Source of the DNA: Rubricoccus marinus
GTDB lineage: Bacteria; Bacteroidota; Rhodothermia; Rhodothermales; Rubricoccaceae
Reading direction: 5' to 3'
NCBI RefSeq assembly: GCF_002257665.1
Contig: NZ_MQWB01000001.1
Span: 3,421,119 to 3,485,118 of the forward strand
DNA length: 64,000 bases
In this document: positions 1 through 64,000 of the stretch, in pieces
Numbering within the stretch: position 1 is the stretch's first letter
How the letters are laid out: every line of letters begins with the position of its first letter
Made by a program: the position numbers and the translations under genes
Notes under the pieces: model-generated
What the model saw: only the letters and a program-made list of their open reading frames with translations
What the model was told of the DNA's origin: nothing
Databases searched by the model: none

Positions 1-395
1 AGCAGGACGGCCGTATGGAGCAGGATCGCCACCTTCGCCAGGTCTGACGGCTGGAAGGTCACGAACCCGAGGTCGATCCAGCGCTGCGCGCCGTTGGTCA
101 CCACGCCCATCACCTGCACCGCGACCAAGAGCCCGATGGCGACGATCATGAACGCCTTCGAGAAGCGCGCCAGCTTCCGGTAGTCCACGAGGGACGCCGC
201 GCCCATCGCCAGAAGCCCGAGGCCGACGTGGAGGACGTGCTTGAGCAGGAACCTCTCTGTATCGCCGCCTGCCTTCGTCTCCGCGAGGAACGAGACGGCC
301 GAGTACACCGCCACCACGCCCGCTGCGGCGAGCAGCAGGACAGCGCCGATGATGGCGGGGTCCGGGCGGCGGGAAACGGTGAGGGCCTTGGGCAT
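1..395 (-). CDS. ftsW: FtsW, SEDS-family septal peptidoglycan glycosyltransferase (N-terminal part, runs off the window)
   Basis: Partial gene; only about 131 N-terminal codons are inside the window. The frame reads MPKALTVSRRPDPAIIG and then hydrophobic helices, including a segment AQRWIDLGFVTFQPSDLAK, which matches the SEDS signature R-W-I-x-L-G-x-x-x-x-QPSE/D-x-x-K. FtsW polymerises glycan strands from lipid II at the division septum with the cognate class B PBP, which is encoded upstream in the same cluster. It follows murD on the same strand with a gap of about 77 bases, as in Bacteroidota division clusters. The ATG at 393-395 is the first start that keeps the whole first helix. Identity is near certain; FtsW rather than RodA is inferred from the cluster. 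Confidence 0.9.
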   Translation of the reverse strand, partial: MPKALTVSRRPDPAIIGAVLLLAAAGVVAVYSAVSFLAETKAGGDTERFLLKHVLHVGLGLLAMGAASLVDYRKLARFSKAFMIVAIGLLVAVQVMGVVTNGAQRWIDLGFVTFQPSDLAKVAILLHTAVL

Positions 396-472
396 TGTGA
401 ACTGCGCGATGCGTGAGGGAGCGATGGGCGAGACCCGCGCATCACGGCTCTCGCATCATGAGAGGTCGCCTG

Positions 473-2167
473 TTAGAGCGTCTGGACGGCCTGCTTGAAG
501 GCGTCGCCGCGGTGCTCGTAGTTGTCGAACTGGTCGAAGGAGGCGCAGGCGGGGCTGAGCAGGACGGTGTCGCCCTCCTCGGCCATGAGGCTCGCGAACT
601 GCACGGCCTCCTCCATGCTGGCGGCGTGGGCCGTGTGCGGCGCCAGAGGCCCGAGCTCCTCCAGGATCTTGTCGGCGCCCTCGCCGATCGCGACGATGCC
701 TTTCACCTTGTCCGAGACGAGGCGGCGGAGCGGGCCGTAGTCGTTGCCTTTGTCGCGCCCTCCGGCGATGAGGACCACGCTGGGGCTGCCGTCGTCGTGC
801 GCGGCGAAGGACTCCAGCGCGTACCAGACGGCGTTGACGTTGGTGGCCTTGGAGTCGTTGATGTAGGTGGCGCCGCGCACGGAGCGGACGCGCTCCAGGC
901 GGTGCGGCACCCCCTCGAAGCTTGTCAGGCTCTGGCGCACCACGTCGCTCCGGATCTCCATCGCGCGGGCGACGATGGCGCTCGCGAGGGAGTTGTAGAG
1001 GTTGTGGCGCCCGCGGAGGGCGAGGTCGGAGGTGGGCATGAGCTCTTCGTAGCGAAGAAGGAAGTCGGCCGGGGTCAGGGTGCCCCGGTCTTCGATGGGT
1101 GCGCCAGAGGCCTCTGGCGGGGCTGCCGCAGGGGCGAGGCTTGCCTCGCCCTCGCTCGGAGCGCTGTCGGCGGGCGAAGCAAGCCTCGCCTCTACAGGGT
1201 GCGAGTCGGCCTCTGGCGACCCCGGATCGGCGTCCGGAGTAGGCGCTGGCGCCTCGGCAGGCGGCGTAACCGGGATGGCGCGGCGGGGCGCGTTGCCGCG
1301 GCTGGGCAGCGAGAGCGTGATCACGTCGCCCGAGATATGCGCGGCGCCGTCGCCGCGGTGGCGCACGAAGCCGCCGAGCGCCAGCGGCTCGTCGATGGAG
1401 AACGGGACGGGCGTGAGCCCGGCGCCAGAGGCCCAGCGCTCCACGTGGTCGGCCACGGCCTCGTCGTCCTTGTTGTAGATCAGCCAGTCGCCGGGCTGCT
1501 GCGCGGCCTCGAAGAGGCGGTACTTCGCCGCGGCGTACTTCTCCATCGAGCCGTCGTAGCGGTCGAGGTGGTCCGGCGTGACGTTGAGGAGCACGGCGAC
1601 GTGCGGGCGGAACGTGGCGACGTGGTCCAACTGGAAGCTGGAGACCTCGAGGATCACCGCCGTGTCCTCGTCGATCTCATCCACGTAGTCTGAGAACGCC
1701 GTCCCGATGTTGCCCGCCACGACGTGCTTGCGCCCGGCAGTTTCGAAGATGTGCGCGATGAGGCTCGTCGTGGTGGTCTTGCCGTTGCTGCCGGTCACGG
1801 CCACGATCGGCCCGCGGCAGAACCAGCTCGCCACCTCGATCTCGCTCGCGACGGGGATGCCGCGGGCCTGGGCTGTCTGCACCGGCCCGATCGTGCTGGG
1901 CACGCCGGGGCTCACGACGATCAACTCGGCCTCCAGCGCGCGGTCGGTGTGGCCGCCCATCTCGAACGCGACGCCAGAGGCTTCGAGGTCTGCCTGGGCA
2001 TCCGCACTCAGAGGCCCGTACTCGGTCAGGAACACGTGCGCGCCGCGCCGCGCGAGCAGCTTGGCGACGGCCAGACCGCTGCGGGCACCGCCGATCACGG
2101 TGACGGGGAGCCCCGCGATGCGCTCGCGGACGGACTCGATGGAGGCGGTGGTTTCGGCGGCGGTCAT
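473..2167 (-). CDS. murD: MurD, UDP-N-acetylmuramoyl-L-alanine--D-glutamate ligase, with an extra ~75-residue linker
   Basis: Cytoplasmic Mur ligase that adds D-glutamate to UDP-MurNAc-L-Ala using ATP. Residues about 20-110 are the Rossmann-like UDP-binding domain, GSNGKTTTT (126-134) is the ATP P-loop, and NVTPDHLDRY (195-204) and a C-terminal domain follow. At 564 residues it is about 100 longer than usual. The excess is a Pro/Ala/Glu-rich segment at about residues 291-365, before the conserved LRGRHNLYN motif. The DNA there holds the CGCCAGAGGC motif several times plus a second inverted repeat. The start ATG overlaps the mraY stop (ATGA), implying translational coupling. A longer open frame upstream overlaps mraY and is not real. 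Confidence 0.93.
   Translation of the reverse strand: MTAAETTASIESVRERIAGLPVTVIGGARSGLAVAKLLARRGAHVFLTEYGPLSADAQADLEASGVAFEMGGHTDRALEAELIVVSPGVPSTIGPVQTAQARGIPVASEIEVASWFCRGPIVAVTGSNGKTTTTSLIAHIFETAGRKHVVAGNIGTAFSDYVDEIDEDTAVILEVSSFQLDHVATFRPHVAVLLNVTPDHLDRYDGSMEKYAAAKYRLFEAAQQPGDWLIYNKDDEAVADHVERWASGAGLTPVPFSIDEPLALGGFVRHRGDGAAHISGDVITLSLPSRGNAPRRAIPVTPPAEAPAPTPDADPGSPEADSHPVEARLASPADSAPSEGEASLAPAAAPPEASGAPIEDRGTLTPADFLLRYEELMPTSDLALRGRHNLYNSLASAIVARAMEIRSDVVRQSLTSFEGVPHRLERVRSVRGATYINDSKATNVNAVWYALESFAAHDDGSPSVVLIAGGRDKGNDYGPLRRLVSDKVKGIVAIGEGADKILEELGPLAPHTAHAASMEEAVQFASLMAEEGDTVLLSPACASFDQFDNYEHRGDAFKQAVQTL
1129..1195. repeat. REP-like inverted repeat inside murD (GGGGCGAGGCTTGCCTCGCC family)
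   Basis: The left arm (1129-1151) contains GGGGCGAGGCTTGCCTCGCC and the right arm (1172-1195) is its near complement ending in CTCTAC, separated by about 20 bases. The same arrangement occurs between genes at 48985-49045. Here it lies in frame in the extra linker of MurD and encodes an Ala/Ser/Glu-rich stretch. Confidence 0.75.
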
Positions 2168-3318
2168 CGGACCCGGAAGAGGAAGATGGTCAGGATGGCG
2201 AGCATGGCGGTCACGATCCAGAAGCGGATCACGATCTTGGACTCGTGGACGCCCTGCGCTTCGTAGTGGTGGTGCAGCGGCGCCATGCGGAAGACGCGGC
2301 GCCCCTCGCCGTACTTCTTGCGCGTGTACTTGAAGTAGCCGGTCTGGATGATGACCGAGACCGTCTCCGCGAAAAAGATGGCGCAGAGGATGGGGAGGTA
2401 GAGCTCCTTCTTGATCAGGATGGCGAGCGTGCCGATGCCGGCGCCGAGCGCGAGGCTGCCCGTGTCGCCCATGAAGACCTGCGCCGGGTAGCCGTTGTAC
2501 CACAGGAAGCCGAAGCACGCGGCGCCGAGCGCGGCGGCGTAGATCGTCAGCTCGCCCGTGCCGGGCACGAACACGTCGTTGACGAACTCCGCGAGGTCCA
2601 CGCGGCCCGTGATGTACGTCATCGCGATCAGCGCGAGGCTCACAAACGCGGCCGTGCCCGCCGTGAGCCCGTCCAGGCCGTCGGTGATGTTGACGGCGTT
2701 GCTGACGCCGGCGAGGATGAACGTGACGACGGGGACGTAGATGATCCAGCCCCAGCCTTCGCCGATAAACGGCGCGAGGAAGTCGTAGTCGATCGTGCCG
2801 TTGGGCACGAACGGGAGACTTGTCGCGGTGTGGATGCCGTCCAGGGCGGGGAGCGAGTAGAGCAGGATGCTCACACTGATGCCGAGCACGAACTGGCCGA
2901 TCAGCTTGGTCTTCTCCGAGAGCCCGCCCTTGTCCTTTTTGACCACCTTGATGTAGTCGTCGGCAAAGCCGACCGCGCCCATCCAGCCTGTGGCCACGAG
3001 GACGATCCAGATGTAGGGGTTGGTGAGGTCCGCCCAGAGGAGAACCGCCGAGAACATGGCGAGCAGCAGGATGACGCCGCCCATGGTGGGCGTGCCCGCT
3101 TTGTGCGCGTGGCTCACGGCGCCGGCGTCCTCGCCCTCGCGGATGGTCTCGCCGAGCTGCTTGCGCCGCAGGTACGCGATGATCTTCTTGCCCGCGAACA
3201 GCGCCACGAGCAGCGCCGTGCCGGCGGAGAGCCCGGCGCGGACGGTCACGAACTGGAAGACCTGGAAGCCGGGCGGCTGGTAGGTGGCTTCGAGCCAGGT
3301 AAGGAGGTGGTAGAGCAT
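2164..3318 (-). CDS. mraY: MraY, phospho-N-acetylmuramoyl-pentapeptide transferase
   Basis: Integral membrane enzyme that transfers phospho-MurNAc-pentapeptide from UDP to undecaprenyl phosphate, making lipid I. The 384-residue product has about ten hydrophobic helices and family hallmarks: GTPTMGG near residue 75, the Asp-rich FADDYIKV about residues 118-125, NAVNITDGLDGL about 208-219, and FMGDTGSLALG about 281-291. MAPLHHHYEAQG near the C terminus is the characteristic histidine loop. Its ATG overlaps the murE stop and its TGA overlaps the murD start, so three genes are coupled. No murF lies between murE and mraY, which is the usual Bacteroidota arrangement. Confidence 0.97.
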   Translation of the reverse strand: MLYHLLTWLEATYQPPGFQVFQFVTVRAGLSAGTALLVALFAGKKIIAYLRRKQLGETIREGEDAGAVSHAHKAGTPTMGGVILLLAMFSAVLLWADLTNPYIWIVLVATGWMGAVGFADDYIKVVKKDKGGLSEKTKLIGQFVLGISVSILLYSLPALDGIHTATSLPFVPNGTIDYDFLAPFIGEGWGWIIYVPVVTFILAGVSNAVNITDGLDGLTAGTAAFVSLALIAMTYITGRVDLAEFVNDVFVPGTGELTIYAAALGAACFGFLWYNGYPAQVFMGDTGSLALGAGIGTLAILIKKELYLPILCAIFFAETVSVIIQTGYFKYTRKKYGEGRRVFRMAPLHHHYEAQGVHESKIVIRFWIVTAMLAILTIFLFRVR

Positions 3319-4934
3319 CAGCCTCTGGCGGAATCGGGGGTGACGCCAGAGGCCTCTGGCGAGGTGCGGCGCGCGAGCGTGGCCGTGAGGTGAACGCGGT
3401 CGTCGAAGTCGCGCTTCTCCGTGCCCACGATCTGGTAGTCCTCGTGCCCCTTGCCGGCCACGACGATCACGTCGCCAGAGGCCGCGTTCTCGGCGGCGAA
3501 GGCGATGGCCTCGGCGCGGTCCACGATCTCGGTGGCGCTCGCCTCTGGCGCGAGGCCCGCGCGGATGTCGGCGAGGATGGCTTCGGGGTCCTCGGTCCGC
3601 GGGTTGTCACTGGTGACCACGACGCGGTCCGCGCGACGGCTCGCGACCTCGGCCATCTCGGGGCGCTTGGTGCGGTCGCGGTCGCCGCCGGCGCCGAAGA
3701 CGGCCCAGAGCCGGTTGCCCTCGGGCACGATCTCGCGGGCCGTTGCGAGCACGTTGTCGAGCGCGTCGGGTGTGTGCGCGTAGTCCACGACGCCGAGCAC
3801 GCCGTCGTCGGAGCGGATCGTTTGAAAGCGGCCGGGGACGCCTTCGAGGTTTTCCATCGCGTCCAGCGTCTCGCCGGCCTCGTAGCCGAGGTCTCGCGCG
3901 ACGGCGTAGGCGGCGCAGAGGTTGAGCGCGTTGAAGCGCCCCGCAATCCGGAAACGCCGCTCGTGGCCGTCGAGCCGCAGCAGCAGTCCCGCGACGGCGT
4001 TCTCCAGCACGTGCACGCGGACGTGCGCCTCTGGCGCGGTCCCGTAGGTCACGACGCGCGCCTGGGTGCGCGAGGTCATCTCGCCAGAGGCCGCGTCGTC
4101 GGCGTTGACGACGGCGACGGCATCGCGGCGGAGGCCGTCGAAAAGCTTGCGCTTGGCGGCGGCGTACTCGGCGGCGGAGCCGTGGAAATCGAGGTGGTCG
4201 TGCGTGAGGTTGGTAAAGACGGCGGCGCGGAAGGCGAGCGTGCGCACGCGGTCCAGCGCGAGGCCGTGGGACGAAACCTCCATCGCGACGTGCGTCGTCT
4301 GCCGGTCGCGCATGGCGGCGAGCAGGCTCTGCAGGCCGATGGCCTCTGGCGTGGTAAAGGCCGTCGCGTAGCGATCCGTGCCGATGCGGTTCTCGATGGT
4401 GCCGATCAGCCCGGCGGTCTCGCCGAGGCGCGTCAGCAGGCCGTGGAGCAAAACGGCGGTCGTCGTCTTGCCGTTGGTGCCGGTGATCCCGAGGAGCGCG
4501 AGCGAGTCTCCGGGGCGCTTGTAGAACGCCGCCGCAGCCTCCGCCAGCGCCGCTCTCGAATCCGTCGTGCGGACGAGAACGGCGCCGGGGAGGCGCTCAC
4601 CCTTCCCCAAGGGTTTCGGGTCGGCCTCTGGCGCGTCGCCAGAAGCCGGAAGCTTGTAATCGGGGCCGACGATGGCCGCAGCGGCGCCAGAGGCGAGCGC
4701 CGTCGGCACGAAGTCGTGGCCGTCGCGGCCCACGGCGGTGTCGGCGGACATCGCGCCGAAGAGGTCGCCGCGCGTGACGCGGCGGCTGTCGTCGGTCATG
4801 CCACGGATCTCCACGTCGTCGGCCTCTGGCGAGGCGACGAGCAGCCCGGCCGCGCGGATGGGCGCGATCAGGTCCGCCAGAGGCCTCGGGGAGGTCTCGG
4901 GGGTGGGTGGAGTCGGGTGGAGCGGCGAGGTCAA
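3318..4934 (-). CDS. murE: MurE, UDP-MurNAc-tripeptide synthetase (meso-DAP type)
   Basis: ATP-dependent cytoplasmic ligase adding the third residue of the peptidoglycan stem peptide. The P-loop is GITGTNGKTTT, the central domain contains THDHLDFHG, and the C-terminal TSDNPRTEDPEAI carries the DNPR motif that in known MurE enzymes selects meso-diaminopimelate over lysine. This agrees with the dapF gene in the same window. The product is 538 residues. The only plausible start is TTG at 4932-4934, because no ATG or GTG lies between it and the upstream ftsI stop. An Ala/Pro-rich insert near residues 90-115 and the C-terminal tail contain the window-wide CCAGAGGC motif. The stop overlaps the mraY start. 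Confidence 0.94.
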   Translation of the reverse strand: MTSPLHPTPPTPETSPRPLADLIAPIRAAGLLVASPEADDVEIRGMTDDSRRVTRGDLFGAMSADTAVGRDGHDFVPTALASGAAAAIVGPDYKLPASGDAPEADPKPLGKGERLPGAVLVRTTDSRAALAEAAAAFYKRPGDSLALLGITGTNGKTTTAVLLHGLLTRLGETAGLIGTIENRIGTDRYATAFTTPEAIGLQSLLAAMRDRQTTHVAMEVSSHGLALDRVRTLAFRAAVFTNLTHDHLDFHGSAAEYAAAKRKLFDGLRRDAVAVVNADDAASGEMTSRTQARVVTYGTAPEAHVRVHVLENAVAGLLLRLDGHERRFRIAGRFNALNLCAAYAVARDLGYEAGETLDAMENLEGVPGRFQTIRSDDGVLGVVDYAHTPDALDNVLATAREIVPEGNRLWAVFGAGGDRDRTKRPEMAEVASRRADRVVVTSDNPRTEDPEAILADIRAGLAPEASATEIVDRAEAIAFAAENAASGDVIVVAGKGHEDYQIVGTEKRDFDDRVHLTATLARRTSPEASGVTPDSARG

Positions 4935-4971
4935 CGGAGCGGGAGTCGTAGGGGCGTGGGTTAGGCCCTCT

Positions 4972-7077
4972 CTAGCGGTTGGCAGTAAGGGAGACGGAGG
5001 CGGGCAGCGGCGCGCCGGGCGCGACGGACTGGCGGCGGATGACGCCTGAGCCCTTTAGGCGCACGCGCACGCCAGAGGCGCGCAGCCACGCGAGGGCGCG
5101 GCGGGTGGACATGCCGCGCACGTCGGGCATCGCGCCCGGCGCCTCCGCGGCCTGAGCCTCTGGCGAGGCGTCCAGCTTGACGGTCCGGTCCACGCGGGCC
5201 TCGTCGCCGTAGGCGGCCTCGTGGTAGACGACCGGCGTGGCCCAGCCGGCGCGGCGTGGGAGCTTGACGCCGAAGCCCTCGGCGCGGAGGCGCGCAAGCG
5301 CCAGAGGCGCAGGCATCCCGCCGATGCGGGGGAGTTGGGCCGTGGGCCGCGAGGGCAGGTCGGCTGCGGGCGCCACGCGCTGCGCCACGCTCGGGAACGT
5401 GCCGATCCAGCGCGCGGCGACGGCGCCGAAGATGGGCGCCGCCACGGCCCCGCCGCCGTAGCCGTTGGTGGGCCGGTCCAGCAGGATGTACATCACCACC
5501 TCGGGGTTGTCAGCGGGGAACATCCCGGCAAACGAGGCGCGGTATACGCCCGCGGTGTAGCTCCCGCCAACAGCGCTACGCGCCGTCCCGGTTTTGCCCG
5601 CGATGCTCAGGCCGTCCACGCGCGCGGCCTTGGCCGTGCCGCCCTCCTCCTTCACCACGCGCTCGAAGGCGGGGCGCAAGAGGCGCGCGGTGCGCTCGGA
5701 AAAGGCGCGGCGGACCGAGTCCACGGGGGCGCTCCACGTCACGTCGCCGCGCACGTCGCGCCGCTCGGAGACGACGTGCGGCCGCACGAGCAGGCCGCCG
5801 TTGGCGAGCGCGGCGTAGGCCGTGAGCATCTGCATCGGCGTGGTCTCGACCGAGTAGCCATAGGCCATCGAGGTCAGCGTCTGCGAGCCCCAGTCCTCGG
5901 GGCGGCGCAGTGTGCCGGGGACCTCGCCCGGGAGGTCGGAAAGCGTGGACTGCCCGAAGCCGAGGGCGCGGGCGGTGCGATAAAACGCGGAGGCGCCGGT
6001 CTTTTCCGCCGTGCGCGCCATGGCCACGTTGGAGGAGACCTTGATGGCGTCCGAAAGCGTGATGGTCCCGTGCGCCTTGGTGTCGCGGATCGTGCGGCCC
6101 TTGATGTAGGCCCAGCCCTCGCCCGTCTCGATGGTGTCGTCGAGGTCCATCGCGCGGGACTCCAGCGCGGCGATGGCGGTGACGAGCTTGAAGGTGGAGC
6201 CGGGCTCGATCTTGTCCGCGACGGCGTGGTTGCGGCGGGCCGCTTGCGAGAACGAGCCGGCGTTGTTGGGGTCGAACGTGGGCGCGTTGGCGAGCGCGAG
6301 GATGGCGCCCGTCCGGGGGTCCATCGCGATGGCGGTGCCCCAGCGCGCGCCCGCGTTGGCGACGCCTCTGGCGAGTTCCTCCTCGAGGATCGACTGTCGC
6401 ACCAGGTCCAGCGTCAGCACGACCGTCTCCCCGTTCTCGGGCTCGACGACGTTGCCGCCCACGATGGCTTTGACGCGCCCGCGCATGTCGCGCTGCACGG
6501 CCTGCCGCCCGGGGCGTCCCGCCAGAGGTCCGTTGTGCTGCGCCTCCACGCCTGCGATGCCGCGGAGGTCGCGGTCCACGTGGCCGAGCACGTGCGCGCC
6601 GGTCCGGCCGTAGGTGTAGCGGCGCGCAAAGGAGCCGGTGATCAGGAGCCCGGGGATGTCGGCGCGGTCCAGCTCGTCTTTCTCAGCCTCGCCCAGGCGC
6701 GGCACGAGCCGCACGTACTGGCGGCTGGCACGGTCGCGGATCTTGCGGCGGTAGTGCTCGCCGCTCTTGCCCGTCAGGCGGCCCAGGAGGTCGGTCAGTT
6801 CGGCCTCGCGCTCGGCGAAGCCGGCAACAGTCGGGTCGGCGTTGACTTCGAAGGTCGCCGTGTTCTGGACCAGCACGCGGCCGGCGCGGTCCAGGATGGC
6901 GCCGCGCTGCGCGGGGAGCTCCACAAAGCTCTCCGCCTGCTTTGTACCCTCGGCCCGTAGCTCGCCCCCGTCCACCACGTGCAAGCGCACGATCTGCGCC
7001 ACCACCGCCAGAGGCAGGAGGAGCACCACGCCGAGGACGACGTAGAGGCGGTTGAGGATGGTGCGGCGAGCGTTCAC
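4972..7077 (-). CDS. ftsI: FtsI-type class B penicillin-binding protein with C-terminal PASTA domains
   Basis: Septal peptidoglycan transpeptidase partnering FtsW. One N-terminal membrane helix (residues about 10-30) anchors it. A class B PBP dimerisation domain follows, starting with the conserved RGAILDRAGRVL. The transpeptidase domain has S294-T-F-K297, S348-S-N350 and K495-T-G497. After about residue 570 there are two PASTA-like repeats (LPRIGGM...GFGVKLP and MPDVRGM...GVRVRLKG), as in PBP2x and SpoVD types. The 701-residue length fits PBP plus PASTA. The start is GTG at 7075-7077, giving MNARRTILNRL just before the membrane helix. It sits between the ftsL-like gene and murE, all on one strand. 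Confidence 0.95.
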   Translation of the reverse strand: MNARRTILNRLYVVLGVVLLLPLAVVAQIVRLHVVDGGELRAEGTKQAESFVELPAQRGAILDRAGRVLVQNTATFEVNADPTVAGFAEREAELTDLLGRLTGKSGEHYRRKIRDRASRQYVRLVPRLGEAEKDELDRADIPGLLITGSFARRYTYGRTGAHVLGHVDRDLRGIAGVEAQHNGPLAGRPGRQAVQRDMRGRVKAIVGGNVVEPENGETVVLTLDLVRQSILEEELARGVANAGARWGTAIAMDPRTGAILALANAPTFDPNNAGSFSQAARRNHAVADKIEPGSTFKLVTAIAALESRAMDLDDTIETGEGWAYIKGRTIRDTKAHGTITLSDAIKVSSNVAMARTAEKTGASAFYRTARALGFGQSTLSDLPGEVPGTLRRPEDWGSQTLTSMAYGYSVETTPMQMLTAYAALANGGLLVRPHVVSERRDVRGDVTWSAPVDSVRRAFSERTARLLRPAFERVVKEEGGTAKAARVDGLSIAGKTGTARSAVGGSYTAGVYRASFAGMFPADNPEVVMYILLDRPTNGYGGGAVAAPIFGAVAARWIGTFPSVAQRVAPAADLPSRPTAQLPRIGGMPAPLALARLRAEGFGVKLPRRAGWATPVVYHEAAYGDEARVDRTVKLDASPEAQAAEAPGAMPDVRGMSTRRALAWLRASGVRVRLKGSGVIRRQSVAPGAPLPASVSLTANR

Positions 7078-7149
7078 GAAAAGCGGGGAGCGGAAAAGCG
7101 GGAGGCCTCTGGCGCGAGAGGCATCGGTGGGGGTGGAGCGCCAGAGGCG

Positions 7150-7671
7150 CTAGTCGAGCGTGATAGAGGGGCCGTAGGCGATGCCTTCGTCCAGGCCGAG
7201 CGCGGCGGCGCGGGGCATGACAGCCTCGGGGCCGGTCATGCGGTCAAAGGCGCCGCGCAGGCGCTGGTTGGTCAGGCGCAGGCGCTGGTTCTCGGCGCGG
7301 GCCTGCTGCACGTCGGCGAGCGTGGCCTGCGTGGCGAAGGTGTGGCCGACAAAGGCGGTCACCAGCACGCACGCGAACAAGAGCAGGAGTCCCAGCTTGA
7401 GGCTCGGCGTGGCGTCGAGTGCGCGGACGCGGCGGGAGGCCTTCGTCTTTTTGCCTCTGGCGCTGCGGCCGCCGAGCGCGTCCCAGCCGGGCAGGTTGCC
7501 GCTGCGCGACTTCTGCTGCAGGATGGCGCGCTCGGCCTGCGGCCTGCGGGCGCCTTGGGTCTGCTTCGCGCGCGACGGCGCCGCCTTACGGGGCGAGCTC
7601 GTCTTGCGCGAGGACGGCTTACGGGCCGTCGTCTTTTTGGAGCGGGGAGCGGTCGTGGTAGCCATGGTCAC
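7150..7671 (-). CDS. ftsL: FtsL-like septal membrane protein
   Basis: A 173-residue protein with a long, highly basic, Ser/Thr/Lys-rich cytoplasmic N terminus (about 90 residues), one membrane helix at about 92-113, and a short periplasmic coiled-coil-like stretch rich in Gln, Arg and Leu (QQARAENQRLRLTNQRLR). This is the architecture of FtsL, the small divisome scaffold that bridges FtsB/Q to FtsW/FtsI. Sequence is poorly conserved in this family, so the call rests on topology and on its place between rsmH and ftsI. A GTG at 7669-7671 overlaps the rsmH TAG by one base; the ATG at 7663-7665 is an equally possible start. Confidence 0.75.
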   Translation of the reverse strand: MTMATTTAPRSKKTTARKPSSRKTSSPRKAAPSRAKQTQGARRPQAERAILQQKSRSGNLPGWDALGGRSARGKKTKASRRVRALDATPSLKLGLLLLFACVLVTAFVGHTFATQATLADVQQARAENQRLRLTNQRLRGAFDRMTGPEAVMPRAAALGLDEGIAYGPSITLD

Positions 7672-8789
7672 TAGGCGGTCTTCTCGGCGACGCGGAGGCG
7701 GGCGCTCCGCGCGCGGGGGTTGGCGGCGATCTCCTCGGCGCTCGCGACGACGGCGCGGCGCGTGACGGGCGCCAGAGGCGAGACCACGTTGCCGTAGTGG
7801 TCCTTCTCGGGCTGCGCGTCGAAGCTGCCGTGGCGCAGAAAGCGCTTGGCGGGCCGGTCCTCCAGGGAGTGGTAGGCGATGACCGCGAGGCGGCCGCCGG
7901 GGCGGAGCACCTTGAGCGCCGCCGGCAGCGCGTCCTCGATCTGGCCCATCTCGTCGTTGACCGCGATGCGGAGCCCCTGGAACACGCGGGCGAGCGTCTT
8001 CACCTCGTCGCGCGTTGGCACGCTCGCGCGGACGGCGTCGGCGAGGTCGCCGGTGGTCTCCATGCGCTCGGCGTTCTTGATCGCGCGCGCGATCCCACGC
8101 GAGCGGCGCTCCTCGCCGTACTGGTAGATCACGTCCGCCAGGCGCTCGGCGCTGAGCCGCGCGATCATCTCGGCGGCGCTCTCGCCAGAGGCAGCGTTCA
8201 TGCGCATGTCCAGCGGGCCGCTGGCGGAAAAGGCGAAGCCTCTGGCGGCGGAGTCCAACTGGCGCGAGGACACGCCGAGGTCGAGCAGCACGCCGGAGAC
8301 CGTCCCCGGATCGACGCCCGCCTCGCGGACGGCGCGGCTCATCTCGGCGAACGTGGCGTGGACCGGCACGAAGCGCCCCGAGGCCTCGGCCTCGGCGAGC
8401 CGCTGGCGCGCGACGCTCAGCGCCTCCGGGTCGCGGTCGATACCAATGACCGTGGCCTCTGGCGCGAGCGCGTCGAGCAGCGCGGCGCTGTGACCGCCGC
8501 CGCCCAGCGTGCCGTCGATGTAGACGCCGGCCGGGTCGGTGATGAGGAGGTCCAGCGTCTCGGCGAGAAGCACCGGGTCGTGGTAGCCGGTCGCGTAGGC
8601 GCTGGCGCCAGAGGCGCGCGTCTCGCCAGAGGCCCCGTCCGGGCGCGACGCGCCAGCCGCCTCAGCGGAGCGGCGCGGGTCGGCAGACAAATCCGGTGTG
8701 GTGGACCCGAACTGGTCTGCCGACCGAGCACCGCCAGCGCGGGGACGGCGGGAGCGTCGCGAAGAGGACATGGGGAGAGGGGCGGTCAT
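7671..8789 (-). CDS. rsmH: RsmH, 16S rRNA (cytosine-1402-N4)-methyltransferase
   Basis: S-adenosylmethionine-dependent methyltransferase acting on 16S rRNA C1402 in the ribosomal P site. The family core begins at YHDPVLLAETLDLL, and the SAM-binding loop is IDGTLGGGGHSAALL. LLDLGVSSRQLD, FSASGPLDMRM and the C-terminal ViAYHSLEDRPAKRFLR are all characteristic. At 372 residues it is longer than the usual ~310 because of a disordered N-terminal extension of about 65 residues containing several copies of the repeat motif. The ATG at 8787-8789 directly follows the mraZ TAG; an ATG at 8769-8771 would shorten the extension slightly. Confidence 0.96.
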   Translation of the reverse strand: MTAPLPMSSSRRSRRPRAGGARSADQFGSTTPDLSADPRRSAEAAGASRPDGASGETRASGASAYATGYHDPVLLAETLDLLITDPAGVYIDGTLGGGGHSAALLDALAPEATVIGIDRDPEALSVARQRLAEAEASGRFVPVHATFAEMSRAVREAGVDPGTVSGVLLDLGVSSRQLDSAARGFAFSASGPLDMRMNAASGESAAEMIARLSAERLADVIYQYGEERRSRGIARAIKNAERMETTGDLADAVRASVPTRDEVKTLARVFQGLRIAVNDEMGQIEDALPAALKVLRPGGRLAVIAYHSLEDRPAKRFLRHGSFDAQPEKDHYGNVVSPLAPVTRRAVVASAEEIAANPRARSARLRVAEKTA

Positions 8790-9290
8790 CTAGAGCGTGC
8801 GGGTGCCGATCGCGCGGCGCCCGGCGAGGCGGGAGCGGGAGGCTCCCATGTGGCGGTCGGCGAGGTCGGCGACCGAGTGCGCGCTGCCGTTGAGGTAGGC
8901 GGCGTAGGCGCCGAGCGACCACACCTCGATGCGGTTGAGCACACCGATCATCTTGGCCTTGTCGCCGGGCTCCAGCCCGACGAGTTCCATCAGGTCGCGC
9001 GGGAGGCTCACGCGCCCCTGGCTGTCCAGCGAGACCTCGTCGGTCCACATCAGGATGCGGCGCGAGAGCATCGCCTGTTCGGCGTTGAACCCGTCCAGCT
9101 TTTCCAGCTTGGGCTCGATCTCACCTTCCCACACGTCGAGCGGGTAGAGCACGATGCACTGGTCCACGCCCTGCGTGACGACAAAGGTCTCCCGCGCCTC
9201 CGGCCGGAGGTAACGGCGCATCTTCGCCGGCACGGGCACGCGGCCCTTGCTGTCGATGGTGTTCTCTGCTCTGCCCTTGAAGCCGGCCAT
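8790..9290 (-). CDS. mraZ: MraZ, division-cluster transcriptional regulator
   Basis: First gene of the dcw cluster. The 166-residue product has two SpoVT/AbrB-like repeats: FKGRAENTIDSKGRVPVPAK near residue 4 and EVSLDSQGRVSLPRDLM about 80 residues later, each with the D-x-K/Q-GR core. In Escherichia coli MraZ represses its own promoter by binding TGGGN repeats spaced by five bases. The ATG at 9288-9290 is chosen because it sits about 8 bases after a strong GGAGGGG ribosome-binding site and starts directly before the first repeat. The longer upstream open frame runs through the operator region and is unlikely to be translated. Confidence 0.95.
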   Translation of the reverse strand: MAGFKGRAENTIDSKGRVPVPAKMRRYLRPEARETFVVTQGVDQCIVLYPLDVWEGEIEPKLEKLDGFNAEQAMLSRRILMWTDEVSLDSQGRVSLPRDLMELVGLEPGDKAKMIGVLNRIEVWSLGAYAAYLNGSAHSVADLADRHMGASRSRLAGRRAIGTRTL

Positions 9291-9348
9291 GACCGGTGTC
9301 CCCTCCAGGGTGGTTGGTGAGTGGTGGGAACGGGGCGCCAGATGCTTT

Positions 9349-9363
9349 CCCCACTTCTCCCCA
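9349..9363 (-). promoter_or_regulatory. Putative MraZ operator, two TGGGG boxes spaced by five
   Basis: On the minus strand the sequence reads TGGGG-AGAAG-TGGGG, about 60 bases upstream of the mraZ start. This matches the MraZ binding rule known from other bacteria (TGGGN direct repeats, 5-base spacers). Further upstream, TTTGG and TACGTTG separated by 19 bases resemble the Bacteroidota sigma-A promoter (TTTG / TAnnTTTG). Binding is inferred. Confidence 0.6.
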
Positions 9364-9421
9364 CCGCCTGCAACGTACCCGAATCGCCCAAAACGGCCAA
9401 ATTTGGGGGATAACAAACCTC

Positions 9422-9438
9422 AGCTGTGGATAACAGCT
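9422..9438. promoter_or_regulatory. Perfect inverted repeat AGCTGT-N5-ACAGCT overlapping a DnaA-box-like site
   Basis: The 17 bases consist of AGCTGT, GGATA, ACAGCT, a perfect dyad with 6-base arms in the mraZ/lexA divergent region. The same bases hold TTATCCACA on the minus strand (9425-9433), identical to the consensus DnaA box. Nearby are another dyad CGGCC-N6-GGCCG (9447-9462) and CCAAATTTGG (9397-9406). A dimeric repressor such as the adjacent LexA-like protein is a plausible ligand; this is inference. Confidence 0.5.
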
Positions 9439-9556
9439 CCTCAGAACGGCCGAAACAGGCCGATACACAAGGGGTGACAATCCGTTCACCATTCTGCCGG
9501 CCCAGTGAATAGATTATCACCTATCCCTTTTTCCCGCCACCCGGGCCTCGGCCACC

Positions 9557-10198
9557 ATGTCCGCTCAACTTACGGAACGCCAGAATCAGATCTATGAATT
9601 CATCCGGTCCCATATCCAGACCGAAGGAATTCCACCCACCGTGATCGAGATCCGAGACCACCTCGGGCTCAAGAGCACCAACGGTGTGCACAAACACTTG
9701 GGCGCGCTGGAGAAGAAAGGCGTCCTCGTGCGGACCCCCAACGTCTCGCGGGGGCTCCGGCTTCTGGCGAAGGACGCCGACGCGTTCTCGTTCGACGAGG
9801 GCACGCCCAGCCTGCCGCTGATTCCCAAGATGAGCTCGGGCCAGCCGGGCCTCTTGCGCCGCGGCAAGCAGCACCTCCAGGTGGACCTCCGGTTCATGCC
9901 GCGCATCGATCCCGACGACTGCCTCGCGGGCCGGGCCGGCGACGACGGCATGGCCGACGAAGGCATCCTCAAAGGCGACTTCCTCGTGATCGAGGAGGCC
10001 GGCTCGCGGCCCATCCCAGAGGGCACGCTCGTGGCCGTGCTGCTCATGGATCTGCTGGCCGTGCGGCGCGTGGCGTACGCCGGCGAGCGCATCAAGCTGG
10101 TGCCCGCGGCGACGCGCTACAAGCCGAAGTCGTTTATCGTCGGCTCGCCGGCCTACCTCGTGATCGGCCCGGTCCTCGCGGTGATGCGGAAGCTGTAA
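9557..10198 (+). CDS. LexA-like repressor lacking the self-cleavage Ser and Lys
   Basis: A 213-residue protein with the LexA winged helix-turn-helix at residues 1-70 (LTERQNQIYEFI, then PPTVIEIRDHLGL and HKHLGALEKKG) and a C-terminal S24-like domain (ILKGDFLVIEE, then GERIKLVP). In genuine LexA the autoprotease uses a Ser in G-x-S-M and a Lys in T-V-K-R, and cuts Ala-Gly. Here the matching positions are Gly131 (DDGMADEGIL), Arg170 (LAVRRV) and Ser94-Gly95 (KMSSGQP). Both catalytic residues are missing, so RecA-stimulated self-cleavage is not expected. DNA binding and dimerisation look intact. It is divergent from mraZ and shares its regulatory region. Whether a second, active lexA exists elsewhere cannot be seen. 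Confidence 0.88.
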   Translation: MSAQLTERQNQIYEFIRSHIQTEGIPPTVIEIRDHLGLKSTNGVHKHLGALEKKGVLVRTPNVSRGLRLLAKDADAFSFDEGTPSLPLIPKMSSGQPGLLRRGKQHLQVDLRFMPRIDPDDCLAGRAGDDGMADEGILKGDFLVIEEAGSRPIPEGTLVAVLLMDLLAVRRVAYAGERIKLVPAATRYKPKSFIVGSPAYLVIGPVLAVMRKL

Positions 10199-10303
10199 CG
10201 CCAGAGAGATGCGGCACCTCTTCCCCACCGCGCCTCTGGCGGAACGAGTCCCGCATACGCCTCGGGCGAGATGTCGGTGCGCCCGTTCCCCACCTCTCCC
10301 CAC

Positions 10304-10321
10304 CGCCAGAGGCCTCTGGCG
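10304..10321. repeat. Iterated motif pair, CGCCAGAGGCCTCTGGCG
   Basis: Two head-to-head copies of the window-wide decamer form a perfect 18-base palindrome that ends one base before the stop codon of the minus-strand gene starting at 11686. It can fold into a short hairpin in the 3' end of that transcript. Confidence 0.85.
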
Positions 10322-11686
10322 CTACCGCGCGACCGTCAGCCGCACGCTCACCGCCCCGTCCTCGGTCTCGGCGCGGACGACGTAAACGCCCGTCGCCCAC
10401 CCCGACGTGTCCACCTCCCACGCGTGCCCGCCTCTGGCGGGGCCGGCGCCAGAGGCCCACACCGCCCGGCCCCGCGCGTCGTAGACGGTAACGGTCTCGT
10501 CCTCTGGCGCGCCGAGGTCCAGCGCGATCCGCACGGCGCCCGAGGCCGGGTTCGGGCTGACCTCCAACGCCGCGCCAGAGGCCTCTGGCGCCGCCTCCCG
10601 CGGCGCCGCCCCGTTCGAGACGATCACCGGCGCCGTCGTCCGCCACACCGCCGAGTCCGTCGCCGCGTACACCCGCCCCTCCTCCGAGATCCGGATGTGG
10701 TTCACGTCGTGGCCGCCCCACCCCGCCGAGACCTCCTCGAACGACGCCCCGCCGTCGCGGGAGACCAACATCGTGCTCCGGTTCGTCGGACGGTTCAGCG
10801 TGTACCCCACGCTCGCCCAGACGGACCCGTCGGCGCCGCCGCGGACGCGGACGCGGTCGGTCTCCTCCAGGCCGTAGTCCCCCTCCCGCACCCGGTGCAC
10901 CTCCGCCCACGTCGCGCCGCCGTCGTCGCTGCGGTGGACCACGCTCGCGCGGCGGTGCTGCGCGGGGTCGTTCTCCGCTACGGCGGCGTAGGCGGCGCCG
11001 CCGAAGGGGTGGCCGGGCTCGGGCGCGAACGTCACGGAGTAGGCGATGAGCGCGCCGGCTTCGTAGAGCGAGGAGGGGCGGAAGGAGCGCCCGTCGTCGT
11101 CGGAGTACGTCACGCCGTTGTAAGCGGCGGCGAGGATCCGGCCGCGGGGCAAGGCGCCAGAGGCGGGGACCTCGGCGATGTCGACGGTGTCGCCGCCGAA
11201 GGCGCCGAGCTCGGTGAAGGTGCGGCCGCGGTCGTCGGAGCGCCAGAGCGTGAAGACGCGCGTGGCGAGGAGGGCGCCGTCGGTCCCGGGGTTCGCGCCC
11301 CAGATCATCGCCTCGAGGCCAGCGATGCCGTCGAAGTCCCAGGTCGCCCCGTAGTCGGCGGAGCGGGAGGCGCGGTTGGAGGCGCCGCCGACGATGACGG
11401 AGTCGCGGGCGAGCAGGGCGTCGGCGTAGCACCCCGCCCCGCGGCAGAGCAGGGTCCAGTCCCGCTCGTCGTCGTCGAGCCTGTAGGTCCGCCCCGCGTG
11501 GACGTAGACGGCGGTGCCCCCCCCGGGCGCCTCCGCGAGGGCGAGGGCGGTCACCATGGCGTTCTCGTTCACCGTCTGCGCGGTGGAGGGGAGCGGCCCC
11601 CACACGACCGGGGGCTGGGCGCCTACGGAGATGCTCGCCGCCATTACGAGTGCAACGGTGAGAACGGCTCGGAGCATCTGGCGCAT
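10322..11686 (-). CDS. Secreted BNR/sialidase-like beta-propeller protein with type IX secretion C-terminal domain
   Basis: The 454-residue protein begins with a signal peptide (MRQMLRAVLTVALVMAASISVGAQ). The body has several Asp-box-like motifs (RSADYGATWDF, RSDDRGRTFTEL, YSDDDGRSFRPS, RSDDGGATWAEV, VSRDGGASFEEV) spaced as in WD40/YVTN/BNR propellers. The last ~80 residues start with LEVSPNPASGAVRI and end VYVVRAETEDGAVSVRLTVAR, a typical type A sorting domain of the type IX secretion system of Bacteroidota. The substrate is unknown; similar proteins can be glycan-binding or structural. The ATG at 11684-11686 is required for the signal peptide. Confidence 0.82.
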   Translation of the reverse strand: MRQMLRAVLTVALVMAASISVGAQPPVVWGPLPSTAQTVNENAMVTALALAEAPGGGTAVYVHAGRTYRLDDDERDWTLLCRGAGCYADALLARDSVIVGGASNRASRSADYGATWDFDGIAGLEAMIWGANPGTDGALLATRVFTLWRSDDRGRTFTELGAFGGDTVDIAEVPASGALPRGRILAAAYNGVTYSDDDGRSFRPSSLYEAGALIAYSVTFAPEPGHPFGGAAYAAVAENDPAQHRRASVVHRSDDGGATWAEVHRVREGDYGLEETDRVRVRGGADGSVWASVGYTLNRPTNRSTMLVSRDGGASFEEVSAGWGGHDVNHIRISEEGRVYAATDSAVWRTTAPVIVSNGAAPREAAPEASGAALEVSPNPASGAVRIALDLGAPEDETVTVYDARGRAVWASGAGPARGGHAWEVDTSGWATGVYVVRAETEDGAVSVRLTVAR

Positions 11687-11790
11687 GGAGGGACTGGGCG
11701 AAAGCGGGCAGGCCGGGCGCCCGCCGCTTCGGCCTACGCTCGAAAGTAGGGAGCCCGGCCACAGGCGCGAGCATGCGCGCTCCCATTCTC

Positions 11791-11808
11791 GCCTCTGGCG
11801 CCAGAGGC
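11791..11808. repeat. Perfect palindrome GCCTCTGGCGCCAGAGGC at a gene end
   Basis: Two copies of the iterated decamer face to face. The last base is the first base of the reverse-strand TAG stop of the DUF819 gene, an arrangement repeated at several other minus-strand stops in this window. Confidence 0.9.
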
Positions 11809-13061
11809 TAGCCGCCCCCGATGGCCGAGAGCATCGCGACGCAGCCCACGGCGGCGTAGATGCCCAGCACGTAGCCCGCGACGGCCATCAACAGCCCCAC
11901 CGGCGCCATCGCCGGGTGGTACACGCCCGCTACGATGGGCGCGCTGGCCGCGCCGCCCACGTTGGCCATGCTGCCGGTCGCCACGAAGAACAGCGGGGCC
12001 CTGAGCAGCTTCGCGGCCAGGAACAAGAGCCCGATGTGGACCGCGAGCCAAACCACGCCGATGAGGAGGAACAGCGGCGCCTCCGCGATGGCGAAGAGGT
12101 TGCCCTGCGCGCCGATGCTGGTCAGGAGCATGTAGAGCGCGACGTAGCCCAGGCGGCTCGCGCCGTCGATCTCCAGCTTACGCAGCGGTGTAAACGAGAG
12201 GATCAGTCCCACGGTGACGGCGATCAGCACCGCCCACGTCCCGCCAGAGATGATGGTCTGCCCGTCGATCTGGACCGGCTCGATGCTGCTGCCGAGCACG
12301 CGGGAGAGGACCGCCGCCGCGATGCCCAGGCCGATGATGATGGCGCCCGTCTCGATGGTGAGCGGACGCCGCTGCGTATCGAGTTGCTTGAGCGTTTCGT
12401 CCACGCGGTCCATCGCGCTCGTATCCGCGCCGACCCACGCGTTGAACCGCTCCTGGTAGCCCGCGAGGAAGAGCAGGATGCCCATCCACCCGTAGCCCAC
12501 GACGACATCCACGACGATCACGGGGCCGAGATCGCGAAGCCCCACGCTTTCGGCCATCGCGACCATGTTGGCCGTGCCGCCGATCCAGCTTCCGCTCAAC
12601 GCCGACATGCCCTGCCAGAGGCCCGTGGTGTCGGCAAACAGCGACACCACGAGCAGCGCGATCGGCCCGCCGATCACGATGCCGAGCGTGCCGACCAGCA
12701 GCATGATGAGCGCCATCTTGCCCAGGCTCGCGATTGCCTTCAAGTCGATCGTGAGCATGAGCAGGAACAGCGCCATTGGCAGGAGGATGTAGCTGAACAG
12801 GTCATAGGCCGGGTTCACGTACTCCGTGATCCCGAGGGCCTCGTTCCCGGGCCGGTACGGCTGCAACACGCCAAACGTGCTCAGCAGCATGGGCACGAAG
12901 TAGGCCCAGATCACTGGCGGGATCACGTCGAACAGCTTTTTGAGCGCTTCCACGCGCGAGAGCGCGAACACGGCCGCGAGGACCGCGGCCAAGAGCGCCG
13001 CCGTCTGCACGGGGTCGGTGATAAGCGCGGCGGGGCCTTCGAGGGCAGCGGGGTCTTGCAT
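11808..13061 (-). CDS. DUF819 (YjcL-like) integral membrane protein
   Basis: A 417-residue protein with about ten hydrophobic helices. The N-terminal VIPPVIWAYFVPMLLSTFGVL and the central segment GLWQGMSALSGSWIGGTANMVAM are characteristic of DUF819, a family distantly related to keto-acid/anion transporters but without an assigned substrate. A hydrophilic cytoplasmic loop around residues 225-245 (AMDRVDETLKQLDTQRRPL) splits the helices into two bundles. It stands alone between the beta-propeller gene and a divergent small membrane protein. Membrane location is clear; the function is not known. Confidence 0.83.
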   Translation of the reverse strand: MQDPAALEGPAALITDPVQTAALLAAVLAAVFALSRVEALKKLFDVIPPVIWAYFVPMLLSTFGVLQPYRPGNEALGITEYVNPAYDLFSYILLPMALFLLMLTIDLKAIASLGKMALIMLLVGTLGIVIGGPIALLVVSLFADTTGLWQGMSALSGSWIGGTANMVAMAESVGLRDLGPVIVVDVVVGYGWMGILLFLAGYQERFNAWVGADTSAMDRVDETLKQLDTQRRPLTIETGAIIIGLGIAAAVLSRVLGSSIEPVQIDGQTIISGGTWAVLIAVTVGLILSFTPLRKLEIDGASRLGYVALYMLLTSIGAQGNLFAIAEAPLFLLIGVVWLAVHIGLLFLAAKLLRAPLFFVATGSMANVGGAASAPIVAGVYHPAMAPVGLLMAVAGYVLGIYAAVGCVAMLSAIGGG

Positions 13062-13230
13062 GGTGTGGCGGGGAAGTCGCGCGAAGATAGTCGGCCCGCC
13101 AGAGGCCTCTGGCGACGGGGTTTGGGCCGCGTTCCGGTAGGGAGAGGTATCGGGCCGCCGCTCTTCTCACGTGGCGTGCCGCTTTTGCCGCTGGCGCCGT
13201 GCCGGCGGCTCCCTCCTGCCCTGCCCCGCT

Positions 13231-13533
13231 ATGCGCACCGTTCTCCGTCGAATCGAACCCGTGTCCCTCGCCAAGATTTATGGCGCCCTCGGGGCGCTCT
13301 ACGGCCTGTTCGGTGGCCTCGTCGGCGGCTGCGTGGCCGCGACCGTCGGCTCCCAGTTCGGCAACGGCGGGGCGAGCCTCGGGCTTCTGGCCGTGATCCT
13401 GTACCCCGTCATGGGCGCAGTCTTCGGGTTCGTCGGGGGCTTCATCGGCGGGATCGTCTACAACTTCCTCGCCGACCGCGTGGGCGGCGTGGAGATGGAG
13501 TTCGACGACTTCGGGGAGATGGACATCCTGTAG
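13231..13533 (+). CDS. Small two-helix membrane protein of unknown function
   Basis: A 100-residue product with two Gly/Ala-rich hydrophobic segments (about residues 17-42 and 48-75, including GALGALYGLFGGLVGG and GAVFGFVGGFIGG) and an acidic C-terminal tail ending FDDFGEMDIL. The N terminus MRTVLRRIEPVSLAKIYG resembles the short cytoplasmic leader of small membrane proteins seen next to diverse genes in archaea and bacteria. The start is set at ATG 13231; an earlier in-frame codon would add a Cys/Arg-rich leader with no support. It is divergent from the DUF819 gene. Confidence 0.65.
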   Translation: MRTVLRRIEPVSLAKIYGALGALYGLFGGLVGGCVAATVGSQFGNGGASLGLLAVILYPVMGAVFGFVGGFIGGIVYNFLADRVGGVEMEFDDFGEMDIL

Positions 13534-13633
13534 CCGCGCCCGGCCTCTGGCGCTCCACCTCTGGCGCCTCGCCTCTCACGTGGCGCGTTGAGACCTCGCC
13601 AGAGGCCGAGCCGCCTTGCTCGGCCGCCAGAGG

Positions 13634-13909
13634 CTACTCGCCGGTGTCGACGCGGTCGACGACGGCCACGATGGTGGCGTCAGCGGCGGTGAGCGGCTGC
13701 GTGGCGACAAACGGCAGCGAGGCCTCGGCGCTGGTCACGAACAGGACGCGGTCGCCGGGGCCGGCGTCGCAGGTATCGAGCGCGGCGGTGGGGCGCCCCT
13801 TTGGCGAGCCGTCGGCGCGGAGCGGCTGCACGAGCAGCATCCGCTTCCCCTCGACCGAGGCGTCCTTCCGCGTCGCCCAGATGCTGCCGATGACGTGGCC
13901 GATGGTCAC
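13634..13909 (-). CDS. EutN/CcmL-family microcompartment vertex (pentamer) protein, copy 1
   Basis: A 91-residue protein beginning TIGHVIGSIWATRKDASVEGKRMLLVQPL, the classic EutN/CcmL N terminus (x-x-G-x-V-x-G-x-x-W-A-T-x-K). It ends with the conserved segment ATIVAVVDRVD. Family members form pentamers that cap the vertices of bacterial microcompartment shells. The GTG start overlaps the stop of the upstream paralogue (GTGA), so the two are translated together. No hexameric shell protein or encapsulated enzyme is visible in the window, so this may serve a remote locus or a different role. Confidence 0.87.
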   Translation of the reverse strand: MTIGHVIGSIWATRKDASVEGKRMLLVQPLRADGSPKGRPTAALDTCDAGPGDRVLFVTSAEASLPFVATQPLTAADATIVAVVDRVDTGE

Positions 13910-14205
13910 GCCGTCTCCTGCAAAACCGGCGGGTCCACCTCGACCACGTCCAAGCGGTCCACGATGGCCATGATGACGGCGTCGACCGGCTTCTTGTCCG
14001 TCAGCTCGGTCTGCCGCCCGGACGATCCCTGGGCGACGAGAACGGTCTCGCCTTCACCCGCGCCGACGGCGTCCACGGCCACGACGGTCGTCGCCAGAGG
14101 CGAGCCGTCGAGGTCCACCTCGCGCACGAGGAGGAACTTCATGCCCACGAGTTGCGGGTCTTTCCGGGTGGCCCAAACGGTGCCGATGACCTGGCCGAGA
14201 AGCAT
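13906..14205 (-). CDS. EutN/CcmL-family microcompartment vertex (pentamer) protein, copy 2
   Basis: A 99-residue paralogue of the next gene: MLLGQVIGTVWATRKDPQLVGMKFLLVREV at the start and VDAVIMAIVDRLDVVEV near the end. A central GEGETVLVAQGSSGRQTEL matches the conserved pentamer loop with Gly-Ser at its tip, where the other copy has Ser-Ala-Glu-Ala. The ATG at 14203-14205 gives the standard family N terminus; the open frame continues upstream but only adds a basic leader. Expressed before and coupled to copy 1. Two different pentamer subunits could build mixed vertices; this is inference. Confidence 0.87.
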   Translation of the reverse strand: MLLGQVIGTVWATRKDPQLVGMKFLLVREVDLDGSPLATTVVAVDAVGAGEGETVLVAQGSSGRQTELTDKKPVDAVIMAIVDRLDVVEVDPPVLQETA

Positions 14206-14288
14206 GAACGTGCGGGGGCGAGCGGTGCGCCGCAAGGTAGCCTCTGGCGGGGGCGCACTCGCCAGAGGCGCGGGCCGGCCTCTGGCGC

Positions 14289-14711
14289 CTACCGCTTGTC
14301 GGCGGCCACGAGCGCGAGCGTGACGCGGCTGACGCAGACGAGTCGCTCGCGCTCGTCCTCGATGCGGACCTCCCAGACGGCGGTCGTGCGGCCGTTGTGG
14401 AGCGGCGTGGCGGTCGCGCGCAAGAGGCCCTCGCGGACGGACCGGAGGTGGTTGGCGTTGATCTCCATGCCCATGGCCACCTTCTCGGGCAGCGCCGCGC
14501 TCGTGGCGCCCACGCTCGCGACGCTCTCGGCCAGGACCACGCTCGCGCCACCGTGGAGGACGCCCATCGGCTGGTGCACGCGCGGGCCGACGGGCATCGT
14601 CGCGACCACGCGGTCACCGGACACCTCGACGTACTGGATGCCGAGCGTCTGGTCCAACGAGGTGCCGCTGGCGAGGGGGAACGGGGAGTCGGGCGTGGGG
14701 TCGTCGGCCAT
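14289..14711 (-). CDS. Hotdog-fold acyl-CoA thioesterase (YdiI/MenI/PaaI type)
   Basis: A 140-residue single hotdog domain. The segment MGVLHGGASVVLAESVAS near residues 48-65 is the active-site helix of the YdiI/EntH group, where the Glu in LAES is the catalytic carboxylate and HGG lines the substrate pocket. YdiI/MenI hydrolyses 1,4-dihydroxy-2-naphthoyl-CoA in menaquinone synthesis, while EntH and PaaI use other aryl-CoA esters, and the sequence alone does not decide between them. No menaquinone gene is adjacent. It is divergent from a small membrane protein at 14795. Confidence 0.83.
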   Translation of the reverse strand: MADDPTPDSPFPLASGTSLDQTLGIQYVEVSGDRVVATMPVGPRVHQPMGVLHGGASVVLAESVASVGATSAALPEKVAMGMEINANHLRSVREGLLRATATPLHNGRTTAVWEVRIEDERERLVCVSRVTLALVAADKR

Positions 14712-14794
14712 GGGGCGTGCAGTCGGGGGTGGGGCGCGGTCGTACTCTGGGCGCTCGCCCCCCGATCCCGCCTCTGGCGCCAGAGGCCCGCCCC

Positions 14795-15178
14795 ATGCTC
14801 GAAGCCCTCCGCGACTGGTTCCTCTCCCTCGGGACGGAGTACGGCGTCAACCCGTGGATCTTCGGCGGCATCTACGTCGGCGCCATCCCCCTTTTCTCGC
14901 TCTCGGTCGCGTGGCTGGTGCGCAACGCGCGCCAGAGGCGGAGCATCGTGGCGCCGGCGCTCGCGGCGGGCTTCTTCTTCGTCTCGGCGTACCTCTACCT
15001 CATCATCGCGGGCGAGAACGTGCCCGCGTGGGTCTACGTGTTCGTCGTGCTGCTCGTGGCCGGGGGTGCGTGGAGCGCGGTCCGCAAGGTGCGCGCGCAG
15101 ATCGCCGACGCGACCGCGCCAGAGGGCACCCCCGCTCCGCCCGACGCCTCTGGCGGAACGCTCCCGCCAGAGGCCTGA
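14795..15178 (+). CDS. Three-helix membrane protein of unknown function
   Basis: A 127-residue product, MLEALRDWFLSLGTEYGVNPWIFGGIYVGAIP at the start, with hydrophobic stretches at about residues 23-43, 53-73 and 77-97. A short basic linker and a Pro/Ala/Gly-rich tail (PDASGG, PPEA) come from iterated-motif DNA. The Y-G-V-N-P-x-I-F-x-x-x-Y-V motif near the N terminus is found in a family of small uncharacterised membrane proteins. The ATG at 14795 follows a motif palindrome (14770-14787). No function can be assigned. Confidence 0.7.
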   Translation: MLEALRDWFLSLGTEYGVNPWIFGGIYVGAIPLFSLSVAWLVRNARQRRSIVAPALAAGFFFVSAYLYLIIAGENVPAWVYVFVVLLVAGGAWSAVRKVRAQIADATAPEGTPAPPDASGGTLPPEA

Positions 15179-15199
15179 CCACGCGCGGCGCCAGAGGCG

Positions 15200-16027
15200 C
15201 TAGTCCAGGTCCACGCTGACGCCGATGCCGACGATGGCGTTGACGGCGTTGCCGAAGTCACCCGAGACGGGGATCTCGGCGTAGATGCCGGGCCGCAGGC
15301 CGCCGACGGGGAGCTCGCCCGCGATGCCCACGAAGTGATCGAAGCGCGACGCGCTGCCGGTGTCCTCGGTCAGGATGCCGGTGCCTCTGGCGCCGAGCGA
15401 GAGCTCGGCGGGGCCGACGAGGGCGCGGAGTTGGAGCGTGTAGCTGCCGAAGAGCTCCGTATCGCGGCCCTCCGTGACCGGGATCAGCACCTGCGGGATC
15501 ACGCGCGCTTCGATGCTCACGTCCGAGCTCGCGAGGTACTCGTAGCCCAGCGTGCCCGCCAGCGTCGCCGTCTCCGGCGTGAACGCGCCGATGCGGTCGC
15601 TCGTGGCCGAGGCGCCGTAGGAGAGCGCCGTGAAGTCGTTCCGGTCCACGTCGATCACGGTTTCCACGATCGGCGCCCGCGCGCCGATGCCGAGGATCAT
15701 GCCCGATCCGAGGCGGGTCTCCACGCCCAGATACGGGTTGCCGAGGACGAAGGCGCTTTCCGTTCCCTCGAACGGGCCGAAGCTTTCGTCGAAGGCCGTG
15801 TACGCGGCGGGGAGGTCCAGGATCACCTGCACGCGGTCCCCGAACCGGCCCTCCAAAAACGTCGCGTTGGAGAGCGGCGAGAAGCCATCGACCGTGTCGC
15901 TATCGAACGTGATGTGGCTGGACGTGATGGAGACGGCGTCCGTGCCCTGGGAGAACGGCAGCCAGCTGCCCGGCTGAGCGCTGGCGGCGGCGGAGAAGAC
16001 GAGGGCGAGCAGCAGAGAGAGGCGCAT
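15200..16027 (-). CDS. Predicted outer-membrane beta-barrel protein A
   Basis: A 275-residue secreted protein with a cleavable signal peptide (MRLSLLLALVFSAAASAQ) followed by alternating short amphipathic strands and turns, ending in VNAIVGIGVSVDLD as barrel-type proteins do. Shared landmarks with the next gene (for example VLGNPYLGVETR here, DIGNPYVGFATR there) show they are paralogues lying in tandem. The family is not one I can name. The stop codon TAG is formed within GCCAGAGGCGCTAG on the complementary reading, next to an iterated-motif copy. Confidence 0.7.
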   Translation of the reverse strand: MRLSLLLALVFSAAASAQPGSWLPFSQGTDAVSITSSHITFDSDTVDGFSPLSNATFLEGRFGDRVQVILDLPAAYTAFDESFGPFEGTESAFVLGNPYLGVETRLGSGMILGIGARAPIVETVIDVDRNDFTALSYGASATSDRIGAFTPETATLAGTLGYEYLASSDVSIEARVIPQVLIPVTEGRDTELFGSYTLQLRALVGPAELSLGARGTGILTEDTGSASRFDHFVGIAGELPVGGLRPGIYAEIPVSGDFGNAVNAIVGIGVSVDLD

Positions 16028-16106
16028 AAGGGTGGGCGTCGTGAGAAGCCGTGTACGCCTCTGGCGGGGTTGGGTCCCGCGCCTCTGGCGCCAGAGGCGC
16101 GGGGCT

Positions 16107-16994
16107 TTAGCGCAGGGGGACGCTCACGCCGGCTGTGAGCACGAAGTCTGAGGCGGAAATCGCCGCCAGAGGCACGCGTACCCCCAGGCTCGGCTGCACG
16201 CTGGCGCCTTCGTACGTCACCATGGCGAGGCCGCTGGCAAAGAGCTCATCGAAGTACCGGTCCGTTCCTCCTTTGGGCTCGTACCGGCCGAGGGCGCCGA
16301 CTGTGAGAGCGAGTGCGCTGAAGCGGAGATCGGTGAACACAGCCCCCGTGACGGCCGCGTTCGTCCTCGGAAGGTCTAATTCCTGACCGAACCCATCGGT
16401 TGGCAGATCTCCTGTGTAGTACGAAAGCACGGGCGCGATCTCGCCGCGGACGCTGGCGGCGGCGCTCAGGTCGGCTTCGCCGCGGAGCGCGAGTCGGGCC
16501 GAGACGACATCGGTTTTGTACGCCTCGAAGTTTTCCCGGTCTGCCGAGAACCCGGCAGCGGCGACATCCGGCGTGAACCCCACACCTCCGCCGGTCGCGG
16601 CGGGAAGCCACACGCCTGCCTCTACCTCCGCTCCCGCCAGAGGCCGCGTCGCAAAGCCGACGTACGGGTTACCGATGTCGAACGAGGTTTGCGTGGCACC
16701 GATGCTCCCCACGGTGTCGTTAAACCGAACGGCATATAGCGCGACCGGCAGCGAGCCCACGATGGCGCCACGTGCGCCGACCGGAACGCGCGCCGAGAGG
16801 ATCCCGACGTACGAGTCGGCGCGGCCTTCTCCCAAGGCCTCCCCCCTGTCGTTGGTGAAGAGGATGTCGGTGACGCTGCCGTAAGCGATGTCGAGGGAGA
16901 CGGACGGCCCGTCGGCGGAGGCGCGCCACGGCGTCTGGGCGGATGCGCCAGAGGCCAGCGCGGCGAGAGCGAGGAGAAGAAAAGAGCGGAGCAT
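16107..16994 (-). CDS. Predicted outer-membrane beta-barrel protein B (paralogue of A)
   Basis: A 295-residue protein with a signal peptide (MLRSFLLLALAALASGASAQ), alternating strands and a C terminus ASDFVLTAGVSVPLR typical of outer-membrane barrels. It shares the GNPYVGFATR block and overall layout with the gene downstream. The base composition of the middle of this gene is less extreme than that of its neighbours and it holds few copies of the iterated motif, which may mean faster evolution or a different origin. Its start lies 27 bases after the deoB stop, so the three genes may be co-transcribed. Confidence 0.68.
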   Translation of the reverse strand: MLRSFLLLALAALASGASAQTPWRASADGPSVSLDIAYGSVTDILFTNDRGEALGEGRADSYVGILSARVPVGARGAIVGSLPVALYAVRFNDTVGSIGATQTSFDIGNPYVGFATRPLAGAEVEAGVWLPAATGGGVGFTPDVAAAGFSADRENFEAYKTDVVSARLALRGEADLSAAASVRGEIAPVLSYYTGDLPTDGFGQELDLPRTNAAVTGAVFTDLRFSALALTVGALGRYEPKGGTDRYFDELFASGLAMVTYEGASVQPSLGVRVPLAAISASDFVLTAGVSVPLR

Positions 16995-17021
16995 AGGAAG
17001 TGAAGTGTGATGTGGCAGGAG

Positions 17022-18209
17022 CTACGCGAACGGTGCGCCAGGCCCGTCCCACCGCGCGTCGAAAAAGGCCGCGACGGTCGCCGCGTGGTCCGCGAACGTC
17101 TCGCGCGTGCCCACGTCCTCGCCTCTGGCGGGAGTGGTCTCGCCAGAGGCGGGTTTCTCCAGCATCAGGACTGGCACGCGCTCGCGCGTGTGGTCGCTGC
17201 CGCGGTAGGTGGGGTCGTTGCCGTGGTCGGCGGTGAGGAGGAGGCGGGCGCCGGGCGGCAGCGCGGCTTCCAAGTCCGGAAGGGCGCGGTCAAAAGCTTC
17301 GAGGGCGCGGGCGTAGCCCTCGGGGTCTCGGCGGTGGCCGTAGAGCTCGTCGAAGTCCACGAGGTTGGTCCAGACAAACGTCGGCTCGCCAGAGGCCGCG
17401 GCTTCGCGGATGGCGTCGAGCGTTTTCGCGACCCCGTCAGCGTTGCCGGCCGTCTTGGTCTCCACGTCGACGCCTTTGCCGCCGAACAGCGCGCTGATCT
17501 TGCCGATCGCGACCGTCCGCACGCCCGCGTCCTGGAGCGCGTCCAGAACCGTCGCCTCTGGCGGGAGCAGCGAGTAGTCCTTGCGCTTCTCCGAGATGCG
17601 CGTGTAAGCGCCGGGCTCGCCCGTAAACGGACGCGCGATCACGCGCCCGACGGCGTGCTCGCCCACGCAGACCTCGTTCCGCGCCGTCTCGCACATCGCG
17701 TACAGCTCCGCCAGAGGCGTCGTCTCCACGTGCGCGGCGATCTGGAAAACGCTGTCGCCGGACGTGTAGACGATGGGTTGGCCGGTCCGCTGGTGCTCCT
17801 CGCCCAACTCGGCGATGATCTGGGTGCCGCTGGCGGGCACGTTGCCCAGGATGCCGTCTACACCGGCGCGCTGGCAGAAGTCCGCGACCACCTCTGGCGG
17901 GAAGCCATCCGGATACGTCGGAAACGGCGTCTCCAGCACGAGGCCCGCCAATGCCCAGTGCCCCGTGGTGGAGTCCTTGCCCGCCGCGCGCTCGGTCAGG
18001 CGCCCCCACGAGGCCTCTGGCGCGTCGGCGGGCTCGACGCCCGCCAGAGGCGCAATGCGGCCCAGCCCGAGGCGCTCCAGGTTGGGCAGGTGCGGGTGCT
18101 CGGCTTCGCAGACGTGACCGAGTGTGTCGGAGCCAGAGTCGCCGTAAGCCTCGGCGTCTGGGCCGTCGCCGACGCCGGCGCCGTCGAGGATGATGGTGAC
18201 GAAGAGCAT
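17022..18209 (-). CDS. deoB: Phosphopentomutase DeoB
   Basis: Metal-dependent mutase of the alkaline phosphatase superfamily interconverting ribose-1-phosphate and ribose-5-phosphate in nucleoside salvage. The 395-residue length is standard. LFVTIILDGAGVGDGPDA carries the first metal-binding Asp, GDSGSDTLGH follows, and GKDSTTGHW is the phosphoacceptor loop, with Ser where many DeoB proteins have Thr. The C-terminal LLLTADHGNDPTYRGSDHTRE contributes the remaining metal ligands. The ATG at 18207-18209 is chosen because it starts exactly at the first beta strand; the open frame extends upstream without homology. No other deo gene is adjacent. Confidence 0.93.
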   Translation of the reverse strand: MLFVTIILDGAGVGDGPDAEAYGDSGSDTLGHVCEAEHPHLPNLERLGLGRIAPLAGVEPADAPEASWGRLTERAAGKDSTTGHWALAGLVLETPFPTYPDGFPPEVVADFCQRAGVDGILGNVPASGTQIIAELGEEHQRTGQPIVYTSGDSVFQIAAHVETTPLAELYAMCETARNEVCVGEHAVGRVIARPFTGEPGAYTRISEKRKDYSLLPPEATVLDALQDAGVRTVAIGKISALFGGKGVDVETKTAGNADGVAKTLDAIREAAASGEPTFVWTNLVDFDELYGHRRDPEGYARALEAFDRALPDLEAALPPGARLLLTADHGNDPTYRGSDHTRERVPVLMLEKPASGETTPARGEDVGTRETFADHAATVAAFFDARWDGPGAPFA

Positions 18210-18380
18210 GGGAGAGCCGGGAAAGGTGGGCCGGAAGATCGCGCCCGCCAGAGGCCTCCGGTGTTTGGAGCGCGTGTGGCTCGCGGGCGGGGGAACTACT
18301 GACGCCCCCGCAGCGGGGCACGCGCCAGAGGCGGGCAACGAACGCGGCCTCTGGCGGAACAAATCGAGCCGCGCCCCTCC

Positions 18381-18420
18381 TCACGCCCTCACGCCCTCAC
18401 GCCCTCACGCCCTCACGCCC
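18381..18420. repeat. Tandem repeat, five copies of TCACGCCC
   Basis: Five exact head-to-tail copies of the octamer TCACGCCC end directly at the reverse-strand stop codon (18421-18423) of the next gene. A perfect short-unit array like this is prone to change in copy number; here it would alter only the 3' untranslated region. Confidence 0.95.
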
Positions 18421-19707
18421 TCAATCCACGATCACGCAGGACTCCTCGGTGGTGTACGTCTGGTGCAGCGCCGTCACGGCGTCCTGCCGGAGCAGGTTGG
18501 GCGTGACGTGCCGCGGCCCGTAGACCGCGATGCCGATGCGGACGGGGTCGCCGTCGCGGGTCAGGTTGCGGGCCCAGCGCTCGGCGCCCGGCCCCTTCAT
18601 CTCGCACAGCGCGCCCAGCACGAGGTCGCCCATCGCGAGGACCTCGCGCGTGCCCGGGACCGCCATGAGCCTCTGGCGCAGCGCCGCCGCGTGCGCGTCG
18701 ATTTCCTCGGGCTCGCCTTCCAGGATGTCCTCGGCATCGTGCGGGACCACGAGAGCGAGCGAGAGGTCGCGCCCTTGCTCGCGGGCCGCGTTGATCTCCT
18801 TCTCGACGCGTTCCATCGCGCCTTCCAGAGACGAGCCCGACGAGGCCTCTTGCGTAGGCGCGTCTTCGGGCAGGTCCAGGACGCGCGCGGCGAGGTCCGC
18901 GTAGGCCGAGATCAGGCCCTCGGCGCGGGGCGTCAGCGGCTGGTCGTCCAGCACGTCCAGGACGAGGCACGGCGAGCCAGGTGCGGTGCGGAGCGAGCGG
19001 ACGGCCGTTTCGCCCACGGCGTCGGCGTCCATGCCCGGCAGAAGGCCCGCCTCGTTGCCGCCCAGCACGAACGTCGCGAGGCCGGCGGGCAGGTCCGCCA
19101 GAGGCCGCGCGCTGCGAGCGTCGAGGGTGCGGGCGTCGGCGTGCGCGTGGATCGCCGCGCTCGCCGCGCCGGAGGCCGCGAGAACGGTGTAGCCGTCCGG
19201 GCTCGGGCGCACGATCGCGGCGGAGCCGCCGGTCACGTCCACGAGCGAGCGGAGTAGCGCTCCGGCGCCAGAGGCGTCCTGTTCCCACCACTCGGGGCGG
19301 GAGCGCGCAGGGCGCGCGGGTTCTCTGCTGGAAGGGGTCGTCGGCACGGAGGGGGCGGAGTCGGGAGCGGGGGACGCCGCGCTCTCGCCAGAGGCACGGC
19401 GGTCCGAGGCCTGGGGCGCGGCGGCCTCGGCGCGGGGGGAGGGGGCCGTCGGCTGCGCTGGGGCCTCTGGCGAGGCCGCGCTGGGCACGGCGGCGGTCTG
19501 GAAACGCGGGGACTCCGGCTCTTTGCGTTCGGTGTGGACGCGCACCTCGGAGATGCCGAGCGTCTGCTCGTTCCACTTCGCGATCTGGTCGGGCTCCTGC
19601 CCGCCCCAGAGCTCGGCATCCCGGCGCCGCGCACGCAGCCACGTCGCCAGCAGCACCGCGGCGCCGACGACGAGCATGAATAGAAAAAGCCAGAGGAAGA
19701 CCTCCAT
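18421..19707 (-). CDS. Membrane-anchored protein with a Pro/Ala-rich linker and a GAF/GGDEF-like C-terminal region
   Basis: A 428-residue protein with an N-terminal membrane helix (MEVFLWLFLFMLVVGAAVLLATWL), a disordered Pro/Ala/Ser-rich stretch at about residues 65-140 that carries several iterated-motif copies, and a folded region after WWEQDASGAGALLRSLVDVTGG. The first folded part resembles a GAF-type sensor. The last part (LSLALVVPHDAEDIL, then REVLAMGDLVLGALCEM) resembles a nucleotidyl-cyclase fold without a GGDEF signature, so no catalytic claim is made. The ATG at 19705-19707 starts the helix. The gene is flanked by divergent arsenosugar genes; no functional link is evident. Confidence 0.6.
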   Translation of the reverse strand: MEVFLWLFLFMLVVGAAVLLATWLRARRRDAELWGGQEPDQIAKWNEQTLGISEVRVHTERKEPESPRFQTAAVPSAASPEAPAQPTAPSPRAEAAAPQASDRRASGESAASPAPDSAPSVPTTPSSREPARPARSRPEWWEQDASGAGALLRSLVDVTGGSAAIVRPSPDGYTVLAASGAASAAIHAHADARTLDARSARPLADLPAGLATFVLGGNEAGLLPGMDADAVGETAVRSLRTAPGSPCLVLDVLDDQPLTPRAEGLISAYADLAARVLDLPEDAPTQEASSGSSLEGAMERVEKEINAAREQGRDLSLALVVPHDAEDILEGEPEEIDAHAAALRQRLMAVPGTREVLAMGDLVLGALCEMKGPGAERWARNLTRDGDPVRIGIAVYGPRHVTPNLLRQDAVTALHQTYTTEESCVIVD

Positions 19708-19852
19708 GGCAAATGCGAGCGAGAAGGAGCGCAATCGGGCCGGCCGGCAGGGCGTCTGTCGGACGGCGCCAATCTAGTGACAGCCGTTCGGCTCACCCGC
19801 TCCGCCGGGCTCGCTCACGCTAGCTTCGCCAATCCTCTCCCCACCACACCCG

Positions 19853-20185
19853 ATGGACACCTACTACAAGCCCGAGCACCTGCCTCGCTTCGGCGAGATC
19901 GCCGAGGGCTCCAAGCCTCTGGCGGACGCCTTTTTCTCGTACTACGGCAAGGTCTTCGAAGACGGCGCCCTCACCGCGCGCGAGAAGGCGCTGATCGCGC
20001 TCGCCGTGGCGCACACCGTGCAATGCCCCTACTGCATCGACGCGTACACGCAGGACTCCCTCGCGAAGGGCTCGGACCTGGAGCAGATGACCGAGGCCAT
20101 CCACGTGGCGACGGCCATCCGCGGCGGCGCGAGCTTGGTCCACGGCCTCCAGATGCTGGACGGCGTCAAAGCGCAGACGATGTAG
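19853..20185 (+). CDS. Arsenosugar-biosynthesis-associated peroxidase-like protein (CMD/AhpD family)
   Basis: A 110-residue carboxymuconolactone-decarboxylase-like protein. The redox motif C58-P-Y-C61 followed by IDAYTQDSLAKG is the AhpD-type CxxC on the first core helix. The N terminus DTYYKPEHLPRFGEIAEG and the last part RGGASLVHGLQML match the subgroup that occurs next to arsS genes, and arsS indeed follows after 73 bases. Its exact reaction in the arsenosugar pathway is not established; a thiol-dependent reductase or peroxidase role is plausible. Confidence 0.88.
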   Translation: MDTYYKPEHLPRFGEIAEGSKPLADAFFSYYGKVFEDGALTAREKALIALAVAHTVQCPYCIDAYTQDSLAKGSDLEQMTEAIHVATAIRGGASLVHGLQMLDGVKAQTM

Positions 20186-20258
20186 CGCGTCGGACAAGCC
20201 CCGACTTCCCCGTAAGACCTTTTGCGCCGCCTCTGGCGCCCGACCGACGCTTTTCCGC

Positions 20259-21470
20259 ATGTCCACGCTTCCCGGCGACCGCCCGATCCCGACCGCCCCT
20301 TCCACGCCAGAAGCCTCTGGCGACGGCTCCGTGATCCCGCTCCACGTGCTCTCTGCCGAGCTGATCGCGTCCGTGGAGGACGGGCCGAAGCGGACGTCGA
20401 GCCTCTACGGCCGGCGCACGGCACTTGCCGCGCCAGAGGCGCAGATCGAGGCGCTCGACGCCGTGCCTCTGGCGTCGGGGCCGAGCCAGAGCGGGTCGTT
20501 CCACCGCGACCTCATGGCGAGCGGATGGGAGGCGGGCATCCAGCCGGCGCCGCTGGAGATCTTCCAGATCAACATCGGCAAGCTGTGCAACATGACGTGC
20601 ATGCATTGCCACGTGGACTCCGGGCCGGACCGCGTGCAGGAGAACATGGACCGCGAGGCCGTGGACGCCTGCCTCCGCGCCATCGACCACATCCAGGCGC
20701 ACCCCCTCGGCGGAGGCCTCCACACCGTAGACCTCACCGGCGGCGCGCCGGAGCTCAACCCGCATTTCGAGTACCTCGTCGATGAATGCGTCGCCAGAGG
20801 CCTGCACGTCATCGACCGCTGCAACCTCACCATCCTGCGCGTCAAGCGCTACCGGCACCTCCCCGAGTGGTTCGCCGAGCGCGGCGTGGAGGTGGCGTGC
20901 TCGCTGCCGCACTACCGCAAGATGGGGACGGACGCGCAGCGCGGCGACGGCACGTACGGCAAAAGCATCGAGGCGTTGAAAATGCTCAACGAGGCCGGCT
21001 ACGGCCAGGGCGACCCCAAGCGTGTGCTCACGCTCGTCACCAACCCGGTCGGGAGCTTCCTGGCGGGCAACCAGGAATCGCTGGAGGGCGAGTGGAAAGA
21101 GGCGCTGCAGCGCAACCACGGCGTGCAGTTCGACCGCCTCTTCGCGCTCAACAACATGCCGATGAGCCGCTACCTGGAATGGCTCATCGAGAAAGGCCAG
21201 TTGGAGGGCTACATGGAGAAGCTGCTCGCCGCCTTCAACCCAGGCACGATCGACGGGCTGATGTGCCGCAACACGGTCTCGGTCGGCTGGGACGGCAAGA
21301 TCTACGACTGCGATTTCAACCAGCAGTTGGAGATGGACGCTGCCGTCCCGTTCGCGCACGTCGGGGATTTCGACCTCGGCGCGTGGCAGGCGCGGACGGT
21401 CAAGACCGAGCGCCACTGCTACGGCTGCACCGCGGGCTCAGGCTCCTCGTGCGGCGGCGCGACGGCGTAA
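20259..21470 (+). CDS. arsS: ArsS, arsenosugar biosynthesis radical SAM protein
   Basis: A 403-residue radical SAM enzyme. The cluster motif C110-N-M-T-C114-M-H-C117 binds the [4Fe-4S] that cleaves S-adenosylmethionine, and VDLTGGAPELNPHFEYLV is the usual second SAM contact. A cysteine-rich C-terminal region (LMCRNTVSVGWDGKIYDCDFN, later CYGCTAGSGSSCGG) matches the DUF3641 extension of ArsS. ArsS is thought to make the 5'-deoxyadenosyl-arsenical precursor of arsenosugars. The first 60 residues are unusually loose and contain the iterated motif. It forms a two-gene operon with the CMD protein; arsM is not in the window. Confidence 0.9.
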   Translation: MSTLPGDRPIPTAPSTPEASGDGSVIPLHVLSAELIASVEDGPKRTSSLYGRRTALAAPEAQIEALDAVPLASGPSQSGSFHRDLMASGWEAGIQPAPLEIFQINIGKLCNMTCMHCHVDSGPDRVQENMDREAVDACLRAIDHIQAHPLGGGLHTVDLTGGAPELNPHFEYLVDECVARGLHVIDRCNLTILRVKRYRHLPEWFAERGVEVACSLPHYRKMGTDAQRGDGTYGKSIEALKMLNEAGYGQGDPKRVLTLVTNPVGSFLAGNQESLEGEWKEALQRNHGVQFDRLFALNNMPMSRYLEWLIEKGQLEGYMEKLLAAFNPGTIDGLMCRNTVSVGWDGKIYDCDFNQQLEMDAAVPFAHVGDFDLGAWQARTVKTERHCYGCTAGSGSSCGGATA

Positions 21471-21502
21471 GGGGCCAGTAGGGTGGGGCCAGTAGGGAGT
21501 GG

Positions 21503-21520
21503 GCCTCTGGCGCCAGAGGT
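21503..21520. repeat. Iterated-motif palindrome between convergent genes
   Basis: GCCTCTGGCGCCAGAGGT, 17 of 18 bases of the common palindrome, lies in the short gap between arsS and the lipoprotein gene and touches the reverse-strand stop (TAA at 21520-21522). It could act as a bidirectional 3' hairpin. Confidence 0.85.
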
Positions 21521-22545
21521 TAGTCGGAGGCCCACTCCCCTCCGGATACACCGATGAGCAGCGAGACGTCGCGCCAGAGCGGCGCGCCAGAGGCCGCGCG
21601 GTCGGCGGCGTCGGGCGGCAGGCTCAGGTCTATAACGCCCCGTTCGCGCCACGTGGCGAGAATCGCTTCGGGGTCCAGCGCGACGGGAAACATGAGCGGG
21701 AAAGTGCCCTCGCGCGAGAGCGAGAGCCACACGCCGCGGGCCTCTGGCGAGGGCGGGTAGGCGCCTGCGCGGCGGAGCGCGAGGGCGCAGGAGAAGCAGT
21801 CCGGGAAGGGATCGCGCGTGTTGAGCGAGAGCGTGCGTCCATCGCGCAACGTGACCGTGAGGATGTTGAACAGGCTCTCCTCGTCGCGCGCCACTGAGCG
21901 GACCGATGTGGAGTCCAGGTCGCCGAGTTGCGCTTCCACGTCGCGCATGTCCAGCCTCTGGCGAGCGATCTCGTTGCGCGCGAGCGCGCGGCCGAGGCCG
22001 AGGTGCGCCTCCGCGCTGGCCAGGCCGCGCCCCGGCACCGCGTCGGCGCCGAGTGTGAGCACGAGGCGCGGCGGCGGTGCCGGGTGCGCGTCCTCTACGC
22101 CTCGGCGGATCGCGCGGATCACAGGCGACTCGGCGAGCACGCCCAGGCCGGCCCGGATTGTCGCCTCGCCAGAGGCCGGCGCGTACGCACCCTCGATTTC
22201 GTACGTCGGACCGATCTGCTCACCTAGCAGGTTCTGAACGTGCGCCCGTGCCGAGACCCACCCCTCGCCCGAGGGCGCGTAGATGGCGCCAGAGGCCGAA
22301 GACGGCAGCACAAAGTCCGTGATCGTCCCGCCGACGACGCCTCTGGCGCCCACGCCGACGTACACCCCCGTTTGAACCGACGGGAAGCTCATTTTCCCCG
22401 GAGACCACTGCAGCCCGAAAGTGGCCGCGACGCGTCCGGCGCCGGGAGGAGCGGGCGGCAGAACGGTGTGCGTCGTGGCGCCGCACCCACCGAGGAGGAG
22501 CGACGCGAGGACGAGCGCCAGAGGCCTCTTACGGGCTGCTCTCAC
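21520..22545 (-). CDS. Predicted lipoprotein of unknown function
   Basis: A 341-residue protein starting MRAARKRPLALVLASLLLGGCGATTH, a lipoprotein signal with lipobox LGGC. The rest alternates short strands (GVYVGVGARGVVGGTITDFVLP, EATIRAGLGVLAES) and a helical charged region (ALARNEIARQRLDMRDVEAQLGD), with a predicted extracytoplasmic end. The GTG start at 22543-22545 overlaps the dnaJ stop (GTGA), which implies coupled expression. I do not recognise the family. The adjacent chaperone gives no clear clue to its role. Confidence 0.72.
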   Translation of the reverse strand: MRAARKRPLALVLASLLLGGCGATTHTVLPPAPPGAGRVAATFGLQWSPGKMSFPSVQTGVYVGVGARGVVGGTITDFVLPSSASGAIYAPSGEGWVSARAHVQNLLGEQIGPTYEIEGAYAPASGEATIRAGLGVLAESPVIRAIRRGVEDAHPAPPPRLVLTLGADAVPGRGLASAEAHLGLGRALARNEIARQRLDMRDVEAQLGDLDSTSVRSVARDEESLFNILTVTLRDGRTLSLNTRDPFPDCFSCALALRRAGAYPPSPEARGVWLSLSREGTFPLMFPVALDPEAILATWRERGVIDLSLPPDAADRAASGAPLWRDVSLLIGVSGGEWASD

Positions 22546-23489
22546 GCGAGGCCGTGCGCTGCGGCCCACTCGCGGAGGCCGTCGCGGGCGTCTTCCGCGA
22601 GGTCCGGGACCGAGACGGCGATCTCGACGAAGAGGTCTCCGCGGCCTTTTTTGGTCTTTACGCCCTGACCGCGCACGCGGAACGAGGCGCCCGGCTGCGT
22701 GCCGGCGGGGATTTTGACGTTCACCTTCTGCCCGTACGGCGTCTCGATCTGCCTCGCCGTACCCAGCATGGCATCCACGGCGCTCACCGACTCGGTCACG
22801 CGGAGGTCGTCCCGTTCGCGCGCGAACCGGGGGCTCTCCTCCACCTCGAACGTGATGTAGAGGTCGCCTCTGGCGCCAGAGGGTCCGGCGTCGCCGCGGC
22901 CCTTGAGCCGGATCTTGGTGCCGTTGCGGACGCCTTCGGGGATCGTGATGCGGAGCGTCTCCCCGCCAGGGACCGTGATCTTGGACGGCCCGCCTTCGAG
23001 TGCTTCCCCGAACGAGAGCGTCATCGACGCGTCGATGTCGCGTCCACCAGTACCCGGACCTCGGGCGCCAGAGGCCGCGCCGGGCCGCGGGCCGCCAGCG
23101 GCGCCCCCGAACGGGCTCCCGCCTCCGCCGAACATCTGGCTGAAGATGTCGCCGAGGCCGTCGGCGCCGAAGACCTCGGCCTCTGGCGCGGGCCGCCAAC
23201 GGCTCCCGTCGCCCGCGCCGCCCGAGAACGGCGAGCCGCCGCCGAACGGGGAGCCGCCGCGGCCGGCGAACGGGTTGCGGCGCATCTGGTCGTACTCCTT
23301 CCGCTTCGCCTCGTCCCCGACCACGTCGTAGGCGGACTGCACCTCCTTGAACCGGTTCTCTGCGGCGCTATCGCCCGCGTTGCGGTCCGGGTGGTACTTC
23401 TGAGCCAGCGTGCGGTACGCCTTTTTGATCTCCTTCTGAGAGGCGGTCTCGCTGACGCCAAGCGTCGCGTAATGGTCGGGGGCGGGCAT
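22542..23489 (-). CDS. DnaJ-family co-chaperone, CbpA type (no zinc finger)
   Basis: A 315-residue J-domain protein. DHYATLGVSETASQKEIKKAYR begins the J domain and KYHPDRN contains the HPD tripeptide that stimulates DnaK ATPase. A Gly/Pro/Phe-rich linker of about 90 residues follows, then the C-terminal substrate-binding domains (SMTLSFGEALEGG, IRLKGRGDAGPSGARGDLYITFEV). The four CxxCxGxG zinc-finger repeats of true DnaJ are absent, so it is a type II protein like CbpA. The ATG at 23487-23489 begins right at the J domain. It overlaps the downstream lipoprotein gene. Confidence 0.92.
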   Translation of the reverse strand: MPAPDHYATLGVSETASQKEIKKAYRTLAQKYHPDRNAGDSAAENRFKEVQSAYDVVGDEAKRKEYDQMRRNPFAGRGGSPFGGGSPFSGGAGDGSRWRPAPEAEVFGADGLGDIFSQMFGGGGSPFGGAAGGPRPGAASGARGPGTGGRDIDASMTLSFGEALEGGPSKITVPGGETLRITIPEGVRNGTKIRLKGRGDAGPSGARGDLYITFEVEESPRFARERDDLRVTESVSAVDAMLGTARQIETPYGQKVNVKIPAGTQPGASFRVRGQGVKTKKGRGDLFVEIAVSVPDLAEDARDGLREWAAAHGLA

Positions 23490-23691
23490 GAGGGGTGGCG
23501 GCGTGCGCACCTCATACCCCGACCTCCCCCCAGAGCGTTCCCGAACGGCGCCAGAGGCCACGCGCGCGCGTTTCCAGAGCCGAGGCTAGGGGGAAAGCCG
23601 GAAGCGCAAGCCGCCTGGAATCCCTGCCGTTACACGTAGGGTTCGTTGGAGGCGCCTCGTGCGCTCCCTTCTCACCCTCCCTTCTCTGAAC

Positions 23692-24429
23692 ATGGCTCAG
23701 ACCTGGTATTGGATCGGCCTAGTTGCGATGGCCGTTGGCTCCGGCGTCTTTGGCGTCGCCGCCGCGCGAGCGCCCGAACGCCGCTGGCAGATTCTCTGGA
23801 CGCTCTACTTCTTTATCTGCCTTATCGCAGCCGTCCTCTACCTCGTGATGGCGACGGGCTTCGGCTCCTACGTCTCCGCCGACGGGACGAAAACGACGTG
23901 GGTGCGCTACGTGACGTGGTTTACCTCCACGCCGTTGCTGCTTCTCGCGCTGACGTACCTCGGGCGGAGCTCGATGCCGCTCGTGGCCTCGCTGCTGGGC
24001 GCCAACGCGTTCATGATCGCGACGGGCTTCGTGGCGACGATCCTCCCCGAGGACGCGCTGAGCCTCACGTGGTGGGCGATTTCCACCGGCGCGTACGTCG
24101 CGATCGCGTGGGCCTTCCTGGGCCGCTACAAGCGCGAGGCCAAGGCGGCCCTCCCGGCCTCTGGCGCCGTGTTCGACCGCATCGTGCTCGTCCACCTCAT
24201 CCTCTGGACGGCCTACCCGGTCGTGTGGATGCTCTCGCCCGAAGGCCTCGACCTCGTGGGCGACGGGCCAGAGGCGCTGATGTTTACGATCCTCGACATC
24301 GCGGCCAAGGTCGGCTTCGGCTTCCTAGCGGCGAACTCGCTACGGCAGATCGAGCAGAACGGCGAGGCCGCCGCGTTCGAGCCCGGCGCTCCGGCCGTTG
24401 TGGCCTCTGGCGTTCGCGCGCGGGCCTAG
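23692..24429 (+). CDS. Light-driven chloride-pump rhodopsin, halorhodopsin type with TSA motif
   Basis: A 245-residue seven-helix microbial rhodopsin. Helix C reads RYVTWFTSTPLLLLAL: relative to bacteriorhodopsin, Asp85 is Thr75, Thr89 is Ser79 and Asp96 is Ala86. TSA is the motif of haloarchaeal halorhodopsins and differs from the bacterial NTQ chloride pumps. Helix G has LDIAAKVGFGF with Asp202 and the retinal-binding Lys206. The expected reaction is inward chloride transport in light, hyperpolarising the membrane. The ATG at 23692 follows an AC-rich stretch with no strong Shine-Dalgarno. Its TAG overlaps the GTG of the next gene, and a third gene follows by one base, so it heads a tight operon. 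Retinal-synthesis genes lie 12 kb away. Confidence 0.95.
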   Translation: MAQTWYWIGLVAMAVGSGVFGVAAARAPERRWQILWTLYFFICLIAAVLYLVMATGFGSYVSADGTKTTWVRYVTWFTSTPLLLLALTYLGRSSMPLVASLLGANAFMIATGFVATILPEDALSLTWWAISTGAYVAIAWAFLGRYKREAKAALPASGAVFDRIVLVHLILWTAYPVVWMLSPEGLDLVGDGPEALMFTILDIAAKVGFGFLAANSLRQIEQNGEAAAFEPGAPAVVASGVRARA

Positions 24430-24914
24430 TGGACCCGGAACGCGCCAGCCTGCAATCCGAAGACGACTCGACCTTCCACCGCCGTGCCGCCGTTGTGGGC
24501 ACGGCGGCGCGGTGGGGCCTGGCCGTCGTGATCGGGCTGGCGCTGCTGGGCCTCTTCGGCGGCGTGGGGCCGCTCGTCTCCACCGAGGCCTCTGGCGCCA
24601 GAGGCCTCGGCGTCCGGTATGACCGCTTTGCGCGGCTGGACGCGCCGATGCGGCTGCGCGTTACGCTCCCTCGCGGGGACTCCGCCTTCGCAATCGTCGG
24701 CGGTTTCTCGCGCGACCTGAACGCGGAAAGCATCTCGCCTGCGCCAGAGGCCGAGGCCTCCGTCGGGGGCGGCGTGCGGTACGTGTTCGCCTCTGGCGAG
24801 GCGCCGACCCAGGTCGCCCTCGTGCTCCGCCCCGTTCGGTTCGGCGGCGTGGGCGGCGAGATCGTGCTGGACAGCGGGGACCGCGTGGCCGTCCGCACGT
24901 TCGTCTACCCCTGA
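24429..24914 (+). CDS. Single-pass membrane protein coupled to the rhodopsin gene
   Basis: A 161-residue protein with an acidic-to-basic N-terminal cytoplasmic part (residues 1-28), one membrane helix (about 29-50, WGLAVVIGLALLGLFGGVG), and an outer domain of about 105 residues that is mostly beta strand (RYDRFARLDAPMRLRVTLP, GEIVLDSGDRVAVRTFVYP). The GTG start overlaps the rhodopsin TAG (TAGTG), and the DUF421 gene begins one base after its stop. I do not recognise the family. Its position suggests a partner of the rhodopsin or, more likely, of the DUF421 protein, since many bacteria pair DUF421 genes with a small secreted or membrane protein. Confidence 0.75.
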   Translation: MDPERASLQSEDDSTFHRRAAVVGTAARWGLAVVIGLALLGLFGGVGPLVSTEASGARGLGVRYDRFARLDAPMRLRVTLPRGDSAFAIVGGFSRDLNAESISPAPEAEASVGGGVRYVFASGEAPTQVALVLRPVRFGGVGGEIVLDSGDRVAVRTFVYP

Positions 24915-24915
24915 T

Positions 24916-25362
24916 ATGGATGCTGTCCTCCGAGGCGTCGCGGTTTACGCCTTTCTCGTCCTCGTCTTCAGCGCGCTCGGGCGCCGCACGTTGGTGCAGA
25001 CGACCAACTTCGACCTAGTGCTGGTCATCATCATCGGGCAGAGCACGCAGCTCGCGCTGCTGGGCGACGACTACTCGGTCACGAACGCGTTTTTGCTCAT
25101 CGTGACGCTTCTCGGCGCGCACCTCGGGCTGGCGGCGATCAAGTCCCGGCTGCCGCGGGCGCAGCGCTGGCTGGGCGGCGGTCCGCCGCTGATCGTGGTG
25201 GAAAACGGGTACCTCCTGGAAACGCGCGCCGCGAGCGTCGGCGTCGGGCAAGACGACGTTCTCCTGGCCGCGCGCGAGCTCCACGGTCTGGAGCGGATGG
25301 ACCAGGTGGCGTACGCGATCGTGGAGCGCACCGGAGCCATCTCCATCGTCCCCCGCGCCTGA
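24916..25362 (+). CDS. DUF421 (YetF/YcaP family) membrane protein
   Basis: A 148-residue protein with three N-terminal hydrophobic helices (AVYAFLVLVFSALGRRTLVQ, VLVIIIGQSTQLALLGD, FLLIVTLLGAHLGLAAIKS) and a small cytoplasmic domain (PPLIVVENGYLLETRAASVGVGQDDVLLAARELHG, then VAYAIVERTGAISIVPR). This is the standard DUF421/YetF layout, including the alternating-strand domain with E-R-x-G-x-I-S-I-V. The family forms membrane assemblies of unknown function. It is the third gene of the rhodopsin operon and is short compared with the ~230-residue YcaP group. Confidence 0.88.
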   Translation: MDAVLRGVAVYAFLVLVFSALGRRTLVQTTNFDLVLVIIIGQSTQLALLGDDYSVTNAFLLIVTLLGAHLGLAAIKSRLPRAQRWLGGGPPLIVVENGYLLETRAASVGVGQDDVLLAARELHGLERMDQVAYAIVERTGAISIVPRA

Positions 25363-25525
25363 GCCTCGGGATTCGGGTGCGGGCCTCTGGGGCCAGAGGC
25401 GCCCGCTTCGGCCTTGCGCGAGCGCGCCGGGCGGCGCAAGGTTGAGGACTGCGGTACGCGCCAGAGGCCACGGATGTAACTGACCGGCCTGTCGGCGCGT
25501 CCTGCTCACACTCCACCCCGATTCG

Positions 25526-27958
25526 ATGCCGCCGTTCTCTCTCGCGAGCCGCCTCGCCGTTCTCGTCTTGCTCGCGAGTCTTGGCAGCGCCTCTGGCGCC
25601 CAGACGCTTTTGAAGGGCCGCGTGACCGACGCCGAGACGGGCGAGAGCCTGCCCGGCGCGAACGTGGCACTCCTGGACCGGGACGGCGCCGTGATCGGCG
25701 GCGCGGCCACCAACCTCGATGGCGACTTCGCGCTGCGCGTGGACGCGCTGCCGGCGCCTCTGGCGGTGCGGTTTATCGGCTACGAAACGGCGCGGCTTAC
25801 CGTGACCGAGACGCCAGAGGCGCCCCTGGCGGTGGCGCTCGTGCCCTCGGCGGCAACGCTGGGCGCGATCACGGTGACGCCGGGCGAGGACCCTGCGGTG
25901 GCGCTGATGCGGCGCGTGATTGCTAGGACGCGCCAGCAGCGCGAGGCCATCGGGCCGTACGCGGTCACGGCCTACGGCCGCACGACGATCCTGGGCTCGG
26001 ACGGCGACGTCGCGGGCGTCTCCGAGGCGGCCTCGGACGCGTACTGGTCGCCAGAGGCGGGATGGCGCGAGGCCGTCGTCGCGCAACGGGCGACGTCGAA
26101 CCTGGGATCGGGCAGCGTCCCGGCGGTCGCCAGAGGCTTGGTGGACCTCCTCACCTCCGACATCCGCCTCTCGGGCCACCGCCTCATGGGGCCGACGCAC
26201 CGCGACGCGCTCTCGGTGTACCGCTTCACCATCACCGGGAGCACGCAGATCGACGGCCGCCGCGTGACAGAGGTCACGTTGGAGCCTCGGCGGCGCACCG
26301 CCAGCGCGTTTGTAGGCACGCTGCTGATCCTGGAGGCGACCGCCGACGTGCTCGAAGCCGACCTGCGCCCCGGCCCGGCCTTTCTCTTCCCGCCGCCCAT
26401 CCAGGTCTCGGGCGCGCGCTACCGCCAGCAGTACGTCCCCGTCGCCGCGGACTCCTCGCTGTGGCTCCCGGCCGACCTCCGCTCCGAGATCGGCATCGGC
26501 TTCGCGCTGGACCTCCTCGTCTCCGCCGACCCGATCACGATCCAGAGTGCGGTCCAGCTTTCCGGCTACCGCCTCGGCGTTGCCGCGCCGGACTCGCTTC
26601 TCGCCGGGCCTCTGGCGCAGCGCGCTCCCCAAGCAGACAGCACGCGCCTGGCGCAAGAGGCCGCGCCGCTGACGGACGCCGAGGCCGAGGCCTACGCCGC
26701 GGGCGACAGCCTGGGCTCCATCAACGAGGCGTGGGACTTCAAGGGGCCTCTGGCGGGGCTCCTGCGCCGCTCCATCCGCGAGGGCGAGCAGGCGGCGGCG
26801 GACTCGGCGCGCGCGCCCTTTTCGTTCTCGTTCGCGCCCGTTGTCGGCGCGAATCCGGGCGAGGGCTTCCGCGGCGGGCTCCGCCTGGGACTCCGCGCCG
26901 GGCCGCTCGCGGTCGCGCCAGAGGCGACCTACCGCACCGCCGATGGCGGGATCAACCTCGGCGCCGACGCGCGGCTGCGCCTCTGGCGAGGCGAGGACGT
27001 GAGGATTGGGCTCCTCGCGGACGCCTCCAAGGGCGTCGCGAGGCGGGCGTCGCCGCTCACGCCCGAGATCTACGCCGGCGTCAACGGCCGCGGCGGGTAT
27101 TACGACCGCCAGAGGCTCGCCGTCGGGCTCGGCGCTTCGCACGGCGATCTCGGGACGGTGCGGACCGGCAACTTTATTCAGGTCACGGCCTCTGGCGAGG
27201 CGCGCGTGCGGTTCGTCGCCGAGAGCGCGCAGACGTTCAACCCCGGCTCCGCCGATGACGGCCCGCTGGATAGCGACCTACTCGGTCTGGGCCTGGACTT
27301 CCAGCGGCTCACCACGCGCTCGGTCCAGATGCAGGCGGGCGTCGGCACGCTGGAGGCGCCGTTGGGGCTGCTGCCGCGCCAGGCGATCCAGGTCAGCGCC
27401 GAGGCGGGCGAGTGGGTGCTCAACGGCACCTTCTGGACCGCCGAAGCCGCGCTCGACACCCGCTTCGCGACGTTCGCGCGACGCCGCGCCCTCGCGCCCG
27501 CGCTCGACGTGCGCCTCGCCGCCGGAGCCTCTGGCGGGAGCGTGCCGCTTACGCGCCTGCTCTCCGTGGACGGCGTGCTGGGCGAGGACGCCATCGCGTT
27601 CAGCCGCTTCGGCGTGCTCCGCACGCGGACCGGCGTGCCGTACGAAGGCGACCGCTACGCCGCTGCGTTCTGGGAGCACTCGTTCCGCTCCATCCCGTTC
27701 GAGATCCTCGGGCTCGGCGGTCTCGCAAAGCGCGGCTACAGCGTGATCCTCCACGGCGCCCACGCGCGCACGTGGCTGGACGCCGAGCGCGAGGCCGATC
27801 TCGGCGCGTTCGGCTATGCCCTCTCCCCCTCCGATGGCTGGCACCACGAGGTCGGCGTCTCGGTCAGCGGCATCCTCGGCCTCTTGCGCGTGGACCTCAC
27901 CCAACGGCTGGACGCGCCGGATACGGTGGTGGGCTTTGGCCTCGCGCGGCTGTTCTAG
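25526..27958 (+). CDS. DUF5686 / carboxypeptidase-regulatory-like outer-membrane protein
   Basis: An 810-residue protein. It starts with a signal peptide, then a CarboxypepD-regulatory-like beta-sandwich at about residues 31-110 (LLKGRVTDAETGESLPGANVALLDRDG and VRFIGYETARL), which is common at the N terminus of Bacteroidota outer-membrane proteins. The long remainder matches DUF5686 in layout: a periplasmic plug-like part (RVIARTRQQREAIGPYAVTAYGRTT) and a C-terminal barrel with many strands ending in GFGLARLF. Such proteins are thought to be TonB-independent barrels, with unknown cargo. The iterated motif occurs more than ten times in this gene, in several frames. Confidence 0.82.
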   Translation: MPPFSLASRLAVLVLLASLGSASGAQTLLKGRVTDAETGESLPGANVALLDRDGAVIGGAATNLDGDFALRVDALPAPLAVRFIGYETARLTVTETPEAPLAVALVPSAATLGAITVTPGEDPAVALMRRVIARTRQQREAIGPYAVTAYGRTTILGSDGDVAGVSEAASDAYWSPEAGWREAVVAQRATSNLGSGSVPAVARGLVDLLTSDIRLSGHRLMGPTHRDALSVYRFTITGSTQIDGRRVTEVTLEPRRRTASAFVGTLLILEATADVLEADLRPGPAFLFPPPIQVSGARYRQQYVPVAADSSLWLPADLRSEIGIGFALDLLVSADPITIQSAVQLSGYRLGVAAPDSLLAGPLAQRAPQADSTRLAQEAAPLTDAEAEAYAAGDSLGSINEAWDFKGPLAGLLRRSIREGEQAAADSARAPFSFSFAPVVGANPGEGFRGGLRLGLRAGPLAVAPEATYRTADGGINLGADARLRLWRGEDVRIGLLADASKGVARRASPLTPEIYAGVNGRGGYYDRQRLAVGLGASHGDLGTVRTGNFIQVTASGEARVRFVAESAQTFNPGSADDGPLDSDLLGLGLDFQRLTTRSVQMQAGVGTLEAPLGLLPRQAIQVSAEAGEWVLNGTFWTAEAALDTRFATFARRRALAPALDVRLAAGASGGSVPLTRLLSVDGVLGEDAIAFSRFGVLRTRTGVPYEGDRYAAAFWEHSFRSIPFEILGLGGLAKRGYSVILHGAHARTWLDAEREADLGAFGYALSPSDGWHHEVGVSVSGILGLLRVDLTQRLDAPDTVVGFGLARLF

Positions 27959-27988
27959 ACGCGAGGCCTCTGGCGCCCAAAGCCGCGC

Positions 27989-28004
27989 CCTCTGGCGCCA
28001 GAGG
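27989..28004. repeat. Iterated-motif palindrome CCTCTGGCGCCAGAGG
   Basis: Sixteen-base perfect palindrome in the 46-base gap between the convergent DUF5686 and peroxiredoxin genes, ending directly before the reverse-strand TAG of the peroxiredoxin. Its position fits a shared 3' hairpin. Confidence 0.88.
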
Positions 28005-28661
28005 CTAGACCGTCGCGAGCGCGTCCAGGATCTGGCGGACGGACGCGCGCTGCGTGTAGTCCGCCTCCACGAAGGCCGCTCGGATCACGCCCGAGGCATC
28101 GATCACGTAGGTCGCCGGCACGGGGAGCTCCCAGAGATCGGTCCCGTTGTACGGCTCCAGATCGATGCCGACGGCCCGGTAGCGCTCGCGCGTGGCGGCA
28201 TCCACCTGGAACGTGAGGCCGTACGCATCCGAGACCGCGCCGCCGGCGTCGCTGAGGACGGGGAACGCCAGCTCGTTCTTCTGCTGCATGGCGATGGACG
28301 AGTCCGGCGCCTGCGGCGAGATCGCGGCAAGCGTGGCGCCGGCGGCCTCGATCTCCGCGAGGCTCTCCTGGTAGTCGCGGAGCTGCGTGTTGCAGTAGGG
28401 GCACCACGCCCCGCGGTAGAACGTGAGCACGACGGGGCCTCTGGCGAGGAGGTCCGAGAGCTGCGTCGTGCTCCCGTCCACGCCCGGCAGCGCGAAATCG
28501 GGCGCCCGGTCCCCCACGTTGAGCGCGGTGTTGGCCGCCATCTCGGCCGTGACCGCAACGGTGTCCGCCTGCGCCACGTCGGCCGTCTCTGGCGCGGGCG
28601 CGTCGGGCTCGGTGCAGGCCGCTAGTGGCAGCAAAAGGGCGGGAACGAGGAGGCGAAGCAT
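28005..28661 (-). CDS. Peroxiredoxin-like lipoprotein (AhpC/TSA family)
   Basis: A 218-residue protein with a lipoprotein signal (MLRLLVPALLLPLAAC, Cys16) and a thioredoxin-fold AhpC/TSA domain beginning about residue 50 (VGDRAPDFALPGVDG). The active site YRGAWC87PYC90 has a CxxC where AhpC-type enzymes have one peroxidatic Cys, as in the Prx-like subgroup of Bacteroidota. Likely membrane-anchored in the periplasm, where it would reduce peroxides or disulfides. The ATG at 28659-28661 starts the lipobox signal; an earlier ATG at 28685 would put eight residues before it. Confidence 0.88.
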   Translation of the reverse strand: MLRLLVPALLLPLAACTEPDAPAPETADVAQADTVAVTAEMAANTALNVGDRAPDFALPGVDGSTTQLSDLLARGPVVLTFYRGAWCPYCNTQLRDYQESLAEIEAAGATLAAISPQAPDSSIAMQQKNELAFPVLSDAGGAVSDAYGLTFQVDAATRERYRAVGIDLEPYNGTDLWELPVPATYVIDASGVIRAAFVEADYTQRASVRQILDALATV

Positions 28662-28734
28662 CGGGATCGGGGCGGTGGAGCGCATCAGACGACCGGGCGG
28701 CGGGAATGATCGCGCGCCCCTGGCGCCAGAGGCC

Positions 28735-30246
28735 TCAGCACTCCGGCACGCGGACGGAAACGTTCGCCGCGAGGCCGCCCTGCGAGGTCTCTTTGTACTT
28801 GTCGCTCATGTCCTCCGCCGTCTGGCGCAGCGTGACGATCACCTCGTCGAGCGAGACGAGCGCGCCAGAGGCGTCGCCCGCGAGGGCCAGCTCGGCGGCG
28901 TTGATGGCTTTGACGGCACCCATCGTGTTGCGCTCGATGCACGGCACCTGGACGAGCCCGCCGATGGGGTCGCAGGTCATCCCGAGGTGGTGCTCCATCG
29001 CGATCTCGGCCGCCATCAGGCTTTGCTCCACGGTCCCGCCCTGCGCCTCGCAGAGCGCCGCGGCGGCCATCGCGCTGCTCACGCCCACCTCGGCCTGACA
29101 GCCGCCCATCGCGGCCGAGATCGTCGCGCCCTTTTTAAAGAACGTCCCCACCTCCCCCGCGACGAGCAGGAAGTCCGCGATCTCGGCCTCGCCGACCTCC
29201 TCACCGGAAAAGCAGACGTGGTAGAGCAAGACGGCCGGGATCACGCCCGCGGCGCCGTTTGTCGGCGCCGTGACCACGCGGCCGAGGTTCGCGTTCTCCT
29301 CGTTGACCGCCAGGGCGAAGGCGCTGACCCATTTGAGCACCTCGGGGAAGCGCCACGTCCGCTCGCGGATGGTGCGCAGGAAGGCGTCGCTGTCGGGCGC
29401 GATCGCCGGGCGCGGGTCGGCCTCTGGCGTGGCGAACGGCGCCTCACCCGTTCCCATCGCGCTCGCGCCGTCACCCGCCGCGGCAGAGGCGCCGGCCTCC
29501 GAGGCGTAGAGCAGGCGGCGCGTGAGTGCGGCGGCGCGGCGCGTGACGCCGAGCCCACCGGGCAGCGTGCCGTCGGTGTGGCAGCCGCGGTAGACGCCCT
29601 CGCGCATCACGTCCCAGATCGCCATCAGCCTCTGGCGGACGGCGCGGTTCCGGTTCCACGCGCGCTCGTTCGCGCGCACCATGTCGGCGATGCGGAGCCC
29701 GTCGCGGCGGCAGTGCGCCAGGAGTTCGGCGGGCACCTGCGCCGGGTACGGGAGCCGGACCGGCGGGCCGCTGGCGCCCGAGGTCTCCCCCTCGCCCAGC
29801 ACGAAGCCGCCGCCGATGGAGAAGTACGTGGACGCGTGCTCCTCCCCGCCCGCGAGCGCGACGCAGCGCATCGCGTTGGCGTGCCCCGGCAGGCGCTCGG
29901 ACGGGTGGAAGACGATGTCCGTCGCCGGATCGAACGGGATCGGCCCGCCCGCCAGAGGCAGCGTTTTGGACAGCGCGAGGTCGGCGACGAGGCCGGGGAT
30001 GGCGTCGACGGGGATCGTGACCGGGTCGTAGCCGAGCAGCGCGAGGCACACGGCTTGGTCCGTGCAGTGGCCGCGGCCGGTCAGCGCGAGCGAACCGTAG
30101 AGGTGCACCCGCACGGCCTCTGGCGCGATCCCCGCCGCGTCCAGCTCGCCCAGCCAGCGCTGCACGGCGCGCCACGGCCCCAGCGTGTGCGAGCTGGACG
30201 GCCCGACGCCGATTTTGAGCATGTCGAAAACGCTGAGGGCTTCCAC
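28735..30246 (-). CDS. sdaA: L-serine ammonia-lyase (iron-sulfur serine deaminase)
   Basis: Cytoplasmic enzyme converting L-serine to pyruvate and ammonia with a [4Fe-4S] cluster. The N-terminal beta domain starts [23 protein letters not shown], the SSSH motif of this family. The alpha domain has the three cluster cysteines in [16 protein letters not shown] and VQVPCIERN. At 503 residues it is about 50 longer than typical. The excess is an Ala/Gly/Pro-rich linker near residues 270-310 ([17 protein letters not shown]) carrying iterated-motif DNA. I chose the GTG at 30244-30246 because the family begins about seven residues before VFDML; an ATG at 30221-30223 would cut into the domain. Confidence 0.93.
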
Positions 30247-30362
30247 GGAGTACGCGCGAGAGGAATCGCGCAAGGTCGCGCCAGAGGCGCGCTCGGGTGT
30301 CGTTTTGTGAGCCTCTGGCGCTAGGTTGCCGCCCTGCCAAGCTCTGAGCCGCCAGAGGCCCC

Positions 30363-30854
30363 ATGCTTCCTGATTCGCGCGAGACGCCGGACCTCGCCTC
30401 GCGCCGCTCGCGCGACCGACCGCCCCGCCGCCCCCCGATGGGCATGGCGCTCCCGGTGCCCCCCCAGACCGTTCCCCCCGTGGCCGAAACCCTCCGCTCC
30501 TTTCTCGACCGCTACGCCGACGCGTACGCCGCCCTCGACGCCGAGACGCTCGCCACGATGTACACCATGCCGTGCTTCTTCGTAGGCAGCGGTCAAACGG
30601 CGTCCTTCGATACGCCGCAAGCACTCCTGCGCCACCTCGGTTTCGTGGCCGAGATGCGCCGCGAGCAAAGCATCGGCTCCGCCGTGCCCACGCGCGTGCA
30701 AACCCTCGCCGATGGCGGCGCGCAAACGGCGGTCCTCGTCCACTGGATCATCGAGCGCGCGGAGCAGACGCCGCTGCGCTTCCGGAGCCTGTACCACCTG
30801 GTCCAGAACGACGGCCGCTGGCACATCGCCGTTTCGGCCTCGCTGGACGAGTAG
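30363..30854 (+). CDS. SnoaL/NTF2-like small protein
   Basis: A 163-residue protein whose C-terminal ~115 residues look like a cone-shaped NTF2/SnoaL domain: VAETLRSFLDRYADAYAALDAETLATMYTMPC starts the typical first helices and a beta sheet ends with LYHLVQNDGRWHIAVSAS. No catalytic His/Asp pair can be assigned. The first ~40 residues (Arg/Pro-rich) may not be translated; an ATG at 30438 would start closer to the domain. It is followed by ridA after 70 bases with an iterated palindrome between (30867-30884). Confidence 0.68.
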   Translation: MLPDSRETPDLASRRSRDRPPRRPPMGMALPVPPQTVPPVAETLRSFLDRYADAYAALDAETLATMYTMPCFFVGSGQTASFDTPQALLRHLGFVAEMRREQSIGSAVPTRVQTLADGGAQTAVLVHWIIERAEQTPLRFRSLYHLVQNDGRWHIAVSASLDE

Positions 30855-30866
30855 CCCACGCTGGTT

Positions 30867-30884
30867 GCCTCTGGCGCCAGAGGC
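30867..30884. repeat. Perfect palindrome GCCTCTGGCGCCAGAGGC
   Basis: Full 18-base palindrome of the iterated motif, located 13 bases after the stop codon of the SnoaL-like gene and 40 bases before ridA. Confidence 0.92.
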
Positions 30885-30924
30885 CATCCCGCATTCCTCC
30901 CTATCCCGTATCTCCCATCCCTCC

Positions 30925-31308
30925 ATGCAGATCCTCTCCGCCTCTGGCGCTCCCGCCGCCGTCGGTCCGTACAGCCACGCCGTCCGCGCGAACGGGCTCC
31001 TGTTCTGCTCCGGGCAGGTCGCGCTGGACCCCGAGAAGGGCGTCCTCGTGGGCGAGGACGTGGCGACGCAGACGCATCAGGTGTTTGCCAACATCCGCGC
31101 CGTGCTGGGCGAGGCGGGCCTCACGCTCTCCGACGTGGCCAAAACGACGGTCTACCTCCAGACCATGGACGACTTCGGCACGATGAACGGCATCTACGCC
31201 GAGCACTTCGGCGACCACAAGCCGGCGCGCTCGACGGTCGCCGTGGCGGGCCTGCCGGTCGGCGCGCTCGTGGAGATCGAGGTGCTGGCGGTGCTGAAAG
31301 AGGGATAA
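30925..31308 (+). CDS. ridA: RidA, enamine/imine deaminase
   Basis: A 127-residue YjgF/YER057c/UK114 protein that hydrolyses reactive 2-aminoacrylate and similar enamines formed by serine and threonine dehydratases. PAAVGPYSHAVRANGLLFCSGQV opens the domain, and the substrate-binding Arg lies in KPARSTVAVAGLPVGALVEIE near residues 103-123, the family signature. A serine deaminase gene, a producer of 2-aminoacrylate, lies just upstream on the other strand, which supports the role. The ATG at 30925 begins exactly at the domain. Confidence 0.95.
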   Translation: MQILSASGAPAAVGPYSHAVRANGLLFCSGQVALDPEKGVLVGEDVATQTHQVFANIRAVLGEAGLTLSDVAKTTVYLQTMDDFGTMNGIYAEHFGDHKPARSTVAVAGLPVGALVEIEVLAVLKEG

Positions 31309-31338
31309 GGGCTGGAGGCGGGAGAGGGATGCGGGCCT

Positions 31339-32259
31339 CTACTCCTCCCCTCCCCACCACTCCAGCGTGCCTTCATAAACGAACTCGGCCGGGCCGCTTA
31401 GCGTGAGGCCACGCACCTCGCCGTCAACGACCTGAAAGCCGACGCCGAGCGTGCCGCCGGGCATCTCCACCGCGATGCTGTCCGCGTCCACGCCGCCCGC
31501 GAGCCGCGCGACAAGAGCCGCCGCCATCGCGCCGGTTCCGCACGCCAGCGTCTCGGCCTCGACGCCTTTCTCGAACGTGCGGACGCGGATCCGCTCGCCT
31601 CTGGCGCCAGAGGCCGCCGCGCGCTGCACGAAGTTGACGTTGGTGCCGGCCGGGGCGAAGGCGGGGTCGTGGCGCAGCCGCTCGCCCTCGGTTGCGACCG
31701 GCGCAGCGTCCACGTCCTCCACGAACACGACGGCGTGCTCGGTCCCGGTCCAGATCTGGTGCACGTCTCCGAGGTCGCTCGTGGCGCCAGAGGCTCCGAA
31801 ACCTCGCGGCGACGGCACGTCGAGCATGACGCTTGCGGGGGCGTCCGCCTCTGGCGTGACGCGTGCGGTGTAGCGGCCTCCGTCGGTCATGAACGCGAGG
31901 CGCGTGCCCTCTGGCGTATCGCGGCCGAGCCCGGCGCGCGCGGCGAACCGCGCGAGGCAGCGCGCGCCGTTGCCGCACATCGTGGCGAGGGAGCCGTCGG
32001 CGTTGCGGTAGCGCATGCGGAAGTCGGTCCCGCCAGAGGCATCCCCTTCTGCGGCGCCGTCGCCAGAGGCGGCCTCTGGCGGATCGAGCGCGAGCAGCCC
32101 GTCGGCGCCGACGCCGGTCCAGCGGGGGCAGACGCGCCGCGCGAGGGCTTCGAGTTCGGCCTCGGAAAAGCGCAGGAAGCGGTTGTCGAGGACCACGAAG
32201 TCGTTGCCCGCCCCGTTCATTTTGGTGAACGGGACGATTAGGGGCTGTCGCTGGATCAT
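31339..32259 (-). CDS. dapF: Diaminopimelate epimerase DapF
   Basis: Cytoplasmic cofactor-independent epimerase turning L,L-diaminopimelate into the meso form used by MurE and for lysine. The 306-residue protein starts with VPFTKMNGAGNDFVVLDN. Catalytic cysteines are Cys95 in MCGNGARC and Cys240 in ETLACGTGAMAA. Between strand regions, near residues 60-78, there is an acidic insert PPEAASGDGAAEGDASGG made by iterated-motif DNA. A full palindrome of the motif also lies in frame at 31597-31614. The ATG at 32257-32259 is the first that gives a normal N terminus; the frame extends far upstream without homology. Confidence 0.95.
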   Translation of the reverse strand: MIQRQPLIVPFTKMNGAGNDFVVLDNRFLRFSEAELEALARRVCPRWTGVGADGLLALDPPEAASGDGAAEGDASGGTDFRMRYRNADGSLATMCGNGARCLARFAARAGLGRDTPEGTRLAFMTDGGRYTARVTPEADAPASVMLDVPSPRGFGASGATSDLGDVHQIWTGTEHAVVFVEDVDAAPVATEGERLRHDPAFAPAGTNVNFVQRAAASGARGERIRVRTFEKGVEAETLACGTGAMAAALVARLAGGVDADSIAVEMPGGTLGVGFQVVDGEVRGLTLSGPAEFVYEGTLEWWGGEE

Positions 32260-32416
32260 GGCGGCGGGGTGCGAGAGAGAAAGGTGCCGCGCGAAGCCTC
32301 TGGCGTCAAACGAACCCTCTGCGCTGTCGCGGTAGGCCTGCCCACTGCGGGCCGTGCGGCCTCTGGCGCGAGGGCAAGCGCCGCGCGGGTACTTTGAGGC
32401 CTCTTCTCCTGCTGCC

Positions 32417-33310
32417 ATGACCTCACCTCTCTCGCTGGGCTTTGTCGGCTCCCCGGGGCGCGTTGTCCCGCCAGAGGCCGCGCTCGTGGGCGTCGTCGGC
32501 GAGACGACGGCGCAGACGGCGGACTGGGCGCGGGAGGCGGGCGCGCAGCCGTTCGCGAACGCGGCGGACCTGGCGGGCTCGTGCGACGTGGTCGCGGTCG
32601 CGAGCGACCCGGCGCAGCGGGCGGCAGACGCGCGCGCGGCGCTCGGGCAAGGCGCGCACGTGTTCGCGGCGTGGCCGCCAGCGGCGTCGGTCGAGGAGGC
32701 CGAGGGGCTCGCCGCTCGCGCCGAAGAGGCCGGCGCGGAAGTGGCCGTGGAGCGCCCGCTGCCTCTGGCGGCCGTCGTGGCCGCGAGGCCGGAGGGCTGG
32801 GCCGCGCGCCTCGTCGCGCTCGACCTCGCAGGCGCCGACCCGACCGAGGGCTTGGACCTCCCGTGGCCGCGCCGCCTGGCGGGCGCGCTCGACGCCGTGA
32901 TGGCGCTCGTCCGCTCCGGTGCCATCGCGCACTTGGACGTGCAGGCCGACCGCGAGGACGCCCGCGTCCGCTCGTTTCTCGCCAGCCTGCGCTTCAAAAC
33001 CGGCGCCTACGCCCATATCGGCATCCGCGACGAGGCCGAAGGCTGGCCACAATCCGTGCGCCTGGCGGCCTCTGGCGGCGGCGTGCGCCTAAGCGCGCGC
33101 TCGCTGCGCGGCCCGATCTGCATCGAAGGCGCCGCGTCGGTCCCCGAGCCCGACGCCACCGGGCTGGCCGCGTTTGTGGCCTCGCTCGCCCACGGGCACG
33201 TGCCCGCCAGCGGCCCCGGCGCGCTCGCGCTCTCGGACGCCGTCGCGCTGATGCGGCTCGCCGAGCGCGTGCAAGCAGCCATGCGCGGGCCGAGCCTGGG
33301 CCGCGGCTAG
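32417..33310 (+). CDS. Degenerate Gfo/Idh/MocA-type oxidoreductase-like protein
   Basis: A 297-residue cytoplasmic protein. The first half follows the layout of a Gfo/Idh/MocA NAD-binding domain: a short strand FVGSP, then LVGVVGETTAQTADWAREAGAQPFANAADLAGSCDVVAVASDP, and a modified EKP-like position VAVERPL. The usual GxGxxG loop is missing, so cofactor binding is doubtful. The second half is mostly helical with a possible dimer interface (RRLAGALDAVMALVRSGAIAHLDVQADR). It may be a non-catalytic relative. It stands between dapF (divergent) and cca (same strand, 100 bases on). Confidence 0.6.
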   Translation: MTSPLSLGFVGSPGRVVPPEAALVGVVGETTAQTADWAREAGAQPFANAADLAGSCDVVAVASDPAQRAADARAALGQGAHVFAAWPPAASVEEAEGLAARAEEAGAEVAVERPLPLAAVVAARPEGWAARLVALDLAGADPTEGLDLPWPRRLAGALDAVMALVRSGAIAHLDVQADREDARVRSFLASLRFKTGAYAHIGIRDEAEGWPQSVRLAASGGGVRLSARSLRGPICIEGAASVPEPDATGLAAFVASLAHGHVPASGPGALALSDAVALMRLAERVQAAMRGPSLGRG

Positions 33311-33327
33311 CCTCTGGCGCCAGAGGC
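33310..33327. repeat. Perfect palindrome GCCTCTGGCGCCAGAGGC after a stop codon
   Basis: The first base is the last base of the TAG stop codon of the preceding plus-strand gene, so the hairpin begins at the end of the coding sequence. Confidence 0.92.
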
Positions 33328-33410
33328 CGCCGGCGCCTGCGCCTCTGAACCCGCCAGAGGCTCCGCATGAACCTCGCAGCCGGCCCGCCGCTGGCGCCGC
33401 ATCTTGCGGG

Positions 33411-35177
33411 ATGCCGAGACCCGACGAGACCGTGACGCTTCCCTTTGAGCCCCTGCTGCGCCGCATCGGCGAGGCCGCCGACGCGCTCGGCGTGGAGGCC
33501 TACGCCGTCGGCGGGGCCGTGCGCGACGCGCTGCTCGGGCGCGAGACGACCGACATCGACATCGTGGCCGTGGATCCGGCGGGCGCGCCGCGCGTGGGCA
33601 TCCGGCTGGCCGAGGCCGTCGCAAAGGCCTCTGGCGCCAAGCCGCCCAACGTCTACCCCGCCTTCGGGACCGCCGCCGTCACGCTGTACGACGCCGTGGA
33701 CGACGCCGCGGGCGAAGCCGAGCGCCAGAGGCTCGTCGTCGAGTTCGTGGGCGCGCGCAAGGAGAGTTACCGCCGCGAGAGCCGCAAGCCCATCGTCGAA
33801 GACGGCACGCTCGCCGACGACTTGGCGCGACGGGACTTCACGGTCAACGCCCTCGCCGTCCGGCTCAACAACGAGGACGTGGGGAGCGGTCAGTCGCCAG
33901 CGGCAGACCTCACCTCTGGCGCGGGAGGCGACGCTCCGCATCCCGCATCCCTTGTCCCTCCCCCCCCCCCGAACGCCTTCGGCCAGATCGTGGACCTCTA
34001 CGGCGGCCTGGACGACCTCAGTGCCGGCCTCTTGCGCACGCCGCTGGACCCGCAGGTGACGTTCGAGGACGACCCGCTGCGGATGCTCCGCGCGGCGCGG
34101 TTCGCGGCGCAGCTGGGGTTCCGCGTCGCGCCAGAGGCCCTGGAGGCCATGCGCGAGGCGGCCGGCCGCATCGAGATCGTGAGCCAGGAGCGGATCACGG
34201 ACGAACTGGGCAAAACACTCGCGGCGCCGCTGCCGTCGCTGGGCTTCGTCATTCTGCACGAGACCGGGCTTTTGGAGCGCGTGCTGCCCGAGATCTCGGC
34301 GCTCGCCGGGACTGAGGCCGTGGGCGGCCACACGCACAAGGACAACCTCTACCACACGCTCGAAGTCGTGGACAACCTCGCGCTGCTCCAGGCCGAGGAA
34401 GGCCTCACGGGCCTGCGCGCGGGGGGCTTCGCGCTCTGGCTCCGCTGGGCCGCCCTCTTCCACGACGTCGCCAAGCCCGACACCAAGCGGTTCACGCACC
34501 GAACCGGCTGGACCTTCCACGGCCACGAGGACCTGGGCGCGCGCAAGCACGTGCCGGCGTCCTTCCGCCGCCTGAAGCTCCCGCTCGGCGAGCCTCTGGC
34601 GTACGTCCGCAAGATGGTCGCGCTCCACCACCGCCCCATCGCGCTTGTCGATGAGAACGTGACGGACTCCGCCGTGCGCCGCCTCCTCTTCGACGCCGGC
34701 GAGGACGTGGACGACCTCATGCTGCTCGTCCGCGCCGACGTGACGAGCAAAAACGAGAAGCGCCGCCGCCGCTACCTCCGCGGCTTCGACCGCGTGGAGG
34801 CGAAGATGATCGAGGTGGAGGAAAAGGACAAGATGCGCGCCTGGGAGCCGCCGGTCTCCGGCGAGGAGATCATGGAGCGCCTGGAGCTCCCCGAGGGCGT
34901 CGCGGTCGGCATCCTCAAGGAGCGCCTGCGCGAGGCCGTCCTCGACGGCGAGGTCCCCAACGAGCACGACGCGGCGTGGGCGTGGGTCGAGCGCCAGAGG
35001 CCCGACGCCGTCCGCCGCGGCGACCTCTTCATGCAGATGGTCCGCCTGGTCTCCGGCCCCGAAAAACGCGCGCTCGGCGCCATCAAAGAAGCCGTCTTCT
35101 GGGACGACCTGCCTCTGGCGGAGGCCGACGCGCTGGCCCACCTCCAGCGCATCAAGGACAAGGCGCTAGAGGCGTAA
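33411..35177 (+). CDS. cca: CCA-adding tRNA nucleotidyltransferase with HD domain
   Basis: A 588-residue class II tRNA nucleotidyltransferase. YAVGGAVRDALLGRETTDIDIVAVD holds the G-G-x-x-R and catalytic DxD (Asp48, Asp50), RRDFTVNALAVRL is the next motif, and EDDPLRMLRAARFAAQLGF is the NTP-selecting motif. An HD-type domain follows about residue 300 (HTLEVVDN, LFHDVAKP, HHRPIALVDENVTD). It adds or repairs the tRNA 3' CCA, needed here because tRNA-Glu in this window has no encoded CCA. An unusual insert at about residues 160-188 contains Pro5 encoded by a run of 11 C (33960-33970). The ATG at 33411 is the start. Confidence 0.95.
   Translation: MPRPDETVTLPFEPLLRRIGEAADALGVEAYAVGGAVRDALLGRETTDIDIVAVDPAGAPRVGIRLAEAVAKASGAKPPNVYPAFGTAAVTLYDAVDDAAGEAERQRLVVEFVGARKESYRRESRKPIVEDGTLADDLARRDFTVNALAVRLNNEDVGSGQSPAADLTSGAGGDAPHPASLVPPPPPNAFGQIVDLYGGLDDLSAGLLRTPLDPQVTFEDDPLRMLRAARFAAQLGFRVAPEALEAMREAAGRIEIVSQERITDELGKTLAAPLPSLGFVILHETGLLERVLPEISALAGTEAVGGHTHKDNLYHTLEVVDNLALLQAEEGLTGLRAGGFALWLRWAALFHDVAKPDTKRFTHRTGWTFHGHEDLGARKHVPASFRRLKLPLGEPLAYVRKMVALHHRPIALVDENVTDSAVRRLLFDAGEDVDDLMLLVRADVTSKNEKRRRRYLRGFDRVEAKMIEVEEKDKMRAWEPPVSGEEIMERLELPEGVAVGILKERLREAVLDGEVPNEHDAAWAWVERQRPDAVRRGDLFMQMVRLVSGPEKRALGAIKEAVFWDDLPLAEADALAHLQRIKDKALEA
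33960..33970 (+). repeat. Homopolymer run of 11 C inside cca
   Basis: CCT followed by eleven C encodes five prolines in an inserted linker of the tRNA nucleotidyltransferase. Runs of this length slip during replication, and a one-base change would break an essential gene. Confidence 0.95.
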
Positions 35178-35335
35178 CCCGTTTGGAGTTCAGGCGTAGC
35201 GCATGAGACCTTGCGCCGGCGGCGCCAGAGGCCTCTGGCGCTGGATCGGCCTCGGCGCGTCGCCAGCGGGCACGGTTGGGGGCTTGGCTCCCGTTCGCGC
35301 TCCGTAGGTTGCTGTCTGCTTTCCCACTGTCTCAG

Positions 35336-36451
35336 ATGCTCCGGCTCGCATCGCTGCTCCTGTTCTCCCTGGTCGCCGTTGGAGGCACCTTCGCCGCCCG
35401 CATTGGTGGGACTCCCACTCTGCCGGAGACGCCGTACGACTACGAAGGCGTGGGGCTGCCGGCCTACCTCGATACGTACGTGATCCGGCACGCGGACAAC
35501 ACGCCCGCGGACAACCCGATCACCAACGCGGGAGCAACACTCGGGCGCGTGCTGTTTTACGACGTACGGCTGTCTCAGAACGGGTCCGTCTCGTGCGCGT
35601 CCTGCCACCGCCAGGCCAACGGGTTCGCAGACCCCCGGCCGCGCAGCGTCGGGTTCGGCGGAGAGCACACCGACCGCAACTCGATGGCGCTCGCCTTCGC
35701 GCGCTACGATCGCAACGAGGAGTTTTTCTGGGACGAGCGCGCCAGGACACTGGAAGCGCTCGCCCTGGAGCCCATCCAAAACCCGGTCGAGATGGGCATG
35801 ACGCTGGAAGGGCTCACGGCTCTGCTAAGCGACACGGAGTTCTACCCGGCCCTGTTCGCCGACGCCTTCGGCACGCCAGAGGTCACGAGCGACCGCGTCG
35901 CGCGGGCGCTGTCCCAGTTTATCCGCTCCATCGTGCCGTCCAACACCCGCTACGATGCCGCGCGCCAGGCCGAGGGCGCGCGCATCGCGCGGCCTCTGGC
36001 GGGGCTGACTCCGCAGGAGAACGAGGGCCTCCAGTTGTTCTTCGGACGCGGCCAGTGCAACCTGTGCCACTCGAGCGACCTGTTCGCGGGCACCAACGCC
36101 CTCAACAATGGACTGGACTCCACCGTGACCGATCCCGGCAGGTCCGGCGGGCGCTTCAAGGTGGTGTCCCTACGCAACATCGGCCTGACCGCTCCCTACA
36201 TGCATGACGGTCGGTTTCAAACGCTGGAGGACGTCGTCGAGCACTACAGCACCGGCATCCGCCTCGGCCCGCACCTGGACGCGCGCATGTTCGGCCTCGA
36301 CGGCGGGGCCATCCGGTTCAACTTCAGCGCCGACGAGCGGGCCGCGCTCGTGGCGTTCTTGCACACGCTGACCGACACCACGCTCGCCACCGACCCGAGG
36401 TGGTCGGACCCGTTCGCCGCGCAGGCGCCGACGCCCGGCGCGTCTCGGTAA
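35336..36451 (+). CDS. Di-haem cytochrome c peroxidase (MauG/CcpA family)
   Basis: A 371-residue exported protein with an N-terminal signal (MLRLASLLLFSLVAVGGTFAA). Two c-type haem motifs are present: C87-A-S-C90-H91 and C241-N-L-C244-H245, with a distal region VVSLRNIGLTAPYMHDGRFQTLEDVVEHY typical of bacterial di-haem peroxidases. Family members reduce hydrogen peroxide in the periplasm or oxidise protein substrates (MauG); this sequence cannot separate them. The ATG at 35336 is needed for the signal; a longer frame adds a leader without function. It is separate from cca by about 160 bases with an iterated pair near 35220-35240. Confidence 0.9.
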   Translation: MLRLASLLLFSLVAVGGTFAARIGGTPTLPETPYDYEGVGLPAYLDTYVIRHADNTPADNPITNAGATLGRVLFYDVRLSQNGSVSCASCHRQANGFADPRPRSVGFGGEHTDRNSMALAFARYDRNEEFFWDERARTLEALALEPIQNPVEMGMTLEGLTALLSDTEFYPALFADAFGTPEVTSDRVARALSQFIRSIVPSNTRYDAARQAEGARIARPLAGLTPQENEGLQLFFGRGQCNLCHSSDLFAGTNALNNGLDSTVTDPGRSGGRFKVVSLRNIGLTAPYMHDGRFQTLEDVVEHYSTGIRLGPHLDARMFGLDGGAIRFNFSADERAALVAFLHTLTDTTLATDPRWSDPFAAQAPTPGASR

Positions 36452-36523
36452 GGCCTCTGGCTCCAGAGGCCACGGTTAGACCGCCGAACCCCAGGACGTT
36501 GTCTTTGCGAGGAGCGCGGCGAT

Positions 36524-37549
36524 TCAGCGCCCACCGGTATTAGACCGCCGCGCTTTGCTCGCGAGGACACCCGCTTGGGTAGACGGTCTTGGCCGCCAGA
36601 CGCCCTGCCGCGCGTCCATCCACGAGACCACAAGCACGTGCGGGACCGTCACCGCCGCGATCCCGACGAGGTAGACCGACAGGAGGGCGCCGGCTGCGGG
36701 CCGCTCCACGAGAAGCCAGCCCAGCCCGGCGAACAGCGCCAGCGCTCCAAGCGTTGCAGGCGCGGCGAGTAGCGCGAGGCGGAGAGGCCGCCGCGGCGCC
36801 ACAATGGGCTCCAGTCGCGCGAGGTGCCGCAGCGCGTGCCACGCGCAGAAGTACACGCCCACGCTCCACAACGGCGGCAACACGGCAAAAAACACCCCGA
36901 GCCCCGCGACCTCGCCCAGATCCAGCGCCAGAGGCCGCCACGCATTCCGCCGCCATGCCGAGGCCGCGCCCCAGAGCGCGTACCCGCCGATCAACGCCCA
37001 CAGCACGATTCCCGCCGCTGGCGCCACCATCGCGCCGACGCCTGCCGCGCCGTCGGGATCGAATAGCGCGGCGAGGTCGCCTAGAACGGCCGCGTATGCC
37101 GACGGCTGCGCCGCCAGAGGCACCAGCATCGGGAGCGCCCCGCGCACGGCGCCGGCCAACGCGAGGTGCGGACGGCTCGTGAGGTGCGCGTCCCAGCCCA
37201 ACGCCCGCAGCGCGAACACGTCGCCCTGGCCCCAGTGCGCCCACGTCAGCGCGACAAAGCCTACGGCGGCCGCGACCGGCGCCAGCGCCCACAGCGCGAT
37301 CACCGCCCCGGCGGTCCCGAGGTAGAGCGCGCAGAACACCGCGACCCGGCGGGCGCCCAGCGGCTCGCCCCGCATCCGGAACGGCACGAACGGGTCCAGC
37401 GCGCCGTGCGGCAGGCCCAGCACGACGACGCTCGCCGCCCACGGCACGAGCCACACGATCGCCGGCGCCTCGGCGATCCACGGCGACGCCGCCAATGAGA
37501 GCGCGACGCTCCCCCAGGCCAGCCCCAGGCCGAGCCGCGGCCACGCCAT
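36524..37549 (-). CDS. blh: Brp/Blh-family beta-carotene 15,15'-dioxygenase (retinal synthase)
   Basis: A 341-residue membrane protein with about eight hydrophobic helices that cleaves beta-carotene to two molecules of retinal. The family hallmark HGALDP appears at VVLGLPHGALDPFVPF near residue 50, and further metal-ligand His positions appear in LTWAHWGQGD, SVGVYFCAWHALRHLA and VTVPHVLVVSWMD. The gene lies 14 bases downstream of a lycopene cyclase gene on the same strand. Together they supply retinal for the rhodopsin encoded 12 kb away. The ATG at 37547-37549 starts the first helix. A larger read-through frame covering both genes and beyond is not real. Confidence 0.93.
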   Translation of the reverse strand: MAWPRLGLGLAWGSVALSLAASPWIAEAPAIVWLVPWAASVVVLGLPHGALDPFVPFRMRGEPLGARRVAVFCALYLGTAGAVIALWALAPVAAAVGFVALTWAHWGQGDVFALRALGWDAHLTSRPHLALAGAVRGALPMLVPLAAQPSAYAAVLGDLAALFDPDGAAGVGAMVAPAAGIVLWALIGGYALWGAASAWRRNAWRPLALDLGEVAGLGVFFAVLPPLWSVGVYFCAWHALRHLARLEPIVAPRRPLRLALLAAPATLGALALFAGLGWLLVERPAAGALLSVYLVGIAAVTVPHVLVVSWMDARQGVWRPRPSTQAGVLASKARRSNTGGR

Positions 37550-37563
37550 CTGAGGCCGACCGC

Positions 37564-38376
37564 TCACGCTCCGAGAAGGGGACGCACGAACTCCCGTGGC
37601 CTCTGGCGCGCCAGAGGCTCGGCGTGGGCCGCGCGCTCCTCTGCCAGCCGGGCGGCCTCGCGCCGCATCGCGGGAAGGGTGGACGCGCGCGAGGGCTCGC
37701 ACAACGCCAGGCCCTGCACCACCATCAGGTTGGTGAGCAGGAAAAACACCGCTTCCTCCAAGGGAAGCCCGGCGATCTCGACGCCCGTCCGCGTCGCGTC
37801 GGTCAGGGACCAGATGCCGAGCTCGATCGCGATGCGGTCTGCCACGCAGAGGTAGAGCGTTGGCAGCATGGCAGCCCAAACGAGCAAGCGGCGCCGCGCC
37901 CACAGCATCTCGCCGCCTACCGCCCACATCAGCGTGAGGACAGGCCCGGCCCAGACGAGCAGCAGGCCGAGGTACAGCCCGTGGCCGCCCCGCAGCGTCA
38001 GCGCCAGCCCGACGAGGCTCAGCGCGGCGGAACCGACGACACCCGGGAGGCGCACGCGGCGGTCCGCCGGCTCCGGGACGCGCGCGAAGTAGCGCGCCCG
38101 GACCCACATGAACGCCAGTCCCGAGAGGACGGTCTGGAGCACGAAAAACGCGTACTCCTCTACCGGCACGTAGCCGACCGTCGCGAGGACGCGGTCTGGC
38201 GGGTACGTCCACACGCCCTGCGCGACGAGGTAGTTGTCCCACGGCGTCGTGTACACGAACGCGATGGCGACGAGCACGCCGAGCGGCCACCACGCCTGGC
38301 CCGCCCGCGGGCGGAACACCCAGAGCGCGGCGATCGCGGGGAGCGTAAACGTGAGGTGGAAGCCGAGATACGTCAC
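37564..38376 (-). CDS. Lycopene cyclase, CrtYcd-type fused heterodimer form
   Basis: A 270-residue membrane protein with two homologous halves, each about three to four helices long: the first holds VGYVPVEEYAFFVLQTVLSG, the second EIAGLPLEEAVFFLLTNLMV. The repeated P-x-E-E motif is characteristic of the CarR/CrtYcd lycopene cyclases that are separate subunits in actinobacteria and fused in archaea and Bacteroidota. It makes beta-carotene from lycopene, the substrate of the neighbouring blh product. I set the start at GTG 38374-38376 (VTYLGFHLTF), which matches the family N terminus; longer starts upstream would add about 65 residues of non-conserved sequence. Confidence 0.87.
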   Translation of the reverse strand: MTYLGFHLTFTLPAIAALWVFRPRAGQAWWPLGVLVAIAFVYTTPWDNYLVAQGVWTYPPDRVLATVGYVPVEEYAFFVLQTVLSGLAFMWVRARYFARVPEPADRRVRLPGVVGSAALSLVGLALTLRGGHGLYLGLLLVWAGPVLTLMWAVGGEMLWARRRLLVWAAMLPTLYLCVADRIAIELGIWSLTDATRTGVEIAGLPLEEAVFFLLTNLMVVQGLALCEPSRASTLPAMRREAARLAEERAAHAEPLARQRPREFVRPLLGA

Positions 38377-38605
38377 AGAGGAGGACAGCTTGGCCAATAG
38401 AGCCGAGCGAACCCCCGCCGCGCCCCAACGATCCCGGCCGGGCTCCGGTACTCCGCGCAGTCGCACCCAGACGACCTGGGCGTACCCCGAGGGGCCCGAT
38501 CCGCGCATCTCCACGCAGGAGCCGCCAGAGGCCTCTGGCGTGAATCCCCCGCCGTTCCGGGTCCGCCTCATTGCAGAGTGCGCCAGACGGCCCCACCTTC
38601 GCGCG

Positions 38606-39139
38606 ATGCGACTTCCCGCTGCCGCCCTGCTCGTCTTGCTCGCTACCGGCGCGAGCGCTCAGGTGCGCTTGAGCGCGGGCGCCACTCTGCCTCTGGCGGG
38701 AAGCCTCGGGCCCGTTTGGGAGGAGCAGCCTGGCGCACGGGGTACCATCACGTTCTCCGCCTACGGCGGCGAGGTCCGCCTCGCGCTCGACCTCGCGATG
38801 CACGACGCTGCCGAGGGCGAGGCGACGCCAGAGGCTGCCCCGGACTTTCTCGCCGTCAACGCCACGCTGGGATGGGGGCCAGTATTGGATCTCGGACCCG
38901 TCCGCCTTTCGCCCGGCGCGGAGGTCGGCGCGGGACGCTTCGCCTTCGACGATGACGGCGAGTTCGGCGGCAACCTGTCCAGCGAGTCCGAGCTTCTGGC
39001 GGGCGCGTACGTCCGCGCGGGCGTGCCTCTGGCGGGGCGCGTGGAAGCGTGGGCCGAGACCGGCGTGCGGCGCACCTTTTTCTCCACGCCGCAGACCACC
39101 GCGGGCGCCGCGGGCGGCCTCACCCTCCGGCTGTGGTAA
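38606..39139 (+). CDS. Secreted outer-membrane-barrel-like protein of unknown function
   Basis: A 177-residue exported protein with signal MRLPAAALLVLLATGASAQ and a succession of short beta strands (VRLSAGATLPLAG, GEVRLALDLAM, LLAGAYVRAGVPLAGRVEAWAETG) that ends with LTLRLW, a barrel-like terminus. The GTG start of the next gene overlaps its last seven bases, so both are likely co-expressed. I do not recognise the family. Confidence 0.68.
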   Translation: MRLPAAALLVLLATGASAQVRLSAGATLPLAGSLGPVWEEQPGARGTITFSAYGGEVRLALDLAMHDAAEGEATPEAAPDFLAVNATLGWGPVLDLGPVRLSPGAEVGAGRFAFDDDGEFGGNLSSESELLAGAYVRAGVPLAGRVEAWAETGVRRTFFSTPQTTAGAAGGLTLRLW

Positions 39140-41043
39140 GAGCATTTCTCCTTCTACTGCTTTCGTGTGTGGCCTCTGGCGCCAGAGGCCAAGTGCCGGT
39201 CGCATTTGGGGAGCCTGACTGCGTGTACCCAGGAGGTGCTCGGCTGCTCGCCAGAGGCGTCGCGTGGGCTCAGGGATATGATGCGATCTCGACGGACGGG
39301 TTTGGCGTGCGCGTTCCCGAGGCTTCTGGCGCGATGGCGGACCTCCGCACAGCCTCCATACTGGATGACGCCGTTCTCGCATGGCGACCCACACTGGCGG
39401 TCAACGATGGAGCCCAGTGCTCCCCGTTGCAGCAAATGGTAAGCGGCGGAACCCGGTCTCTGATCCATGTATATGCCGAGGTGGGGAATGAGACCGGCGA
39501 CCCCGGTCCGCTGCGCTATCTAGACCCCTCGCTGCCGAACGTTGACAAGATTGGTCCGGACTACGAAGCGCTCGTCCGATTCAAGGATGGAATCGAGTTC
39601 TCGGGTCGCTGGCGCGACTTTCTCCCGACCGACCCTGTCATCGCCCCGCGCATCTTCGAGGCGGTGGGCGGACGCTTCCCCAAGCGCAAAGGACTGGCGT
39701 TAGCAACTGGGAACAGTCTATATCTGCTCCCAGGTTTGGGCCTCGGGGTTGCTGCTGATGCTCTCGGTGCGGAAGACCTCCCGTTCGAACCGACACTCGG
39801 CCGCGAGGTCCCGGTCCGGCGCCAGAGGCTTGGTGGACGCGCAGAGTGGGGTGCCGGCTCTAACCGTGCCGATTGGTCCGGCAACCTGTCGCTGCGTGGC
39901 GAGCGCCTGGACCGCCCCGAGTGGAGTACGCTGGCCTCTGGCATTGGGCCAGACTGGCAGGAGTTCATCGCCGAAGCCCATGTACAGCGAAGCATCGCGC
40001 TTTCCGAACCTTCACCCGCGCGTCGTCTTACGGTAGGTGGAACCTTCCGCCAGAGGCAAGCTACTGGGGCAGGCCTTACCGATGGCTCTGTAACGTGGGC
40101 CGAAGTAGGTGCGAGCCTGATCAGACTGATCAGAGAGGATGTGCCAGAGGTCTCAGCGCGACTGTCGGCTGGGCCGAGCGGCGTGGGAGGCGAGGCCTTG
40201 CTGAAGCTCTATACAGGCGATTACGTCAGAGACGACTACGCCAGAAGCGGAAGCGCGGACGCACATGCGTACCTCCGCCGTACGCTTCCTGAAGAGCAGC
40301 CCGATCTGTACTTCTGGGTCGCCAGAGGGTACTCGGGCCTCGCGTCTGCGCAAACACCTCTGGCGCTAGAGGGTGTGCCGACGGCCTCAGAACATGCCGG
40401 ATTTCAGTTAAAGCTAAACGGGTATCGTAGTGGGGATGAAGCCGCGGATGGCCCCATCTTCGTCGATTTGCGCCACAGTCTCTCAGGGACTGTGACTTTG
40501 ACGGCCGAAGCGCGCAGAGGCGAAACCGTGCTGTCTCCCCAGTTCGTTCTCGCGCCAGAGGCCACCTCCGTATCGGGTCCCGTGCGGGCGACGGCGGTTT
40601 CGGGAGCCGTCGCAAATGCGCAGGCCCGGATCGTGTGGAGAAGGGCGTCTAGAGGCATGCATGGCCCGTCTCCCGTTGGAGCCATCACTCTCGTCGGTTG
40701 GGTGGATGTGCAAGCCTCCGCAAGTGCTGACCGCGAGTTTCGCGCCGCGCGTGACCGTGAACCGACGGTTCGCGCTGGTCTCTTTGGCCAGCACTCTCCG
40801 GATGGCAACCTGAACCTCAACGCACGCCTGGAGTGGCGCGCCGCCACCCGTTGGGACGGCTGGCCCGAGCCCGACGTGCCCGCCGCCCTCCTCCTCGACC
40901 TCGGCCTCTCGCGCTCATTCGCGGGCGAGCGCTTCCACATCGCGCTCACCGGCCGCAACGTGCTCGGCGCGCCGGAGCAGACGCACCCGCTCGGCGCCAC
41001 GCTGGACGGCCGCCTCTTCGTGCGCGTGGAGGCCCGCTTCTAG
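39133..41043 (+). CDS. Large predicted outer-membrane protein of unknown function, atypical composition
   Basis: A 636-residue exported protein, signal MVRAFLLLLLSCVASGARGQ, then mostly predicted beta structure, ending in a typical barrel tail (RFHIALTGRNVLGAPEQTH... FVRVEARF) like TonB-linked or translocation barrels. The middle (about 39430-40480) has softer GC content and codons such as TAT, GTA and TCA that neighbours rarely use, and few iterated motifs, so it may be faster evolving or acquired. Start is GTG at 39133-39135, overlapping the previous gene. No family could be recognised. Confidence 0.62.
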   Translation: MVRAFLLLLLSCVASGARGQVPVAFGEPDCVYPGGARLLARGVAWAQGYDAISTDGFGVRVPEASGAMADLRTASILDDAVLAWRPTLAVNDGAQCSPLQQMVSGGTRSLIHVYAEVGNETGDPGPLRYLDPSLPNVDKIGPDYEALVRFKDGIEFSGRWRDFLPTDPVIAPRIFEAVGGRFPKRKGLALATGNSLYLLPGLGLGVAADALGAEDLPFEPTLGREVPVRRQRLGGRAEWGAGSNRADWSGNLSLRGERLDRPEWSTLASGIGPDWQEFIAEAHVQRSIALSEPSPARRLTVGGTFRQRQATGAGLTDGSVTWAEVGASLIRLIREDVPEVSARLSAGPSGVGGEALLKLYTGDYVRDDYARSGSADAHAYLRRTLPEEQPDLYFWVARGYSGLASAQTPLALEGVPTASEHAGFQLKLNGYRSGDEAADGPIFVDLRHSLSGTVTLTAEARRGETVLSPQFVLAPEATSVSGPVRATAVSGAVANAQARIVWRRASRGMHGPSPVGAITLVGWVDVQASASADREFRAARDREPTVRAGLFGQHSPDGNLNLNARLEWRAATRWDGWPEPDVPAALLLDLGLSRSFAGERFHIALTGRNVLGAPEQTHPLGATLDGRLFVRVEARF

Positions 41044-41176
41044 CCTCTGGCGCCTGAAGCCGGTCTATAGGCGGCGCCGGGGACGCGCCCGCGAGACAAC
41101 ACACGAGGCCAAACGTGGGTGCGGGAGCCAAACGGCCGATGATGAGGGTTAGACCCCTTCACTTCTGGCTCCGGCT

Positions 41177-41356
41177 ATGTCTTCTCTCGGCGTTTACCTC
41201 ATCGGCTTCATGATTCTCACCGGCGGCGTCGCCATGGGAATGCACCTTGCGGGCTTGCCCGCCGCCTGGATCGCCGTGACGGGCGTGATCCTGCTCGGCC
41301 TCGGCATCCTCATGGGCGTCTCCAAGACGCGCACCCGCGACCACTCGCCGATGTAG
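41177..41356 (+). CDS. 59-residue membrane protein
   Basis: The frame reads MSSLGVYLIGFMILTGGVAMGMHLAGLP and continues with AAWIAVTGVILLGLGILMGVSKTRTRDHSPM. Two helices (about residues 5-26 and 28-47) are separated by a Pro turn, followed by a basic C terminus. The strict third-position GC, the ATG, and the strong terminator 26 bases after the stop support a real gene. Function unknown. Confidence 0.72.
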   Translation: MSSLGVYLIGFMILTGGVAMGMHLAGLPAAWIAVTGVILLGLGILMGVSKTRTRDHSPM

Positions 41357-41381
41357 CCGCTCCCGCGCCGCTACAAACTGG

Positions 41382-41418
41382 AACCGGGGCTCCGCGCGAT
41401 GCGGAGCCCCGGTTTTCT
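41382..41418 (+). terminator. Rho-independent terminator
   Basis: Fourteen-base perfect stem AACCGGGGCTCCGC / GCGGAGCCCCGGTT with a GCGAT loop, followed by TTCT. It lies shortly after the small membrane protein and before the convergent lipoprotein gene; it could act in both directions. Confidence 0.88.
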
Positions 41419-41468
41419 CTATCGGCCGGGTTCGCCAGAGGCCTCTGGCGCGGGCGTTCCGCCAGAGG

Positions 41469-42395
41469 CTAGAACGAGACCGTGACCTCGCGCTCCGGCT
41501 CGTAGGTGAAGCCGGGGATGTTCTGGAACACCTCCATCGCGCTCATCGACGAAGGGGGGCCGCTCATGCCCAGTGCCTCCAGGTCATCGAAGACGCCCGG
41601 CGTCTCCGCGAGCAGGCCGAAGTCCATGTCGAACAGCGTGAGGATGCGGCCGCTGGCGTGGGAGGCGTTCGTCTCGCGCACGTCGCTCGGCAGCTCCACG
41701 GCGATGGAGAACTTCATGTCCTTGAACATGGCCGCCATCTGCCGCATCTCGTCCTCTTGCGACGAGTCATCCGAGAAGAGGTCGTCCTCGAAGGCGTACT
41801 CCTCGCCGTACGCCGGGTTTTTCTTGGGGTCGCGAGCGGGAGCGTCGAAGTCGATCTCGGCCGGCTCGTCGACTATTTCGTCGTCCCCGAACAGGTCCTC
41901 CTCGTCGTCGAACGCCGGCTCAGGCATGCGGACGGTGAGGCGCCCGCGCGAGTACGCGAACGTGATGGGCTCGTCGCCAGAGGCGTCTCCTGCGCGGCCC
42001 ATCTCGCTCATCATGCCGCCCATGCCTTCGAGCGGGTTGCTGCCAAAGCGGAGGCTGTTGATATCGGTAAACGCGTAGGTGGCCGTGTAGCCCGCCCCGA
42101 ACAGGATGTCGATGGGCTCGACGCCCACGAGCGTCGTGCCCATCTCGGCGGCGCGGGTCTGGAGTTGCTCCATGGAATACGGCCCGTCCTCGGCCATATC
42201 GGGCGCGTCGTCGGAGTCCTCCAGGAACCCGCCGCTCCCCATTCCGATGCTCATCGACATCATGGAGTTCATGAGCACGGTCTCCTCCACGGTCCCGCTG
42301 CCGTCGGCGTTGAGGCGGATGAGAGCCTTGGTCTGGAAGCAGCCCGAGAGGACTACCGCGAAGCAGATCAACAGCAGAGGGCGAAGCGTGCGCAT
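41469..42395 (-). CDS. Predicted lipoprotein of unknown function
   Basis: A 308-residue exported lipoprotein: MRTLRPLLLICFAVVLSGC gives the lipobox LSGC. The body starts with FQTKALIRLNADGSGTVEETVLM, a pattern found in a small family of Bacteroidota surface lipoproteins, then very acidic stretches (DDEEDLFGDDEIVDEP) and repeated methionines in the middle (MNSMMSMSIGMGSGG). No catalytic motif is visible. It is convergent with the small membrane protein and divergent from pfkA. Confidence 0.72.
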   Translation of the reverse strand: MRTLRPLLLICFAVVLSGCFQTKALIRLNADGSGTVEETVLMNSMMSMSIGMGSGGFLEDSDDAPDMAEDGPYSMEQLQTRAAEMGTTLVGVEPIDILFGAGYTATYAFTDINSLRFGSNPLEGMGGMMSEMGRAGDASGDEPITFAYSRGRLTVRMPEPAFDDEEDLFGDDEIVDEPAEIDFDAPARDPKKNPAYGEEYAFEDDLFSDDSSQEDEMRQMAAMFKDMKFSIAVELPSDVRETNASHASGRILTLFDMDFGLLAETPGVFDDLEALGMSGPPSSMSAMEVFQNIPGFTYEPEREVTVSF

Positions 42396-42506
42396 AGCGG
42401 CGGGCAGGAGGAACCGCGCCCAGGATACGGCGCGAACGCCAGAGGCCCCTGGCGCGTACGGCCCGTCCTGCGCCTCTGGCGCCCTTCCGTTCCACCCCGA
42501 TCTCCC

Positions 42507-43604
42507 ATGCGCGTCGGCATTCTCACTGGCGGGGGCGACTGCCCCGGCCTCAACGCGGTGATCCGCGCCGTTACCAAGTCCCTGATCCACCGCTGCGGCG
42601 CCGAGGTCGTCGGCTTTGTGGACGGCTTCGAAGGGCTGATCCGCAACGACACGCGGCCTCTGGCGTGGCGCGATGCCAGCGGCCTGCTCACACTCGGCGG
42701 CACGGTCCTCGGCACGAGCAACAAGGCCAACCCCTTCCAATACTGGCGCGAGGACGGCGCCGACGTCAGCGACCGCGCGGCTTCGGTCTACCACGAGCAC
42801 GGCCTGGACGCGCTCGTCGTCATCGGCGGCGACGGCACGATGTCCATCGCGCACCGGATGCAGCAAAAAGGGCTCAACCTCGTCGGCGTGCCCAAAACCA
42901 TCGACAACGACCTGATGGGGACCGACCGGACGTTCGGCTTCGACACGGCCTCGATGATCGCGGCCGAAGCGATGGACCGGCTCCACACGACCGCCGCGAG
43001 CCACCACCGCGTGATGATCTGCGAGACGATGGGCCGCTACGCGGGCTGGATCGCGCTCTACGCCGGCGTGGCCTCTGGCGCCGACGTGATCCTGCTCCCG
43101 GAGTTTCCGTACGAGTTGGAAGAGGTGATCCGCATCTGCCAGGCGCGCGAGCGCGGCGGCCAGCGCTTCACCATCATCGCCATCGCCGAGGGCGCGCACC
43201 CCGAGGGCGGCGTGCAGAGCGTGGCCAAAACGATCCCCGGATCGCCCGACCCCGTCCGGCTTGGCGGCGCCTGCCAGGTGCTCGGCGCCGGCCTAGAGGC
43301 GCAGATCGAGAGCGAGGTGCGGACCACGATCCTCGGCCACGTCCAGCGTGGGGGCTCTCCCACCCCGTTCGACCGCGTGCTCTCCACGCGCTTCGGGACC
43401 TACGCCGCCGAGCTCGTCGCCGACGGGGCTTCTGGCGTGATGGTGGCCCGCCGCGACGGCCGCATGACGGCCGTCCCCTTTGCCGAGGTCGCGGACAAGA
43501 CCAAGCTCGTCGGGGCCGACGATCCGCTCGTGCGCGCCGCGCTCGACGTGGGCACGTCCTTCGGGACCGCTTCGCTCACGCCAGACCTCTCGCGCATGGC
43601 GTAG
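42507..43604 (+). CDS. pfkA: ATP-dependent 6-phosphofructokinase, group III (mixed-substrate clade)
   Basis: Glycolytic enzyme making fructose-1,6-bisphosphate. The 365-residue protein begins VGILTGGGDCPGLNAVIRAV. The GGDGT (107-111) box has Gly where pyrophosphate enzymes carry Asp, indicating ATP as donor. PKTIDND (129-135) has Lys as in group III phosphofructokinases (most ATP-PFKs have Gly there). RYAGWIALYAG, LGHVQRGGSPTPFDR and other active-site blocks are present. Start ATG at 42507 immediately begins the first strand. The gene is flanked by iterated pairs at about 42446 and 43620. Confidence 0.94.
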   Translation: MRVGILTGGGDCPGLNAVIRAVTKSLIHRCGAEVVGFVDGFEGLIRNDTRPLAWRDASGLLTLGGTVLGTSNKANPFQYWREDGADVSDRAASVYHEHGLDALVVIGGDGTMSIAHRMQQKGLNLVGVPKTIDNDLMGTDRTFGFDTASMIAAEAMDRLHTTAASHHRVMICETMGRYAGWIALYAGVASGADVILLPEFPYELEEVIRICQARERGGQRFTIIAIAEGAHPEGGVQSVAKTIPGSPDPVRLGGACQVLGAGLEAQIESEVRTTILGHVQRGGSPTPFDRVLSTRFGTYAAELVADGASGVMVARRDGRMTAVPFAEVADKTKLVGADDPLVRAALDVGTSFGTASLTPDLSRMA

Positions 43605-43766
43605 CGCCAGACCGGTTCTCGCCAGAGGCCTCTGGCGTGGCGCCCCGCCCGCCTTTGGCCTCTCGCGCCGTCTGCTTTCCGTGCCGCGCTCGCCAGAAGC
43701 CGCGCGGATTGGGGAATCGGAACACCCCTTGACCCGTTTGGACTCTCCCGCCCCGCTGCCCACCCC

Positions 43767-44630
43767 GTGATCCGCTCGCTTGCCCTCGCCCTCCTCCTCG
43801 TCGCCTCTGGCGCTGCGGCGCAGACGTACGATCAAGACGTGCTCGGGGCCCTGCTGGACCGTCCGGGCTGGGTGCCGGAAGCACCCATTCCGTACGCCGT
43901 CTACCGCGTGCAGCACGAGAGCGGTAACTCCATCCGCGCGCGCCACGAGCTCTACCACGTCGTCGGCGAGGGCGACGTGGAGCGCGGGCGCCAGAGGCTC
44001 GCCATCGCGCAGCTTTTCGGCTACCCGCCCGCCGGCGAGCTCCGCCTCGGCGACGAGCTGGTCCTCCCCGCCCGGCCGCGCGACTTCGACCTCGGCGCGC
44101 TCGCCTTCGCGCCCTACCCGCCGATCTGGACCGGCGCCTCTGGCGTCGAGAAGGTCGTGCTCGTGGACAAAACGTCGCAGACGTGGGCGGCCTACGCCAG
44201 CGGCCACCTCGTCCGGTGGGGACCCGCGAGCACGGGCGCGGCGCGGACGCCGACGCCTACGGGCCGCTTCACGATGAACTGGCGCGAGATGGAGCGCGAG
44301 AGCACCGAGGCGCCGCCCGGCGAGACGTGGCTCATGCGCTACGTCATGAACATCCACGCGCGCCGCGGCATCCACCTCCACCAGTATGACGTGGTGCCGA
44401 GCGGCCCACCCGAGGGCCACGGCTGCGTCCGCATGGTGGAAGCCGACGCGCGCTGGCTCTGGGACTGGTCCGACGCCGCCGCCCGCTCCCGCGCGGGCAC
44501 GACGGTGATCGTGCAAGGAAGCGAGCCCGCCGGCACGCCGCTGCGCTTTGTGGACGGCCCCGACGGCCCACGCCGCGCCCTCGTCGCGCTCCCCGCCGAT
44601 CCGATGCGCGTGCCGCGCGGCGACCGCTAG
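43767..44630 (+). CDS. L,D-transpeptidase (YkuD) with exported signal
   Basis: A 287-residue exported protein: MIRSLALALLLVASGAAAQ is a signal peptide, then a LysM-like module (YHVVGEGDVERGRQRLAIAQLFG...LRLGDELVLPA) and a YkuD catalytic domain from about residue 125 (EKVVLVDKTSQTWAAY, then TPTGRFTMNW). The catalytic Cys220 is in EGHGCVRM. Such enzymes make 3-3 peptidoglycan cross-links or anchor lipoproteins to the wall. Start is GTG at 43767. It stands alone between pfkA and the META-domain lipoprotein. Confidence 0.9.
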   Translation: MIRSLALALLLVASGAAAQTYDQDVLGALLDRPGWVPEAPIPYAVYRVQHESGNSIRARHELYHVVGEGDVERGRQRLAIAQLFGYPPAGELRLGDELVLPARPRDFDLGALAFAPYPPIWTGASGVEKVVLVDKTSQTWAAYASGHLVRWGPASTGAARTPTPTGRFTMNWREMERESTEAPPGETWLMRYVMNIHARRGIHLHQYDVVPSGPPEGHGCVRMVEADARWLWDWSDAAARSRAGTTVIVQGSEPAGTPLRFVDGPDGPRRALVALPADPMRVPRGDR

Positions 44631-44642
44631 CGGAGGCGCCGC

Positions 44643-44660
44643 GCCTCTGGCGCCAGAGGC
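44643..44660. repeat. Perfect palindrome GCCTCTGGCGCCAGAGGC
   Basis: Full copy of the iterated palindrome 12 bases after the stop codon of the L,D-transpeptidase gene. Confidence 0.92.
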
Positions 44661-44750
44661 CATTGCGCCCGTTTCGGCGGCTCTTCGCTGGCTCCGCATG
44701 ATGAAACGGGCGGGTCCCCCGTTCGCGTGGTCTCATCTGCCTGCCTCTCT

Positions 44751-46184
44751 ATGTCTCCCGCCAAACCCTTCGCGCTCCTCGCGGCGCTTGTTCTCACCGC
44801 CTGCAGCGCCCCGATGCCCAGCCAGCCGCTCGGCCCGCCCTTCGACGGCTCCACGTGGTCCCTCGTCCGCTTCCCCGACGGAACGGCGCCCGTTGGGGAG
44901 AGCGCGCCGAGCGTGCGCTTCACCGCCTCTGGCGACATCAACGGGACCACCGGGTGCAACGGCTACTTCGGCACGTACTCGCGCGAGGGCACCGCGCTCG
45001 CCGTCTCACCGCTGGGCTCCACCAAGCGCGCGTGCGCACCACCCCTCATGGACCAGGAGAGCCGGTTTATGGACGCCCTGCCACGCGCCGACCGGTGGAC
45101 TCTTCAGGACGGCCGCCTGACGCTCACGACCGCCTCTGGCGAGACGCTCGAGTTCCGCAACGCGGCCTCGGTCGAGTCCGCTGGGGAGCGCGTCACGCTG
45201 ACTGGAGAGGTCACCTACCGGCCGCGCATCGCCCTCCCGCGCGACGCCGTGGTCACGGTCCGCCTGGACGACGTGAGCCTGGCCGACGCGCCCGCCAAGA
45301 CCCTCGCGACCCACACCATCCGCCCCGGCGGACGGCAGGTGCCCATCTCGTTCGCGCTCACCTACGACCCCGGCGTGCTGGACGCGCGGCACACCTACGC
45401 CGTGCGCGCCGACATTCGCGACGCGGCCGGCGCCCTGCTCTGGACCACCGACACCACGATTCCTGTTATCACGCGCGGCGCGCCCACCGACGGCGTCGAG
45501 ATCGTGCTCGTGCAGGCCTCTGGCGCCAGCGGCCAAGTCCAGATGGGAGGCGACGTGGAAGGCACCGCGTGGCGGCTCCTGCGCATCCACACGCCCGACG
45601 GCGGGAGCGTGTCGCCAGAGGCCGGCAAGGCGTACACGCTGCAGTTCGGTGCCGATGGCCGGTTCAGCGGCCGCGCGGACTGCAACAGCTACGGCGGCGG
45701 CTACACCGCCGAGGCCTCTGGCGCGCTTGCGCTACGCCAGGGCGCGACAACGCTCGCGGCGTGCCTTCCGCCGTCGTCGGCGGACCTCTTCCTCGGCACG
45801 CTGATGGACGCGGCGACGTACCGCGCGACGTCGGAGGACCTCTGGATCTCAGCCGGCGACGGCCGCGCGCTCGCCTTCGAGCCCGCCAACGTCCGCTCGG
45901 ACCTCGGCACGATGGCTCCGCAGCAGACCGGGAGTACCACGGTTTACGCCTGCGAAGGCGCCTCTGGCGAGACGTTCAGCATCACCACGCGGACTGGCCC
46001 GGGCGAGCTCGCCGTGTGGCTCCCCGAGCGGTTCGGCTCGCGCTACCTCGTACTGGGCCAGGCCCGCGCCGCCAGCGGCGCGAAGTACGAGGGCGACGGC
46101 GTGGTCGTCTGGACGAAAGGCACCACTGAGGCGCTTGTCGAGGTCGACGGCGAGACGTTCACGGGCTGTGCCGCTACCGGGTAA
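44751..46184 (+). CDS. Lipoprotein with META, YbaY-like, META and MliC lysozyme-inhibitor domains
   Basis: A 477-residue exported lipoprotein (MSPAKPFALLAALVLTAC). Domain one is META/HslJ-like (residues about 25-140; WSLVRFPDGTAPVGES and GTTGCNGYFGTYSREG). Domain two is YbaY-like (about 145-265; TGEVTYRPRIALPRDAVVTVRLDDVSLAD). Domain three is a second META (about 270-385; ADCNSYGGGYTAEASG). The last ~80 residues match MliC/PliC (VYACEGASGETFSI, then ASGAKYEGDGVVVWTKG and GETFTGC), periplasmic inhibitors of C-type lysozyme. The combination of all four in one chain is uncommon. The start at 44751 begins the signal. Confidence 0.83.
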   Translation: MSPAKPFALLAALVLTACSAPMPSQPLGPPFDGSTWSLVRFPDGTAPVGESAPSVRFTASGDINGTTGCNGYFGTYSREGTALAVSPLGSTKRACAPPLMDQESRFMDALPRADRWTLQDGRLTLTTASGETLEFRNAASVESAGERVTLTGEVTYRPRIALPRDAVVTVRLDDVSLADAPAKTLATHTIRPGGRQVPISFALTYDPGVLDARHTYAVRADIRDAAGALLWTTDTTIPVITRGAPTDGVEIVLVQASGASGQVQMGGDVEGTAWRLLRIHTPDGGSVSPEAGKAYTLQFGADGRFSGRADCNSYGGGYTAEASGALALRQGATTLAACLPPSSADLFLGTLMDAATYRATSEDLWISAGDGRALAFEPANVRSDLGTMAPQQTGSTTVYACEGASGETFSITTRTGPGELAVWLPERFGSRYLVLGQARAASGAKYEGDGVVVWTKGTTEALVEVDGETFTGCAATG

Positions 46185-46277
46185 ACGGGGGACGGGAAGA
46201 TTGCAGGTGGCCGGGCCTCTGGCGCGTTGGTGCAGTGCGTAGTGCGTAAGGGGCGCGCGGATGCAGCATCCCAGCTC

Positions 46278-46295
46278 GCCTCTGGCGCCAGAGGC
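46278..46295. repeat. Perfect palindrome GCCTCTGGCGCCAGAGGC
   Basis: Full iterated palindrome in the 220-base space between the convergent META-domain gene and the YeiH gene. That space holds at least two other motif copies and no gene. Confidence 0.9.
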
Positions 46296-46404
46296 GCGTG
46301 GAGAGCGGCTTTGCTCGATGTCCCTCAACCACGCCCGACCCGGTCCGGCGCCAGAAGCCCGCCTGGCTTCCCTTACGCCCTTCGCAGTACGCAGTACGAG
46401 CCCC

Positions 46405-47412
46405 TCAAGTCCACGCCAGGATCGCCGCGAGCGACGCACCCGCCACGGCCAGCCACAAGAGCACGCCTTGCACCAGCGGCCGCACGCCGACCGCCCGAAG
46501 CGTCGCCCGGCTGAGCCCCGCGCCGATCAGGAACAGCGTGAGCACGAGCCCCTGGCGCGCGACCGCCACGATCACGGCGTACGCCGGCGCGCCCGCCGGA
46601 AACAGCGCGACAACGCTAGAGGCCAGCGCGAACAGCGCGATAAACCACGGCACGCTCACCGTCGCGCCCCCCGAGCCCGCGCCCCGCCTCTGGCGCAGCC
46701 ACGCCGCGCCGGTCGCCAGAGGCACAATCCAGAGCGCGCGCGTGAGCTTGAGGACGGTCGCCTCGGCCAGCGCCTCGGCGCCGTAGGACGACGCCGCGCC
46801 GACGACCGAGGACGTGTCGTGGATGGCGATGGCGGCCCACAGCGCGAACTGGTGCTGGCTCAGCTCCAGCGCGTGCCCGATGGCCGGAAAGAGGTACAGC
46901 GCCACGCCGTTGAGCACGAAAACGGTCGCCAACGCCACGCCCATCGCCTCGGCGCGCGCGCCGATCGCAGGCCCCAGCGCCGCGATCGCGCTGCCGCCGC
47001 AGATCGCCGTGCCGCCCGAGATCAACGTGCCCGTCTCGCGGTCCACGCCGAGCAGGCGCGCGAGGAGCAGCCCGAGCCCCAATGCGAACGCGATGCCCGC
47101 CGCCGTCACGAGCACGCCCGCTCGCCCCACGTCCAGAACCGCGCCCAACGACATGCCGAACCCCAGCCCGACCACGCACGCCTTGAGCAACCACTTGGAC
47201 ACCTTCGCGCCTCTGGCGGGGAACGGCGAGCCCAGCGTGAGCCCCAGCACGGCGCCCGCTCCCAGCGCGAGAGCGGGCGAGACGCCCGGAATCAGCGCCC
47301 CGGCGGCCAGCGCGAAAAACAGCGCTCGGTGCCACACCGGCGGCACGCCAGAGGCCTCTGGCGCGATAGCAGGCGGGCGCGGCGCGGCGGCGCCAGAGGC
47401 AGGGGTAGACAC
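46405..47412 (-). CDS. YeiH/UPF0324-family putative sulfate exporter
   Basis: A 335-residue protein with about ten membrane helices. FGMSLGAVLDVGRAGVLVTA and GTLISGGTAICGGSAIAALGPAIGARAEAMG are the conserved YeiH core. The family is annotated as putative sulfate exporter, with the substrate not settled. GTG at 47410-47412 is used as start; the first ~25 residues (MSTPASGAAAPRPPAIAPEASG) are disordered and encoded by iterated-motif DNA. Divergent from the TPR-AAA ATPase gene. Confidence 0.88.
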   Translation of the reverse strand: MSTPASGAAAPRPPAIAPEASGVPPVWHRALFFALAAGALIPGVSPALALGAGAVLGLTLGSPFPARGAKVSKWLLKACVVGLGFGMSLGAVLDVGRAGVLVTAAGIAFALGLGLLLARLLGVDRETGTLISGGTAICGGSAIAALGPAIGARAEAMGVALATVFVLNGVALYLFPAIGHALELSQHQFALWAAIAIHDTSSVVGAASSYGAEALAEATVLKLTRALWIVPLATGAAWLRQRRGAGSGGATVSVPWFIALFALASSVVALFPAGAPAYAVIVAVARQGLVLTLFLIGAGLSRATLRAVGVRPLVQGVLLWLAVAGASLAAILAWT

Positions 47413-47456
47413 GGCCGAAACCTACCGACGTGAACCGCCTGCCCCACCGGTTGCCC

Positions 47457-47480
47457 GTAGGGGCGTATCGCATACGCCCT
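47457..47480. repeat. Second repeat family, core GGGCGTAT-CGC-ATACGCCC
   Basis: A GTAGGGGC end and a palindromic core with 8-base arms in the divergent space between the YeiH and AAA genes. The constant end with a different core matches the elements at 1129, 48985 and 58937. Confidence 0.65.
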
Positions 47481-47554
47481 TGCCTGAGTGCGGCCGCATC
47501 AAACCCGCGCGCCGGTCTCGAATCCCGCGCCGCTCCCGGACGTAGTCTCCGCCT

Positions 47555-48916
47555 ATGCCTGACCCCTTCGATGGGCTCCGCGACGCCCTCCGCGTCTCGC
47601 CCGACAACGTCCCGCTCCGCGCCCACCTCGCCGCCGAACTTCTCCGCGCGCGGCGCGCGCCAGAGGCCGAGGCCGAGTACCGCCGCGCCCTCGCGCTGTC
47701 TCCGCGCGACGCGTCGCTCCAGCTCGGCCTTTCCGAGGCGTTTCTCGCCCAGGGCAAGACCGGCGAGGCCGTCGTTGCGCTCGAATCCCTCGCCGCGCAG
47801 CCAGGGCGACCCGCGCGCGCGCTCCTCGTCTGGGCCAAGGCCCTCCACGCTGAGGGCGAAGACGCCGAGGCCGCCCGCCGCTACCGCGCCGCCGTCAGCG
47901 AGGACCCTGACCTCGCCGACGACGCCTTCGCCGATCGCCTCGGCTTCCAATCTCAGGCCTCTGGCGACGATGAGGACGACGACGGGCCCGCGTTCATCAT
48001 GGGCGGCCGCATGCGCGGCACCACGCACGACCCCGACGAGCCTCTGGCGCCTGAGCCCGAGCACTCGGACGTGACGTTCGAGGACGTGGGCGGCATGGAG
48101 AACCTCAAAGAGGAGATCCGGCTCAAGCTCATCTACCCGATGCAGCAGCCGGACCTCTACCGCGCCTACGGTAAAAAGCCCGGCGGCGGGCTCCTCCTCT
48201 ACGGACCGCCCGGCTGCGGTAAAACGCACCTCGCACGCGCGACGGCGGGCGAGGTAGACGCCGCGTTCCTCTCCATCGGCCTGCACGACGTGCTGGACAT
48301 GTGGATCGGGCAGAGCGAGAAGAGGCTGCACGGCATCTTTGAGGTGGCGCGAGACCAGCAGCCGTGCGTGCTCTTTTTCGACGAGGTGGATGCGCTGGGG
48401 GCCAGCCGGTCCGACCTCCGCCAGAGCGGCGGCCGCCACGTCGTCAACCAGTTCCTCGCTGAGTTGGACGGCGTCGGCACGGACAACGAGGGCGTGCTCG
48501 TCCTCGCGGCCACGAACGCGCCGTGGCATCTGGACCCCGCCTTCCGACGCCCCGGCCGCTTTGACCGGATCGTGTTCGTGCCCCCACCCGACCGAGAGGG
48601 CCGCGCCGAGATCCTCGGCCTCCTCACCCGCGAAATCCCCCAGCGCGACCTCGACCTCAGCGCCGTCGCCAAAAAGACCGCCGAGTTCTCCGGCGCCGAC
48701 CTCCAGGCCGTTGTCGACACCGCCGTCGAGGCCAAGCTGCACAGCGCGCTCCGCACGGGCACGCCCGAGCCTCTGACGACAAAGGACCTCCTCACCGCCG
48801 CCAAAACGCGCCAGCCTTCCACGACCGACTGGTTCGCGACCGCTCGCAACCACGCGCTCTACGCCAACGAAAGCGGGCTGTACGACGACGTGCTCGCCTA
48901 CCTCAAGCGCCGCTGA
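47555..48916 (+). CDS. AAA+ ATPase with N-terminal TPR repeats
   Basis: A 453-residue cytoplasmic protein. Residues about 1-120 contain three TPR-like helix pairs (LRAHLAAELLRARRAPEAEAEYRRALALSP and the two following). After an acidic linker (GDDEDDDG), a single AAA domain starts at FEDVGGMENLKEEIRLKLIYPMQ, close to the Cdc48/FtsH type. Walker A is GPPGCGKTH (217-225), Walker B CVLFFDEVDA (271-280), and sensor-1 Asn (LAATNAPWHLDPAFRRPGRFDR) carries the arginine finger. The likely role is an unfoldase or remodelling engine; the partner is not evident. Confidence 0.88.
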   Translation: MPDPFDGLRDALRVSPDNVPLRAHLAAELLRARRAPEAEAEYRRALALSPRDASLQLGLSEAFLAQGKTGEAVVALESLAAQPGRPARALLVWAKALHAEGEDAEAARRYRAAVSEDPDLADDAFADRLGFQSQASGDDEDDDGPAFIMGGRMRGTTHDPDEPLAPEPEHSDVTFEDVGGMENLKEEIRLKLIYPMQQPDLYRAYGKKPGGGLLLYGPPGCGKTHLARATAGEVDAAFLSIGLHDVLDMWIGQSEKRLHGIFEVARDQQPCVLFFDEVDALGASRSDLRQSGGRHVVNQFLAELDGVGTDNEGVLVLAATNAPWHLDPAFRRPGRFDRIVFVPPPDREGRAEILGLLTREIPQRDLDLSAVAKKTAEFSGADLQAVVDTAVEAKLHSALRTGTPEPLTTKDLLTAAKTRQPSTTDWFATARNHALYANESGLYDDVLAYLKRR

Positions 48917-48934
48917 GCCTCTGGCGCCAGAGGC
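48917..48934. repeat. Perfect palindrome GCCTCTGGCGCCAGAGGC directly after a stop codon
   Basis: Begins at the first base after the TGA of the AAA gene. Together with a second copy at 49059-49076 it brackets the larger inverted repeat at 48985-49045. Confidence 0.93.
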
Positions 48935-48984
48935 CGCCGGGGCGCCTCCGTTTCCCTCCCGACCCGCACCCGCGATCCGCACCC

Positions 48985-49045
48985 GTAGGGGCGAGGCTCG
49001 CCCGACTCAAGTCCGAATCCAGGGCGAGGCAAGCCTTGCCCCTAC
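48985..49045. repeat. Second repeat family, full intergenic copy with GTAGGGGC and GCCCCTAC ends
   Basis: The left arm GTAGGGGCGAGGCTCGCCC and right arm GGGCGAGGCAAGCCTTGCCC (followed by CTAC) are separated by 18 bases. Same arrangement as the element within murD. It sits between the AAA gene and a convergent glycosyltransferase gene. Confidence 0.85.
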
Positions 49046-49058
49046 ACGGATTCGATGG

Positions 49059-49076
49059 GCCTCTGGCGCCAGAGGC
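49059..49076. repeat. Perfect palindrome GCCTCTGGCGCCAGAGGC
   Basis: Full iterated palindrome, six bases before the reverse-strand stop codon of the family 2 glycosyltransferase gene. Confidence 0.92.
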
Positions 49077-49081
49077 CGCCG

Positions 49082-49795
49082 CTACCTCCCCACCGCCAGC
49101 GTGCCCACGGTCCAGAGGATCTTCGCGCCCGCGCGGACGCTCCCCGAGACCGTCCCGCTGATCGTGCTCACGCCCGCCTGCCTCTGGCGGTAGGCGACGG
49201 GCACTTCGGCGCAGCGTAGCCCCTCGCGCGAGGCCTTGGCCTGCATCTCGACCGTCCAGCCCCAGGTCTCATCGCGCATGTTCAGCGCCCGCAGCGTGTC
49301 CCAACGGATAGCGCGAAAGGGGCCGAGATCGGTCCACCGCGCGCCCCAGCGCGCCCGCAAGAGGCCGCTGGCGAGTTGGTTGCCCCAGCGCTGCACTGGC
49401 GTCAGCGCGCCGGGCTCCACGCGGCCCTCGCGCTCACCCAGCGCGCGGCTGCCCACGACGAGGTCGGCCGTGCGGAGCGCCGCTAGAAGCGCGGGCAGAT
49501 CGTCCAGGTCGTCGCTGCCGTCGGCATCGGCGAACACGACGGCCTCTGGCGGATCGTGCGCGAGCACCTCTAGGCCGGCCAGGCACGCGCGGCCGTAGCC
49601 GCGCCGCGGCTCCACGATCACCTCGGCCCCCGCCTCTCGCGCCGCCTCTGGCGAACCGTCCGTGGAGCCACCGTCCACCACAATCACGCGCCCCACGCCT
49701 CGCGCCCGCAGTCCGCGCACGACGCCGCCCACGGTCGTCACTTCGCCGAGTGTGGGCACGATCGCAGCCAGAGGCGCAGGGTGGAGAGGGGTCAT
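49082..49795 (-). CDS. Family 2 glycosyltransferase (dolichyl-phosphate-mannose-synthase-like)
   Basis: A 237-residue GT-A fold enzyme without a membrane anchor. LAAIVPTLGEVTTVGGVVRGL opens the nucleotide-binding half, VDGGSTDGSPEAAREAGAEV follows, and FADADGSDDLDDLPALL carries the D-x-D metal site. RWGNQLASGLLRARWGARWTDLGPFRAIR and WGWTVEMQAKASREGLRCAEVPV are typical of DPM1-like enzymes that act on polyprenyl phosphates or lipid acceptors. The start is the ATG at 49793-49795. Confidence 0.87.
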   Translation of the reverse strand: MTPLHPAPLAAIVPTLGEVTTVGGVVRGLRARGVGRVIVVDGGSTDGSPEAAREAGAEVIVEPRRGYGRACLAGLEVLAHDPPEAVVFADADGSDDLDDLPALLAALRTADLVVGSRALGEREGRVEPGALTPVQRWGNQLASGLLRARWGARWTDLGPFRAIRWDTLRALNMRDETWGWTVEMQAKASREGLRCAEVPVAYRQRQAGVSTISGTVSGSVRAGAKILWTVGTLAVGR

Positions 49796-49876
49796 GTCAC
49801 GCAGACGCGCGAGGCCGCGAACCGACTCGCCAGAGACCTGATCTACCGCGCGTTTCCACGATCAGGCCTCTGGCGC

Positions 49877-50257
49877 TCACGCGCGCGGGCGCATCCGCCG
49901 CTGCCTCTTGCGGAACCCATCGGCCGACCACTCCACGAGGCCGCGCGAGACGAGAAGGTCCATGATCTCGGCCGGGTTGCACGGCGGATCCCCGCCGACC
50001 GCCGCTTCCGCCTCCTGGCAGGCCACGGCCACATCGACCGCCGAAAACGACGCGGGGTGGTCCGGCAGCGCGGCAAGGATGAGCTTGGTAAACGGCGCGA
50101 GAAAGCGCCCGCGCAGCGGCACCAGCCGCCACGCCAGCCCACCGCCGGCCCCGGACCGAACGACCGCTTCGTCCGACGCGCGGCTTTCCAGCGCCTTCCG
50201 CCGCGCCCTCCGCGCCTGCTGCTGGAGAAGGCGGCGGCTGAAACGAGGCGAAGACAT
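49877..50257 (-). CDS. Small basic protein of unknown function, possible winged helix
   Basis: A 126-residue protein. The N-terminal part is very basic (RFSRRLLQQQARRARRKALE). The C-terminal part (SFSAVDVAVACQEAEAAVGG, then PAEIMDLLVSRGLVEWSADGFRKRQRRMR) has the helix-helix-hairpin arrangement of a winged-helix domain. No family is recognised. Start ATG at 50255-50257. Confidence 0.58.
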   Translation of the reverse strand: MSSPRFSRRLLQQQARRARRKALESRASDEAVVRSGAGGGLAWRLVPLRGRFLAPFTKLILAALPDHPASFSAVDVAVACQEAEAAVGGDPPCNPAEIMDLLVSRGLVEWSADGFRKRQRRMRPRA

Positions 50258-50464
50258 AGCGGGTCAGGAGGCGTCGGCGCGGTGGGACGCGCCACCGCGC
50301 GCGCCGTTCAGCCGCCCCTCGCCAGAGGCCTGCGGAGACCCCGCGAAGCATGCCCAGAAGCCAACAAAACGGGGCCTCTGGCGTTGATTCCGGGTCTGAC
50401 ATCCACTCGTCGCGGTCGTAGATTTAGGCCGACGAAAACAGCGATTCCTGCGCCAAAGGCGTGA

Positions 50465-52540
<2,076 letters not shown>

Positions 52541-52722
52541 GGGACGGGGCCAGTGGCCGGTGGCCAGTGGTCTGCTCCCGCCTCTGGCGATGCCTGTTAC
52601 GCCCTTCAGCTCCGCTCCTGCCTCTGGCGCCGCCACGTCGCGCCAGAGGCCAAGCGGTGCGCGAGAGGCCGGGTCGCCCGACGTGATGCCGCCATGCGCC
52701 TCCACCCCGGTCCCGCTCTAGC

Positions 52723-53748
52723 ATGACGCCAGAGGCGCGCCCCGACCTGACGCTCGTCATCCCGGTCTACAACGAGGCCGAGAGCCTGCCTGAGCTGCAA
52801 GCCGCCATCCAGGCCGCGCTCGATGGCGCGGGACTCAGCTTCGAGGTGTGGCTCATCGACGACGGCTCGACCGACGGATCGTGGGCCGAGATCGAGGCCT
52901 CTGGCGAGCGCGACGGCCGCTTTGGCGGCGTGCGGTTCCGCCGCAACTACGGCAAAAGCGCCGCCCTCGCGGCCGGTTTCGAGCGCGCCAGAGGCCGCTA
53001 CGTCGCCACGCTGGACGCGGATTTGCAGGACGATCCGGCCGAGCTTCCCGAGATGGTCGCGCGGCTGGAAGCCGGTGCGGACCTGGTGAGTGGGTGGAAG
53101 CAAAAGCGGCACGATCCGCTGGGCAAGACCATCCCGAGCCGGTTCTTCAACGGCGTCACGCGCCTCGTCTCCGGCATCCCGCTGCACGATTTCAACAGCG
53201 GCATCAAGGCCTACCGGTGTGAGGTAGTCAAGGGCGTCCGCGTCTACGGCGAGTTGCACCGCTACATCCCGCTTCTCGCGAAGTGGGAAGGGTTCGACCG
53301 GATTGAGGAGCAGGTGGTGCAGCACCACCCGCGGAAGTACGGCACGACGAAGTTCGGCCTGGAGCGCTTCCTCAAGGGCTTCCTAGATCTCATCACGGTC
53401 GTCTTCCTGACCCGCTTCGCTCGACGGCCAATGCTGTTCTTCGGCGGGCTGGGCACGCTCGCGTTTCTGCTCGGCTTCGCCATCCTCGCGTGGCTCAGCA
53501 TCGCGAAACTCGCCTTTGGCGACCCCATCGGCGACCGGCCGCTTTTGCTCTTCGGCGTGATGCTGATCCTGCTCGGCGCGCAGTCTTTCCTCGCGGGCCT
53601 GCTCGGCGAGATGATCGTGCGGCCCGAGATGGAGGGCACGGCGCGGCTCGAAATCAGCGACGACCTCCGGCCTCTGGCGCCAGAGGCTATCCAGCCCGAC
53701 GCTGACACGCCAGAGGCCTCTGGCGTCAGGGCCGCCAGCCGAGCGTAA
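52723..53748 (+). CDS. Membrane family 2 glycosyltransferase (polyprenyl-phosphate type)
   Basis: A 341-residue enzyme. The N-terminal GT-A domain begins LTLVIPVYNEAESLPELQAA, has LIDDGSTDGSWAEI and TLDADLQDDPAELPEMVARL, with RFFNGVTRLVSGIPLHDFNSGIKAYR. Two helices at the C terminus (PMLFFGGLGTLAFLLGFAILAWLS and LLLFGVMLILLGAQSFLAGLLGE) anchor it, like GtrB/DpM-type transferases that load sugars on undecaprenyl phosphate. The last ~30 residues are motif-derived (APEA, PEASG). Its last 23 bases overlap the convergent gene at 53726. Confidence 0.9.
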   Translation: MTPEARPDLTLVIPVYNEAESLPELQAAIQAALDGAGLSFEVWLIDDGSTDGSWAEIEASGERDGRFGGVRFRRNYGKSAALAAGFERARGRYVATLDADLQDDPAELPEMVARLEAGADLVSGWKQKRHDPLGKTIPSRFFNGVTRLVSGIPLHDFNSGIKAYRCEVVKGVRVYGELHRYIPLLAKWEGFDRIEEQVVQHHPRKYGTTKFGLERFLKGFLDLITVVFLTRFARRPMLFFGGLGTLAFLLGFAILAWLSIAKLAFGDPIGDRPLLLFGVMLILLGAQSFLAGLLGEMIVRPEMEGTARLEISDDLRPLAPEAIQPDADTPEASGVRAASRA

Positions 53749-54955
53749 GGCCACCATAGGTGGAGCGCACGAAGCCGTCGCCGATGTCGGTGACGCCGTA
53801 GCTGGCCCGCATCGCCAGGCGCTCGCCGATGCGCGTCATCGTGGCATCGCCAGAGGCCAGGCCTGCGAGACGGACCGCGCCGCCGACATCGAGGCCAAGG
53901 CCCCACGTGGAGCCGAACTCCACAAAGCCGTCGCCCTCGAAGTGACCTCGCGTGTAGGAGACTACGTCGAACAGCGTTGCGCGGATGGCACGGCGGCCTT
54001 CTACCGAACCGGCGCCGTCGCCGAGAATGAGGCTGCCCGCGCCGACATCGCCGAAGAACGGATCGCGCACGAGTTCGACGTACTGCGGCACGCCCTCTGG
54101 CGAGACCTCGAAGCCGACGTAACGATCCAGACGGGATGCGGCCTCAATGCGTCCGTCGAGGACAAGGAGTGGCACGCGGCCCGTACCGAGCGCGAGGTCC
54201 AGACCGGCGCGGACGCCGTAGCCCATCACCGCCACGCGGGCGTTGGAAGGGGCGTCGGTCTCCCGGTAGAAGTCCGGGCGCCTGTTGGCGAGCGTGAGGT
54301 TTTGCTGCACGTAGCCCGTCGAGACGTCGAGGATGGGCAAGACCGGGCCTCTGGCGTTGCGGCCAAAAACGGGAAAAGTGACAGCGGCGCCGAGGTCCAT
54401 GGTGAGGCCGGTGGCACGGTCGGACTCCGCGAGTTCACCGCTTGGGAAGAGCTCGACGCCGCGACGCGCGTGGAGCGCGGCCCCCAGGTCGATCTCGACC
54501 GGGCCGGTCCACCCCGCGCCTAGCGCTGCACTCAGAGCGTCCTCATGGGACTCATAGTCAAAAAGGGGCACGCCGGCGTCGCTCGTCCACGTCTGGACGC
54601 CGTAGTCCAGCAGCGTGTAGCTGGCCCCCACGCCCAGCGCCAGAGGCTGTCCGGCGAGACGAACCTCGGCGCCTGCGGCGACGGCGGCGTTCGTGAGACC
54701 GATGGTGTCGCCAAACCCGAAATCACCCGAACGATCTGCTCTCACAAAGAGGCCCCGGGACCGGCCGACGCCCGCCAGGAGCGCGGGGTTGCGGTGGAAC
54801 GCCAGAGGCTCGGCGGTTTGCGCAAACGCCCCCGCGCCAGCCGCCGAGGCATCATCCGCGCTAAACGGAGGGGTCTCGGCCAGGAAGTACGTGCCGACCC
54901 GCTGCGCCGAGGCTGGAGCAGCGAGAAGGAGGATCGCGAGGAGGAGTCCGCGCAT
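53726..54955 (-). CDS. PorV-like outer-membrane barrel protein, copy 1
   Basis: A 409-residue exported protein, signal MRGLLLAILLLAAPASAQ. The N-terminal block (ASAAGAGAFAQTAEPLAFHRNPALLAGVG) holds the N-P-A motif seen in PorV/FadL-type barrels of Bacteroidota, many alternating strands follow, and the end is STYGGLTLGWRP. A relative lies upstream at 55071-56192. Proteins of this type include PorV, which shuttles type IX secretion substrates, but an exact role is not shown. The 3' end overlaps the convergent glycosyltransferase by 23 bases. Confidence 0.72.
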   Translation of the reverse strand: MRGLLLAILLLAAPASAQRVGTYFLAETPPFSADDASAAGAGAFAQTAEPLAFHRNPALLAGVGRSRGLFVRADRSGDFGFGDTIGLTNAAVAAGAEVRLAGQPLALGVGASYTLLDYGVQTWTSDAGVPLFDYESHEDALSAALGAGWTGPVEIDLGAALHARRGVELFPSGELAESDRATGLTMDLGAAVTFPVFGRNARGPVLPILDVSTGYVQQNLTLANRRPDFYRETDAPSNARVAVMGYGVRAGLDLALGTGRVPLLVLDGRIEAASRLDRYVGFEVSPEGVPQYVELVRDPFFGDVGAGSLILGDGAGSVEGRRAIRATLFDVVSYTRGHFEGDGFVEFGSTWGLGLDVGGAVRLAGLASGDATMTRIGERLAMRASYGVTDIGDGFVRSTYGGLTLGWRP

Positions 54956-55070
54956 AACGGTACGGGATAGGTGCGAGCCGAACGTACGGCGCGCATTGCG
55001 TCTCCCTCCTCCCCTTCCGCGTCCTTGCCTTTGCCGTCTCGCCAGAGGCCTCTGGCGAGACGATCCGTCG

Positions 55071-56192
55071 TCACCGCCAGCCGAGCGTAAAGCCCACGTA
55101 GTCGGTCTCGCCAGCCTCGCCGAGGTCGTAGCGCGCCACGTCGCCGCGGAGCGTGAGGCGGTCGCCGAAGGAGAGCAGGCGCGGGTTGTTCGTCGCGGCG
55201 CCGATGGCGCGGACCAGGCCATCGAGCTGGACCCCGATGCCGGCCGAGGTGACGTCCTCCTGCATGTCGCGCTGCATCTGCCCCGCGCGGAGCACGAGCG
55301 TCTCGAACAGCGTCAGCGAGGCGCCGATGCGCGTGGCGTCCTGCTGGTCCGCCTTCTCCATCTCGGCGCGCACGTCGGCGCGGGCCACGCGGAAGCGGAA
55401 GCGGCGGCCGAACTGCTGCGTAAACGCGACCGCGGCACTGCCGCCGAACACGCCGGCCTCTGGCGGCGGCGCGGGAGCGCTGGGGAAGGTGTCGTCCCGC
55501 GTGAAGTAGTCCTCTTGGAGCACGATGTTGCGCCGCGCGTAGCCGCCGGTGATGCGCAGCGAGATCGCAGCCTCGCCGGCCTCATCGGGGCCGCCCAGCA
55601 CGTCGTACGTGATCGCGGTGCCCAGGTCCAAGGTGGTGACTCGGTCGCGGCCGAGCGCACTCCGGTCGCTGATGATGCGCGGCGTCTCGCGGGACTCCCG
55701 GTAGAAGCTGGACCCGCCGATGCGGACGTGGATCGGGCCGTCCCAGCCGATACCGAGGCCGCCGCCGTAGGAGCGCTGCTCGGTGTCGTACGGGTCGAGC
55801 GGGATGCCCAGGGGTCCGTTCTGCTGCACTCCGTCCACGTTGAGCTCGGAGTAGCCGCCGCCCAGCCCCACGTGGAGCGGGTACCCGGCGACCGACGTTC
55901 CCATTCCGATGGACAGCGCCGATGACCCGATAAGCTGATCCTGGTCGCCGAAAGCGTCCGGCGCGAGCCCGGCGGAAAACCGGAGGCCCGGCCGCGCGCC
56001 CGCATCCGCGAGCAGCGCGGGGTTGAACCGCACCGCGTACGGGCTCTCCGTCGGCGCGAACGCCGTGGCGCCCCCCACGCCGACCCCGATGGGAGACACG
56101 AGGAGGTTCTGGAAGGCCGAAACAGCGGTTTGCTGAGCCGCGGCCGGCGCCAGAGGCAGCGCGAGCAGCAGCGCGAGGAGAAAACGTGACAC
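55071..56192 (-). CDS. PorV-like outer-membrane barrel protein, copy 2
   Basis: A 373-residue exported protein, signal MSRFLLALLLALPLAPAAAQ. It shares the N-terminal pattern (GVGVGGATAFAPTESPYAVRFNPALLADAG) and C terminus (ETDYVGFTLGWR) with the next gene and has numerous barrel strands. The GTG at 56190-56192 starts the signal. It is transcribed just before copy 1 with about 115 bases between, including a motif pair near 55040. Type IX secretion or fatty-acid-transport roles are both possible. Confidence 0.72.
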   Translation of the reverse strand: MSRFLLALLLALPLAPAAAQQTAVSAFQNLLVSPIGVGVGGATAFAPTESPYAVRFNPALLADAGARPGLRFSAGLAPDAFGDQDQLIGSSALSIGMGTSVAGYPLHVGLGGGYSELNVDGVQQNGPLGIPLDPYDTEQRSYGGGLGIGWDGPIHVRIGGSSFYRESRETPRIISDRSALGRDRVTTLDLGTAITYDVLGGPDEAGEAAISLRITGGYARRNIVLQEDYFTRDDTFPSAPAPPPEAGVFGGSAAVAFTQQFGRRFRFRVARADVRAEMEKADQQDATRIGASLTLFETLVLRAGQMQRDMQEDVTSAGIGVQLDGLVRAIGAATNNPRLLSFGDRLTLRGDVARYDLGEAGETDYVGFTLGWR

Positions 56193-56332
56193 AGGGATTC
56201 AGGCTGGTGGGGACACGCCGCGTCCGAACCCACTCGGACCGCCGCCGGCACAGTATCGGCACATCTCGCCGGAGGTGAAGCGCCGAGCCTCTGGCGTCGT
56301 CATCTTGTGGGCCGTCACCTACGCCAGAGGCC

Positions 56333-57487
56333 ATCTCGCGCCGCTTTGCCCTTCTCGGTCCGTTTGCGCCCTACCGGGGCGGCATCGCGCACTTCCACGA
56401 CGCCCTCGCGGACGGGCTGGAGGCGCGCGGTCACGACGTTCTGCGCCTCTCCTTCCGCCGCCAGTACCCCGGCGTGCTGTTCCCGGGCACGAGCCAGCTC
56501 GAACCCGACGCGGCGGCCTCTGGCGCCAGCGGCCTGGGTGGCGCCAGCGGCGAGCCGCCGCCGCGCGTGCTGGACACGTTGAACCCGCTCGCGTGGCGCC
56601 GCGCCGTGCGCGAGGTGCGCGAGTGGCGGGCAGACGCGATGGTGTTTCCCTACTGGATGTCCTTTTTCGCGCCGATGTGGGGCGGCATCGTGCGCGGTCT
56701 GGCGCCGGACATCCCGAGCGTGGGGCTGGTCCACAACGCGCTGCCGCACGAGCGCCGCCCCGGCGACCGGCCTCTGGCGCGCTACGCACTCGGGCGGTGC
56801 GAGGGGCTCGTGACGCTTTCCGACCGCGTGCGGCTGGACGTGCAGGCGCTCGGGCTGGGCGAGACCCCGGCGCGGCAGGTGGCGCACCCGGCCTACCGCC
56901 AGTTCGGCGACGCGCTCCCGCGCGGCGAAGCCCGCGCCGCGCTCGGCATCCCGCCAGAGGCCCCGCTGCTGCTGTTCTTCGGTTTCGTGCGCGCCTACAA
57001 AGGCCTCTCCGTCTTGCTAGAGGCGCTGCCCGCCATTCGCCAGAGGCTGCCCGGGGTACAGCTCATCGTGGCCGGTGAGTTCTACGACGACCGGGCGCCG
57101 TACGACGCGCAGATCGCGCGCCTCGGCATCGGCGACGCGGTGCGCATCGAGAGCGGCTACGCCTCGGGCGAGCGCGTGCGGCTGCTGTTCTCCGCCGCTG
57201 ACCTTGTGGTGCAGCCGTACGTCTCGGCCACGCAGAGCGGCGTGGCGCAGGTGGCCTTCGGCCTGGGACGGCCGGTACTGACGACCGACGTGGGCGGCCT
57301 CGCCGAGGCCATCGGCGAAGGCGGGCTCGTTGTGCCGCCCGGAGACCCGGCGCCTCTGGCGGAATCGGCCCTCCGTTTTTTCCAGGAGCCCGGCGTGCGC
57401 CAGAGGCTGACCGCCGGCGCCGCGGCCCAGGGCGACGCGGGCGACTGGGGCCCCGTCGTGGACGCGGTGGAGCAGCTAGCGGGGTAG
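56333..57487 (+). CDS. Family 1/4 glycosyltransferase without a standard start codon
   Basis: A GT-B glycosyltransferase of about 384 residues. The N-terminal Rossmann half begins FALLGPFAPYRGGIAHFHDAL, and the C-terminal half has LLLFFGFVRAYKGLSVLLEALP, VQPYVSATQSGVAQVAFGLGRPVLTTDVGGLAEAI, a nucleotide-sugar-binding pattern typical of GT4. The first in-frame ATG, GTG or TTG is the GTG at 56474, which would delete about 47 residues of the first domain. The frame is open upstream to 56279, so I start at ATC 56333, directly after the motif CGCCAGAGGC. Either a non-standard start or an unnoticed frameshift is involved. Its last 12 bases overlap the convergent STAS-like gene. Confidence 0.75.
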   Translation: MSRRFALLGPFAPYRGGIAHFHDALADGLEARGHDVLRLSFRRQYPGVLFPGTSQLEPDAAASGASGLGGASGEPPPRVLDTLNPLAWRRAVREVREWRADAMVFPYWMSFFAPMWGGIVRGLAPDIPSVGLVHNALPHERRPGDRPLARYALGRCEGLVTLSDRVRLDVQALGLGETPARQVAHPAYRQFGDALPRGEARAALGIPPEAPLLLFFGFVRAYKGLSVLLEALPAIRQRLPGVQLIVAGEFYDDRAPYDAQIARLGIGDAVRIESGYASGERVRLLFSAADLVVQPYVSATQSGVAQVAFGLGRPVLTTDVGGLAEAIGEGGLVVPPGDPAPLAESALRFFQEPGVRQRLTAGAAAQGDAGDWGPVVDAVEQLAG

Positions 57488-57883
57488 CTCGCGCACCGGG
57501 GCGGGCGCCATCTCCTTGAGCCACTCCGTAGCCGCGTCGTAGTCGACAAAGGCACGGACGCGGTGCCCTTTATCCGACGCCGCGGACTCGAAGAACTGCG
57601 CCTTCTCGAACCCCTTTCTGTACACGTCCACAACGGCCGTTGGCGCTTTGGCGAGGCGGGGGTACTGCGCGAGCGCGCGCACCAAGCGGTACATCTCCGG
57701 GTACGAAAGCACGTCCGTGTCGTAGATCTGCCGGAGGTCCACGAGCACGCCCGTGAACGCGCGGTGCGTCTCAGCCAGCCGGTCTGCCTCCTGGACGTTG
57801 GCGATCGCGCGGCCGAGGTTCAGCTTCCCCGCCAGCGCGACAATCAGCAGGCCAGTAGAGGGGTCGAAGTGAACGCGGGACAC
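57476..57883 (-). CDS. STAS/SpoIIAA-like small protein
   Basis: A 135-residue cytoplasmic protein with an alternating alpha/beta pattern: GLLIVALAGKLNLGRAIANVQEADRL, then GVLVDLRQIYDTDVLSYPEMYRLVRAL, and PTAVVDVYRKGFEKAQFFES. This fits the STAS/SpoIIAA-like fold used in anti-anti-sigma or lipid-binding proteins; the usual phosphorylated Ser is not obvious. The GTG start at 57881-57883 begins the first strand. It overlaps the convergent glycosyltransferase by 12 bases. Confidence 0.65.
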   Translation of the reverse strand: MSRVHFDPSTGLLIVALAGKLNLGRAIANVQEADRLAETHRAFTGVLVDLRQIYDTDVLSYPEMYRLVRALAQYPRLAKAPTAVVDVYRKGFEKAQFFESAASDKGHRVRAFVDYDAATEWLKEMAPAPVRELPR

Positions 57884-57934
57884 GACGTAGCAGCCGAGGA
57901 TGAGACCGCACGATACCGATCAGAACGCGCGATG

Positions 57935-57961
57935 TGAAAGAGAGATATGCATATACATACC
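57935..57961. promoter_or_regulatory. AT-rich stretch in a divergent intergenic region
   Basis: AAAGAGAGATATGCATATACATACC stands out in this GC-rich sequence, with TATGCATA as a palindrome. It lies between the divergent STAS-like gene and a methyltransferase and may hold promoter elements for either. Confidence 0.35.
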
Positions 57962-57994
57962 ACCGCGAGCGCCGCCTTTCTCTGCTCGGCACAA

Positions 57995-58012
57995 GCCTCT
58001 GGCGCCAGAGGC
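57995..58012. repeat. Perfect palindrome GCCTCTGGCGCCAGAGGC
   Basis: Full copy of the iterated palindrome in the leader of the methyltransferase gene, about 70 bases before its ATG. Confidence 0.9.
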
Positions 58013-58082
58013 CGCGGTTTCGCACGCGTCTAATCCCGGAGCCGCCTCCGCCGCCGCTACCTTCGCGCACCCCCGCAATCGC

Positions 58083-58904
58083 ATGGACTACGATCCCGTC
58101 AAAGACCGCCTCGGCGCCTTCTTCTGGAAGACCCCGACCCGCACCAAAGCGTTCTTCCGCACGCTCGACGCCGTTTTCCTGCGCTCGTGGTACGTCCGCC
58201 GCGCCCTTCGCGAGATCATCGGCGCGAGCGACCGCCAGAGGCCCTTCCGCGTGCTCGACGCCGGGACCGGGTTCGGGCAGTACGCCTACTGGCTCGTCAA
58301 GACGTTCCCGCACGTGGAGGTGCTGGCCGTGGACGTCAAGCAGGACTACCTGGACCGCGCCCGCGCGTTTCTGGACACCACGCCGTACGCCAGCCGCGTA
58401 ACGTTCGAGCAGCGCGACCTGACCGAGCCGATGGCCGAGGAGGACGCCTTCGACCTCTGCCTGAGCGTCGACGTGATGGAGCACATCGAGGACGACCGCG
58501 CCGTGTTCCGCAACTTCCATCGTGTGCTGGCCTCTGGCGGCCACGTGATCGTCAACACGCCGAGCGATCAGGGCGGCAGCGGCGTGACCGAAGAGGGGGA
58601 CGAGAGCTGGATCGGCGAGCACGTGCGCGACGGCTACAACGCGGGCGAACTGCGCGAAAAGCTGGAGACCGCCGGCCTGGAGCACGTCCGCACGGAGTAC
58701 GGCTACGGCCCGTGGGGCACGGTGGGGTGGCGGCTGCTGGTCAAGTGGCCCATCGCGGCGCTCAACACGACGTGGGCGGCGGCGCCCCTGCTCGCGCCTT
58801 ACTACGCGCTCGCCGGCCCCGCCGGCCTCGCGCTCAACCGCGCCGACCTCGCGCGCGACAACGCCAGCGGCACGGGCCTCACCGTCGTCTCGCGGAAGCC
58901 GTAG
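58083..58904 (+). CDS. Class I SAM-dependent methyltransferase
   Basis: A 273-residue enzyme. FRVLDAGTGFGQYAYWLVKTFPHVEVLAVDV is the SAM-binding motif I and II, and FDLCLSVDVMEHIEDDRAVFRNFHRVLASGGHVIVNTP is the catalytic-loop region of the UbiE/Coq5-like superfamily. The C-terminal part has a hydrophobic stretch (PIAALNTTWAAAPLLAPYYALAG) that may touch the membrane. It follows a group of glycosyltransferase genes, so a role in modifying a glycan or lipid is plausible. The ATG at 58083 is the family-type start. Confidence 0.83.
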   Translation: MDYDPVKDRLGAFFWKTPTRTKAFFRTLDAVFLRSWYVRRALREIIGASDRQRPFRVLDAGTGFGQYAYWLVKTFPHVEVLAVDVKQDYLDRARAFLDTTPYASRVTFEQRDLTEPMAEEDAFDLCLSVDVMEHIEDDRAVFRNFHRVLASGGHVIVNTPSDQGGSGVTEEGDESWIGEHVRDGYNAGELREKLETAGLEHVRTEYGYGPWGTVGWRLLVKWPIAALNTTWAAAPLLAPYYALAGPAGLALNRADLARDNASGTGLTVVSRKP

Positions 58905-58936
58905 CGCCAGAGGCCTCTGGCGGAGACCGCCCGTTC

Positions 58937-58962
58937 AGGGGCGCGCGTGGCGCGCTGCCCCT
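58937..58962. repeat. Second repeat family, core GCGCG-TGG-CGCGC
   Basis: AGGGGC and GCCCCT ends around a palindromic core, downstream of the methyltransferase gene. This 293-base gap (58905-59197) also holds iterated-motif copies at its start and an AT-richer stretch (AACGAATGATGTATCTC) before the next gene; I saw no gene in it. Confidence 0.6.
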
Positions 58963-59197
58963 ATCCGTGGCGCCAGCGCCTCTGGCGCGTGGGGCTGTTC
59001 CACGGGTGAAACAGGACGCGTGTTACCCCCCTCCCGAGCGTAGCGGCTTGGCCCCATCTGGCCACAGGCTGCTCCCATGCAAGCGATGGCATCGCGGGTT
59101 GTTTGTGGGCGCGTGTTGCGTCCGTGACAACGAATGATGTATCTCGCGGCACTGGCGAGGCCTTACGGCCTCTCTCTACACCTCACCCCTTGCTTTC

Positions 59198-59680
59198 ATG
59201 ACGCGTCGCTCTACTGCCCTCACGCTCCTGGTTCTGTTCGCCGCCCCGTTCGTCGCGGGCTGCGGGTCCATCATCCACGGCACCCGCCAGGAGATCATCT
59301 TGAACTCGACGCCAGAGGGCGCGCAGATCCTAGAGAACGGCCAGCCCATCGGCACCACGCCGACCACGCTCCGCTTTAGGCGCGGCGACGATCACCTCCT
59401 CACGTTCCGCCTCGATGGCTACCAAGACGTGCGCGTCACGCTCGACAAAGAGCTGGACGCCACCTCCATGGTGCTCAACCTCCTCTTCGGTGGCCTCATC
59501 GGCTTCGTGGTGGACTTCTCCAACGGCGCCGCCTACGAGCTCGACCCGGACATCGTGGACGTGGTGATGCAGCGCGAAGGCATGAGCGCCGTCGAGGCCC
59601 GCGAGGGCGAGGTCAACGTCGTGTTCTTCACCACCGACCAGGTGGCCGAGGCGATGGCTGCCCAGGCCGCCGCCGAGTAG
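59198..59680 (+). CDS. PEGA-domain lipoprotein
   Basis: A 160-residue exported lipoprotein: MTRRSTALTLLVLFAAPFVAGC gives the lipobox VAGC. Residues about 30-75 (RQEIILNSTPEGAQILENGQPIGTTPTTLRF, then DGYQDVRVTLD) are a PEGA domain, a small surface-associated beta unit. It is followed by a hydrophobic segment near residues 91-108 (MVLNLLFGGLIGFVVDFSNGA) that is common in PEGA proteins with a glycine-rich hairpin. No other domain is seen. Confidence 0.82.
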   Translation: MTRRSTALTLLVLFAAPFVAGCGSIIHGTRQEIILNSTPEGAQILENGQPIGTTPTTLRFRRGDDHLLTFRLDGYQDVRVTLDKELDATSMVLNLLFGGLIGFVVDFSNGAAYELDPDIVDVVMQREGMSAVEAREGEVNVVFFTTDQVAEAMAAQAAAE

Positions 59681-59792
59681 ACCGCCCGCTCTCGCCTCTG
59701 GCGCAGAGCCTGCCCGTGCCCGTTGGCCCCGCCGCCAGAGGCCCATCTGCCCGGCCTCTGGCGGCGTTCCGTTTCCCCCGACTCCTGTTGCT

Positions 59793-60392
59793 ATGCGGTT
59801 TCTCCTGTTCGCACTCGCCTTGTTCCTCGCGCTTCCCGCTACGGCTCAGGATGTTCTCCCAGGACGGGCGTACGAGCCCCCGCTCGACGTTGGGCCGCGG
59901 CGGCAGAACGGACCCCGCTTTGGCGTGACGTACCTCGCCCCCGGCGTGGTCGAGCGGATCAACGACGCCATCGGCCCGAACGATGATGGCGAGGACCGCT
60001 TCAATACGCCGCTCACCACGCAGTTCGGCTGGCAGTTCGAGATCCCGACGTTCCAAGCGGACAATGGCCTGACAGGCGTGGTGGAAGCCGTGCCGCTCAT
60101 CGGTGGCTTGGAGCGGGGGCTGTTCCTGCCCACGTTCACGTTTATCGCGGGCGTTCGCACGCCAAGCGGCTTCGAGGTCGGCGTCGGGCCCAACCTCAGC
60201 CTCACCGGCCTAGCCTCGGTGGAGAGCAGCAGCAGCGAGAGCGGCATCGCCGCGTCGCTCGCCATCGTGGCAGGCAAGAGCATCGACGTGGGCGGCGCGA
60301 ACGTGCCTCTCAACGTCGCCGTCGCGCTTGGCGAAAGCGGCTCACGAATCAGCCTGCTGATCGGCCTGACCACGTCCAACGGACGGTACTAA
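59793..60392 (+). CDS. Secreted outer-membrane-type protein of unknown function
   Basis: A 199-residue exported protein with signal MRFLLFALALFLALPATAQ. The body reads as alternating strands (RFGVTYLAPGVVERIN, LPTFTFIAGVRTPSGFEVGVGPNLSLTG, SGIAASLAIVAGKSIDVGGANVPLNVAVAL) and is probably a small beta-barrel. A similar layout occurs in lipid-associated barrels of Bacteroidota. I do not recognise the family. Confidence 0.65.
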   Translation: MRFLLFALALFLALPATAQDVLPGRAYEPPLDVGPRRQNGPRFGVTYLAPGVVERINDAIGPNDDGEDRFNTPLTTQFGWQFEIPTFQADNGLTGVVEAVPLIGGLERGLFLPTFTFIAGVRTPSGFEVGVGPNLSLTGLASVESSSSESGIAASLAIVAGKSIDVGGANVPLNVAVALGESGSRISLLIGLTTSNGRY

Positions 60393-60526
60393 GGGAGGCC
60401 CCTTAGCGCCGCCTGACCCGAACCGCGCGGGCGCCAGAGGCCGGGGGCCACGGCGCGCTCGTGTGAAAGCCTCTGGCGGAGGCGCAATTCGCACCGCGCC
60501 AGAGGCGCGTCTCCGTAGGTTGCTGA

Positions 60527-62922
<2,396 letters not shown>

Positions 62923-62982
62923 GCCTCTGGCGCGCCGCGTGCGCACCGGCTACGGTCGCCTCTGGCGCTAGAGGCCCAAACG

Positions 62983-63020
62983 CACAACGGCCCCCGCTCC
63001 GAAGAGCGAGGACCGTTGTG
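62983..63020 (-). terminator. Hairpin downstream of tRNA-Glu, possible terminator
   Basis: CACAACGG...CCGTTGTG outer stem and CGCTC/GAGCG inner stem with a CGAA loop, located 18 bases after the 3' end of the tRNA on the minus strand. There is only a short T-run (GTTT) after it, so transcript trimming or termination are both possible. Confidence 0.6.
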
Positions 63021-63038
63021 GTGCGCGTGAGAACGCAG

Positions 63039-63111
63039 TACCGCGTACGGGATTTGAACCCGTGTTACCGCCGTGAGAGGGCGGCGTCCTAGGCCTCTAG
63101 ACGAACGCGGC
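63039..63111 (-). tRNA. tRNA-Glu (anticodon CTC)
   Basis: Folds as a normal 73-base cloverleaf without encoded CCA. The acceptor stem is GCCGCGT/ACGCGGT with a terminal G-U, the D arm GTCT...GGAC, the anticodon stem CCGCC/GGCGG around loop CTCTCAC (anticodon CTC at 34-36), and the T arm ACGGG-TTCAAAT-CCCGT. The discriminator base is A. CCA must be added by the tRNA nucleotidyltransferase encoded at 33411. A hairpin follows after 18 bases. Confidence 0.96.
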
Positions 63112-63179
63112 AGGGTCCGAAGAGACGTGCATCGCACGTCCCAGAGGGGCGTCCAAGATAAAGCGCCTCTGGCGGCGTT

Positions 63180-63665
63180 TCAGCCCTCCAACGTCATCTT
63201 CACGTGCGGGATGCCGACGTCCCAGAACACGTCGCCAGAGGCCTGGAAGCCCCACGTGCCGTAAAAGCCACGGAGGTGGTCCTGCGCGTAGAGCATGAAG
63301 CGTGTGTGGCCTTCGCGCCGGGCGTCCGCCAGCGCGGCCTCTACCATCGCGCGCCCGTAGCCGTGGCCGCGGGCCTCTGGCGCGACGGCGAAGCGCTCCA
63401 GCTTGGCCCACGTCTCACCCGCGGCCTCGACGGGCCGCCAGCGGCAGACGGCGGCGGGCCGCTCGCCCTCGAAGCCGAGCAGGTGGCGGCACGTGCGTCC
63501 CTGATCCGTGGGCCAGTCATACGCGTCCCACTCTTCCTCGGGCGGGCACGCCTGCTCCTCCACGAACACGCGGTGGCGCAACGCGCGCGCGGCCTCCCAG
63601 AGCGCGGCGTCGGTCACGGGCAGGATCGCCAGAGGCGGATGCATCGCGAGGGAGGTCTCGGCCAC
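63180..63665 (-). CDS. GNAT N-acetyltransferase (ElaA-like)
   Basis: A 161-residue GNAT protein. The N-terminal block LRHRVFVEEQACPPEEEWDAYD matches the acceptor-side region of ElaA-like enzymes. The acetyl-CoA-binding motif A is WAKLERFAVAPEARGHGYGRAMVEAAL, and the second half ends with FYGTWGFQASG. Substrate unknown. GTG at 63663-63665 or ATG at 63642-63644 may be the start; the ATG gives 154 residues. Confidence 0.85.
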   Translation of the reverse strand: MAETSLAMHPPLAILPVTDAALWEAARALRHRVFVEEQACPPEEEWDAYDWPTDQGRTCRHLLGFEGERPAAVCRWRPVEAAGETWAKLERFAVAPEARGHGYGRAMVEAALADARREGHTRFMLYAQDHLRGFYGTWGFQASGDVFWDVGIPHVKMTLEG

Positions 63666-63701
63666 GCCTCTGGCGCCGGGGTGGCGCCAGAGGCGTGCGG
63701 G

Positions 63702-64000
63702 CTAGAAGAGGATGGGCTCGGCGTCCCGCTCCGTCACCGTCGGCAGGCCAGCGCCGATGTAGGTGGAGAACCACGCCTCGGTCGCGGGGAGACTCTCGGG
63801 CATCGCGCGCGGCGCGTGGGGGCTCAGGACACCAGCGGGAAGCGCGTTGGTGTAGGTGTTGAACTCGTAGCCTCCGCTAACCGAGCCGGAACGCGCATCG
63901 AACGCTTGCGAGAACGCGTAGGGGACCACTGGGTCCAGCGTGTGGTGATGGATCTGCACGTTCATGAGGTCGCTCTTGAAGAGAGACGCGGAGCGGCGGA
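63702..64000 (-). CDS. Alpha/beta-hydrolase-like protein, C-terminal part (runs off the window)
   Basis: The frame is open to the window edge. The visible ~99 residues include SDLMNVQIHHHTLDPVVPYAFSQAF, in which I-H-x-x-x-D-x-x-V-P resembles the acid-residue loop of alpha/beta hydrolases (G-x-x-D-P-x-V-P). The remainder (YNTYTNAL-like, and PESLPATEAWFSTYIGAG) fits a secreted esterase or lipase tail. An internal ATG at 63963-63965 is not the real start because the frame continues upstream. Confidence 0.6.
   Translation of the reverse strand, partial: RRSASLFKSDLMNVQIHHHTLDPVVPYAFSQAFDARSGSVSGGYEFNTYTNALPAGVLSPHAPRAMPESLPATEAWFSTYIGAGLPTVTERDAEPILF

Follow-up and report, generated by a model that had tools for sequence, protein, structure and literature searches.

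The window, meaning the whole 64,000-nucleotide stretch of Rubricoccus marinus DNA that we analyzed, contains a gene for a LexA-family protein lying back to back with mraZ (Table 1). A position divergent from a division and cell-wall operon had already been proposed when only the letters of the sequence were read, and it is confirmed here, the gene order in the window being mraZ, rsmH, an ftsL-like gene, ftsI and murE. LexA, which bacteria normally break down upon DNA damage, is the textbook example of a repressor whose self-destruction is its means of control, and by sequence and fold the window protein belongs to its family. It scores 79.4 bits against the LexA_DNA_bind profile (cut-off 23.7), a weak yet significant 29.1 bits against Peptidase_S24 (cut-off 23.3), and 113.8 bits against the NCBIfam lexA equivalog, barely above the cut-off of 110.95. 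In alignment with E. coli LexA (1jhh/7b5g, E ~6e-25) it is LexA-like over its full length. AlphaFold2, given an alignment of the window protein, six orthologues and nine further LexA proteins, returned a LexA fold with a mean pLDDT of 86, and this model matched full-length LexA structures with Z scores of 15.8 (3k2z, T. maritima LexA) and 15.2 (3jsp). The DNA-binding and dimerization domains, both described as intact in the sequence-only reading, indeed retain their folds, as judged from the Pfam matches and from the agreement of the model with 1lea and 1jhc.

The arrangement is conserved: the gene is divergent from mraZ in 39 of the 40 loci examined (38 of 39 loci fetched from eleven families, plus the window), and in most of them mraZ is followed by rsmH, an ftsL-like gene and ftsI. 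The lone exception is a draft assembly (G051) in which the gene has been relocated. The DnaA-box sequence of the window recurs as TTAT[AC]CACA in 12 of the 40 orthologous intergenic regions (0.2 expected) and also in some mraZ regions that have no paralogue; a link between replication initiation and dcw expression through this box is possible. A sigma-70 promoter scan found nothing.

Table 1. Positions of the LexA paralogue, its predicted operator and the neighboring division genes within the window
Feature	Position	Strand	Basis
DDGM-type LexA paralogue, predicted non-cleavable	9557..10198	+	213 aa ORF, ATG start
Winged-HTH LexA DNA-binding domain, residues 4-66	9566..9754	+	Pfam PF01726, 1.7e-22; 1lea, rmsd 1.6 over 72 residues
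S24/LexA C-terminal dimerization domain, residues 94-192 by Pfam	9836..10132	+	PF00717, 8.9e-7; 1jhc, rmsd 2.7 Å over 123 residues
Ser94-Gly95, replacing the Ala84-Gly85 cleavage bond	9836..9841	+	alignment to E. coli LexA
Asp129-Asp130-Gly131-Met132, replacing Gly-x-Ser-Met; Gly131 at the nucleophile position	9941..9952	+	alignments
Arg170, replacing catalytic Lys156	10064..10066	+	alignments, R in 40/40
Upstream box of predicted paired operator, GGGTGACAATCCGTTCACCA	9472..9491	.	
Downstream box of predicted paired operator, CAGTGAATAGATTATCACCT, 31 bp from upstream box	9503..9522	.	
Perfect DnaA-box sequence, TTATCCACA	9425..9433	-	
MraZ-box-like direct repeat, TGGGGAGAAGTGGG, period 10, separate from the palindromes	9350..9363	-	
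mraZ, first gene of the divergent division/cell-wall operon	8790..9290	-	Pfam MraZ, 1.8e-22
rsmH (mraW)	7671..8789	-	Pfam Methyltransf_5, 6.8e-92
ftsL-like small protein, by position	7150..7671	-	no Pfam match; homologues in the same place in relatives
ftsI-type penicillin-binding protein with PASTA domain	4972..7077	-	
Mur ligase, murE by position	3318..4934	-	

Loss of the self-cleavage residues across a clade

The sequence-only reading had placed Gly131, Arg170 and Ser94-Gly95 where LexA has its catalytic Ser, its catalytic Lys and its Ala-Gly cleavage bond. Alignment with E. coli LexA sets the same residues opposite Ser119, Lys156 and Ala84-Gly85, no shift of the alignment restores Ser or Lys, and the 40 orthologues agree in these columns: the Ser column holds Gly in 39 and Ala in one, and Asp129, Met132 and Arg170 are invariant. 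By comparison, 16 of 16 canonical LexA proteins of Rhodothermales have Gly at E. coli position 117, Ser at 119 and Lys at 156. The window protein lacks two marks of a functional SOS repressor, the Ser-Lys dyad and the scissile Ala-Gly bond. Judged from these alignments, the self-cleavage chemistry is lost throughout the clade and is not a local oddity. With Ser, Lys and the scissile bond gone, RecA should be unable to switch off a protein of this type by autoproteolysis, and we infer that it would resist cleavage in vitro. The invariant Asp129 and Arg170 could pair in a salt bridge and so lock the fold, or they could contribute to a pocket.

A profile built from 33 orthologues identified 50 loci in 49 of the 114 Rhodothermales genomes at E<1e-67 and none in the 131 other genomes of the class. 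The next matches were three diverged relatives at ~1e-31 (G078-G080), followed by canonical LexA at ~1e-26 or weaker. In a 74-protein tree, midpoint-rooted and with a bootstrap that was not fully settled, a branch with support of 100/99 separates the clade and the diverged relatives from canonical LexA. We refer to the clade as DDGM-type; the window gene carries all of its hallmarks, namely the D-D-G-M motif, Arg in place of Lys, a divergent mraZ and phased palindromes (see below). Orthologues are ~30-60% identical to the window protein, with invariant HTH positions. Many Rhodothermales genomes, including those of some genera, have no DDGM-type gene, which is therefore dispensable in some lineages. 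Open reading frames are present at all loci except one (G053; L204, C5:356911-357552), where an in-frame TGA lies in the former cleavage-site region and the operator pair is intact. The diverged relatives (L205-L207), which also lie beside mraZ, read D-D-S-M and T-V-R-R, so that Ser is kept and Lys is lost; they are possible intermediates or reversions. A LexA from the Myxococcales MAG UBA1203 (L159:3992-4645) likewise has Gly for Ser and Arg for Lys (G-D-G-M, V-R-R). It is not linked to mraZ and sits on a long branch among LexA proteins from outside Rhodothermales, and we rejected it as convergent at most.

In most other families of the order, a canonical LexA that retains Ala-Gly, Ser and Lys is encoded as well. 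In Rubricoccaceae, the window's family, the canonical-type LexA (L002, L020-L025) keeps its HTH and has lost all three in the seven of seven proteins found; because these nest with canonical LexA in the tree, the loss was independent of that in the DDGM type. In the window's genome this second gene adjoins a recO-like gene. The sequence-only reading had named a second lexA with intact Ser and Lys as the thing to look for. This chromosomal candidate has lost its site. Among the HTH proteins of the genome, dyad and Ala-Gly are intact only in two small LexA-like repressors, encoded on contigs C14 and C15 (90 and 65 kb); three UmuD-like proteins without an HTH also keep Ser and Lys. In one family (f11), no further LexA-family match turned up in six of the seven genomes.

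A predicted paired operator between the paralogue and mraZ

The intergenic region shared with mraZ carries, usually twice, a palindrome with the consensus AGGTGAAAATATTTTCACCT (GTGA-N8-TCAC). A box scoring above 8 was found in 36 of the 40 upstream regions, with two boxes in 31, one in five and none in four; this count is partly circular, as strict matches from the same 40 regions served to build the matrix. Among dinucleotide-shuffled regions, 7 of 800 exceeded this score. Box spacings are 22, 31-33, 41-43 or 54 bp, corresponding to two to five helical turns, and over 17 lineages, grouped by hand, helical phasing reached an R of 0.92, a value attained by none of 20,000 random sets. The operator also depends on the presence of the gene. 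In the 600 bp before mraZ of 14 Rhodothermales genomes without the paralogue, the palindrome was absent (best score 1.3), although 13 of these regions retain the MraZ-type repeat TGGGGAAAAGTGGG (TGGG-N6-TGGG). G072 was left out of this set, as its contig ends 241 bp before mraZ.

The geometry of the boxes suits a LexA-type protein. The E. coli LexA box is CTGT-N8-ACAG, and the half-site spacing of 8 bp is the same in both. Residue 46 of the recognition helix is Lys in 39 of 40 DDGM-type proteins versus Gln in 16 of 16 canonical paralogues, which fits a different operator, and beside the diverged paralogues of G078-G080 the box takes the form GTGTA...TACAC. Motif discovery before canonical lexA yielded a weak ACTGT-N7-ATGT trend (5 of 16; 3-4 in shuffles) and no GTGA palindrome.

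When all 114 genomes were searched for pairs of GTGA-N8-TCAC boxes separated by 5-35 bp, the mraZ region came up in 18 genomes, along with six other, unrelated places, and single-box searches revealed no second target common to the genomes. These were pattern searches, and degenerate single sites may exist elsewhere, including at the SOS genes recA, umuDC and lexA; paired boxes are practically confined to the mraZ locus. One site, TGAAAACCTTTTCA, recurred among the single-box matches (G000 C1:390249, and others) and was dropped: in G000 no link to a shared gene was seen. The 18 genomes include G051, where the box pair stays upstream of mraZ, at ~500 nt, although the gene has moved; this box could be a relict.

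Proposed local regulation and its alternatives

From these comparisons we consider it likely that the DDGM-type protein is a dedicated LexA-family repressor without self-cleavage, autoregulating and local to the divergent mraZ/dcw promoter region, which probably also tunes mraZ. A paralogue deprived of self-cleavage would have been retained as the regulator of this region. Its dimers would bind the two AGGTGAAAATATTTTCACCT-type palindromes, probably cooperatively; a separation of about two to five helical turns would put both dimers on one face of the helix. They would repress the gene's own promoter in a self-limiting loop, and probably tune the divergent operon beside MraZ's own box. Release would be non-autoproteolytic, through a ligand, a protein partner, a modification or another protease, or occupancy might simply be set by concentration. 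Division gene expression would then probably be set without the usual damage switch; the sequence-only reading had likewise suggested that division may be coupled to something other than the SOS response. In the window, 35-85 nt separate the boxes from the repressor gene downstream of them, and about 180-230 nt separate them from mraZ, which makes autoregulation the firmer prediction; control of mraZ is probable and less certain, and draws on synteny and on the one relocated gene in G051. More tentatively, the dead S24 site, with invariant Asp129 and Arg170 around Asp130-Gly131, may have become a sensing or partner site at which a ligand or protein releases the repressor and so sets division and cell-wall output, with both Rubricoccaceae LexA paralogues outside RecA control; we regard this extended version as possible rather than likely.

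The distance of the boxes from mraZ (about 180-230 nt in the window, ~500 nt in G051) would also suit an activator or dual regulator that activates the operon while repressing itself, and activation by LexA proteins is reported (PMC11157053). However, LexA proteins are mostly repressors and no activation surface is known, and we hold such a role to be unlikely. Slightly less probable still are two further explanations. In one, the operator belongs to MraZ or to an unlinked factor and the LexA paralogue is a mere neighbor, which would accord with palindromes that lie in the mraZ intergenic region and remain near mraZ without the gene in G051. Yet the palindromes are missing from the 14 paralogue-less genomes even where the MraZ-type repeat persists, their geometry suits a dimer of LexA-type HTH domains, and they change together with the diverged paralogues. 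In the other, which we rate equally low, an SOS role is kept, with repair genes repressed and the protein inactivated after DNA damage by Clp or Lon or by hetero-cleavage. The f11 genomes in which it is the sole LexA-family match would fit this, and HdiR requires Clp after self-cleavage (PMC8565304). Against it, the paired box is essentially confined to the mraZ locus, most other families have a separate canonical LexA with its cleavage residues, and a protein that has lost them would have to be cleaved in trans at a Ser-Gly or Ser-Asp bond. Finally, a decaying paralogue without a regulatory role, as the in-frame TGA in one copy and the absence of the gene from some genera might suggest, is highly improbable given 49 other open loci, invariant HTH positions and Asp129/Arg170 at such low overall identity, and conserved synteny and operator.

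The local repressor that we favor resembles LexA of Synechocystis PCC 6803 (sll1626), which combines an HTH and S24 fold with replaced Ala-Gly and Ser, is not an SOS switch, and for which graded control, possibly by phosphorylation, has been suggested (PMC3091678, PMC7567884). As LexA proteins without a cleavage site are already known from these studies, the kind of protein is not new. The window protein shares the loss of Ala-Gly and Ser with a retained HTH, a likeness in kind that need not reflect common descent. Synechocystis LexA has Asp in place of Ser and Gly-Gly in place of Ala-Gly, with no loss of Lys reported, whereas the window protein has Gly131, Ser94-Gly95 and Arg170; the Synechocystis protein also has a broad non-SOS regulon and another operator, and there is no description of it as a second, mraZ-linked paralogue. 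Coliphage 186 CI, whose switch-off does not proceed by self-cleavage, likewise has an S24-like repressor fold (window model versus 2fjr/2fkd, Z 9.7-9.8). It is a phage repressor with a different HTH, switched off by the antirepressor protein Tum (PMC7708051); no antirepressor gene was identified here. Together, Synechocystis LexA and the 186 CI/Tum pair are known parallels for control without autocleavage. With canonical LexA (E. coli, Rhodothermales type 2, Balneola vulgaris) the DDGM type shares domain order, HTH and S24 fold, but it lacks Ser, Lys and Ala-Gly, has a predicted GTGA-N8-TCAC operator where Balneola LexA binds a direct repeat (PMC7739468), and appears locus-specific rather than in charge of an SOS regulon. 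The non-canonical Bacteroidetes LexA proteins (GGA-N5-TCC and CTAA-N5-TTAG groups) are S24-family repressors from the same wider phylum group; they have a CI-type HTH and intact Ala-Gly and Ser-Lys (PMC8565304), and the DDGM type has neither.

In the open-access literature searched, we found no description of this clade, nor of a second paralogue of LexA that is fixed at mraZ and has a phased operator to itself. Much of Rhodothermales keeps a LexA paralogue in which the self-destruct site has undergone a conserved replacement. Its sole conserved target, as predicted here, is the promoter region that separates the paralogue gene from the division and cell-wall operon. A "lexA" annotation in this order should not be taken as a sign that an SOS response exists. 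The locus offers a defined DNA fragment, an operator and a genetic prediction for studying a LexA fold without cleavage, and mraZ/dcw regulation outside E. coli.

A separate observation concerns the decamer GCCTCTGGCG. It is absent from positions 8634-10231, which cover mraZ and the LexA paralogue, and neither the sister species (G004) nor other family members carry it at their homologous loci. Over the whole window (1-64000) the two strands together hold 268 copies, against 0.7 expected from dinucleotide shuffles. The decamer often forms overlapping inverted pairs, lies in coding as well as non-coding DNA, and resembles a highly iterated sequence of the HIP1 type.
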